Origin: Allorhizocola rhizosphaerae
GTDB taxonomy: Bacteria > Actinomycetota > Actinomycetes > Mycobacteriales > Micromonosporaceae
Assembly (NCBI RefSeq): GCF_003426775.1
Contig: NZ_QJUG01000076.1
Location: forward strand, 1-36,033
Direction of reading: 5' to 3'
Length of the DNA: 36,033 nucleotides
This document shows, one piece after another, positions 1-36,033 of the stretch. The translations under genes and the position numbers were made by a program. The notes under the pieces were generated by a model. The model saw nothing but the letters and a program-made list of their open reading frames with translations. It ran no database searches and was not told the origin of the DNA. The stretch's first letter is position 1, and each line of letters opens with the position of its first letter.

Positions 1-2
1 CG

Positions 3-3000
3 CAAACCGCGGCGGCCGCGGAGCCTTCCGTCCCAGCGGTACCGGTGCCGGCCGTCGCACGGCAGCCCGGCGCCGAAGACCGTGCGCAACCAGCCGGCCG
101 CGCCGCGCCGCGCTGGCCCGCCCCGGGAACCACCACGGTCGAACTGCCCACATCGGACAGCAAAGCGAGCACGGGTGCGGTGGCGATGCAGCGTCTCGGC
201 AACGTCGCCAAGGCACGCGTCGAAACGCTTGACCCGCAGCGGGTTTCGAAGCTCGGCGGAGTCGGCCTCGGCGTGCGCGTGCAGCGGGCCGATGGCGACA
301 AGAACACCGGCAGGCTGCGGCTCACGCTGGACTACTCGGGCTTCGCCACGGCTTACAACGCCGGTTTCGCCGCACGGCTCAGGGTCTTCCGGCTGCCGGC
401 ATGCGTGGTCGACGGTGCACCCGGCGGCTGCCCGCTCACCCGAGAGCCCGTCGCGGCACGCAATGACCTCACCGGGTACCGCATGGATCTGGAAACAGAC
501 GCGGTGCCGGCGGGGGAACCGGCGCCGGTGCTGATGCTGGCCACCACGTCGGGCGGCTCGTTCGCCGGCAACTTCGGCGCCACCGACCTCGCCCCGTCGG
601 GCAAGTGGCAGACCGGCCTGGCGTCGGGCAGCTTCGAATACAGCTACCCGGTGCCGCAGCCGCCCAGCCTGGCAGGCAGCGGCCCGGACCTGAAATTCGA
701 GTACTCATCGTCGGCTGTGGACGGCATGACCGCGTCCACCAACGCGCAGGCGGGCTGGACCGGGCTGGGCTGGTCGCTCAACCCCGGTTTCATCGAGCGC
801 CGCTACAAGCCGTGCGCCGATGACGCCACCGGCACCGGCAAGAAGGCGAGCCAGAAGGACTGGGGCCACCTGTGCTGGGAGTCGCCCGACCAGAACGACG
901 GGCAGGCCGACACCAACGATCCCACCAATTCCGAGCTCCAGCTGTCGCTCAAGGGCCGGTCCACGCGGATCGTCAAAGACCGGGCCTCCGGCGGATGGAA
1001 GACCCAGGAGGACTACGGGTGGACCGTCCAGTATCTGACCGGCGGAGCGAGCGGCCAGCCCTATTGGCAGATCACCACGCTGGAGGGCGACGTCTACCGG
1101 TTTGGCTACCGCCGCGACTCGATGTGGCAGGTGCCGTTCGCCGGCGACGACCCGGGAGAGCCGTGCAACAACCAATACAACAGTGGTGGCTCGCAGTATC
1201 CGGGCATGTGCCAGGGGCCGTGGCGGTGGAACCTCGACCAGCTCGTCGACGTCGACGAAAACCTCACCACCTACCACTGGAAGCGTGAGGCGTGGCGTTA
1301 CGCCTGGCACGCCGACGAGGTGTGCTGCGCGGACCCGCCGACCTACCGATACACGACGATCGACTACGACCGCGGCGGTTACCTGGACCGCATCGAATGG
1401 GGCTCCAATCTGGACGTCGCGGGCAGCCAGCCCACGGCCAGGATGGTATTCAACATGGTGTCGCGCTGCTCCAGCACGACCACGCGCGACGACCCACTGT
1501 CCAATCCGTACCCGATCGACACCGGCACGGGAAACCTGAGCTGCACGCTGAGCACCTGGGACGTGCCGGACGAGCTGCTGCACTGCGACAGCTATCAGTG
1601 TCCGGGCTCAGGCCCGTCGTTTTTCATCGTGCGCCGCCTCGACTCGATCGTCACATACTCCCGCGATCCGGTGACCGGCGTGTGGGAGGACGCCACCAAA
1701 CTGCAGCTGAGGTTCAGATACCTCCAATCCCCGGAGAACGGCAACGGTGAATGCTGCACACCGGCGCTGTGGCTGGACTACATCCGCCCCGTGGGCCTGG
1801 CGGGCGCGGGTGAGTTGCGCCTGCCGCCGGTCGACTTCGACGCCGTGGAGCTCAATGGCCGGGTCAACTGGGGACCGGATTGGTGGTTCAGCACGCCCAA
1901 GGCGATCCTCCCGCGCATCTCGGCCGTCCACAATGGATTCGGCGGGCGGATCGAGGTCAGCTACGGCCGTGCCAACCCGTGCCCGGACGGGGGCACCGAT
2001 TCCAGCGCCTACGACACCTGGCATTCCGGCATGCAGTGGGACCGGGTGGCGCAGGACTGCTTCCGCACCTACGACTTCTGGTTCCCGTTCGCGGGCGGCC
2101 CGGAGGTCTTCTACGGCATCTATCACAAGTACCAGGTGACCAAGGTGGTCGAGAAGGACGCCGTTGGCGGCTCGCCGGACTCCGTGACCGCCTACGAATA
2201 TCAAGGGCAGCCCGCATGGGCGCTTCCGATCGACTACCTCGGCACGAAGATGACCGTGCCGGCCCCCGGAGGCACCAAGACCTTCGAAACCGCGTCGTGG
2301 AACGAGTCGCGCGGCTACGCCACGGTGCGCACGCTCAAGGGTGGCGGGACCGACCCGTCGGCATACACCGTCACCACCGACACCTTCCTGCGTGGGATGT
2401 ACGACGACCCGTATGCCAACGGCACGCTCAAACAGACGACCGTCACCGACTTCGACGGCAACGTGATCCAGGACCGGCGCCTGCTCGGCGGGAAGGAGCT
2501 GGAGCAGCGGACGTGGCGGATGACGTCCTACAACGCCAACCCCGCACTGCGCCAATACACCGAGATCGAATCCCAACGCCACGAGTACCAGGTGGTGCTC
2601 ACCGGAGACGGGCCGGGTGTGCACGATCCGGCGGTCGTGAACCAGGCGCGCACCCGTTCGCGTGAGGCCCTGGCCGCCGGTGGTTTCCGGTACAGCGACA
2701 AACGGACGCAGCACAACGCCCACGGCCTGCCGACGGTGGTCAACGACTACGGCCAGGACGGCGTCGCCCACGACAACACGTGCACCACGACCACCTACGT
2801 CATGCACGCCTATCCGGCCACGGTCGAGGAACGCGCCGGCGACGATTGCGTTGCAGGCCCGATGACCGGCAAGACGGTGAAGTCCTACGACAGCGACGCA
2901 AACCTGCTGCAGGACACGACCTGGACTTCGCCCACCGCGTCGAGCACGGTCCATTACACCTACGACGCCTACGGCCGCAAGACTTCCACCACCGACGAGC

Positions 3001-6000
3001 TGAACCGAGTCACGACCACCGCCTACCAACCGGCGGTGGGCTGGCCCTACAACGGGGTGACCGTCACCAACCCGCTCGGTCATCGCACCACCACCTGGAC
3101 CAGCCTGCTGCACGGCCAGCCGGTCAAGCAGTCCGATGTGGACAACAACCGGACCACGGAGATCGACTATGACCAGCTTGGCCGCACGGTCGCCCTGTGG
3201 GAGCCGGGCGAACCCCGGTCGGCGGGCACCCCATCGGCCACCGCCGCCTACACCATCCCCTACGACGGGGTGATCGGCCAGCCAACGGCCGCGCCCAAGA
3301 GCGTGCTCGCGAAGCTGCGCTCCGGCAGCGGTACCACGGCGAAATGGGAAACCACGCACACCTACAGCGACGGGCTGGGCCGCGACCGTGAGGTCCAGAA
3401 GGCGTCGCCCGCCGGAGGGCGTGTCGTCACGCCGACCATGTACGACGGTCGCGGGTTGAAGGTCGCGTCCGGCGAGCCGGTGCACAACACGGCGGCTGCC
3501 GGAAGCGGATTGCTCAACGCGGCCACCGCCACCCTGCCGTCGTGGAGCAGGTTCGGCTACGACGGGGCCGAGCGCGAAACCGTGACCGCACAACAGACCT
3601 ATGCCACCGAGGTGCGGCGCAAGACCGTGCAGTATCAGGGCGCGGAGGGGCGCACGGTGACCCCGCCGGCCGGCGGCAGCACCGAGTACTGGACGGACAT
3701 GCACGACAACGTTGTGCGGGTGGTCGAGCGGGTGGATCCCTACGCGCCGTTCGAGACGCGGCTTGAGTGGGACCGCGACGGCAACCTCACCAGGATCACC
3801 GACGCCCGCGGCAACGTCCGCACCTACACCTACGACTGGGCGGGCCGCAAGCTGACCGCGACCGACCCGGACAGCGGCACCACCACGAACACCTATGACG
3901 CAGCGGGGAACCTGCTGTCCACGGTGGACGGCCGCGGGCAGCGCATCTCGCACGTCTACGACGGCCTCAACCGCCGCGTCGCCACCTGGGCCGGTGACCC
4001 CGGCACCGGGACCAAGCTGGCGGAGTGGCGCTTCGACATCGTCCTGAAGGGACAGCCGGCCGCGTCGGTCAGCTATTCCGGCGGCAACGCCTACACCGAA
4101 GAGGTGTTGGCCTACGACACGGAATACCGGCCCACGCGCACCATCGTCACGCTTCCCGCCGCCGAGGGCGCGCTCGCGGGCGGCTACGAGTTCACGGCCG
4201 CCTACGACCGGGCGGGCAACCCGATCCAGACCGGCATGCCCGCCGTCCCGGCGGCCGGGCTCGCGGCGGAGAAGGTCACCACGACCTACACCGACCTCGG
4301 TTTCGTCAACACGCTGACCTCCGACCTCGGTGGTGGGTTCACCTATGTGGCGGGTACCTCGTACTCGCCGACCGGACGCCCCACCGAACGCCGGTACGGC
4401 GGCAGTGCGCAGGTCAAGCGCACGATGGCCTGGGACGCGGCGACCAACCGCCTGACCAACGTCGGCACGTGGGTGGGCACGGTCAAGAAGCAGGACGACG
4501 ACTTCCACTACGACCACGCCGACAACGTCACCCGTGTCGTGGACAAGGCGCTGGCCACCCCGCAGTCGGAATGCTTCAGCTACGACCTGCGCCACCGGCT
4601 CACCTTCGGCTGGACCACCACCAAACCGGACTGCTCCGGCGGCCCGTTCAGCAACCCGGACAGCAACGGGCCCGACCCCTATTGGCGCTCCTACGGCTAC
4701 GACGCCACGGGAAACATGACCTGGCAGGACACCTCGGGCCGGATCGGCGAATACGTCTATCCGGCGGTCGGCGCGGCGCAGTCCAACGCCGTCACGAAGA
4801 TCAAGTGGCCGGACCGCGAGGACAGCTTCGGCTATGACGCGGCCGGGCACATGACCTCCCGTGTGGTGGCGGGCCAGACCACCGGATTCGAGTGGGACGC
4901 GCTGGGCCGGCTGAGCCGGGCCACCGCCGCCGGGCAGGCCACGGAGTACGTCTACGAGGCCGACGGCGACCGGCTGGTGCGCCGCGACCCGGGGCGCACC
5001 AACGTCTACATCGGACAGCTGGAGCTGGAGCTGACCGGCACGGTGGTCAGCGCGCGGCGGTACTACACGGCAGGCGACGGTGCCGTGGTCGCGGTGCGCA
5101 GCAGCACCGGCGGGCTCAGCTGGCTGCTGGGCGACTCACAGCGCAGCGAACAGCTCTCCGTCGAAGACTCGTCCGCGGCCGTGCAACGGCAACGCTATCT
5201 GCCCTTCGGCGCGCATCGCGGCGGTCGCGACGACATCACCAGCACCGAACGCGGCTTCCTCGGCAAGGTGGAAGACGGGCGCACCGGGCTGGACTACCTC
5301 GGGGCGCGCTATTACGACCCGGCCATAGCGAAGTTCATCAGCGCCGACCCGCTGCTGGACATGCGGATGCCGGAATGGCTCAACCCGTACGCGTACGCGA
5401 ACAACAACCCGATCAGCAGGATGGACCCGAGCGGGCTCAAGGCGGAGTGCAACGCCAAGGCCAAATGCGAGACGGCCAAGGCAGACCCGAAGAAGCCCAA
5501 GCCGCCGGGCGACAAGTGCAAGGGGAAGGCCAACTGCACCGACGCCGCCCTACGGGCCATCCTCAAGGCGCTGACCGGCAAGCCGTGGACCGGCAAGATT
5601 CCCGAGTACCTCGACTTCTACCACGCCACGACGCCCGAGGCCGCGCGGAACATCAAGAAGTACGGCATCGACCTGTCGGCCGGCGGGGTGAAGACCGACT
5701 TCGGTCAGGGGTTCTACGTGACCACGGATCTCGATCAGGCGCAGGACTGGGCCAAGCGTAAGAACAAGGGCAAGCCCGGCGCGATCGTCCACTTCCGCGT
5801 GAGGCTCGACGACCTGCTGAAGCTGTCGTACAAGTACTTCCCCTCGGCCGGTATGGCATGGGGAAGGTTCGTCCTGCATCACCGCAGGGGCGGCACGAGG
5901 CACCACTACGACTGGGTCGCCGGGCCGCTGCTGTTCGATGTCGGGAAGGCGCTGCGGGGCATCCGGCCGTTGGAGGCCGGTGGCTCGCAGCTGTCCATCC

Positions 6001-6089
6001 ACACCAGGGCCGGCGTCCGGCTGTTCAACGCCGGGTTCGTCCGCATCATCGGGCCGCGGACCAAGCCCACGCCGCCGCGAGACAATTAG
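3..6089 (+). CDS. RHS-repeat polymorphic toxin with C-terminal ADP-ribosyltransferase-like domain (5' partial)
   Basis: The reading frame is open to the left edge, so the signal peptide and true start lie outside; the first internal GTG is at 45. Numbering from that GTG there are 2014 residues. Residues about 195-260 resemble the SpvB/RHS N-terminal module (GSFEYSYPVP, then YSSSAVDG and GWSLNPGFIERRY). Many YD repeats (YDxxGR, YDAAGNL) follow from about residue 960, and the RHS core (YLGARYYDPAIAKFISADPL) ends near residue 1795. RHS proteins form a shell around a cleaved C-terminal toxin. The tip (about 1855-2014) has FYHATT (His1860), TDFGQGFYVTT and GSQLSIHT (Gln1982), matching the DUF3990-like ART layout with an H-Y/F-Q type active site. 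I infer NAD-dependent ADP-ribosylation of an unknown target in a competitor cell. The linker at about 1797-1840 is Lys/Cys rich. The next gene, 9 bases downstream, is the likely immunity gene. Confidence 0.9.
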   Translation, partial: QTAAAAEPSVPAVPVPAVARQPGAEDRAQPAGRAAPRWPAPGTTTVELPTSDSKASTGAVAMQRLGNVAKARVETLDPQRVSKLGGVGLGVRVQRADGDKNTGRLRLTLDYSGFATAYNAGFAARLRVFRLPACVVDGAPGGCPLTREPVAARNDLTGYRMDLETDAVPAGEPAPVLMLATTSGGSFAGNFGATDLAPSGKWQTGLASGSFEYSYPVPQPPSLAGSGPDLKFEYSSSAVDGMTASTNAQAGWTGLGWSLNPGFIERRYKPCADDATGTGKKASQKDWGHLCWESPDQNDGQADTNDPTNSELQLSLKGRSTRIVKDRASGGWKTQEDYGWTVQYLTGGASGQPYWQITTLEGDVYRFGYRRDSMWQVPFAGDDPGEPCNNQYNSGGSQYPGMCQGPWRWNLDQLVDVDENLTTYHWKREAWRYAWHADEVCCADPPTYRYTTIDYDRGGYLDRIEWGSNLDVAGSQPTARMVFNMVSRCSSTTTRDDPLSNPYPIDTGTGNLSCTLSTWDVPDELLHCDSYQCPGSGPSFFIVRRLDSIVTYSRDPVTGVWEDATKLQLRFRYLQSPENGNGECCTPALWLDYIRPVGLAGAGELRLPPVDFDAVELNGRVNWGPDWWFSTPKAILPRISAVHNGFGGRIEVSYGRANPCPDGGTDSSAYDTWHSGMQWDRVAQDCFRTYDFWFPFAGGPEVFYGIYHKYQVTKVVEKDAVGGSPDSVTAYEYQGQPAWALPIDYLGTKMTVPAPGGTKTFETASWNESRGYATVRTLKGGGTDPSAYTVTTDTFLRGMYDDPYANGTLKQTTVTDFDGNVIQDRRLLGGKELEQRTWRMTSYNANPALRQYTEIESQRHEYQVVLTGDGPGVHDPAVVNQARTRSREALAAGGFRYSDKRTQHNAHGLPTVVNDYGQDGVAHDNTCTTTTYVMHAYPATVEERAGDDCVAGPMTGKTVKSYDSDANLLQDTTWTSPTASSTVHYTYDAYGRKTSTTDELNRVTTTAYQPAVGWPYNGVTVTNPLGHRTTTWTSLLHGQPVKQSDVDNNRTTEIDYDQLGRTVALWEPGEPRSAGTPSATAAYTIPYDGVIGQPTAAPKSVLAKLRSGSGTTAKWETTHTYSDGLGRDREVQKASPAGGRVVTPTMYDGRGLKVASGEPVHNTAAAGSGLLNAATATLPSWSRFGYDGAERETVTAQQTYATEVRRKTVQYQGAEGRTVTPPAGGSTEYWTDMHDNVVRVVERVDPYAPFETRLEWDRDGNLTRITDARGNVRTYTYDWAGRKLTATDPDSGTTTNTYDAAGNLLSTVDGRGQRISHVYDGLNRRVATWAGDPGTGTKLAEWRFDIVLKGQPAASVSYSGGNAYTEEVLAYDTEYRPTRTIVTLPAAEGALAGGYEFTAAYDRAGNPIQTGMPAVPAAGLAAEKVTTTYTDLGFVNTLTSDLGGGFTYVAGTSYSPTGRPTERRYGGSAQVKRTMAWDAATNRLTNVGTWVGTVKKQDDDFHYDHADNVTRVVDKALATPQSECFSYDLRHRLTFGWTTTKPDCSGGPFSNPDSNGPDPYWRSYGYDATGNMTWQDTSGRIGEYVYPAVGAAQSNAVTKIKWPDREDSFGYDAAGHMTSRVVAGQTTGFEWDALGRLSRATAAGQATEYVYEADGDRLVRRDPGRTNVYIGQLELELTGTVVSARRYYTAGDGAVVAVRSSTGGLSWLLGDSQRSEQLSVEDSSAAVQRQRYLPFGAHRGGRDDITSTERGFLGKVEDGRTGLDYLGARYYDPAIAKFISADPLLDMRMPEWLNPYAYANNNPISRMDPSGLKAECNAKAKCETAKADPKKPKPPGDKCKGKANCTDAALRAILKALTGKPWTGKIPEYLDFYHATTPEAARNIKKYGIDLSAGGVKTDFGQGFYVTTDLDQAQDWAKRKNKGKPGAIVHFRVRLDDLLKLSYKYFPSAGMAWGRFVLHHRRGGTRHHYDWVAGPLLFDVGKALRGIRPLEAGGSQLSIHTRAGVRLFNAGFVRIIGPRTKPTPPRDN

Positions 6090-6098
6090 GCTGGAATC

Positions 6099-6359
6099 GT
6101 GGAAATCGAGGTCAGGGCGATCCCCGAGGTCAAAGGCTTCCTTGAGGAGATCGTCGACGAGATGGTGCGGCTGTTTCGGATCAGCCGGGACGAGGCGATC
6201 GGCCGGATGAACCGGGAGTGGGCCGATCAGGAGTTCCACGACGAGGACGATCTGATCTTCCACGAGACGCCGGACTATTGGGCGCGCGACATCTACTACG
6301 GTCCGGACGCGCGCTGGCGGGATCGGGGCGCGACACCGCGCCCGCTGCCCTATCCGTGA
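6099..6359 (+). CDS. Small putative immunity protein for the RHS-ART toxin
   Basis: This 86-residue soluble, acidic protein begins at a GTG nine bases after the toxin stop, so it is almost surely cotranscribed. It has no signal peptide or membrane segment. The N-terminal half looks helical (residues 8-45, FLEEIVDEMVRLF), and the C-terminal half carries the signature DYWARDIYYG, which I recall from small actinobacterial proteins encoded next to toxin genes. Position and size fit an immunity protein that blocks the ART tip before export. No named domain is visible, so the role rests on context. An alternative is an unrelated small protein of unknown function. Confidence 0.7.
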   Translation: MEIEVRAIPEVKGFLEEIVDEMVRLFRISRDEAIGRMNREWADQEFHDEDDLIFHETPDYWARDIYYGPDARWRDRGATPRPLPYP

Positions 6360-6366
6360 GCAGCCG

Positions 6367-6396
6367 GGTGGCTACCGCCCATCGGCGGTGGCCACC
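6367..6396. terminator. Strong stem-loop between convergent genes
   Basis: A 13-bp stem (6367-6379 with 6384-6396, one G-T wobble) closes a 4-base loop. It lies between the convergent immunity gene (ends 6359) and sugC (ends 6372) and overlaps the last codons of sugC. There is no T-run, as is common for actinobacterial terminators. It could stop transcription from both sides. Confidence 0.5.
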
Positions 6397-7523
6397 TGGC
6401 CCGTCTGCGGGTCGAAGGCGTGTGCCCGTGCGACATCGAACCACAACCGGATCGGCTGGTTCTCCCGCGCGTCCGACGCCGCGGGCAACCGGGCGACCAG
6501 CTGAGTCCCGTCGGTGGGCAGGTCTGCCGCGCCGGAGTCGGCCGCGAGCTCCTCCAGCTCGGCGCTGGTTGCCCGTGGGCCCTGCACCACGAAGTATGCG
6601 TATTTGTCCGACCCCATGGATTCCACCACATCGGGCGTGGCATCGAACTCGATCCCGCGCCGCCGCGTCTCCTCATCGATCATCGCGGCGTCGGCGAAGT
6701 GTTCCGGCCGCGCTCCGAGGATGACCGGCTGGCTGAACCGCAGCGGCAGCGTGCCCAGCGGGCTTTCCAGCCCGTCCGCGCCGGGCGTCGCGTACAAGAA
6801 ATTCATCGGCGGCGACCCGATGAACCCGGCGACGAACAGGTTGGCCGGAGAGTCGTACAGCTCCTGTGGCGGGCCGATCTGTTGCACGACGCCACCGCGC
6901 ATCACGACCAGCCGGTCGCCGAGCGTCATGGCCTCGGTCTGGTCGTGCGTGACGTAAACCGTGGTCGTCCCCAACCGCCGCTGCAGCCGCGACACCAGCG
7001 TGCGCATCTGCACCCGCAGCTTGGCGTCCAGATTGGACAACGGCTCGTCCATGAGGAACGCCTTGGGGTCGCGCACGATCGCGCGCCCCATCGCCACGCG
7101 CTGCCGCTGCCCGCCGGACAGGTTGGCCGGCTTGCGATCCAGCACCTGCGACAGCTCCAGCAGCCGCGCCATCTCATCCACTTTGGACGAGACCACATCC
7201 GGCGCGACCTTGCGCAGCCGCAGCGGGAACGCGATGTTCTCCCGCACGCTCATGTTGGGGTACAACGCATACGACTGGAACACCATCGCCATATCGCGGT
7301 CCTTGGGCGCCTTCTCGTTGACCCGCCGGCCGTCGATGCGCAGCTCGCCGGTGGTGATCTCCTCCAGCCCGGCGATCATGTTGAGCGTGGTCGACTTGCC
7401 GCAGCCGCTCGGCCCCACGAGGATCAGGAACTCGCCATCGGCGATCGTCAGATCGAATTCGCGCACCGCCACCGTACCGTCCGGAAAGGATTTTGTGACT
7501 TTGTCGAGGACGATTTCAGCCAT
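6372..7523 (-). CDS. sugC: Trehalose-type ABC importer ATP-binding protein SugC
   Basis: This 383-residue ATPase powers sugar uptake on the cytoplasmic face. It shows Walker A GPSGCGKST (about residue 38), Q-loop MVFQSYALYPNM, signature LSGGQRQRVAMGRAI, Walker B AFLMDEPLSNLDAKLR and H-loop VYVTHDQTEAM, followed by a C-terminal TOBE/MalK-type regulatory region of about 150 residues. The length is normal for MalK/UgpC/SugC. It is the last gene of lpqY-sugA-sugB-sugC, 3 bases after sugB. Substrate assignment comes from the LpqY-like binding protein of the same operon; the ATPase alone would not distinguish trehalose from other oligosaccharides. Confidence 0.93.
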   Translation of the reverse strand: MAEIVLDKVTKSFPDGTVAVREFDLTIADGEFLILVGPSGCGKSTTLNMIAGLEEITTGELRIDGRRVNEKAPKDRDMAMVFQSYALYPNMSVRENIAFPLRLRKVAPDVVSSKVDEMARLLELSQVLDRKPANLSGGQRQRVAMGRAIVRDPKAFLMDEPLSNLDAKLRVQMRTLVSRLQRRLGTTTVYVTHDQTEAMTLGDRLVVMRGGVVQQIGPPQELYDSPANLFVAGFIGSPPMNFLYATPGADGLESPLGTLPLRFSQPVILGARPEHFADAAMIDEETRRRGIEFDATPDVVESMGSDKYAYFVVQGPRATSAELEELAADSGAADLPTDGTQLVARLPAASDARENQPIRLWFDVARAHAFDPQTGQVATADGR

Positions 7524-7526
7524 TGC

Positions 7527-8342
7527 TCACCCCTTGACGGCACCCGATGTCAGCCCGGCAACGATCCGGCGCTGGAAGAACAGCACGAACAACACGACCG
7601 GGATGGTGATGACGACGGCCGCCGCGGAGATCGCCCCGGTCGGGTCCTCGAATTGCGACGCGCCCGTGAAGAATGACAGTGTCGCCGGCACCGTACGCGA
7701 CCGCTCGGTCGACGTCAGCGAGATGGCGAACAGGAAGTCGTTCCAGGCGAAGATGAACACCAGGATCGCGGTCGTGAACACTCCCGGCGCGGCCAGCGGC
7801 ACGATCACCCGCCGAAACGCCTGCGCCTGTGTGGCCCCATCCATCTGGGCCGCCTTCTCCAGCTCCCACGGGATCTGCCGGAAGAACGCCGACAGCGTGT
7901 AGATGGCCAGTGGCAGCGCGAAAGTCACATACGGAATGATGAGCCCGGCCCACGTGTCGAACAGGCCGAGCTGCCGCTCGATGTCGAACAGCGGCGAGAT
8001 CAGCGAGATCTGCGGGAACATCGCGATCAGCAATGACAGTCCGACGAGGACACGCTTGCCGGGGAAGCTCAGCCGCGCGATCGCATATGCGGCAAGCATC
8101 CCGAGCACGACGGCGATCGCGGTTGCGATGAGCGCGATGCCGATGGAGTTCACCAGCGCCCGCAGGAACATGTCGGTGGAGAAGATGGCGCGATAGTGCT
8201 CCAGGGTCCACTCCTGCGGGATGAACTTGCCGTCCGTCAGCGTGGCCGGTGTCTTGAGCGACAGCGAGACGATCCACAGCACGGGCACGAGCGCATAGAC
8301 GACGACCAGCAGGTCGATCAGCCCCCAGCGCAGAGTCTTCAT
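7527..8342 (-). CDS. sugB: Trehalose-type ABC importer permease SugB
   Basis: This 271-residue integral membrane protein has about six hydrophobic segments. The first follows the start ([19 protein letters not shown]) and the last is near the C-terminus ([15 protein letters not shown]). The EAA coupling loop is clear ([20 protein letters not shown] then VPLAAP), the contact with the SugC ATPase, and it places the protein in the MalG family. Its ATG overlaps the sugA stop by 4 bases, so the two permeases are translationally coupled. It is expected to pair with SugA to form the transmembrane channel. Confidence 0.92.
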
Positions 8343-9211
8343 CGCCTGCCCCCATCGTCACTTCCCGGTGCCGCCGCACCGAAAATCTTCACGAACAGGA
8401 ACGCGATCGCGGCCACCGCAAGGAAAATCAGCACCGACATCGTGGATCCGATGCCGAGATTCAGGCCCTTGATGAGATTGTTGTAGGTCAGCATCGACAC
8501 CGACGAGGTCTCATTCGCGCCCGCTGTCAGCACGAAGATGTTGTCGAAAATCCGGAACGCGTCGAGCGTGCGAAACAGCAGGGCCACCAGGATCGCGGGC
8601 TTCATGGCGGGCAGCATCACCTTGGTGAAGCGTTGCCACCATCCGGCGCCGTCCATCGCGGCCGCCTTCAGCAAATCATCCGGTACCAGGGCCAGCCCCG
8701 CCATCAACAGCAGCGCCATGAACGGGGTCGTCTTCCACACCTCCGCCAAGATGATGACGGCCAGTGCGCTTGCCCGCTCGGTCAGCGGCGCGCCCTGTGC
8801 GAACGCCTCCGCCAGATAGCCGGTCTTGGGCGTCCAGGCGAACCGCCACGAGAACGCCGCCACCACGGTGACGATGCCATATGGGATCAGCGTTGCCGTG
8901 CGCACCAGCCCGCGCGCGACCAGCGTCCGGTGCATCACCAACGCCAGCGCCATGCCCAGCACGAGCTCGATGGCCACGGACACGACCGTGATGAACAGCG
9001 TGATGCCGAACGCGGTCCACCAATAGTCGTTGGACAGCACCGTCGCGTAGTTCTCCAGCCCGACGAACTCCTGCTGCTGTGGGAACTTCAGATCCGCGCG
9101 CTGCAGCGACAGCCACACCGAATACACGATGGGCCAGGCCGTCACGGCCACCATCACGATGACGGCGGGCGCGCACAACAGCCACGCCAGGCGCCACTCT
9201 TCCTGTTTCAC
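8339..9211 (-). CDS. sugA: Trehalose-type ABC importer permease SugA
   Basis: This 290-residue MalF-family permease has about six membrane segments; the first is [19 protein letters not shown]. The EAA loop reads [16 protein letters not shown] then [11 protein letters not shown] chose the GTG at 9211 because it overlaps the lpqY stop in a GTGA motif and is followed directly by the normal short cytoplasmic start KQEEWR. The same frame stays open further upstream, but that extension is out-of-frame lpqY sequence. It works with SugB, SugC and LpqY in sugar import. Confidence 0.92.
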
Positions 9212-10458
9212 GGCAACACACCCTTCGACTCCAGCGCGTCCTGCAGCGAGCCCCGCAGCTCCCGCGCCGTCTCCTCGGGCCGGATGCCCGACGGGGGCGA
9301 CAGCGTGGCCGACAGCACCGTGGACACGTTCTGATAGGCCGGGGTCGATGGCCGGGCCCCCGCGTCCTTCAGCTCGGCCCGGATCTCGTCGCGCATGGGA
9401 TAGGCCTGCTCCATCTCCGGGTCGTCGTAGACCGCCTCGATGGTCGGCGGCACGCCGTCGTTGATGGCCGAGAACTTCTGGTGCTCCGGCGAGCGCAGGC
9501 ACAGCGCCGCCTCGAACGCCTCGTCGGGGTGGCGCGAATACGCGCTGACCGCGAGGTGATATCCGCCCACCGTCACGCGGCTCGGTGTCCCGGGCTGGAT
9601 CGAGGGATAGCGGGCCCACGCCGTCTTCGCGGCGATGTCCGGCGCACCCGACTGCATCGCGGCATACACGAACGGCCAGTTCAGCTGGAACGCCCCGCCG
9701 CCGCCCTGATAGGCCAGGCGCACGTCGTCTTCGAGCTGGTTGGTGAACGACGGGCTGGTGACCCCGGCCGTGGCGAACCGCTGCAGCACGGCCAGCGCCT
9801 GCACGGCGCCCGCGTCCATCACGGCCTGCGTGCCGTCATCGTTGAGGATCTTGCCGCCGGCGGACTCGACGAGCGTGTTGTAGAGGACGACCAGGCCCTC
9901 GTATTGCGCGCCCATCGTCAGGATCTGGTAGGGCTGCCCGCGCGATTTCAGGTCCTGCGCGGCGGCGATCATCTCGTCCCAAGTGGACGGTGGCCGGCTG
10001 ACCAGGTCGGTGCGGTACCAGAGCAGCTGGACGTTGGTGTTCTTCGGCGCCGCATAGAGCTTTGACTGGTACGCGGCCGTCTCCAGCGGCCCGGCCAGAG
10101 TCCCGTTTTCCGCCTCGGCTCGGTGCTGGCCCGTCCATTCCCGAATCCACCCGGCGCTGGCGAACTCCGGCGTCCACGTGACGTCGAGTGCCAGCACATC
10201 GATGGCGCGGTCACGGGCCGCGAGGCGCCGGGCCAGCTGCACCCGCTGGTCGTCGGCGCCTCGCGGCAAAACGTTGTATTGGATGCGGTAGCGGTTGCCG
10301 GCCTGCCGGTTGCAGTCCTCGACCACCTTCGGGAAGTTGTTCTCCGGTGCGTAATAGACGTTTATCGTTGTTTCGCCGCCATCCCCGCCGCCCGTGCCGC
10401 ACGCCGCGGAGATGCCCAAGACCAGACCCATCGCAGCGGCCAGCGCACCCGTTCGCAT
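9208..10458 (-). CDS. lpqY: Trehalose-binding lipoprotein LpqY
   Basis: This 416-residue extracellular solute-binding protein has a lipoprotein signal peptide with a lipobox ISAAC (Cys20), so it is membrane-anchored outside the cell. It resembles mycobacterial LpqY along its length by my recollection: LPRGADDQRVQLARRL, DVLALDVTWTPEFASAGW, LYAAPKNTNVQLLWYRTDL, a later FQLNWPFVYA, and the C-terminal RPSTPAYQNVS. LpqY-SugABC recycles trehalose released from the envelope in mycobacteria. Whether this host has the same mycolate-linked source is unknown, so trehalose is an inference. The gene starts only 9 bases after the upstream membrane-protein gene. Confidence 0.9.
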   Translation of the reverse strand: MRTGALAAAMGLVLGISAACGTGGGDGGETTINVYYAPENNFPKVVEDCNRQAGNRYRIQYNVLPRGADDQRVQLARRLAARDRAIDVLALDVTWTPEFASAGWIREWTGQHRAEAENGTLAGPLETAAYQSKLYAAPKNTNVQLLWYRTDLVSRPPSTWDEMIAAAQDLKSRGQPYQILTMGAQYEGLVVLYNTLVESAGGKILNDDGTQAVMDAGAVQALAVLQRFATAGVTSPSFTNQLEDDVRLAYQGGGGAFQLNWPFVYAAMQSGAPDIAAKTAWARYPSIQPGTPSRVTVGGYHLAVSAYSRHPDEAFEAALCLRSPEHQKFSAINDGVPPTIEAVYDDPEMEQAYPMRDEIRAELKDAGARPSTPAYQNVSTVLSATLSPPSGIRPEETARELRGSLQDALESKGVLP

Positions 10459-10464
10459 ACATCT

Positions 10465-10491
10465 CTATTACCCCATGTGAGCCACCTCTAA
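10465..10491 (-). promoter_or_regulatory. Possible internal promoter for lpqY
   Basis: On the minus strand a TAATAG box (10465-10470) sits a few bases upstream of the lpqY ATG (10458), with TTAGAG 15 bases further upstream. The spacing would give an almost leaderless transcript, common in actinobacteria, and no Shine-Dalgarno precedes the ATG. The match is weak. Confidence 0.25.
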
Positions 10492-12306
10492 CACAGTGTT
10501 CGCAAAAGGCTCACGCGGGACGACGCGGGAGGCGATAATGATCGCAGCCACGGTGCCGACCAGGATCGCGCCGGGCAGGAACGGCACCCCGTCGACCGGG
10601 AACGAGTAACCGGCCGCGGCCATGAGCGCGTCGGCGAAGGGGAACGACGAGTACATCTGGGTCAGCCCCACCGGGATCGCGGCGACCAGCGCGGCCACCA
10701 TGACGAGCACCCGCCTGCCGACCGACCGGCGGGGGACCATGAACCACACGGCGATCACGGCCAGCGGCACGCCCGCCGCCGCGAAAAACGGTGTCACGCT
10801 TCCGGCCCCGGCGACGGCGGCGACCACCACGGCCGCGATCCACATCGGCCTGCCGCGCACGGCGGACGCGCACACCAGCGCGGCCAGCACGAGCAGCCCG
10901 ACCACGACCGCCGACGCCACGAAGAACCCGTCCGGAAGGCGCGTGTTCCACGTCGGCCAGTGGTACGCGACCGCCGGAGCGCACGAGGCGCCCAAGACCG
11001 CGAACCCGGCCAGCGACCGCCGCACCGCGATCTCATCGGTCCGGAACAGCCGTGCCAGCTGCCACGCTCCATATAGGACGATCGCCCCGAGGCCCGCCGC
11101 GAGCAGAGCGGCGTTCGCGTTTGCGGCGTCGCGCGCGTCGAACACCGAGTCGATGGCCCACAGCGTCCCGAGCGCCAGCACTCCCGGCAGGACGATGGCC
11201 CCGCGCCCGGCGATGGCCAGCGCCAGCCCGGTGACCATGACGAGAATCGCCGCCTGCCGGATCTCGTGCGCCCAGAGGTGATGCTCGCCCATCTCGTCGG
11301 TGAAGTCGTTGAGCGCGCCGGTCAACACAGTCAGCGCGTAGACCCACAGCGCCAGCCCGGCTCCCGCGATGACCCACCCGCGCAGAGCGGGCCGCGGCGC
11401 CGCTTGGCCGAGTGGGACTCTCACCTCCACGGGCCGCCGCACGGCAACCTTGGCCGCGAACGCATACCCGAGCACGAAGACCGAAGCGGCCAGGCACGGC
11501 CGCACCACCATGGCCGCGCTGCTGGGGACCATCTCGCCGAGGCGCATGCCGTTGTTGTCCAGGTCCAGCAGCGCGAATGGGAACCACAGCGGCGCGGACG
11601 CCACACCTATCCCAGCCTTGCGCGCCGCGTCCCAGGCCGTGACGATCGCGGCGAGGTCCAGCACGACGAGCGTGCCGACGAGCCCGGCGAGCCTCCCGCG
11701 CCGCACCGTCACCGCCAAAGCCGCGACAACGGTGAAGCACACGGCCCAGAGCAAGAGACCCGGAACCTCATATGACACATACACCGGCACGAACGCCGGA
11801 TGCCCGCCGAAGGGTTCCACCTCAAGCAACTCCACCAGCAGTGGGGCGCCCACCACGACCACCGGCGCCAGCGCGGCCCATCGCATCGGCAGCCACCGAC
11901 CCGCCCACCGCCCGGCGAAGAACGCGAAGACCGTCACGATGGCAAGGCTGACAAGGGAAACGGCGTTGGCGAGCAAGGGCACCCGATGTGCGTCCGTGTG
12001 TTGCATCATGCCGTAGCCGAACCTCGGTATCCACTGGGCCAGCAGCAAGCACATCAGCCCGCCGGCGAACAGCGCGAGCGGCGGCTGCAACGCGCGCCCG
12101 AGCCCCGGCAGCGTCTCGCGCCACCCCAAAGGCACGCCGTCGTCATTGACCGGTGGGGACATCGCAAGGCTCCACGCGAACCGCAGTCGCCCCCAGTGAC
12201 CCAGGTGGTGCAGCTCGGCAGCCCATTCCCGAGCCCGTTGTTCCCGCAGGGAGGCCGGCCAGCGCTGCGCCGCCATCCGCATCAGCGTTTCGATGATGCT
12301 TTTCAT
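10468..12306 (-). CDS. Polytopic membrane protein paired with PadR regulator
   Basis: This protein has 612 residues. Residues 1-55 are cytoplasmic and helical (SIIETLMRMAAQRWPASL), like the prefix found on membrane proteins encoded beside PadR regulators. The rest consists of roughly 14 hydrophobic segments (for example PLALFAGGLMCLLLAQW and VYALTVLTGAL). No ATPase, MFS or catalytic motif is recognisable, so the function is unknown. The ATG at 12306 overlaps the PadR stop by 4 bases; the frame is open further upstream but only as PadR shadow. PadR-linked membrane proteins are often induced by membrane stress or drugs. A role with the trehalose importer 9 bases downstream is possible but unproven. 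Confidence 0.8.
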   Translation of the reverse strand: MKSIIETLMRMAAQRWPASLREQRAREWAAELHHLGHWGRLRFAWSLAMSPPVNDDGVPLGWRETLPGLGRALQPPLALFAGGLMCLLLAQWIPRFGYGMMQHTDAHRVPLLANAVSLVSLAIVTVFAFFAGRWAGRWLPMRWAALAPVVVVGAPLLVELLEVEPFGGHPAFVPVYVSYEVPGLLLWAVCFTVVAALAVTVRRGRLAGLVGTLVVLDLAAIVTAWDAARKAGIGVASAPLWFPFALLDLDNNGMRLGEMVPSSAAMVVRPCLAASVFVLGYAFAAKVAVRRPVEVRVPLGQAAPRPALRGWVIAGAGLALWVYALTVLTGALNDFTDEMGEHHLWAHEIRQAAILVMVTGLALAIAGRGAIVLPGVLALGTLWAIDSVFDARDAANANAALLAAGLGAIVLYGAWQLARLFRTDEIAVRRSLAGFAVLGASCAPAVAYHWPTWNTRLPDGFFVASAVVVGLLVLAALVCASAVRGRPMWIAAVVVAAVAGAGSVTPFFAAAGVPLAVIAVWFMVPRRSVGRRVLVMVAALVAAIPVGLTQMYSSFPFADALMAAAGYSFPVDGVPFLPGAILVGTVAAIIIASRVVPREPFANTVLEVAHMG

Positions 12307-12635
12307 GCGGTACGCGGCTTCCGCGCGCCGAGTCCGTCGGCTTTGGACAGTCGTTGGTAGAGCGCGGCCAGCTCCGTGCGGGCGGCCTGCACGCCGTCGG
12401 GGGTGAGCCGGTAGTAGCGCCGGGCGGGGCGGCCCTCGGCGACCGGGTCGAGGTCTTCCCACTCGGCGTGCACCCAGCCGGCGCGCTCCAACCGGGTGAG
12501 GATGGGGTAGAGGGTGCCGCTGGGCAGCCCGGTGTCGCGGATCAGATCCAGCCCGTAGCGTTCCCGTGCGGGATCGTCCACGAGGGCCGCGAGCACCTTC
12601 ACCACGGCCGTCGTGATGCGCACATTTTGAACCAT
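12303..12635 (-). CDS. PadR family transcriptional regulator
   Basis: This 110-residue protein has the winged-helix fold of PadR: ITTAVVKVLAALVDDP, YGLDLIRDTGLPSGTLYPIL (recognition helix), LERAGWVHAEWED, and the wing GRPARRYYRLTPDG. A short C-terminal dimerisation helix follows. The size is typical of the short PadR subfamily, which represses a neighbouring gene and responds to small molecules. It overlaps the membrane-protein gene by ATGA, so that gene is the likely target. It starts 10 bases after the DUF3500 stop. Confidence 0.93.
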   Translation of the reverse strand: MVQNVRITTAVVKVLAALVDDPARERYGLDLIRDTGLPSGTLYPILTRLERAGWVHAEWEDLDPVAEGRPARRYYRLTPDGVQAARTELAALYQRLSKADGLGARKPRTA

Positions 12636-12645
12636 GCTCGGAACA

Positions 12646-13572
12646 CTACATAGGGGGGTGTTCCCGGTCCAGATGCTTTTTCAGAACGTCCTCGCCGAAG
12701 TCGCCGCGCGGGCGGCGCAGCACCGTGTGCGCGTGGTTGCCGTCCTCCTGCGTGTTGTCGTACTCGATCAGCAGGTCGTCGCCCTGTATCCGGTAGTAGT
12801 GCCGTCCTCCCTGCACGGTGGGCCCCTCCCACGCGAAGCTCACCTCGCCCGGATCAGGCCGGAATTGCTCCGGCAACCGTGCCAGATACATGCGCACGAT
12901 CCGGTCCAGCAGCCCGCGCGCGTCGCCACCGAGGCTCGATGCGGACACCCCCACGGGCTCAAGCGCGGACGCCCTCGGGCTCGTCGCGCTGCGAATGTCA
13001 CGGGGCGCGGTGTCGGACACGATCGCACGTGACCTTTCAACAGGTGTCATCGCGTCGAGCAGTGCCCGCGCCAGCTCCTCCTCGGCCGCGAGCGGCGCGA
13101 GCACCGCCCGCCCGTCATACATCACCCGGTGCGGGTTGGCGCCGAAGAAGACCGGCGCGGGCGACACGACCCCGTCGACGACCGTCATCGTGACCGAGAT
13201 GTGGTGCCCCTCGAACCGCCACGACCAAGCGTCGTCGTGCACCGGGTCGCCGAACACCGTCACCCAGTAGTCGTTGCTGTGCCTGCCCCGGCGCCACCCC
13301 TCGCGCCGGTCGAGCACCTCCTCCAGCGCGACGATCGCCATCGCCTGCGCATAGGCGTGCGGGCTCAGGCCCGTCGCGAGCAGCCGGTGCGCCGCCTTGC
13401 GCGCTCGGTCGTCCATGTTGGACAGCGATGCTCCTGGCCGCGATTCCGGCCGATATTCGATCCATCGCCGCGCGCCCGCATCGTCGAACCGCAGCCCCGC
13501 CAGCGCCCGCTGCTGCTCGTCGAGCGCCGCGAGCAGTCCCCGGGCGGCCTCACGCATGTCTTCAAGACTCAC
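12646..13572 (-). CDS. DUF3500 domain-containing protein
   Basis: This protein has 308 residues from the GTG at 13572. The start is supported by a GTGA overlap with the stop of the upstream VOC pseudogene; Met49 of the longer frame (13557) is an alternative. Visible DUF3500 hallmarks are SLSNMDDRARKAAHRLL, the central HSNDYWVTVFGDP, SWRFEGHHISVTMTVV and the C-terminal RIQGDDLLIEYDNTQ with NHAHTVLR. No signal peptide is seen. The biochemical function of DUF3500 proteins is not established. It is the first intact gene of a seven-gene minus-strand run ending with sugC. Confidence 0.85.
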   Translation of the reverse strand: MSLEDMREAARGLLAALDEQQRALAGLRFDDAGARRWIEYRPESRPGASLSNMDDRARKAAHRLLATGLSPHAYAQAMAIVALEEVLDRREGWRRGRHSNDYWVTVFGDPVHDDAWSWRFEGHHISVTMTVVDGVVSPAPVFFGANPHRVMYDGRAVLAPLAAEEELARALLDAMTPVERSRAIVSDTAPRDIRSATSPRASALEPVGVSASSLGGDARGLLDRIVRMYLARLPEQFRPDPGEVSFAWEGPTVQGGRHYYRIQGDDLLIEYDNTQEDGNHAHTVLRRPRGDFGEDVLKKHLDREHPPM

Positions 13573-13757
13573 CGCCCATGTATATCGCGCTGACCGGCCA
13601 ATCCGTTGGCGGCAAGCCACTGCGGGTCGGGCGTCACCGACTCGAGCACCTCGACGAATACGCCGTCGGGTCCGGCCACTTGAAACCGGCGCCGGCCCCA
13701 CGGCTCGGTCACGAGCGCAGCACCACCTCCAGGCCCGCGGCGTGCGGTCCGCCTCGC
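13569..13757 (-). pseudogene. Remnant of a VOC (glyoxalase-type) family gene
   Basis: Only the last 60 or so codons remain. A first piece gives GLEVVL, and after a frameshift near 13708-13715 the frame continues as TEPWGRRRFQVAGPDGVFVE then VLESVTPDPQWLAANGL. The TEPWG-RRF-DPDG pattern is the C-terminal edge of VOC-fold proteins (glyoxalase/bleomycin-resistance superfamily). The N-terminal half is missing. The stop (13569-13571) overlaps the DUF3500 GTG start, implying the two were once translationally coupled. Upstream, 13758-13864 shows no coding sequence. Confidence 0.65.
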
Positions 13758-13864
13758 CTATTCATCACCGTTGATCGGCAACGGGTCGCATATAAGTCAT
13801 GACCGGCAGTAAGCCAAGCCGGGAAAGGTTGCAATTTGGCCAACGTCCGGTAGCGTCAGGCGGC

Positions 13865-14929
13865 GTGAGCCCCTCGGTGACCCCTCACCGCCGGCGGTCA
13901 ACGTCGTCGATGATGACCCTGATGACGGTCTTCGCGACAGCGGTTCTGGCAATGCCCGGGACGGCTGCCGCGCAACCCGACCCTGATCCACACGGGAGCG
14001 ACCCGGCGAAAATCGCCGCGCTCAAGGACAATCTCGCGGCCGCAGCGGCCGGCTACATGAAGGCCGAGTCCGACCTGGCGGGCTCCCAGGCCAAGCAGGC
14101 CGAGCTGCAAACCCAACTGTCCAAGGCAGAGGCCGACCTGGCGCGCGTCAAGAAGCGCGTCGCCGACTACGCGGCCGAGGCATACATGATCGGCGGCGTG
14201 GGCACCATCGGTCTGGTGCTTCAGGCCACGAGCAAGGAAGACTTCATCGGCAAGGCGCAGGCGATGGACCGCCTCACCCGTGCCGACTCGGAGCGCCTGG
14301 TCACCATGGCCGACGCGAAGCGGCGCATCGGCGAGGCCAAGGCGGGCATCGACACTGAGGTCGCCGCGCAGGCCGATGCGGCCAAAGAGATGGCCCGGCG
14401 CAAGCAGGCCGCCGAGAAGGCGCTCGCCGCCGCGCAGGCCCCGCCCGCACCGCCCAAGCCGCCGTCGGACTCGTCGGGCATCCCGACGGCCAACCCGGCC
14501 CCGCGCAACCCGGACGGGAGCTGGCCGTCGCAGTTGTGCTCGGTGGACGACCCGACGACGTCGGGCTGCATCACCCCGCGCACGCTGCACGCGCTGAAGG
14601 AAACCCAGCGGCTCGGGTTTGGCCGCTATGTCTCGTGCTATCGGCCCGGCAACAAATACGAGCACCCCAAGGGCCGAGCGTGCGACTGGTCGGCCACGCC
14701 CGACGGGTTCGTCAACCGCTCGGCGGGCGGTGGCGACAAGGCGTATGGCGACCGGCTGGCCGACTTCTACGTGAAGAACGCCCGCGCGCTGGGGGTCATG
14801 TATGTCATCTGGTACTGCGAGATCTGGCAGGTGAGCACGGGCTGGCACCGCTACAACTCGGCCGGGTCCAAGTGTGGCGACGCGCCCGCGCCCGACCACA
14901 CCAACCACGTGCACCTATCTATCTACTAG
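13865..14929 (+). CDS. Secreted coiled-coil protein with LAS/M15-like metallopeptidase-type C-terminal domain
   Basis: This protein has 354 residues from the GTG at 13865. A basic stretch and hydrophobic TVFATAVLAMPGTAAAQ form a Sec signal peptide. Residues about 50-200 are a long coiled coil (KAESDLAGSQAKQAELQTQL), as in NlpC/P60-type wall hydrolase adaptors. A Pro-rich linker leads to a domain with HPKGRACD (His267, Asp274) and DHTNHVHLSIY (His345/348/350), the zinc-ligand pattern of LAS/M15-type peptidases. Four cysteines may form disulfides. I infer peptidoglycan remodelling in the envelope; it may instead be a non-catalytic ARB_07466-like domain. A TATAAG box at 13791 could be its -10. 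Its 3' end overlaps the convergent MFS gene by 15 bases. Confidence 0.8.
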   Translation: MSPSVTPHRRRSTSSMMTLMTVFATAVLAMPGTAAAQPDPDPHGSDPAKIAALKDNLAAAAAGYMKAESDLAGSQAKQAELQTQLSKAEADLARVKKRVADYAAEAYMIGGVGTIGLVLQATSKEDFIGKAQAMDRLTRADSERLVTMADAKRRIGEAKAGIDTEVAAQADAAKEMARRKQAAEKALAAAQAPPAPPKPPSDSSGIPTANPAPRNPDGSWPSQLCSVDDPTTSGCITPRTLHALKETQRLGFGRYVSCYRPGNKYEHPKGRACDWSATPDGFVNRSAGGGDKAYGDRLADFYVKNARALGVMYVIWYCEIWQVSTGWHRYNSAGSKCGDAPAPDHTNHVHLSIY

Positions 14930-16171
14930 CGTCGCGTCGGTCTCGTCGGCGGGCACGTGCTGCTTGCGCGCCAGCGCGAGCAGCGGCAGGCACAGGGCCG
15001 ACAACCCGCCCGAGACCAGATAGGACGCGGGATAGCCCCACACGTCCGCGGCGCGCCCGAGCGCGGGCTGCGCGACCACTCCGCCGGTGTTGCTGACCAG
15101 CGAGTCGAACGACAGGATCGTGGCCCGCTGCTGCGACGGGATCATGCCGTTCATGAGCGCCTGCCGGATCGGCATGGCCGCCGCGAACAGCACGGCCCAC
15201 ACCACGACGGCCGCGATCACCGCCCAGAAGTGGGCAAACAGCCCCATCACCAGGATCGCCGCCGTGCCAACGACCTCGGCGGCGATGAGCGCGCCGGTGC
15301 GGTGCCGGAACAGCCGGCGCACCTGCGAGGCCAGCAGGCCGCCCGCGATCTGCCCGCCGGCGACGATCGCGGCCACGACGCCCGCGATGCCGTAGGCCTC
15401 GGGATCGCCGTAGAGGCCCAGCAGATAGGGCTGCAGCGCGTAGAACACGTAGATGGTCACGCCGCCGGTGAAGACACCGGCCAGCATGAGGTAGCGCACC
15501 GCCGGGAGGCGCCAGCCGTACCGCAAAGAATCGGTGACGATGCCCTTCACCTCGGCCACCAGGGTCTGACCGTCGCGTTTGGACGTCCAGCCCAGGTCGT
15601 GCATTGCCGCGAACGCCACCCCGAACATGACCACCAGCAGCCCGGCCCGCACCACGAACGGCATGCCCAGCGTCGTGAACTGGGCCAGGAAGCCGCCCGC
15701 GACCGAGCCGCCGAGCATGCCGATGCCGCTGAGCATCTGCGCGCGGGCGAACACCGCGTCGAGCTGGCCGTCGAACCCGGTCGCGGTGAGCGCGTCGACC
15801 AGCCACGCCTCGGTGGCGCCGGAGAAGAACGTGAAGCCCAGCCCGAGCAGCAGCGACACCACCGCCCACGCCCAGAAGGGCGCGTTCACATACCACAACA
15901 GCACATAGAGCCCCGTCGACGCGGCCAGGGTCAGCGTGCCCAGCAGGAACGAGGCCCGCCTGCCCCACGTGTCGGCCACGACCCCGGTGGGCACCTCGAA
16001 TAACACCATGCCCGCCGTGAAGAACGCGTTGGCCGCGAAGGCCTCCAAATTGGACAGACCCGCGTCGAGCAGGAAGATCGTGTTGACCCCCCAGATCAGC
16101 GAGGCGGCCAGCGTGTTGCCCAGGGTCAGGGTGTAATAGGTGCGCTTGATCGTTGTCGGTGTGGCGATCAC
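14915..16171 (-). CDS. MFS transporter
   Basis: This 418-residue protein has about 12 hydrophobic segments. It carries a motif-A-like cytoplasmic loop GVVADTWGRRASF between segments 2 and 3 and a matching loop after segment 8 (ASQVRRLFRHRTG). The N-terminus KRTYYTLTLGNTLAASLIWG resembles actinobacterial efflux-type MFS proteins. The substrate cannot be told from sequence; drug or metabolite export is the usual guess. Its ATG overlaps the stop of the upstream unknown gene by 4 bases (ATGA), so the two are coupled. No regulator is adjacent. Confidence 0.88.
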   Translation of the reverse strand: MIATPTTIKRTYYTLTLGNTLAASLIWGVNTIFLLDAGLSNLEAFAANAFFTAGMVLFEVPTGVVADTWGRRASFLLGTLTLAASTGLYVLLWYVNAPFWAWAVVSLLLGLGFTFFSGATEAWLVDALTATGFDGQLDAVFARAQMLSGIGMLGGSVAGGFLAQFTTLGMPFVVRAGLLVVMFGVAFAAMHDLGWTSKRDGQTLVAEVKGIVTDSLRYGWRLPAVRYLMLAGVFTGGVTIYVFYALQPYLLGLYGDPEAYGIAGVVAAIVAGGQIAGGLLASQVRRLFRHRTGALIAAEVVGTAAILVMGLFAHFWAVIAAVVVWAVLFAAAMPIRQALMNGMIPSQQRATILSFDSLVSNTGGVVAQPALGRAADVWGYPASYLVSGGLSALCLPLLALARKQHVPADETDATLVDR

Positions 16172-17205
16172 TTGCCGATCTTAGCCAGCCAGTCCGACAC
16201 TTCCGCCGGTGTGAGGTGTGCGTCGACGGTCACGGACGGAGGCATGAGGGGATAGACGCGGCCCGCATTCCAGGTGCGCTCATAGGGCGGCTTTTCCAAA
16301 ACCACGATGCGGTACCCGTCCAGCCTCGGGATGTCGGCCGGCCGCCCCTCGTTCCAGATCCATTTGCCGCCCGCGTCGACGAGATTGAACCGCCCGCCGA
16401 TCCCCCCGGAGGGCTCAAGATCCTCACCGGTGGTCGCGGCCGCCACCCATTCGGGTGGAATCGGCTCGCCCGGGATCTTGCCCTGGGCCGGATCGCCGAT
16501 CAGGGTGGCGGCAAGCAGCGTGTGCAATTGGAAGTTGTCACCGATGCCGCCGATGGTGAGCCGGAACCCGCGCCCGGAGTCGGGGTGCAGCACGATGACC
16601 GGTTCGTCGTCGAGCACCCGCAGCAGGCCGTAAAGCCACCCGACCTCGCCGATGTGCTCCTGCGCGGCCTCGGCCGCCGCGGTCAGGCGCGCCCGGTGCG
16701 GCAGCGCCTTGCGCCCCTTGGCCTGTTGCAGCGGCAGCAGCAGGCTCGGGATCCACTCGCCCACACTGAACCACGCCTCCGCGAGCTCGTGCTCCTCGTT
16801 GGAGCCCAGCTCCGCCTGCACGGCCGGGATGCGCTCGTGGTCGTCGGGCTCGGGCAGGGGCGCGCCCTCGCCGACCGCCTGCCACAACGCCGGGAACCGG
16901 GCCGCGCGCTCCAGCCCGTCGGACCCGCGCAGGGCCAATGTCTCCAGCGCGACGAGCGGATCACCGCCATATTCCACGAAACCGGCGGCGAGCGTGGCCA
17001 GCTGCCCGCCCATGCCGAGCGGCACGGTCTGCAGCGCCCGCTCCAGCTCGTGCAGCGCGGCCGTCAGCTCCGCCGCATCGGCCCGCTCGGCCCGCTTCAC
17101 GATCTCGCGCTGCGCCGCCGAGAAAGCGCGGTTGTCCTGCTCACGCAGGGCCTCGATGAGATCGGTGGTGAGCATGGGCAGCGTGCGCTTGCGGAACAAG
17201 GACAT
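16168..17205 (-). CDS. Protein of unknown function coupled to the MFS gene
   Basis: I do not recognise a named family in this 345-residue soluble protein. The N-terminal half is helical (residues 10-110, with ELTAALHELERALQTVPLGM), giving the impression of alpha-solenoid-like repeats. The C-terminal half has beta-type sequence including DDEPVIVLHPDSGRGFRL and GIGDNFQLHTLLAATLIG, then a proline-rich stretch. There is no signal peptide or membrane segment. It is translated just before the MFS transporter with a 4-base overlap and diverges from the YbaB/WXG cassette across a 182-base spacer, so it could share regulation with either. Confidence 0.8.
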   Translation of the reverse strand: MSLFRKRTLPMLTTDLIEALREQDNRAFSAAQREIVKRAERADAAELTAALHELERALQTVPLGMGGQLATLAAGFVEYGGDPLVALETLALRGSDGLERAARFPALWQAVGEGAPLPEPDDHERIPAVQAELGSNEEHELAEAWFSVGEWIPSLLLPLQQAKGRKALPHRARLTAAAEAAQEHIGEVGWLYGLLRVLDDEPVIVLHPDSGRGFRLTIGGIGDNFQLHTLLAATLIGDPAQGKIPGEPIPPEWVAAATTGEDLEPSGGIGGRFNLVDAGGKWIWNEGRPADIPRLDGYRIVVLEKPPYERTWNAGRVYPLMPPSVTVDAHLTPAEVSDWLAKIGK

Positions 17206-17387
17206 TCGCGCATGTTATCTCGGACCACGCGGAGCCGGGGGCCGTGTCACCTATAACGGAGATAGTCGATACGTCCACATTGCACTCTGTGAGGGGTTTC
17301 TAACAGCGAATAGACATGAATATTGTTGAACGTTGCCGCGAACTCGTACAGTAAGAGCGATTTTTGCAGGGGAGGAGAGCGAGGGCC

Positions 17388-17831
17388 GTGTCTAGCTTTG
17401 CCAATGCGAGCCGTGAGCTTGCTGAATTGATGGACAGCGCTAAGGGCCAGTTGGAACTGATGCGCCAGCAACAGAGTGAGGCGCAGTTCGACGGGGAGGA
17501 CCCGCGCACCGAGGGTGAGGGAGAGAGCCAGGACGGTCTCGTCAGGGCCGTCATGGGCCCCGACGGCCGGCTCATGCAGCTGGAGCTCGACGAGCGGAGC
17601 ACGCACATTTCCCGCAGCGAGCTGCAACGCTCGATCATTGAGGCGGTCAACGACGCGTGGGCCATGGGGCGCGGCGCCGATGCCGATGACTCCGCGGTCG
17701 CCAATATCGACCCCGGCGCGCTGACCCAGAGTCTCAACGAGGCGCGCGATCAGGCCGTGCAGTCGATGAACCGGATCACCGAGGGCCTGCTCGACGCCAT
17801 GCGGCAGATTGAGAGGTCGACTCGGCAATGA
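17388..17831 (+). CDS. YbaB/EbfC-like protein heading an ESX-type toxin cassette
   Basis: This protein has 147 residues from the GTG at 17388, with GGAGGAG at 17371 upstream. The core DGLVRAVMGPDGRLMQLELD then SELQRSIIEAVNDAW matches the YbaB fold (helix, beta sheet, helix). YbaB proteins bind DNA as dimers, but in actinobacteria divergent copies sit in front of WXG100 genes, and here a role with the secreted proteins is more likely. An acidic stretch near residues 35-46 precedes the core. Its stop overlaps the next ATG by 4 bases. A possible promoter (TTGAAC 17326, TACAGT 17347) has only 15-base spacing. Confidence 0.8.
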   Translation: MSSFANASRELAELMDSAKGQLELMRQQQSEAQFDGEDPRTEGEGESQDGLVRAVMGPDGRLMQLELDERSTHISRSELQRSIIEAVNDAWAMGRGADADDSAVANIDPGALTQSLNEARDQAVQSMNRITEGLLDAMRQIERSTRQ

Positions 17832-18169
17832 GAACCACAGAGGTTGAGACCCTCATCCTGCGCCGGGCCGAGCAGGAGCTCGTCGAGATGGTGGAGCGTA
17901 CCATCACCCAGCTCGAAGGGTTCCAGTCCGAGCTGGAAGAGTTCGGTGAGGCGTGGGGCAACGACGACCTGGGTGGGCTGATCGGCGAGGTGTACAAGGC
18001 CGCCCTGTCCCTGGCGCTGAACTGCCTGTTCTCCAATTTGGACACCGTGTTCGGCTACGCCGACCGGTTGTCCGTCACGGCCGATGACTACGACTCCACC
18101 GACCAGCACTCCTCCGACGGGCTGGAGCTGGTGCGGCAGATGGCCTCCGAAGTCGACCTCCCACTGTGA
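17828..18169 (+). CDS. WXG100/EspC-like ESX-associated protein
   Basis: This is a 113-residue, all-helical acidic protein with no signal peptide. The first helix pair is separated by EEFGEAWGNDDLGGLIG, where Trp43-Gly44 sits in the hairpin turn typical of WXG100-superfamily and ESX-associated proteins. A second helix (YADRLSVTADDYDSTDQ) has the EspC/DUF2580-like pattern. Such proteins form helical hairpins that are type VII substrates or partners for larger substrates. It is coupled to the YbaB-like gene by ATGA and lies 14 bases before the next gene. Confidence 0.7.
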   Translation: MRTTEVETLILRRAEQELVEMVERTITQLEGFQSELEEFGEAWGNDDLGGLIGEVYKAALSLALNCLFSNLDTVFGYADRLSVTADDYDSTDQHSSDGLELVRQMASEVDLPL

Positions 18170-18183
18170 AATGAGGACGTGAA

Positions 18184-18678
18184 ATGGGATTGCAGCTTCC
18201 CGATGAGCTCCGCGGCCTCCTGCAAATGCTCGGCTTCAACTGGCCCGCCGCCGACGAAGAGAAGCTTTTCAACATGGCCCAGGTCTGGATGAACCAGGCC
18301 AACCAGATCCGCTCCCACGTCGACGACGCCACCAACGCCGCCTCGCAGGTGTGGAAGGGCAACACGGCCGACACGGTCGCGGCGTTCCAGGCCGCTTGGG
18401 AGTCGGCCGACAGCCCCGCCGAGCGGCTCAAGCTCGCCGCCACCGGAGCCCAGATCATCGGCGCCGGGCTGATGGTCATCGCGGGCGTCGTGCTGGCCCT
18501 GAAAATCGCGGTCATCGCCCAGCTGGTCACGTGCGCCATCCAGATCGCCGCGGCCATCGCCGCCGCGGCGGCCACGTTCGGCGCTTCGCTGGCGCAGATC
18601 CCGATCGCCAAGATGATCGCGAAGTACGCGATCGACATGGCGATCGACAAGGCCATCACGGCGGTGCTCAATGGTTAA
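18184..18678 (+). CDS. CpnT N-terminal-like WXG100 trafficking protein, detached from its toxin
   Basis: This 164-residue protein starts at an ATG with GAGGA six bases upstream. The opening LPDELRGLLQMLGFNWPAAD then EEKLF is the hallmark of the N-terminal trafficking domain of CpnT-like toxins. A WxG turn (Trp57-Lys-Gly59) lies between helices, followed by a hydrophobic stretch at 88-136 (GLMVIAGVVLALKIAVIAQL) that could insert in a membrane. In most relatives this module is fused to a C-terminal toxin. Here the protein ends and the toxin is encoded by the next frame, overlapping by 8 bases. I infer delivery of the toxin through a type VII-like route. Confidence 0.75.
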   Translation: MGLQLPDELRGLLQMLGFNWPAADEEKLFNMAQVWMNQANQIRSHVDDATNAASQVWKGNTADTVAAFQAAWESADSPAERLKLAATGAQIIGAGLMVIAGVVLALKIAVIAQLVTCAIQIAAAIAAAAATFGASLAQIPIAKMIAKYAIDMAIDKAITAVLNG

Positions 18679-19273
18679 GGGGCGCACCACCGGCAAGGCC
18701 AAGCTGATGAACGCGGCGGCCAAGGGCGTGATGAAGGCCCTCGACAACGTGCTGCGCGAGGGTAAGAAGCTGGGCGACGACGCGCTCGCCGCGGCCAAGA
18801 AGGCGCAGACGAGGCGGGTGCCGGCCGCGGCCAAGCGCCGGCGGTCGATCCCGCCGCACATCAAGCAGCGCCTCGACGAGGGCAACGCGTTCAACCGCAA
18901 ACGCGAGCCCTACTACCGGGCGCGCGGCGGCGGCAATGAGATCACGCTGAGCAACAAGACGCGCGTGGACTCATACGTGCCCAACAAGGAGATCGTGTCG
19001 CGCAAGCACACCGATCTCAGCTCGATCAAGGAAGACACGGCAAAGGGCTACTTGCGCGAGCTCGACAGCAAATACAAGAGCGACGCCAACGTGACCATCC
19101 TGGACACGAAGCACAATCGCGATCAGATCGGCGACGTGGTCGGCGGCCCGATGCGTGGCAAGCCCATCCTCGAGGTGCCGGTGCAGTCCGGCGGCGTGCC
19201 GCAGAGCGTGCTCGACGAGGCGAAGCGGCTTGGCATCACGATCCGCGACGAGACGGGTAAGGTGTACCGGTGA
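18671..19273 (+). CDS. Toxin with restriction-endonuclease-fold domain (Tox-REase-7-like)
   Basis: This is a 200-residue basic protein. Residues 1-60 are Lys/Arg-rich and helical. The toxin domain spans about 88-200: NKTRVDSYVPNKEIVSRKHT (Asp100, Glu107, Lys112), TAKGYLRELDSKY, then GKPILEVPVQ (Glu168, Gln172) and QSVLDEAKRLGITIRD. This pattern resembles restriction-endonuclease-fold toxins of polymorphic systems; I recall it as Tox-REase-7 but cannot confirm the family number. DNase activity is inferred. The ATG lies 8 bases inside the upstream gene and the stop overlaps the immunity gene start in GTGA, so expression of all three is linked. Confidence 0.72.
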   Translation: MVKGRTTGKAKLMNAAAKGVMKALDNVLREGKKLGDDALAAAKKAQTRRVPAAAKRRRSIPPHIKQRLDEGNAFNRKREPYYRARGGGNEITLSNKTRVDSYVPNKEIVSRKHTDLSSIKEDTAKGYLRELDSKYKSDANVTILDTKHNRDQIGDVVGGPMRGKPILEVPVQSGGVPQSVLDEAKRLGITIRDETGKVYR

Positions 19274-19791
19274 TCAGCGAAGGTGTGAGCTACTGCGAGC
19301 GGTGGAACTTCGACTATCAGGAGTCGATCGACCCGCTGCCGCCCGAGCAGGCCCTGGCGCTCGATGTCGCGGGCGACTTCTACACGGTCGTGCTCGCCGA
19401 CCCCACCGGCGGTGACGTGCCCGAGGCGGTCATCGAAATCGCGTGGAAAAACAACGTCGCCAGCGTGTGGTTCTTCGACGAGTTCGGCCGGCAATCGCTC
19501 AACTACGTGTTCCGGCGCACCGACGACGACCGGCTCTTCCTGCACAACATGATCGAATATGAGTACCCCGACGAGCACGCCGAGACGCTCATCGGCGCGA
19601 CGCGCACCGACGAGATCCGCTTCGAGCCCGACGGGATGACCAAGCAGATCATTTCCGACGACATCAAGCAGGAGCGCGAGACCATCGAGCGCAGCGATGT
19701 CGACGTGTCGTCGCATTGGGAGCCGGTGCCCAAGTTCGGTGAGTGGGACTCGCTGGCGCGGTGGAACCGCGACGGCGAGGAGGAAGAATAG
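19270..19791 (+). CDS. Putative immunity protein for the REase-type toxin
   Basis: This is a 173-residue, strongly acidic soluble protein (C-terminus GEEEE) starting at a GTG that overlaps the toxin stop. Mixed alpha/beta sequence includes FYTVVLADPTGG, VIEIAWKNNVASVWFFDEF then GRQSLNYVF and a helical C-terminal third (DDIKQERETIERSD). Acidity opposite a basic nuclease-type toxin and its position right after it are classic for an immunity protein. I recognise no named immunity family. A terminator-like hairpin follows 20 bases after the stop. Confidence 0.72.
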   Translation: MISEGVSYCERWNFDYQESIDPLPPEQALALDVAGDFYTVVLADPTGGDVPEAVIEIAWKNNVASVWFFDEFGRQSLNYVFRRTDDDRLFLHNMIEYEYPDEHAETLIGATRTDEIRFEPDGMTKQIISDDIKQERETIERSDVDVSSHWEPVPKFGEWDSLARWNRDGEEEE

Positions 19792-19810
19792 TCTTCAACG
19801 AAAGAAACGG

Positions 19811-19837
19811 ACGGCGGTCGCGGTCAGCGGCCGCCGT
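19811..19837 (+). terminator. Terminator hairpin after the WXG/toxin/immunity cassette
   Basis: An 11-bp stem (19811-19821 with 19827-19837, one G-T wobble) closes a 5-base loop, 20 bases after the immunity gene stop. It is followed by TGTCGTAT rather than a full T-run. The position marks the end of the five-gene transcript. Confidence 0.6.
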
Positions 19838-19861
19838 TGTCGTATGGGCTAGCCTTCCGAT

Positions 19862-20550
19862 GTGACCCGGGCGTGCAACGGCGGCGCGGCCGAGGCCGAC
19901 ATCAACCCGCGGCACGGCACGTTCACGGGCGCGGAACTCGCCATCACGGGTGACACAAAACCCCTCGCCGTCTCCGTCGGTCTCGCCCTCACCTTCACCT
20001 TTACCCTCACCTTTACTACCCTCACCTTTACTACCCTCACCTTTACTACCCTCACCTTTACTACCCTCACCTTTACTACCCTCACCTTTACTACCCTCAC
20101 CTTCACCCTCACCGCAGCCGGGCAACAACCTGGCCCGGTCGGCCACGGCTTCGTGTTCGTTCACGTCTTCGTGGGAGAGCTGCGCGGCGATCAACAATGG
20201 GGATGAGCCGACGAGCTCCAACTTCGGCTCGCCCAAGGCGGGCAACCGCTGGGGCACGTGGCCCAATCAGGGCGAGCAGTGGTCGGGGTCTACAGCGGTC
20301 TTCGGCCCAGCCGGTGAGCCGGGCGCAGGTGTACTTCTTCGACGACAACCAGGGCATCGACCTGCCCGCGTCGTGGAAACTGCAGGCTTGAAACGGCAGC
20401 GCCTACGTGGACGGAGGCGGCGCGAGCGGCGGATACCCCGGTTGCGGGCGACCAATACAACACCGTCGCGTTCAGCGGCGTGAGCACGACACGCCTGCGG
20501 GTCGTGCTGCAGAGCGCCTCCGGACTCTCCGTTGGTCTGCTTGATCAAGG
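19862..20550 (+). pseudogene. Decayed gene for a secreted glycoside-hydrolase-type protein with C-terminal discoidin-like domain
   Basis: A Pro-Ser linker (SPSPSPLPSPLL repeats) leads into a sugar-binding F5/8-type domain split over three frames: NLARSATASCSFTSSWESC and RWGTWPNQGEQWSGS (to about 20292), AQVYFFDDNQGIDLPASWKL (to about 20388), then NGSAYVD and, after another shift, STTRLRVVLQSASG (to about 20520). A TGA at 20389-20391 stands where the family normally has Trp before NGSAYVD. At least two frameshifts plus this nonsense codon make it non-functional. Upstream, 19862-19950 may be the residue of the preceding domain in yet another frame. The catalytic part is absent from the window. 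Confidence 0.65.
20011..20100. repeat. Six perfect 15-bp tandem repeats
   Basis: CTTTACTACCCTCAC is repeated six times without error, with imperfect copies on both sides (from about 19986 and to about 20112). In the pseudogene frame it encodes Pro-Ser-Pro-Leu-Leu, so it is an expanded linker. Its perfect identity inside a decayed gene suggests recent slippage. Confidence 0.9.
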
Positions 20551-20694
20551 CCTTCGCGTCATAGGCGTCGGCACATGCGAGAGCGGGCTCCCTATCCGGC
20601 GCCCGCCCTTTTCCGTGTGCCGCCGCTTGCCGGGCACGCACACCTTCACACCATCCGGATCAACGGGGCCGCTCTCCACAACATCGGCGATGCC

Positions 20695-20776
20695 GTCGCG
20701 CACGCGGACGCCGCCGCAACATCCGGGATAATGTCGTCGCGCACGCGGACGCCGCCGCAACATCCGGGATAACGTC
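20695..20776. repeat. 41-bp tandem duplication
   Basis: Copies 20695-20735 and 20736-20776 differ at one position. Each contains ATCCGGGAT. A weaker third copy follows at about 20777-20816, where the motif appears in inverse orientation (ATCCCGGAT, 20803). No coding explanation was found. Confidence 0.85.
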
Positions 20777-20847
20777 GCCGGACACGCGAAAAGCGTTGCA
20801 ATATCCCGGATCCTGCACTTCATCGACCAATATCCGGACACCATCCC

Positions 20848-21032
20848 GGATCGTCCTCGCGTGATTGGGAGCCCGATCTCGGCAGCAGCCCGCGCCTGGA
20901 CGGCCAAGGAACATCCCCGCGATGCGGAGCACATTTCTGCCCGACACATAGCGGCCGCCATTCCCCGTGCGTGGGGAAATCTGCCGGTCAACAGCGTTGT
21001 GCCGTGGGACCATCCCCGCGTGCGTGGGGAAC
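20848..21032. CRISPR. Degenerate type I-E-like CRISPR relic
   Basis: The best repeat (21007-21032) reads GGACCATCCCCGCGTGCGTG then GGGAAC, with the CCCCGC/GTGGGG hairpin arms typical of actinobacterial type I-E repeats. Decayed copies lie at about 20954-20980, 20908-20933 and 20848-20873. The first two copies are 60 bases apart, near the 61-base unit of type I-E arrays; the others are 48-53 apart, so spacers have lost bases. The minus-strand translation gives PRTRGW and FPHARGM, peptides typical of misannotated CRISPR arrays. There are no cas genes here, so it is inactive or an orphan remnant. Confidence 0.5.
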
Positions 21033-21103
21033 GTACTGATTTACCTGTGGTGCAGGAGATCAACCGCTGTAATCTTCTTCACCTTGTGGAGCGACCCAAC
21101 TCG

Positions 21104-22288
21104 TCAGGGGTGGTTGGGTGGGGTGAGGAAGATGCGCATGGCTTCGGGGGAGCGGGGGAGGCCGTATGCGCCGACCATCTCGCTGAAGTTGCCGAAGGTC
21201 ATGCCATCGTACTGCCAGGTGCGCGGCGAGTCGGCGAGGGCCCGGACCAGGCTGCGCTGCCGTTCGTTCAGCGTGGCTGGCTCGGTACCAGATGGAAAAG
21301 GACCGTCAGGGAAGGCAAGCCGCAGCGCCACGGCCACCGGCGGGAGGGCTGTCACGCCGGTGACTAGGGGGATTCTGGCCAGCAGCGCGTCGAAGGCGGC
21401 ATCGGCGCCGAGTTGGCCGAGGGCGAGGCCGGCCAGCCCGCCGAGATCGCCGTCGAGGAACGGGATGCGCTCGTCGGTGGCCGCGTCGCGGGTGACCCAG
21501 GTTGCCAGCTCGCTTTGGTCGCGCAGGGCGACGGCGGCGGCCCAGCGTACGAGCGGGCGTGGGTCGTGCAGGTGGGCCGGATCCGGCCGGCCGCCGAGTA
21601 AGCCGATGCTGATTAGCGCGGTGGCTTCGGTTATCTCACTGTCGAATGTGGACGCCGAGAGGCGCGGCAGGATGGTCGAGGATTTCTCGGGGAACCAGGC
21701 GAGCGCGTAGGCGGCGGCCGTCTGCAGTTCCTCGTCGGGATCGCTCAGCAGGTCGAGCAGGAGCGGCACTCCGGCGCGGACGGCATCGTAGACCTGTACG
21801 AAGAAGTAGGCGTAGAGCTTGTTTTCGTCCTCATCGGACAGATCGGCGAAGGCGTAATCTTCGTCCTCATCCTCGTCGCCCTCTTCGAGGGTTGAGTCGT
21901 CGAGGGAGGAGTCGTCGTGTGGGGCGGGGACGGTGGCGAGCACGGCTTCGCCGCCCACCGCGGCCGCGCGATGTTGGGCGATCGGAAGGTTGTCGGGCAG
22001 CCACCAGGAGTCGTATCCGACCGTGAGCGCAGTCAGTAGCCCGACGATCCCCGCCCGATCGGGGGTTCCCGGGTCAGCGAGCAGCTCCAGCAGGAACGGC
22101 ACGGCGTAGGCCGAGGCCTCGTAGCGCGTGCCCTGGTGGTAGATGTTGCCGTACAGCGCATGGAGCGCCTTCTCGCGCACGCCCACCTCACGCGAGCTCA
22201 GCGCGCGAATCTGCGCCGGCACATCCGCCGCACTGCCATACGCGTGGCTCAGCCGTGCCCAATCGATGTCGTCGAGTCCGTCCAACAC
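21104..22288 (-). CDS. HEAT-repeat protein
   Basis: This is a 394-residue alpha-solenoid protein starting at a GTG 12 bases after the response-regulator stop, so probably in its operon. Repeats include REKALHALYGNIYHQG, AVPFLLELLADPGTPDRAGI, GVPLLLDLLSDPDEELQTAA and PLVRWAAAVALRD. Residues about 127-160 are a very acidic, likely disordered insert (EEGDEDEDEDYAF). There is no signal peptide. HEAT solenoids usually act as protein-binding scaffolds. A link to the two-component system is inferred from position only. Confidence 0.82.
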   Translation of the reverse strand: MLDGLDDIDWARLSHAYGSAADVPAQIRALSSREVGVREKALHALYGNIYHQGTRYEASAYAVPFLLELLADPGTPDRAGIVGLLTALTVGYDSWWLPDNLPIAQHRAAAVGGEAVLATVPAPHDDSSLDDSTLEEGDEDEDEDYAFADLSDEDENKLYAYFFVQVYDAVRAGVPLLLDLLSDPDEELQTAAAYALAWFPEKSSTILPRLSASTFDSEITEATALISIGLLGGRPDPAHLHDPRPLVRWAAAVALRDQSELATWVTRDAATDERIPFLDGDLGGLAGLALGQLGADAAFDALLARIPLVTGVTALPPVAVALRLAFPDGPFPSGTEPATLNERQRSLVRALADSPRTWQYDGMTFGNFSEMVGAYGLPRSPEAMRIFLTPPNHP

Positions 22289-22300
22289 GGACGCATCGTG

Positions 22301-22969
22301 TCACACGCCCGGTTCGGCGATGCGATAACCCACCCCCGGCGTCGTCACGATGACCGGCGGCCCACCCAGTTTGCGGCGTAGCCGCCCGACGGTCACGGCG
22401 ACAGTGTTGGTGAACGGATCGGCGTGCTCGTCCCAAACGCGTTCCAGGAGTTCCTCCGCGCTCATGAACGCGGGACTCGCCATCAGCAGGGCCTCCAGAA
22501 CCGCGAACTCCTTCACCGACAGGTCGAGCCGGCGCCCGTCTCGGGTGGCCGTCCGGGCGATGGGGTCCAACTCGACACCTGCCGCGCGTAGCGTCCGGGC
22601 GCGTGCCGAAGGCCGGCGCCTGGCGAGCGCACGGACGCGCAACACCAGCTCGGGGAAGTGAAACGGCTTGGCCAGGTAGTCGTCCGCGCCGAGGGTGAGC
22701 CCGCTGACCCGGTCGCCGGGCGAACCCGCCGCGGTGAGCATGAGCACCATCGGGCGCTCGCTGCGGGCCGTAATCATCTGGCACAGCGTATCGCCGTGGA
22801 TGCCGGGCAGGTCGCGATCGAGCACCACCACCTCATACGGGTTGAGGTCGAGCTTGGCGGCCGCGGCCAGCCCGTCGTGCGCGACATCGACGGCCATGCC
22901 CTGGTCGCGCAGACCCTCGGCGACGACCTCGGCCAGCGCCCGCGCATCTTCGACCACGAGAACTCTCAT
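22301..22969 (-). CDS. OmpR/PhoB-family response regulator
   Basis: This 222-residue protein has an intact receiver: acidic pair Glu7/Asp8, phosphoacceptor Asp51 in VVVLDRDLPG, the conserved Thr in MLTAAG, and Lys101 in YLAKPF. A linker precedes a winged-helix DNA-binding domain (LSVKEFAVLEALLMASPAFM, then NTVAVTVGRLRRKLG and GVGYRI). All expected residues are present, so it could be phosphorylated and bind DNA. Its cognate kinase gene directly upstream (4-base overlap) is reduced to a stub, so phosphorylation must come from another kinase or small phosphodonor, if it happens at all. Confidence 0.95.
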   Translation of the reverse strand: MRVLVVEDARALAEVVAEGLRDQGMAVDVAHDGLAAAAKLDLNPYEVVVLDRDLPGIHGDTLCQMITARSERPMVLMLTAAGSPGDRVSGLTLGADDYLAKPFHFPELVLRVRALARRRPSARARTLRAAGVELDPIARTATRDGRRLDLSVKEFAVLEALLMASPAFMSAEELLERVWDEHADPFTNTVAVTVGRLRRKLGGPPVIVTTPGVGYRIAEPGV

Positions 22970-23376
22970 GATGGCAGCGAGATGGTCACGCGCAGGTCGC
23001 CGTGTGCCTCGACGGTCGCCGCGACAATGGATAAACCAAGTCCTGATCTGGTACCCGTGCGGTCCGCCGCGAGCCGCTGGAACGACTGCGCCAGCTTGGC
23101 GACCTGTTCGGGCTTGGCCGGCGCGCTGGGTGAGCCGGCGATCAGCTGGCGGGACTGAGCGGTGCGGATGTCGGTCAGCTGGGCTTCGAGCAGGCGGATC
23201 CGCTTGTGCGCGCCCGCGAGGCTGGGCTGCGCGGGCACCTGGCCCGCCACCGGTGCGCTCGCCCTCGTGCCGGCCAGCAGTGTGATGAGCGCCAGCAGGC
23301 CGATTCCGGGCATCAGGAACAGCACGGCATTCAGCGCAGTGAAACGTAAGCGCACCGCGATCATGCCATCAAGCAT
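22966..23376 (-). CDS. Histidine-kinase remnant lacking the catalytic core
   Basis: This is a 136-residue frame with one N-terminal membrane segment (LNAVLFLMPGIGLLALITLL) and at the C-terminus FQRLAADRTGTRSGLGLSIV then AHGDLRVTISLPS. The GLGLSIV block is the G2 box of HATPase_c, but the HAMP domain, phosphoaccepting His box, N box and G1 box are all missing, and the last strand region is shortened (AHG joined to LRVTISLP). A normal kinase of this type has about 350-450 residues. The deletions kept the frame open and the ATGA overlap with the regulator gene. It cannot be an active kinase. It may be a decaying gene or a membrane-tethered partner of the regulator. Confidence 0.75.
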   Translation of the reverse strand: MLDGMIAVRLRFTALNAVLFLMPGIGLLALITLLAGTRASAPVAGQVPAQPSLAGAHKRIRLLEAQLTDIRTAQSRQLIAGSPSAPAKPEQVAKLAQSFQRLAADRTGTRSGLGLSIVAATVEAHGDLRVTISLPS

Positions 23377-23807
23377 GCCCGGCCGGACCTAACAACGGCA
23401 TGACAGCACCTGACGCTGCGCCGCACCCCGCTTCACTCAGGCCCGCGCCGCGGGCGCGATGGGCGAAACCGATTGGGAGACGCATCACCGGATCGGGCGA
23501 CATCGGCCCGGCCGCTCTGAAGGCGGATACACCATGGAGGACACGCTCATGACGTGGCCTTCGGGCTGATCGGCCCGCGCCGCCGTGGTCGGCCGGCGTG
23601 GTCGTGGTCGGCCGGCGTGGTCGTGGTCGGCCGGCGTGGTCGGCCCGCGCCGCCGTGGTCAGCCCGGCGGGATCCGTCCTTTGTGGACCTGCCGCTTGCC
23701 GGGATCGCCGTCCCGCTGGGCATGGGTGTGTGGCGGGCCAACGGCAACCAGGCGGTGTCGGCGCTCGCGCCAGCCCTCGCCGAGCACCGGCTGCGCGGAC
23801 CCGCGAC
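23377..23807. other. Intergenic region without a supportable gene
   Basis: No convincing gene is present. GGAGGA (23536) precedes an ATG at 23550 that opens only a six-codon frame. The frame around 23680-23820 gives a protein-like fragment (LPLAGIAVPLGMGVWRANG), possibly gene debris, but I cannot name it. Repeats at 23571-23659 fill the middle. Confidence 0.5.
23571..23659. repeat. 19-bp tandem repeats inside a 20-bp direct repeat
   Basis: GGCCGGCGTGGTCGTGGTC recurs with a 19-base period starting at 23591, 23610 and 23629. The block is flanked by direct copies of CGGCCCGCGCCGCCGTGGTC (about 23571 and 23640). A 19-base unit rotates through all reading frames, so the repeat is unlikely to be coding. 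Confidence 0.8.
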
Positions 23808-24335
23808 TCAGCGGAGGTGATTTATCAGCTGGTACATGACGTGGTCCTGCCACCGCCCGGCGATGTGTAAGTATTCCGGTGCGTAGCCGTAGCGCACAAA
23901 CCCGTTGCGCTGCAGCACGCGCTGCGAGCCGGTGTTGTGCGGCAGCGTTTCCGCCTGGACCCGGTGCAGGCCCAGCTCCTCGAACGCCACCCGGATGATG
24001 GCCCGCACGGCCGCGGTCGCGACCCCGCGGCCGTTGTGGGCCTCGCCCACCCAGTAGCCCATGCTGCACGACTGAAAAGGACCGTAAACGATCCCGTTGA
24101 GCGTGATGCGCCCGATGATGTCGCCGCCCGCGTCGACGATGACGTGGGGCAGGTTGGTGCCCCGCTGATGCCGCTCAAGCGAATCCTCGATGAGTGCGGC
24201 CTGTCGCTCGACCGTGAAGTATTCGTCGTCGCGCAGCGGCTCCCACGGCGCGAGGAACTCCCGGTTGGCGCGCACCAACTCGGTCAGGGCGGGTGCGTCT
24301 TCGGGTCGCACGAGACGCGTCGTGACAGTCATCAT
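23808..24335 (-). CDS. GNAT family N-acetyltransferase (RimJ/RimL-like)
   Basis: This 175-residue protein has the standard GNAT order. Strand beta-1 is VTTRLVRPEDAPALTELV. FLAPWEPLRDDEYFT is typical of the RimJ/RimL subgroup. Then come VDAGGDIIGRITLNGIV, the acetyl-CoA-binding region GYWVGEAHNGRGVATAAVRA, and the C-terminal LGLHRVQAETLPHNTGSQRV with LQRNGFVRYGYAPEYLHIAG. It would transfer acetyl from acetyl-CoA to an N-terminal alpha-amine or a small amine; the substrate is unknown. Two ATGs (24335, 24332) are in tandem and I used the first. It diverges from the FMN oxidase gene. Confidence 0.92.
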   Translation of the reverse strand: MMTVTTRLVRPEDAPALTELVRANREFLAPWEPLRDDEYFTVERQAALIEDSLERHQRGTNLPHVIVDAGGDIIGRITLNGIVYGPFQSCSMGYWVGEAHNGRGVATAAVRAIIRVAFEELGLHRVQAETLPHNTGSQRVLQRNGFVRYGYAPEYLHIAGRWQDHVMYQLINHLR

Positions 24336-24412
24336 TTCGAAGTATGACTCACGCGATTACTACGAGGGTTACACGTCCGGATGGCCGTCCGGGTTCAATG
24401 AAACCGGCCACA

Positions 24413-24447
24413 TTGGATCTGCTAATTGACAAAATTAGATATATGAT
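24413..24447 (+). promoter_or_regulatory. AT-rich promoter with operator-like palindrome before the FMN oxidase gene
   Basis: A perfect inverted repeat CTAATT-GACAA-AATTAG (24422-24438) stands in an AT-rich island unlike the surrounding DNA. TTGGAT (24413) and TAGATA (24436) have 17-base spacing and would start transcription about at the ATG at 24451, giving a leaderless message. TTGACA (24426) is an alternative -35 but has no good -10. The palindrome would let a dimeric regulator block RNA polymerase. Confidence 0.45.
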
Positions 24448-24450
24448 CAA

Positions 24451-25506
24451 ATGATGGTGTGTCGTGCAGGCGGTGGGCACGATGAGAGGGTGGGCTGTTT
24501 GCTAGCCGGCCTGTCACTGCGAGAGCTGGAAGCGGAGGCGCGCGGGTGCCTGGAGGAGTCCGTCTTTGACTACTTCGCCGGGGGCGCCGACGACGAGGTC
24601 ACAGTCCGGGCGAACGAGGCAGCGTTCGCCCGGATCGGGATCGTGCCCAGAATCCTCCGCGCGCAGACGCCACGCCTGACCACCACCCTGCTGGGCACGG
24701 AGCTGCCCCTGCCCGTGGTGATCGCGCCTACGCCGTTTCACCGGCTGGCCCACCCCGACGGTGAGCTCGCCACGGCCCGCGCCGCCGCGGCCGGGCGCAC
24801 GCTGATGGTGGTCAGCATGGCCGCGACGGCCCGGCTGGAGGAGATCGCGGTGGCCGGTGACGGCGGGCCGGGGTTGTGGTTCCAGCTCTACGTGCAATCC
24901 GACCTCGGGTTCACCGAGGCGCTCGTGCGGCGCGCCGAGAAGGCGGGCTGCCGCGCGCTCGTGGTCAGCGCCGACAACCCGCGCCTGCCCATGCTGCCGG
25001 GGTTCGCCTGCGAGAACATGCGCGACCCCGAGGACGGCCAGATCCGGCCCATCCGCCACACCGCCGACCTGGCGTGGAAACACCTCGACTGGCTGCGGCA
25101 GATCACCACGCTGCCGATCGTGCTCAAGGGCGTCAACCACCCGGCCGACGCCCGCATGGCCGTCAAACGCGGCATCGACGGGATCATCGTGTCCAACCAC
25201 GGCGGTCGGCAGCTCGACACCGTTCCCGCCGCCATCGATCTGCTGCCGGCAATCGCAGACGCGGTGGCCGGCAGGGTTCCGCTGCTGCTCGATGGCGGCG
25301 TGCGGCGGGGCACCGACGTCGTCAAGGCCCTCGCGCGGGGCGCGGCGGCGGTGGCCGTGGGTCGGCCCGTCGTGTGGGGCTTGGCCGTGGCGGGTGAGGC
25401 AGGAGTCCGCCACGTCCTGGAAACCCTGCGCGACGAGCTGACCCACGCCCTGGCCCAGAGCGGGTGCTCGGTCGCGTCGGAGGTTACATTGACCTTCCCC
25501 GATTAG
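24451..25506 (+). CDS. FMN-dependent alpha-hydroxyacid oxidase
   Basis: This 351-residue TIM-barrel enzyme is predicted to oxidise an L-2-hydroxyacid (lactate, glycolate or a relative) to the 2-oxoacid. Conserved active-site features are present: DYFAGGADDE near the N-terminus, the FMN-binding PTPFHRLAHPDGE, FQLYVQ, Lys226 in IVLKGVNHP, His250 and Arg253 in SNHGGRQLD, and the phosphate-binding LLDGGVRRGTDVVKALA. The exact substrate and whether it is an oxidase, dehydrogenase or monooxygenase cannot be read from sequence. The start is uncertain: no Shine-Dalgarno precedes ATG 24451, but the promoter position suggests a leaderless transcript; GTG 24490 is the alternative. Its stop overlaps the convergent Spo0M-like stop by 4 bases. 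Confidence 0.9.
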   Translation: MMVCRAGGGHDERVGCLLAGLSLRELEAEARGCLEESVFDYFAGGADDEVTVRANEAAFARIGIVPRILRAQTPRLTTTLLGTELPLPVVIAPTPFHRLAHPDGELATARAAAAGRTLMVVSMAATARLEEIAVAGDGGPGLWFQLYVQSDLGFTEALVRRAEKAGCRALVVSADNPRLPMLPGFACENMRDPEDGQIRPIRHTADLAWKHLDWLRQITTLPIVLKGVNHPADARMAVKRGIDGIIVSNHGGRQLDTVPAAIDLLPAIADAVAGRVPLLLDGGVRRGTDVVKALARGAAAVAVGRPVVWGLAVAGEAGVRHVLETLRDELTHALAQSGCSVASEVTLTFPD

Positions 25507-26417
25507 AAATCAAAATCCATTCCCTCATCCAGTACCTCGCCCAGCACCATGCCGCCGAGGACCCCACCGGCCACGCCCGCGGCCACGGCGCCCGCACCGT
25601 GCCCGTGGCCGTGCGGCTTGTGGTGGCCGCCGTGGCCGAAGGAGCCGTGCTTGGCCACCGCCTCGCGCACCCAACCGTCCACAACGGACGCCCAGTCGGC
25701 GCTGCCGACCTGGTCGTGGCGCACGTGGTAGCGGCTGAAGGTGTCATGCGACGAGCCGAGGAAGCCCCGCCGGTCGAACTCGAGCACCACGTCCACCCCG
25801 GTCGCTGACGTCACGAACGTGACCTCGACCTGGCGCACCTTGCTCGCATAAGCCGGGGACGCGAAGAACTCGATCTCCTGGTAGAACGGCAGCGTCTGGT
25901 GCACGCCGTAGATCTGGCCGCGCTCCAGGTCGGCACGGGCGAACCGGAAACCCAGCCGCAGGAACGCCTCCAGCAGCGCCTCGTGGATGGGCAGCGGCTG
26001 GATCTGCAGCGGGTCGAGGTCGCCCTTGTCGACTGCCTTGGCCACGGCCAGCTCAGTGCGCACGCCCATTGTCATGCCGTGCAGGTGCTGCCCGTAGAAC
26101 GAGGTGATCGGGGCCTCCCACGGGATGTCGAAGCTGAACGGCAGCGCGCGGGTGTCACCGGCCGGAAGCGCGAACGCGCCCGCGACATGCACTCGGTGGA
26201 ACTCCACGTCCTTGCTGTAGTCGTGGTCACCGCTTTCCACCTCGACGCGGGTGACGAGCCCGAGCGACACATATTCGATCTGGGTGTCGTGGTCGCCACC
26301 CTTGATGTGAACCTGACCGGTGACCTGCCCGCCCGGGCGGGTCACGGGGGAGGCCAGCACGGTGTCCACCGACGGGCCGCCGACGCCCAGTTTGGCAAGC
26401 ATCTTCTTGAAGACCAT
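25503..26417 (-). CDS. Spo0M-like sporulation-control protein
   Basis: This 304-residue protein begins MVFKKMLAKLGVGGPSVDTV, the standard Spo0M start, with AGGA upstream of the ATG at 26417. The arrestin-like beta-sandwich is visible through GGQVTGQVHIKGGDHDTQIE and LPFSFDIPWEAPITS. The middle part (LGFRFARADLERG, LPFYQEIEFFASP) is also typical. The C-terminus has a His/Gly-rich stretch (HGGHHKPHGHGHG) that could bind metal, then a Gly/Ala-rich hydrophobic tail. In Bacillus Spo0M modulates sporulation and the cytoskeleton; the actinobacterial role is not established. The protein is soluble and lacks a signal peptide. Confidence 0.9.
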   Translation of the reverse strand: MVFKKMLAKLGVGGPSVDTVLASPVTRPGGQVTGQVHIKGGDHDTQIEYVSLGLVTRVEVESGDHDYSKDVEFHRVHVAGAFALPAGDTRALPFSFDIPWEAPITSFYGQHLHGMTMGVRTELAVAKAVDKGDLDPLQIQPLPIHEALLEAFLRLGFRFARADLERGQIYGVHQTLPFYQEIEFFASPAYASKVRQVEVTFVTSATGVDVVLEFDRRGFLGSSHDTFSRYHVRHDQVGSADWASVVDGWVREAVAKHGSFGHGGHHKPHGHGHGAGAVAAGVAGGVLGGMVLGEVLDEGMDFDF

Positions 26418-26785
26418 GGGGTCCTGTTTACCAGGTCGAGACAACCGGCGACCTCAGGGGAAGCCCGCATATCCGGTTGGGGTCGCGACCGGTACGACGC
26501 AGACTGATCGCGACGGCGTGACAGGCGACTGAACGCTGTCGCCTCCGACGCCCCGCAGCTCAGCTGTCGGCGCCGGACAATCTTGGCGCTGATGCTGAGG
26601 GCATCCTCGGCAATCAAGAACCAATCGCCATCATCGAAGCCGACCCCGCGCACTCCATCCGCCGCCTCCAGCAGACCTCAAGGCGCGCCTCAGTCACCAA
26701 CCCGACAGGCGTATGACCTGGGGTGCGGGCGGGCGAGAGGCGACGGTACCTTGTCGCTGCTGCGCGACCCCTCAATGATGGTCAG
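26418..26785. other. Intergenic region without a supportable gene
   Basis: Nothing convincing is encoded here. A minus-strand frame gives the short phrase GFDDGDWFLIAEDALSI near 26600-26645, which looks protein-like and may be a fragment of a lost gene, but it is too short to name. No RNA gene or terminator was seen. Confidence 0.4.
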
Positions 26786-27118
26786 ATGCTGTACCGCCGC
26801 CGATATGTCTGGGTGACGGTCGCCGCATGCGTGGCGGTGGTGCTGGCCGGTCTCGCGGCGTGGAAGCTGACCCGCGACACCCCGGACGGGTCGGCGCGGG
26901 CGCTGGCCGATCGGCTCGCCGCCCGTTCGTGGTCATCGGTGGCGAAGACGAGCGCGGCATGGATGTGGTGTGGATTGTGCTTCAGGGCAATTCGGTGACG
27001 GGTGCTGGCCGGGCACGGCCGGCCGGAGGCCAAGGCCGCGTGCCGGCCGTTGCGGCCCGTAGGGCCGCTTTGATCCTGAAGAGAACAATTCGGCAATCAA
27101 ATTCCGTTAGCGCTGTCG
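26786..27118 (+). pseudogene. Frameshifted, IS-truncated gene for a small membrane-anchored protein
   Basis: The ATG at 26786 opens a frame with an N-terminal membrane anchor (YVWVTVAACVAVVLAGLAAW) and TPDGSARALADRLAARSW. Near 26925 the protein-like signal jumps to the +1 frame (FVVIGGEDERGMDVVWIVL, then QGNSVTGAGRA) and runs on until the left end of the IS element at about 27119. The unshifted frame ends at 26998. Frameshift and truncation indicate a dead gene. The family is not named; the VTGAGRA block recalls small actinobacterial membrane proteins of unknown function. Confidence 0.5.
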
Positions 27119-29154
27119 TGACTCGGATGATGCTTTACATCGCTGTCTCGGGTGATGCTTGACAGGTGCTGGCTGCGGCTTGCTGATCATTTGATGTTTG
27201 CGGGCATCGGATGGTCGGGAGCCGGGATTGGCATTGAGGCAGTTGTCTACGACGGAGCAGCGGTTCCGGGCGGTTATGGCAGTGGAGTCCGGCGCCCGGG
27301 TGGGTGAGGTGGCGTTCCAGTTCGGGGTCTCCCGGCAGAGTGTTCACGCTTGGCTGATCCGCTATCGCGAAGGCGGGTTGGAGGCGCTTGGCGACCGATC
27401 GCATCGACCCAAGTCGTGTCCCCATCAGGCGTCGCCTGAGGTGGAGGCGGCGGTGTGCGAGATGCGGCGGGCGCATCCGCGGTGGGGTCCGGTGCGGATC
27501 GAGTATGAGTTGGGACGCAACGGTTGTCCGGGTCCGGTGCCGTCGAAGGCGACGGTGTACCGGATTTTGTTGCGGCATGGGTTGATGGCGGGTCGCAAAC
27601 GTCGCCGGGGGCGCGAGGATTACATCCGTTGGCAGCGTGGCAAGCCGATGGAGTTGTGGCAGATGGACATCGTCGGCCGGGTGCTGCTTGCCGACGGCAC
27701 TGAGGCGAAGGTGGTCACCGGAGTGGACGGCCACTCCCGGTTCGCGGTGATGGCCAAAGTCGTGGCCCGGCCGACAGGTCGAGCGGTCTATGTGGCGTTT
27801 GCTGAAGCGCTGCAACGGTTCGGTGTCCCGGAAGAGGTGCTGACCGACAACGGCAAACAGTTCACCGACCGGTTCGGCAAGGGCGGTGAGGTGCTCTTTG
27901 ATCGGATCTGCCGTACCAACGGGATCGTTCACCGGCTCACCCAGCCAGCCTCTCCGACCACCACGGGGAAGGTGGAACGGTTCCACCAAACGTTGCAACG
28001 GGAGCTGCTGGATGACTGTGGCCCGTTCCCGGATGTGGCGGCGGCGCAGGCGGTCATCGACGCGTTCGCGGCCGAGTACAACACGCAGCGGCCGCATCAG
28101 TCGTTGGACATGGCTACCCCGGCAACGTTGTTCGACACGACCGCGTCGAAGCAGACGCTTGAACTGATTCCGTTGCGGCCGCCCGATTTTCTGGCCGAGT
28201 CAACACCAGCCGGGAAGGCACCGGAGTTGTCCGGGCCTGCGCCGGTGGTGTCGCCCCCGCAGGCCGATGCCGTTGCCGACCGGTCGTTGCCGGTGGTGTG
28301 GCCGGCGCTCGACCCGCAAACCCTTGAGACGGCCAGGGTTTCCCCGGCGCAGGCGCAACGCGCCATCAAAGCCGGCCGGGCTGCTGCGGGCACGGTGTTC
28401 GATCATGGGCCGGTGGAGTTCGATCGGGTGGTGCCACAATCGGGGAATCTGGAGGTGCTGGGCAAGCAGTTTTGGTTGGGCCCGGCGCGGGCGGGGCTGT
28501 TGGTGACGTTGTGGGCCGACACCCAGGTCACCCATTTGAGCGTGAACGGTGATCGGGTCAAGTCGGTGCGTTCGCACCTGTCGATAGCGGATCTGGCTGT
28601 GCTGACCAGGCTGGGTGCCCGGCCAGCCGGTCCCTCGCCGCTGCCGGTCACGCCCGTTGGGCCGGTGGAGGCGATCGAGGTGGATCGGGCGGTGGGCACC
28701 GGCGGGTTCGTGTCGCTGGGCAACCATATCGTGAAGATGAACGAGCTACGCGCCGGGACACGGGTTGGTATCCGCCTGGACGGGTCAACCCTGACGCTGT
28801 TCGACCTGGACACTCGGGAGTTGCTGCGATCCCACCCGAACCCGTTGAGCCCGGCGGAGATGCTCAAGGTCCGCGGTGCCCGCCCGGCAGGACCCATGCC
28901 GCAGCCGCGCACCGATCCGATCCCGGTGCAACGGCGGGCGTCGGGCAGCGGCGGGATCTGCGTATGCGGGCAGAAAGTCGCCCTCGGACGCCAGCACGCC
29001 CGCAAAATCGTGACCGTTCACGTCAGCCATGACATGCTCACCGTCGAACTCGACGACGGGACCCGCACCGTGCGGCGCACCACCACCCAACCCGTCTTTC
29101 CATGTCAAAGCCCAGCGATCCCGAAAGGTCACCACAATGGATCAGCCTGTGTCA
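27119..29154 (+). mobile_element. IS481-like insertion sequence
   Basis: The element is about 2.0 kb. Imperfect terminal inverted repeats begin TGACTCGGATGATGC on the left and, read inward from 29154, TGACACAGGCTGATCC on the right. Each end has a second, subterminal copy of the same sequence. One transposase gene fills the element. I see no clear target-site duplication at these borders (TGTCG left, CCGTA right), so the exact ends are provisional by a few bases. It truncates a membrane-protein pseudogene on the left and touches the last codon of an SMI1/KNR4 gene on the right. The element is longer than typical IS481 members (about 1.0-1.3 kb). Confidence 0.7.
27124..27164. repeat. Direct repeats at the left end of the IS
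   Basis: CGGATGATGCTTTACA (27124-27139) and CGGGTGATGCTTGACA (27149-27164) are direct copies 25 bases apart, outside the transposase gene. They look like paired transposase-binding sites. A comparable pair is visible on the opposite strand at the right end (29102-29154). Confidence 0.6.
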
Positions 29155-29177
29155 CCGTAGATGTGTTGCTGGCATAA
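27198..29177 (+). CDS. IS481-family DDE transposase with long C-terminal extension
   Basis: This protein has 659 residues from a TTG at 27198; a second TTG (27228) is a possible alternative. Residues 20-70 hold the helix-turn-helix (VGEVAFQFGVSRQSVHAWLI). The integrase core carries Asp157 (WQMDIVG), Asp217 (LTDNGKQF) and Glu260 (GKVERFHQTL), with 42 rather than the usual 35 residues between the last two. All three catalytic residues are intact. After about residue 310 there are some 340 extra residues: a Pro-rich linker and three related beta-rich units (about 400-465, 492-550, 586-633), each with a G-x-(V/L)-x-(L/V)-G core. The last codons lie beyond the apparent right inverted repeat. Confidence 0.9.
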   Translation: MRASDGREPGLALRQLSTTEQRFRAVMAVESGARVGEVAFQFGVSRQSVHAWLIRYREGGLEALGDRSHRPKSCPHQASPEVEAAVCEMRRAHPRWGPVRIEYELGRNGCPGPVPSKATVYRILLRHGLMAGRKRRRGREDYIRWQRGKPMELWQMDIVGRVLLADGTEAKVVTGVDGHSRFAVMAKVVARPTGRAVYVAFAEALQRFGVPEEVLTDNGKQFTDRFGKGGEVLFDRICRTNGIVHRLTQPASPTTTGKVERFHQTLQRELLDDCGPFPDVAAAQAVIDAFAAEYNTQRPHQSLDMATPATLFDTTASKQTLELIPLRPPDFLAESTPAGKAPELSGPAPVVSPPQADAVADRSLPVVWPALDPQTLETARVSPAQAQRAIKAGRAAAGTVFDHGPVEFDRVVPQSGNLEVLGKQFWLGPARAGLLVTLWADTQVTHLSVNGDRVKSVRSHLSIADLAVLTRLGARPAGPSPLPVTPVGPVEAIEVDRAVGTGGFVSLGNHIVKMNELRAGTRVGIRLDGSTLTLFDLDTRELLRSHPNPLSPAEMLKVRGARPAGPMPQPRTDPIPVQRRASGSGGICVCGQKVALGRQHARKIVTVHVSHDMLTVELDDGTRTVRRTTTQPVFPCQSPAIPKGHHNGSACVTVDVLLA

Positions 29178-29664
29178 GGTTTTCGACGAACGTGCGGAAA
29201 TTGGATGCGAGATGAAGTTCGTGATCCATCTCATTGTCGATCCACGTGACGGTGGGTTCGCCCTCGGTTCCACAGGTTCGATAGTCCAGCGCTACCCAGT
29301 AATGGCCTTGCCCGCTTAGCAGCACGACGCCGGGTGGTAGATCCCACTCCTGCACCAGGTACGGGGTGTCCAGCAGCGTCGTTGCCCCGGTATCGGTGGC
29401 TGGCCCGATGCCGAAGAGGTGATCGAAGGGCACGCAATCCTCGGCGTAGAAGTTGGGCTCACTCGAGCACTCGCTCCAGGCGTCGGCTACCGCTCCGCCG
29501 TTCTGGATCTGAAGCAGCTGCACCAGCGCGCCAGGAAGCTTGACGCCCAACTGGCGCTCTGCCGTGATCACCGCGCCCGGTGTCAGAGGAGCAAGCACAC
29601 CGTACGAAACGGCCGTATCCCAGAACGTCCCTGCCACCTGCTCAAACGGCGTCACGCCGGCCAT
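29152..29664 (-). CDS. SMI1/KNR4 (SUKH) family protein
   Basis: This protein has 170 residues from the ATG at 29664; an in-frame GTG at 29676 is possible, and neither has a good Shine-Dalgarno. SUKH features are visible: PGAVITAERQLGVKLPGALV, LLQIQNGGAV, the middle GIGPATDTGATTLL, LPPGVVLLSGQGHYWVALDY and TVTWIDNE with a final helix. SUKH proteins commonly serve as immunity proteins against nuclease and other polymorphic toxins. No toxin gene is adjacent, so it may be an orphan immunity gene. Its TGA stop (29152-29154) coincides with the right tip of the IS element, so a few C-terminal residues may have been replaced. The 255 bases upstream (29665-29919) hold nothing I can support. Confidence 0.88.
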   Translation of the reverse strand: MAGVTPFEQVAGTFWDTAVSYGVLAPLTPGAVITAERQLGVKLPGALVQLLQIQNGGAVADAWSECSSEPNFYAEDCVPFDHLFGIGPATDTGATTLLDTPYLVQEWDLPPGVVLLSGQGHYWVALDYRTCGTEGEPTVTWIDNEMDHELHLASNFRTFVENLMPATHLR

Positions 29665-29919
29665 CTTAACGGCCACGCGTTGCGGTCGATCTGGAAACCA
29701 TGCAAGCTGTTGGCGACCCCCGCAAGGTCACCAAAATCTAGGTCCACCGGTCAAGGATCAACCGATCCCCATCGGTAAAGGATCAGGCGAGTCTAGGCAA
29801 ACCCGTTGGCAGAGCTGGAATCTTCAGACCGAACGACGCACGGAGCCCGCTGGCCTGTGGCGAACTTGAGCGAGCTCGCGCGACGCAGAACAGCGGCCGT
29901 CGTATACGACAGGCGGCTG

Positions 29920-30357
29920 TTAAGATCCCTCGTCGTTGCCGATGTCAGAGACTGGTTCCTTGGGTCCAATCCCGAGAGGACAACCCCATACGGCCAGTCC
30001 GTCTTCAACGCGGACCGATAACGGATGAGGATGCTCATGGCATGCTGGCACCGCAGCTTGAACGGCTTCTATGACCTCATCCTGTAGCGAGTTCGCCAGT
30101 TGCGCGATCGCCTGCTGTGTAGGGACATCCTGTGAGAAATAAGAAGTGATAACCCACGAAGGGTCCGAGGCCTTAGCCGCCCGTACCAGAACGGAACGAG
30201 GTGCAGGCAAGCCCTTCGGAAGAGAGTGCCCAGGAACAGCAAACTCGGACTCTTCTGACGGGATCACCTCAACAACTGCCCACTCCGTATGCTGGTGGCG
30301 CAAGCGATTCAAAACCGCTTGCGCCACCAGGGCAATCCTATCGAGTGCTAACGCCAC
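29920..30357 (-). CDS. Small protein of unknown function
   Basis: This protein has 145 residues from a GTG. I recognise no family. The first half is helical then beta (ALDRIALVAQAVLNRLRHQH, TEWAVVEVIPSEE, APRSVLVRAAKASDPSWVIT) and the second has a helix (QAIAQLANSLQDEVIEAVQA) followed by VRVEDGLAVWGCPLG. There is no signal peptide or membrane segment. Base composition is lower in GC than in the rest of the window, suggesting acquired DNA. It lies 5 bases after the frameshifted gene and could belong to the same minus-strand transcript as the cpt-like gene. Confidence 0.65.
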   Translation of the reverse strand: MALALDRIALVAQAVLNRLRHQHTEWAVVEVIPSEESEFAVPGHSLPKGLPAPRSVLVRAAKASDPSWVITSYFSQDVPTQQAIAQLANSLQDEVIEAVQAAVPACHEHPHPLSVRVEDGLAVWGCPLGIGPKEPVSDIGNDEGS

Positions 30358-30362
30358 GAGGC

Positions 30363-30871
30363 TTATTCTGCCATGTAGAAGCTTCCGGCGATCGTTCGGG
30401 CCGCTGTGCCACCAGAGCCGATGTTGTGGCGCCAGGTGAAGTAGTCCTGAAACTGGACATAGCTAACTGACAATACTGGGTTCATGGTGCCATGAAATTG
30501 GTACGAGGGTGGAACAAAATGGCTGGCGTTCTGCCCCGCCCGATGGCCGTTGACCCACCAGATGAGCCCCATTTCAGAAACGTTGCCGACCACCGAGGCC
30601 TGATTTGACGCCGAAAGCCGGAATCCCCAAGGGATCGTCGCGGGGAGCCGCAGTAGTACTGGTAGGTGAAGCTCCCGTTGGAGTCGCCGAAACCGCCGGA
30701 TTCCCAGCAATACACGGGCCAGTTCGCCGGGTAATCTGCTGGCTTTACGTCGTTGACCTGACTACCCGTCATCGAGGCGCGGATCGTCGTCGCTTCAGCT
30801 GTGCTGATCGGCTCGTCGAAAGTGAGCTTCAGCTCGGAGTAGGTGTCGCTGATAGTCCGAGCAGTGCTCAT
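30363..30871 (-). pseudogene. Frameshifted gene for a protein of unknown function
   Basis: The ATG at 30871 overlaps the cpt-like stop (ATGA), and the first frame reads [20 protein letters not shown] and later WPVYCWESGGFGDSNGSF with TYQYYCG. Near 30640-30655 the protein-like signal switches frame and continues IPWGFRLSASNQASVVGNVS, then QFQDYFTWRHNIGSGGTA to the stop at 30363. Joined, the two parts give about 168 residues of consistent beta-rich sequence. A single indel in a C/G-rich run (CCCCGCGACGATCC) explains the break; it may be a true mutation or a sequencing error. No family is recognised. Confidence 0.6.
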
Positions 30872-31404
30872 TGACGCACCTGTGCGGCGATGGTCCGCGC
30901 GCACGCCAGGGACTCGGTGTGCGTGGTGTCCACCTCCAGGTCGTAAGCGACGCCCAGGTGGACCATTTCCGCCTGTGACGCGGCCATCCCCTGGACCCGG
31001 TCTCCGCGGGCGATCTCGCGGCCGGCGGCGACCGCGCCGTCACACCTGACGCCGACCCACAACACGTCCAGCCCGGCAAGCGCCTTCTGCCAGCGCTGCT
31101 GCGACCCGCCTCCGGCGAGGAAGACGTCATCGAGGATGACCCGTGCGCCCGCACGGACCATCGCCGCGACCCCTTCCATCCACGCCAGCTGAAGTCTGCC
31201 GAACTTCGGCCCGACATTCACCGTGCCATCCGCAGCGAACTCGATGCCCGCGCCGGCGGTGCGCATGGACGCGGGCATCGCGTCGACCAGCGTGTCGACT
31301 CCGAGGGCAAGCCACGGAACCGGCAGGATTGCCTGCAGGCACCGGGCGATTCCGGACTTGCCCGAGCTCGATCCACCGTTGAGCACGATCACCCGAGTGG
31401 TCAC
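30868..31404 (-). CDS. Chloramphenicol phosphotransferase (CPT)-like kinase
   Basis: This 178-residue P-loop kinase starts at a GTG that is the only in-frame start (a TAG lies three codons upstream), with AGGAGGT about 14 bases ahead. Walker A is [17 protein letters not shown] (about residues 8-24), followed by [15 protein letters not shown] as in Streptomyces venezuelae CPT, then VILDDVFL (Walker B-like) and a C-terminal [13 protein letters not shown] inactivates chloramphenicol by 3'-phosphorylation, but many homologues act on unknown substrates, so resistance should not be assumed. It follows the subtilase gene by 21 bases and overlaps the next (frameshifted) gene. Confidence 0.85.
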
Positions 31405-31425
31405 CGCATCACACTAGACCTCCTG

Positions 31426-34400
31426 TTAAGGGAGTCGTGTCCGGTGCACGCCGCCGTCGATCGTCCCGGCGTAGAGGTAGCCGTCCGGGCCGATGGCGAG
31501 GCGCGTCGTGTCGAGGTTTTGCAGACTGCTGGAGATGTTGTGCCACGTGTGGCCGCCGTCGGCGGAGCGCAGGATGCCCCGCCCGCCCTTGAGGACACCG
31601 TTTTCCCAGTAGCCGGTGGTGGCGGCGTAGAGGGTGGTGCCGTGCTGCACGAGGTCGGAAACCTTGAGCGGCAGGTTGCCGGTGTCGGTATCGCGCACGC
31701 GACCGTCTGCGAGGATGCGGATCGTCTTGCCACCGACGATGAGGCCGCGCGGCGTGTGCAGGACAGACGTGACCGGGCCGTCGGCCAGCTTGGTCTTCGT
31801 GACGCCGTTGTCGTCCGTGCGGTACAGGCCGGAATCGTCGCCCAGCCACCAACGGTCCGGATTGGACGGATCGCCGGCGATCGCCGTGATCGGTGTGTCG
31901 TGGTAGAGGCTCTTCCATGTGGACCCGCCGTTGGTCGTGCTGTAGAGGCCGCTCCCGCCCAGCGACCAGAAGCTGACCGCGATGCGGTTGGGGTCGGCCG
32001 GATGCACCGCGAGGGCGATCGGGACCTCCGCCCACGTGCCCTTCGTCTCCCACGTGGCCCCGCCGTCCGTGCTGCGCTCCACGTTGAACGAGCCGAAGGC
32101 GCTGCGCTGCACGCGCCACGCGACCCCTTGCGAAACGGTGATGTGGCTGACCGTCACGCCGATGTAGCCCTCGCCGCCCGAGGCGCCCCACTCGGGACCG
32201 GCGATCGGCAGGGTCGCGCGGTAGAGCCCCGATGAGGTGCCGGCGAGAAGGGTGTTGCCGCTGAAGGCCAGGGCGTTGATGGAGATGCCTTGAACCCCTA
32301 TTCTCTGGTACCCGCTGCCGTCCGCGCTGCCACGGTAGACTCCCGCGCCTTCGGCGCTCAAGGTGATGCTGCCGTCCGCCCACCGGTCGTAATCGGTGAA
32401 CACGGCCGAGTCGAGCGGCTCTTGCAGTGTGGACCAGGTGCGCCCGTTGTCGCGGCTGACCCGCGAGCCGATGACCGTGCCGATCATGAACAGGTCACTG
32501 CCGGACCGCTTGAGCATGAAACCCCAGACCGGGTGATCGAGCAATGTGGACCAGCTGCGGCCCGCGTCATAGGAGCCGACAACGCCGATTCTCGGGATGA
32601 GCGCGGCTACCACCGTGCCGTTGGCCACGAGGCCGTAGACGAAGCCGTCGCCCGCGTCGTAGACGAGCTCGGCCTCGCCGACGACGCCTCTGCGCACCCA
32701 CACTCCCTTGCTCGTGCTCAGATAGAGGTCGGCGCCGCCCATTGCGGCATACCAGATTTCACCGTCCACTCCGGACGGATAGGCGGTCCACGAGTCGCCC
32801 GCATCCGTGCTTACGGCGATGCCGTCGGCCATGACCGCCACGAGCGTTCGTGTTTGCTCGTCGGCGACCAGTGTGAGGATGAACCCGGCCGGCACGGGCA
32901 GCGCCCGCCACGTCTTGCCCCGGTCGTCGGTGCGCAGCACCTTGCCCAGACCGGTCACGGCATCGTTCACCGCGTACCAGAACCGCTCCGATCGTCGGGC
33001 GTCCACGACCACCGTGCCCAGCTGGATCCCGCCCGCGACGGGAAGCCGGTTGAGCTGGGTCCAGTTGCGGCCCGCGTCGGTGGTCAGCCACGGCCCGGCC
33101 TTGTTGTACTGCGTCATGACGGCCTGTTGCGGCGCGCTCGGTGAGAGGGCCAGATCGCCGCCCTCGCTGAGCGGACCGACCGGCTCCCACCGGATTTTGC
33201 GCGCCTCCTCCGGCGTCACCTCGAATCCGCTGGTGCCCGTGAGCACCTGCCCGCTTGCGGCGGTCGCGCGCACGGACACCTGATAGGCACCCGGCGCATA
33301 GCCCGAAAGCGAAGCCGTGTACCAGTTTCCGTAGGCGTGCGTGGCCGTGACGGTCTTGCCTCGCACGGTCGCCGTCGGTGCCTGCGCGAGCGGCGCGTAG
33401 CTGTAGATGTATGCCGTGGAGGTGCCGTCGCTCGGGTCCGGCGAAGTCTGCACCACCAACGGGCGCACGACCAGCAGATATGGCACGCGAATCGCGGGCC
33501 CACCGAGCAAAGGCGTGACCGTGACGAGACCCTCGATGGTCGTGTCGGCGTGCGGATTGTCGGCCCGGACCGTGACCGTCACGGTCGTGGCCCGCCCGGC
33601 GGGCAGGAGCACCCACTCGCGGCTCACGCGCACGTCCCGGCTTCCCGTGCCCAAGCGGGCCAGGACCGCCCGCGAGCCCGTGTTGCGCACCGTCAACCGG
33701 CGCGAGGCGCCCACGTCGCGTGTGGACAGATCGGCGAGCCCGAACGACAGCACGGGCGGGCTTGCCGTCAGGGTCGCGTTGGCCGCCCCTGCGACGTCAA
33801 GTCGGCCTGCTCCGCGGGAGCCGACCTCCGTACCGGATAACGATTTTGAAGAATTCACCAACCTGGAGTGAATCTCGGCGGGTGACTGTCCGGGGTTCAA
33901 TTGGCGCAACAGTGCCGCGGCCCCGGCGACGTGCGGTGCGGCCATGGAGGTGCCGGACAGGCGGTACTGCCCCGGCTCGAACAGCGCCGTCGGGATGGTC
34001 GAGCGGATTTCGACGCCCGGCGCGACCAGGTCGGGCTTGAGCCCGAAGGAAGGCGACGGCCCGCGCGACGAGAACGGGGCGATCTGGTCGGTCACGTCCT
34101 CGCCCTTGATGGTGACCCGCACCGGCCCGGCCGCCAGCAGCCGTGTCATCTCGTCATACTGCGTCTGGTCCATGCCCAGGACCACGAGGCGGTCCATCAC
34201 CAGCAGATCGCCGGACGCCTTCACGCGCACGCCGGCATCGGCCTTGATGGACGGTCCATTTTGGACCGTCCCGGGGAAGCCGCCAAGCAACGCGATCGCG
34301 CCACGGGTTTCGGCCTCGCGTGCCAGCTCGATGTCCCACGACGTCAGATCCTGTTTGACCCGTGGCACGAACGTCTCGAATCGCACGATCTTGCCCCGCA

Positions 34401-35337
34401 CGTCGGGCGCGGTCGCCCAGTCGGGCACGTGCACGACCTCGGCCGTCACGGGGGAGCCGGGCGGGTTGGCGGAATGCGCGCCACGCCAGGTTTGCAGCAG
34501 GCCGTTGCCCAGATAGGCGCTCGGCATGCGCAGGTTGCTCGTCGACGCGCCCACGGCGATGACGCTGTCGGCGACCGCGGGGGAGCTGACGGAGTCGCGA
34601 TAGGGGCCCGCGTTTCCGGCCGCCGCGACCACCACCACGCCTCGCTGCGAAGCCGCCTTGGCGGCCAGGCTCATCGGGTCGGACCCGTCGCCGGGCCCGC
34701 CCAAACTGAGGTTGATGACATCGGCCTGACCGGACGCCGCCGCCTCGATGGCCGCGACGATGTCGGACGTATAACCGGAGCCTCTGTCGTTGAGCACCTT
34801 GTAGGCCACGATGGTCGCCTCGGGCGCGACACCTGTGACACCGCCTGGCGCGGCGGCCATGCCTGCGATGATGCCTGCGACGTGCGTGCCGTGCCCGTGG
34901 TCGTCCATGGGGTCGGCGTCGCCGTTGGCGAAGTCGTATCCCTTGACGACACGGCCGGCCAGATCAGGGTGCGTGTAGTCCACGCCGGTGTCGATGACCG
35001 CGACGCGCACGCCGCGGCCCGTGGCATTGTGCTTCTCGCGTACCTCGGTGGCGCCGATGAGGCTCGTGCTCACGTCGACGTGCGCCTTGACGGGTGCGTC
35101 GGGCCACACGGCGCGCACGCCCTTCAGCTGCTTTATCTCGCTGTCGGAGGCCGTCATCGCCACACCGTTGATGAGGCCCAAACGCTTGCCCGCCATGGCG
35201 GTCGTCACAGCGTTGTCCTCGAACAGCACGATCACTCGCCGCTGCGGACCGGGCGGCGCGGCCACGCTGGTGTCGCTGATGAGTCCGGCCGCGCCCAGGA
35301 CCACCGTGACGCAGGCGGCCAGAGATCTCTTGTTCAT
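31426..35337 (-). CDS. Secreted S8 subtilisin-like serine peptidase with beta-propeller tail
   Basis: This 1303-residue preproprotein has a signal peptide (SLAACVTVVLGAAGLISDTS). A short I9-like prodomain (RRVIVLFEDNAVTTAM) precedes the catalytic domain with Asp116 (VAVIDTGVD), His149 (DDHGHGTHVAG), oxyanion-type Asn in AAAGNAGP and Ser464 (SGTSMAAPHVAG). A PA-like insert lies between His and Ser (about 280-400). Fn3/Ig-like beta domains follow (about 530-720). From about 730 to the end come Asp-box/BNR-type repeats (STDAGDSWTAY, STDGGATWE, STTNGGSTWKSL, RSADGGHTWHNIS), predicting a beta-propeller that could bind substrate or polysaccharide. All triad residues are intact. It diverges from a LuxR-type regulator across a repeat-filled spacer. 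Confidence 0.94.
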   Translation of the reverse strand: MNKRSLAACVTVVLGAAGLISDTSVAAPPGPQRRVIVLFEDNAVTTAMAGKRLGLINGVAMTASDSEIKQLKGVRAVWPDAPVKAHVDVSTSLIGATEVREKHNATGRGVRVAVIDTGVDYTHPDLAGRVVKGYDFANGDADPMDDHGHGTHVAGIIAGMAAAPGGVTGVAPEATIVAYKVLNDRGSGYTSDIVAAIEAAASGQADVINLSLGGPGDGSDPMSLAAKAASQRGVVVVAAAGNAGPYRDSVSSPAVADSVIAVGASTSNLRMPSAYLGNGLLQTWRGAHSANPPGSPVTAEVVHVPDWATAPDVRGKIVRFETFVPRVKQDLTSWDIELAREAETRGAIALLGGFPGTVQNGPSIKADAGVRVKASGDLLVMDRLVVLGMDQTQYDEMTRLLAAGPVRVTIKGEDVTDQIAPFSSRGPSPSFGLKPDLVAPGVEIRSTIPTALFEPGQYRLSGTSMAAPHVAGAAALLRQLNPGQSPAEIHSRLVNSSKSLSGTEVGSRGAGRLDVAGAANATLTASPPVLSFGLADLSTRDVGASRRLTVRNTGSRAVLARLGTGSRDVRVSREWVLLPAGRATTVTVTVRADNPHADTTIEGLVTVTPLLGGPAIRVPYLLVVRPLVVQTSPDPSDGTSTAYIYSYAPLAQAPTATVRGKTVTATHAYGNWYTASLSGYAPGAYQVSVRATAASGQVLTGTSGFEVTPEEARKIRWEPVGPLSEGGDLALSPSAPQQAVMTQYNKAGPWLTTDAGRNWTQLNRLPVAGGIQLGTVVVDARRSERFWYAVNDAVTGLGKVLRTDDRGKTWRALPVPAGFILTLVADEQTRTLVAVMADGIAVSTDAGDSWTAYPSGVDGEIWYAAMGGADLYLSTSKGVWVRRGVVGEAELVYDAGDGFVYGLVANGTVVAALIPRIGVVGSYDAGRSWSTLLDHPVWGFMLKRSGSDLFMIGTVIGSRVSRDNGRTWSTLQEPLDSAVFTDYDRWADGSITLSAEGAGVYRGSADGSGYQRIGVQGISINALAFSGNTLLAGTSSGLYRATLPIAGPEWGASGGEGYIGVTVSHITVSQGVAWRVQRSAFGSFNVERSTDGGATWETKGTWAEVPIALAVHPADPNRIAVSFWSLGGSGLYSTTNGGSTWKSLYHDTPITAIAGDPSNPDRWWLGDDSGLYRTDDNGVTKTKLADGPVTSVLHTPRGLIVGGKTIRILADGRVRDTDTGNLPLKVSDLVQHGTTLYAATTGYWENGVLKGGRGILRSADGGHTWHNISSSLQNLDTTRLAIGPDGYLYAGTIDGGVHRTRLP

Positions 35338-35420
35338 GTTGTCCGTCCTAGTCGGGCCAGGATGTAAGGAGCAATGCCCGGGTCTGGCCTATTGCTGCCC
35401 CTGTCATCTTTGGGCCATGA

Positions 35421-35768
35421 TTTCCGCAGCGGTCGGGCCCGGATCGCTACGCGCCCGGCCCCAACCGCGCAAGAGCACGGCTTCGCCTGAACGGAGTAAG
35501 ACCTTGATTTCGGCAGCGGTCGGGCCCGGATCGCTGCGCGCCCGGCCCCAACCGCGCAAGAGCACGGCTTCGCCTGAACGGAGTAAGACCTTGATTTCGG
35601 CAGCGGTCGGGCCCGGATCGCTACGCGCCCGGCCCCAACCGCGCAAGAGCACGGCTTCGCCTGAACGGAGTAAGACCTTGATTTCGGCAGCGGTCGGGCC
35701 CGGATCGCTACGCGCCCGGCCCCGACCGCGCAAGAGCACGGCTTCGCCTGAACGGAGTAAAACCCCTC
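35421..35768. repeat. Four tandem 87-bp repeats between divergent genes
   Basis: The copies start at 35421, 35508, 35595 and 35682 and are almost identical. Each contains a GC-rich stem-loop (GCGGTCGGGCCCGG pairing with CCGGCCCCAACCGC around an 11-base loop) and the sequence CGGAGTAA. In copy 4 the arm is CCGGCCCCGACCGC, which repairs a mismatch, so this copy may be the ancestral one. Copy 4 ends exactly where the GTG start of the downstream gene begins. The unit is 29 codons long and open in several frames, but no real protein is recognised. The rest of the spacer (35338-35420) contains the leader of the subtilase gene. Confidence 0.92.
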
Positions 35769-36033
35769 GTGACCTCGGAACTGACCGCTGCCGGCGTGGA
35801 CCCCTTTGATGAGGAGGTGTACCGGGCCATCCTCGTGCGCCCTTCGGCCGCGCCCGGCGAGCTCGCCGCCGACCTCGGCCACAACCCGGAGCGCATCTCC
35901 CGCGCACTGGACCGGCTGCGCGACCACGGCCTGGTCGGCCGGCTGTCCGGGGCGCGCAGGCGATATGCCGCAATCGAGCCGCAGGCCGCGATCGGTGCGC
36001 TGGTGCGCGCCCGCGCCGCCGAGCTCGACCGGG
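35769..36033 (+). CDS. TrmB/LuxR-type transcriptional regulator (3' partial)
   Basis: The first 88 codons are inside the window. The sequence from GTG 35769 shows an N-terminal winged helix-turn-helix: VDPFDEEVYRAILVRPSAAP, GELAADLGHNPERISRALDR, LRDHGLVGRL, then RRYAAIEPQAAIGALV. This arrangement begins TrmB-like regulators and the actinobacterial family that adds a long helical linker and a C-terminal LuxR HTH; the C-terminal half is off the edge. The only plausible Shine-Dalgarno (GGAG, 11 bases upstream) lies inside the last 87-bp repeat. It may control the divergent subtilase gene. Confidence 0.75.
   Translation, partial: MTSELTAAGVDPFDEEVYRAILVRPSAAPGELAADLGHNPERISRALDRLRDHGLVGRLSGARRRYAAIEPQAAIGALVRARAAELDR

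Follow-up and report, generated by a model that had tools for sequence, protein, structure and literature searches.

The MIRUs of Mycobacterium tuberculosis are intergenic units of 40–100 bp at 41 chromosomal places, in tandem at many of them, and are described as separating pairs of genes which, in other mycobacteria, almost adjoin (PMC2734929). In the same account, the rnc-fpg1 repeats of M. tuberculosis end at the fpg1 start codon, mycobacteria that do not belong to the complex have only a few bases in the corresponding gap, and fpg1 transcript levels are lower with a shorter MIRU-VNTR repeat length (PMC2734929). MIRUs also lie between senX3 and regX3 and are reported to be able to drive regX3 expression (PMC4213456). 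The BOX, RUP and SPRITE elements of Streptococcus pneumoniae are described as small interspersed repeats with predicted stem-loops and a modular, tandem boxB; they are thought to affect co-transcribed genes and are judged parasitic, and the terminal inverted repeats of BOX and RUP connect these two with insertion sequences resident in the genome (PMC3049150). REP, BIME and REPIN sequences are reported as dispersed, intergenic and often clustered palindromes of 20–40 bp, mostly with a GTAG or CGTC tag (PMC3733652). In Beggiatoaceae, TAACTGA direct repeats stand in tandem just upstream of many starts, and a role in translation has been proposed for them (PMC4679880).

The locus described here is an array of four hairpin-bearing copies directly before a regulator gene of Allorhizocola rhizosphaerae. 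The window, by which we mean the whole stretch of 36,033 nucleotides that was analysed, is one complete contig (C468) of an 8.81-Mb draft assembly in 493 contigs, and the array lies about 270 bp from the contig end. We consider it probable, at roughly 75%, that this array arose by tandem amplification, on the spot, of a dispersed MIRU- or BOX-like repeat of about 85 bp that is specific to the lineage and which would serve as a portable spacer and ribosome-binding site.

Results

The array and its place in the window

The features on which the analysis depends are as follows.

31426–35337, reverse strand: divergent S8 subtilase gene with Sortilin-Vps10/BNR repeats (PF00082, 2.8e-63)
35392–35397, forward strand: TTGCTG, conserved −35-like hexamer of the putative native regulator promoter, from alignment with relatives
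35416–35421, forward strand: CATGAT, −10-like hexamer at which the array begins, likewise a candidate from alignment with relatives
35418–35764, forward strand: tandem array with a period of 87 bp, made up of four copies of the dispersed hairpin element (Tandem Repeats Finder, BLAST)
35418–35504, forward strand: copy 1, model core 35421–35501 (BLAST and covariance model, as for copies 2 to 4)
35505–35591, forward strand: copy 2, model core 35508–35588
35592–35678, forward strand: copy 3, model core 35595–35675
35679–35764, forward strand: copy 4, adjoining the regulator start, model core 35682–35762
35687–35731, forward strand: main covarying hairpin of copy 4, at the same place in each copy, 87 bp apart (folding, covariation)
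35740–35748, forward strand: near-invariant second mini-hairpin GGC-TTC-GCC within the conserved core CACGGCTTCGCCTGAA, copy 4 (sequence, alignment)
35754–35757, forward strand: candidate Shine-Dalgarno sequence GGAG in copy 4, 11 nt upstream of the GTG (sequence, near-start comparison)
35769–36033, forward strand: TrmB-like winged-helix regulator gene with a GTG start, truncated by the contig end (PF01978, 1.2e-7)

Tandem Repeats Finder reports the array at 35418–35764 with a period of 87, 4.0 copies, 98% matches and a score of 666, and BLAST with one unit as the query recovers all four copies at 98–100% identity. The hairpin and the GGAG are present in each copy, and the first-pass annotation, which had described four such 87-bp repeats in the divergent spacer, was right on this point. 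Its statement that they end exactly at a start codon holds insofar as the array adjoins the start; the repeat ends at 35764 and the GTG begins at 35769, which leaves a gap of 4 nt. The four copies differ from one another at several bases and thus are not one copy duplicated by the assembler, which disposes of the suspicion that the copy number is an artefact of this kind. Elsewhere in the window, Tandem Repeats Finder also reports a 15-bp unit, TACCCTCACCTTTAC, in 6.8 perfect copies (20002–20103) and short G+C-rich tandem repeats of 13–41 bp (23570–23669 and 20679–20788).

A dispersed family that amplifies in place

With one unit as the BLAST query, 76 places match in the own genome, and with the consensus 77; a covariance model (R1), built from 54 distinct copies, gives at least 148 genome matches at E ≤ 0.1, and 108 of the matches listed fall below 1e-6 by a count by eye. 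This genome search for the 87-bp unit had been proposed as a check on the array, and a dispersed repeat, the result named in advance as adverse, is largely what it returned. The view of the array as an amplified native 5' leader is not supported, given this dispersal and the 15 array-free related loci described below.

In 79 fetched stretches, which mostly omit the sites of weaker model matches, 120 matches at E ≤ 1e-4 form 85 arrays, namely 55 single, 26 double and 3 triple ones and the one of four in the window. Five other arrays are apparently split across pairs of contig ends with matching copies (C155/C320, C232/C114, C237/C218, C352/C308 and C247/C263), so that this array count is slightly high and draft copy numbers may be undercounted. 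A home-made gene caller places seven of the 85 arrays inside a predicted gene, and the family is mostly intergenic. The flanking genes elsewhere are unrelated and of mixed orientation: among 64 arrays, both neighbours run in the sense of the element at 26 and both against it at 15, while 13 pairs are divergent and 10 convergent. Where a co-oriented gene lies upstream, the element begins within 5 nt of its stop codon in 18 of 40 cases. At L151 (2099–2179), the frame of the upstream gene enters the element for about 50 nt and stops there, the element encoding a new C-terminal tail; six other arrays overlap the upstream gene by 16–80 nt according to the gene calls.

Copies within an array share on average 93% identity (22 pairs; lowest 69%, in L042), and copies from different arrays 77% (1409 pairs; highest 96%). 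Repeat boundaries vary among arrays and fall inside the element in L029 and L030, as slippage or recombination would yield, and copies in L018, L023, L028 and L041 have lost most of the hairpin. Arrays thus probably grow in place. Since about a third of the fetched sites (30 of 85 arrays) hold two to four copies beside unrelated genes, amplification is a property of the element rather than of the regulator gene.

Anatomy of the element and constraint on its stem

The main hairpin has a near-invariant foot, in which GC-A-GCGG pairs with CCGC-GC around an unpaired A, a variable complementary stem, another unpaired A under the apex, and the apex CGC-TNC-GCG. The N of this apex is free (14 inferred changes in a tree-based count, with at most one at neighbouring positions). 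The core CACGGCTTCGCCTGAA is exact in 57 of the 71 aligned copies from the first loci and in 23 of the 49 from later loci, cut-off copies being counted, and the 3' tails of 76 arrays include the types CGGAG (25), CAGAG (13) and GAAAC (12). Loops of the form GNA make very stable DNA mini-hairpins, and the loops of both the apex and the second hairpin read GNA on the minus strand. Three divergent copies (L164, 2324–2403; L168, 1674–1754; L180, 2400–2479) have the apex loop in the opposite sense, as GGA, GAG and GAA on the plus strand of the element, which looks like an inversion of the hairpin top.

The long stem changes in sequence yet keeps its pairing. In the alignment of 54 distinct copies (A1), 89.4% of the pair cells are standard, 12 pairs show double-sided change, and 93 cells are double-changed against 27.6 after shuffling; when the pairing is slid, paired cells drop to 30–42%. 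Because shuffles ignore relatedness, stem changes were also placed on a tree, where 24 branch events change both sides with Watson-Crick pairing kept, against an expected 2.3 ± 1.4 and a maximum of 7 in 300 simulations. Over 120 copies, the covariation score is 0.264 compared to 0.108 for shuffled data. In 49 copies outside the model-building set, 90% of cells are paired versus 32–43% when slid, in an alignment that, having been fitted to the model, is biased in its favour. The evidence for the stem is this covariation among copies, as the folding of a single sequence is just mildly above chance (copy 4, −39.5 kcal/mol, z −1.87 vs shuffles). Local templated correction of palindromes could add to the double-sided changes; given the conserved unpaired A and the common mismatches, such correction is unlikely to be the sole cause.

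The pairing shows no strand preference. Over all loci, 20 have more G.T, 26 more A.C and 33 equal numbers of both wobble pairs (p=0.46). An early count of 22 changes from Watson-Crick pairs making A.C versus 11 making G.U had hinted at action on the minus strand, and four copies of the element folded as DNA were at least as stable on the minus strand as on the plus strand; the wobble excess vanished over all loci and the idea was dropped. In Rfam, positions 34000–36033 of the window and seven other loci gave only sub-threshold matches. Two of these, on the minus strand of the window, are to Hammerhead_II (18.6 and 15.6 bits; gathering threshold 37), and a hammerhead ribozyme was rejected, as the CUGANGA core is missing from the alignment and the match does not recur in the seven other loci.

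An array-free site in the subtilase-regulator spacer of relatives

The first 400 residues of the subtilase find matches in 18 of 121 family genomes, the own genome included, and the regulator is matched on the fetched stretch in 16 of the 17 others (absent from L128), the two genes being adjacent and divergent in these relatives. The GTG start of the regulator is supported by its homologues, most of which match it from its first residue on, with an ATG or GTG at that position. In 15 of the 16 related loci, the same divergent spacer contains no array and a −10-like hexamer (CAAGAT, CAGGAT, CACGAT or CACAAT) stands 5–7 nt before the in-frame ATG or GTG; the exception, L132, has no such hexamer in its spacer. 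The −35-like hexamer lies 18 nt upstream as TTGCTG or TTGCGG in 14 of the 15, and 17 nt upstream as TTGTGC in L133. At two of these 15 loci, a TTG in frame is also found 1 nt past the −10-like hexamer. A model scan of fifty related stretches returned four weak matches (best 28.7 bits), none of them in the subtilase-regulator spacer.

The window keeps TTGCTG, the 18-nt spacing and CATGAT, and the array follows immediately, so that the distance from hexamer to GTG is 347 nt. By position, the array thus separates the start codon of the regulator from the conserved, promoter-like motif upstream of it. As a transcription start about 7 nt past the −10 would land on the start codon in the relatives, the native regulator mRNA is probably leaderless; the array, being downstream of the conserved −10-like hexamer, is probably transcribed as a leader. 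Around the −35-like hexamer, a TGGCCC...GGGCCA inverted repeat is conserved in the spacer (35380–35421) and in relatives L117–L127, and it is likely to be an operator of the regulator.

Two further sites without the element in relatives

The downstream protein of a pair of transporter permeases (L043) occurs in 33 of 41 genomes, and 15 stretches were fetched, one of them from the own genome. The distance from the upstream stop to the residue matching the second GTG is 2–34 nt in all 14 relatives, and in nine it is 2 nt, meaning that stop and start codons overlap. In the own genome the distance is 87 nt and is filled by the element, whose GGAG stands 6 nt upstream of the GTG corresponding to the start in relatives. 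For pyrG-NUDIX (L031), 30 stretches were fetched, one of them own, and 25 of the 29 relatives were measurable, the other four having no pyrG upstream on the stretch. Here the gap is −1 to 33 nt in 23 of the 25 and 93 nt in the own genome, where a GGAG stands 8 nt before a TTG. The two exceptions, L088 (84 nt, with another hairpin) and L096 (120 nt), suggest that this junction may accept insertions repeatedly. Sequence comparison with relatives thus shows element-free sites at three loci.

The GGAG of the last copy as a candidate ribosome-binding site

Downstream starts were compared in 76 arrays, after nine of the 85 without a predicted downstream gene on the stretch had been dropped and the seven in-gene arrays assigned to the class not near a start. 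In eight of the 76, the home-made caller places a start in the same orientation 2–10 nt past the model end.

The window: TrmB-like regulator
L031: NUDIX
L042: PfkB kinase, after a PF04227 gene
L043: permease
L151: AlkZ-like
L158: uracil-DNA glycosylase superfamily, after tetrahydrofolate dehydrogenase
L164: Mur-ligase-type protein, folC-like by eye, after valyl-tRNA synthetase
L185: ABC ATPase

All eight carry GGAG, compared to 19 of the 68 others (Fisher p=1.2e-4); the cut-off for near (<20 nt) was chosen after the distances had been seen and falls in a clean gap from 10 to 26 nt, the next array being at 26 nt. The spacing from GGAG to start is 6–9 nt in seven near-start arrays and reaches its maximum, 11 nt, in the window. 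The retention of GGAG and the element starts at upstream stops agree with insertions being tolerated precisely between genes and GGAG being preserved where it is required. In line with the earlier suggestion that the last copy supplies leader and Shine-Dalgarno, this copy sits in leader position with its GGAG before the GTG, and it appears to give the regulator gene a new ribosome-binding site, a predicted function. Retention of copies between touching genes was probably helped by their capacity, as judged from their sequence, to restart translation. Selection of the hairpins as attenuators at the regulator is unsupported, the neighbours elsewhere being unrelated genes in mixed orientation.

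Distribution in other genomes

A complete copy was not found in any other genome searched. At E ≤ 0.001 the model matched five of 300 family genomes, the own genome and four with one match each, and at E ≤ 1e-4 it matched only the own genome among 397 genomes of the order; both searches used stricter filters, with which weak matches are lost. BLAST over 41 genomes returned the own genome and a 24-nt stretch in G019 only, the conserved 21-mer had no match in genome_contigs in a scan that possibly excluded the own genome, and the plasmid and phage collections gave no match to the element. The genus is represented by this one genome. Several candidates were rejected: three of the four other family matches, weak ones in G132, G172 and G305, read as ordinary GC-rich hairpins without foot or second core, a 28.7-bit match at L144 has no core, and around nine 16-mer matches in viral contigs the rest of the element is absent. 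The fourth family match (L068, in G057; 40.6 bits, E 1.3e-5, the next best in that genome being E 0.03) is a single, intergenic-looking hairpin in another genus at L068:1501–1572, which shares the bulged-A foot and the AACGCTTCGCG apex and has no second core. It is possibly a distant relative of the element or a convergent structure, and with foot and apex shared, the hairpin half may also exist outside this genome. The open-licence literature searched yielded no description of the element.

Means of spread

A PF01797 search of the own genome (G000) for a Y1 transposase gave no match, the same search being positive in 5 of 14 control genomes, and mobilisation of the RAYT/IS200 type was rejected on this ground. 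The 71 proteins that flank the first array set fall into 148 Pfam families, and no transposase is among the 25 commonest of these. In a comparison of 30 arrays for target-site duplication, no offset or length had more than four matching flank pairs, and the best excess was 3 three-base matches versus 0.28. No terminal inverted repeats were seen by inspection, the element ending in TTTTCC... and ...GAGTTAAACC. One contig of the genome (C474; L083–L085) carries two reverse-transcriptase genes; a link to these was considered and rejected, C474 having no element match among the matches listed. As neither a target duplication nor a candidate mobiliser was found, the term insertion is used here on the basis of comparison with relatives of other genera only.

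Discussion

Our preferred reading, local amplification of a dispersed repeat, suggests the following course. The element would first have arrived in the regulator spacer as a single insertion and then been duplicated in place through replication slippage or recombination. A probably leaderless regulator mRNA would thereby have acquired a leader of about 340 nt with four hairpins, the last GGAG of which may serve as the ribosome-binding site. Elsewhere, as at the pyrG-NUDIX and permease junctions, it lies between genes that in most relatives overlap or are separated by very few bases, with GGAG 6–9 nt before the next start, and may act there in the same way.

The strongest competitor, to which we give slightly less than even weight, is a DNA-level parasite, i.e., a non-autonomous REP- or MITE-like hairpin whose single-stranded or cruciform DNA is read by a transposase or recombinase and whose effects on genes are incidental. 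Dispersal between genes in both orientations fits such a parasite, and so do the balanced wobble pairs, as expected without selection on one RNA strand, and the two GNA loops on the minus strand with their stability as DNA. However, the marks of such a parasite are missing (Y1 transposase, target duplication, terminal inverted repeats, or any transposase among the 25 listed flank families), and incidental effects alone do not account for the GGAG at all eight near-start sites. A bolder combination, which we regard as unlikely on balance and offer tentatively, is a mobile double-hairpin family that would spread without a recognisable transposase, be selected in a folded, probably single-stranded DNA form, and act as a portable translation-start module with copy number as its dial. 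If true, double-hairpin insertions, placed either in the gap from a stop codon to the next start or between a leaderless promoter and its start codon, would rewire genes from leaderless or coupled translation to Shine-Dalgarno-led translation.

Somewhat less likely still is a selected contingency or VNTR switch, in which slippage alters copy number and thereby tunes expression of the regulator, and perhaps of the subtilase. The near-perfect 87-bp copies in leader position fit such a switch, and the MIRU-VNTR at the start of fpg1, where the transcript falls with shorter repeats (PMC2734929), offers a precedent; yet the family is amplified at about a third of the sites fetched, beside unrelated genes, which makes amplification a property of the element and not of this gene. 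We consider a structured non-coding RNA or ribozyme family improbable, even with strong covariation, a near-invariant core, the two sub-threshold Hammerhead_II matches and an early change count that favoured one strand, since the hammerhead match has no CUGANGA core and does not recur, the element stands in mixed orientation to genes, and the strand preference is absent over all loci. That the array encodes a repeated peptide (87 bp = 29 codons) is scarcely credible, for although open frames of 189–273 aa cross it on both strands, the periods of other arrays range between 54 and 119 bp, multiples of 3 make up 17 of 35 (three from the window), and indels and stem covariation ignore the frame.

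The amplified dispersed repeat that we favour is of interest in several respects. It belongs to a family of hairpin repeats in which compensatory evolution is clear, and in the searches made complete copies of this family came from a single genome. It offers a comparative case in which a repeat splits a promoter from its start codon and appears to swap leaderless initiation for a leader with a Shine-Dalgarno sequence. That GGAG is retained wherever a start codon lies shortly downstream indicates, in quantitative terms, that interspersed repeats may be used as ribosome-binding sites, and an old idea on MIRU-like repeats becomes testable with simple reporters.

Among described systems, the element probably works most like the MIRUs. 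Both consist of tandem units at tens of intergenic places, the element with 120 copies in 85 arrays, 30 of them with at least two. In contrast to MIRUs, the element has a strong covarying hairpin, a near-invariant second mini-hairpin and more copies, and MIRUs are not known to have such a hairpin. No sequence relationship showed up in the searches made, in which the 21-mer of the element has no match in genome_contigs and the model none in 396 other genomes of the order (E ≤ 1e-4). With BOX it shares modular tandem hairpins, whereas the MITE-type BOX and RUP differ from it in that the element has neither terminal inverted repeats nor target-site duplication. Like the REP sequences mobilised with RAYT, it is a dispersed imperfect palindrome outside genes; unlike them, it is about 85 bp long with two hairpins, is arranged head to tail in tandem, and resides in a genome without a Y1 transposase, and its foot is flanked by TTTCC and AAGAGCACGG rather than by a GTAG or CGTC tag. 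The TAACTGA repeats are seven-base units, compared to a hairpin element of about 85 bp. We place the element among the short interspersed repeats of intergenic regions, within which its probable use as an imported ribosome-binding site is unusually clear.
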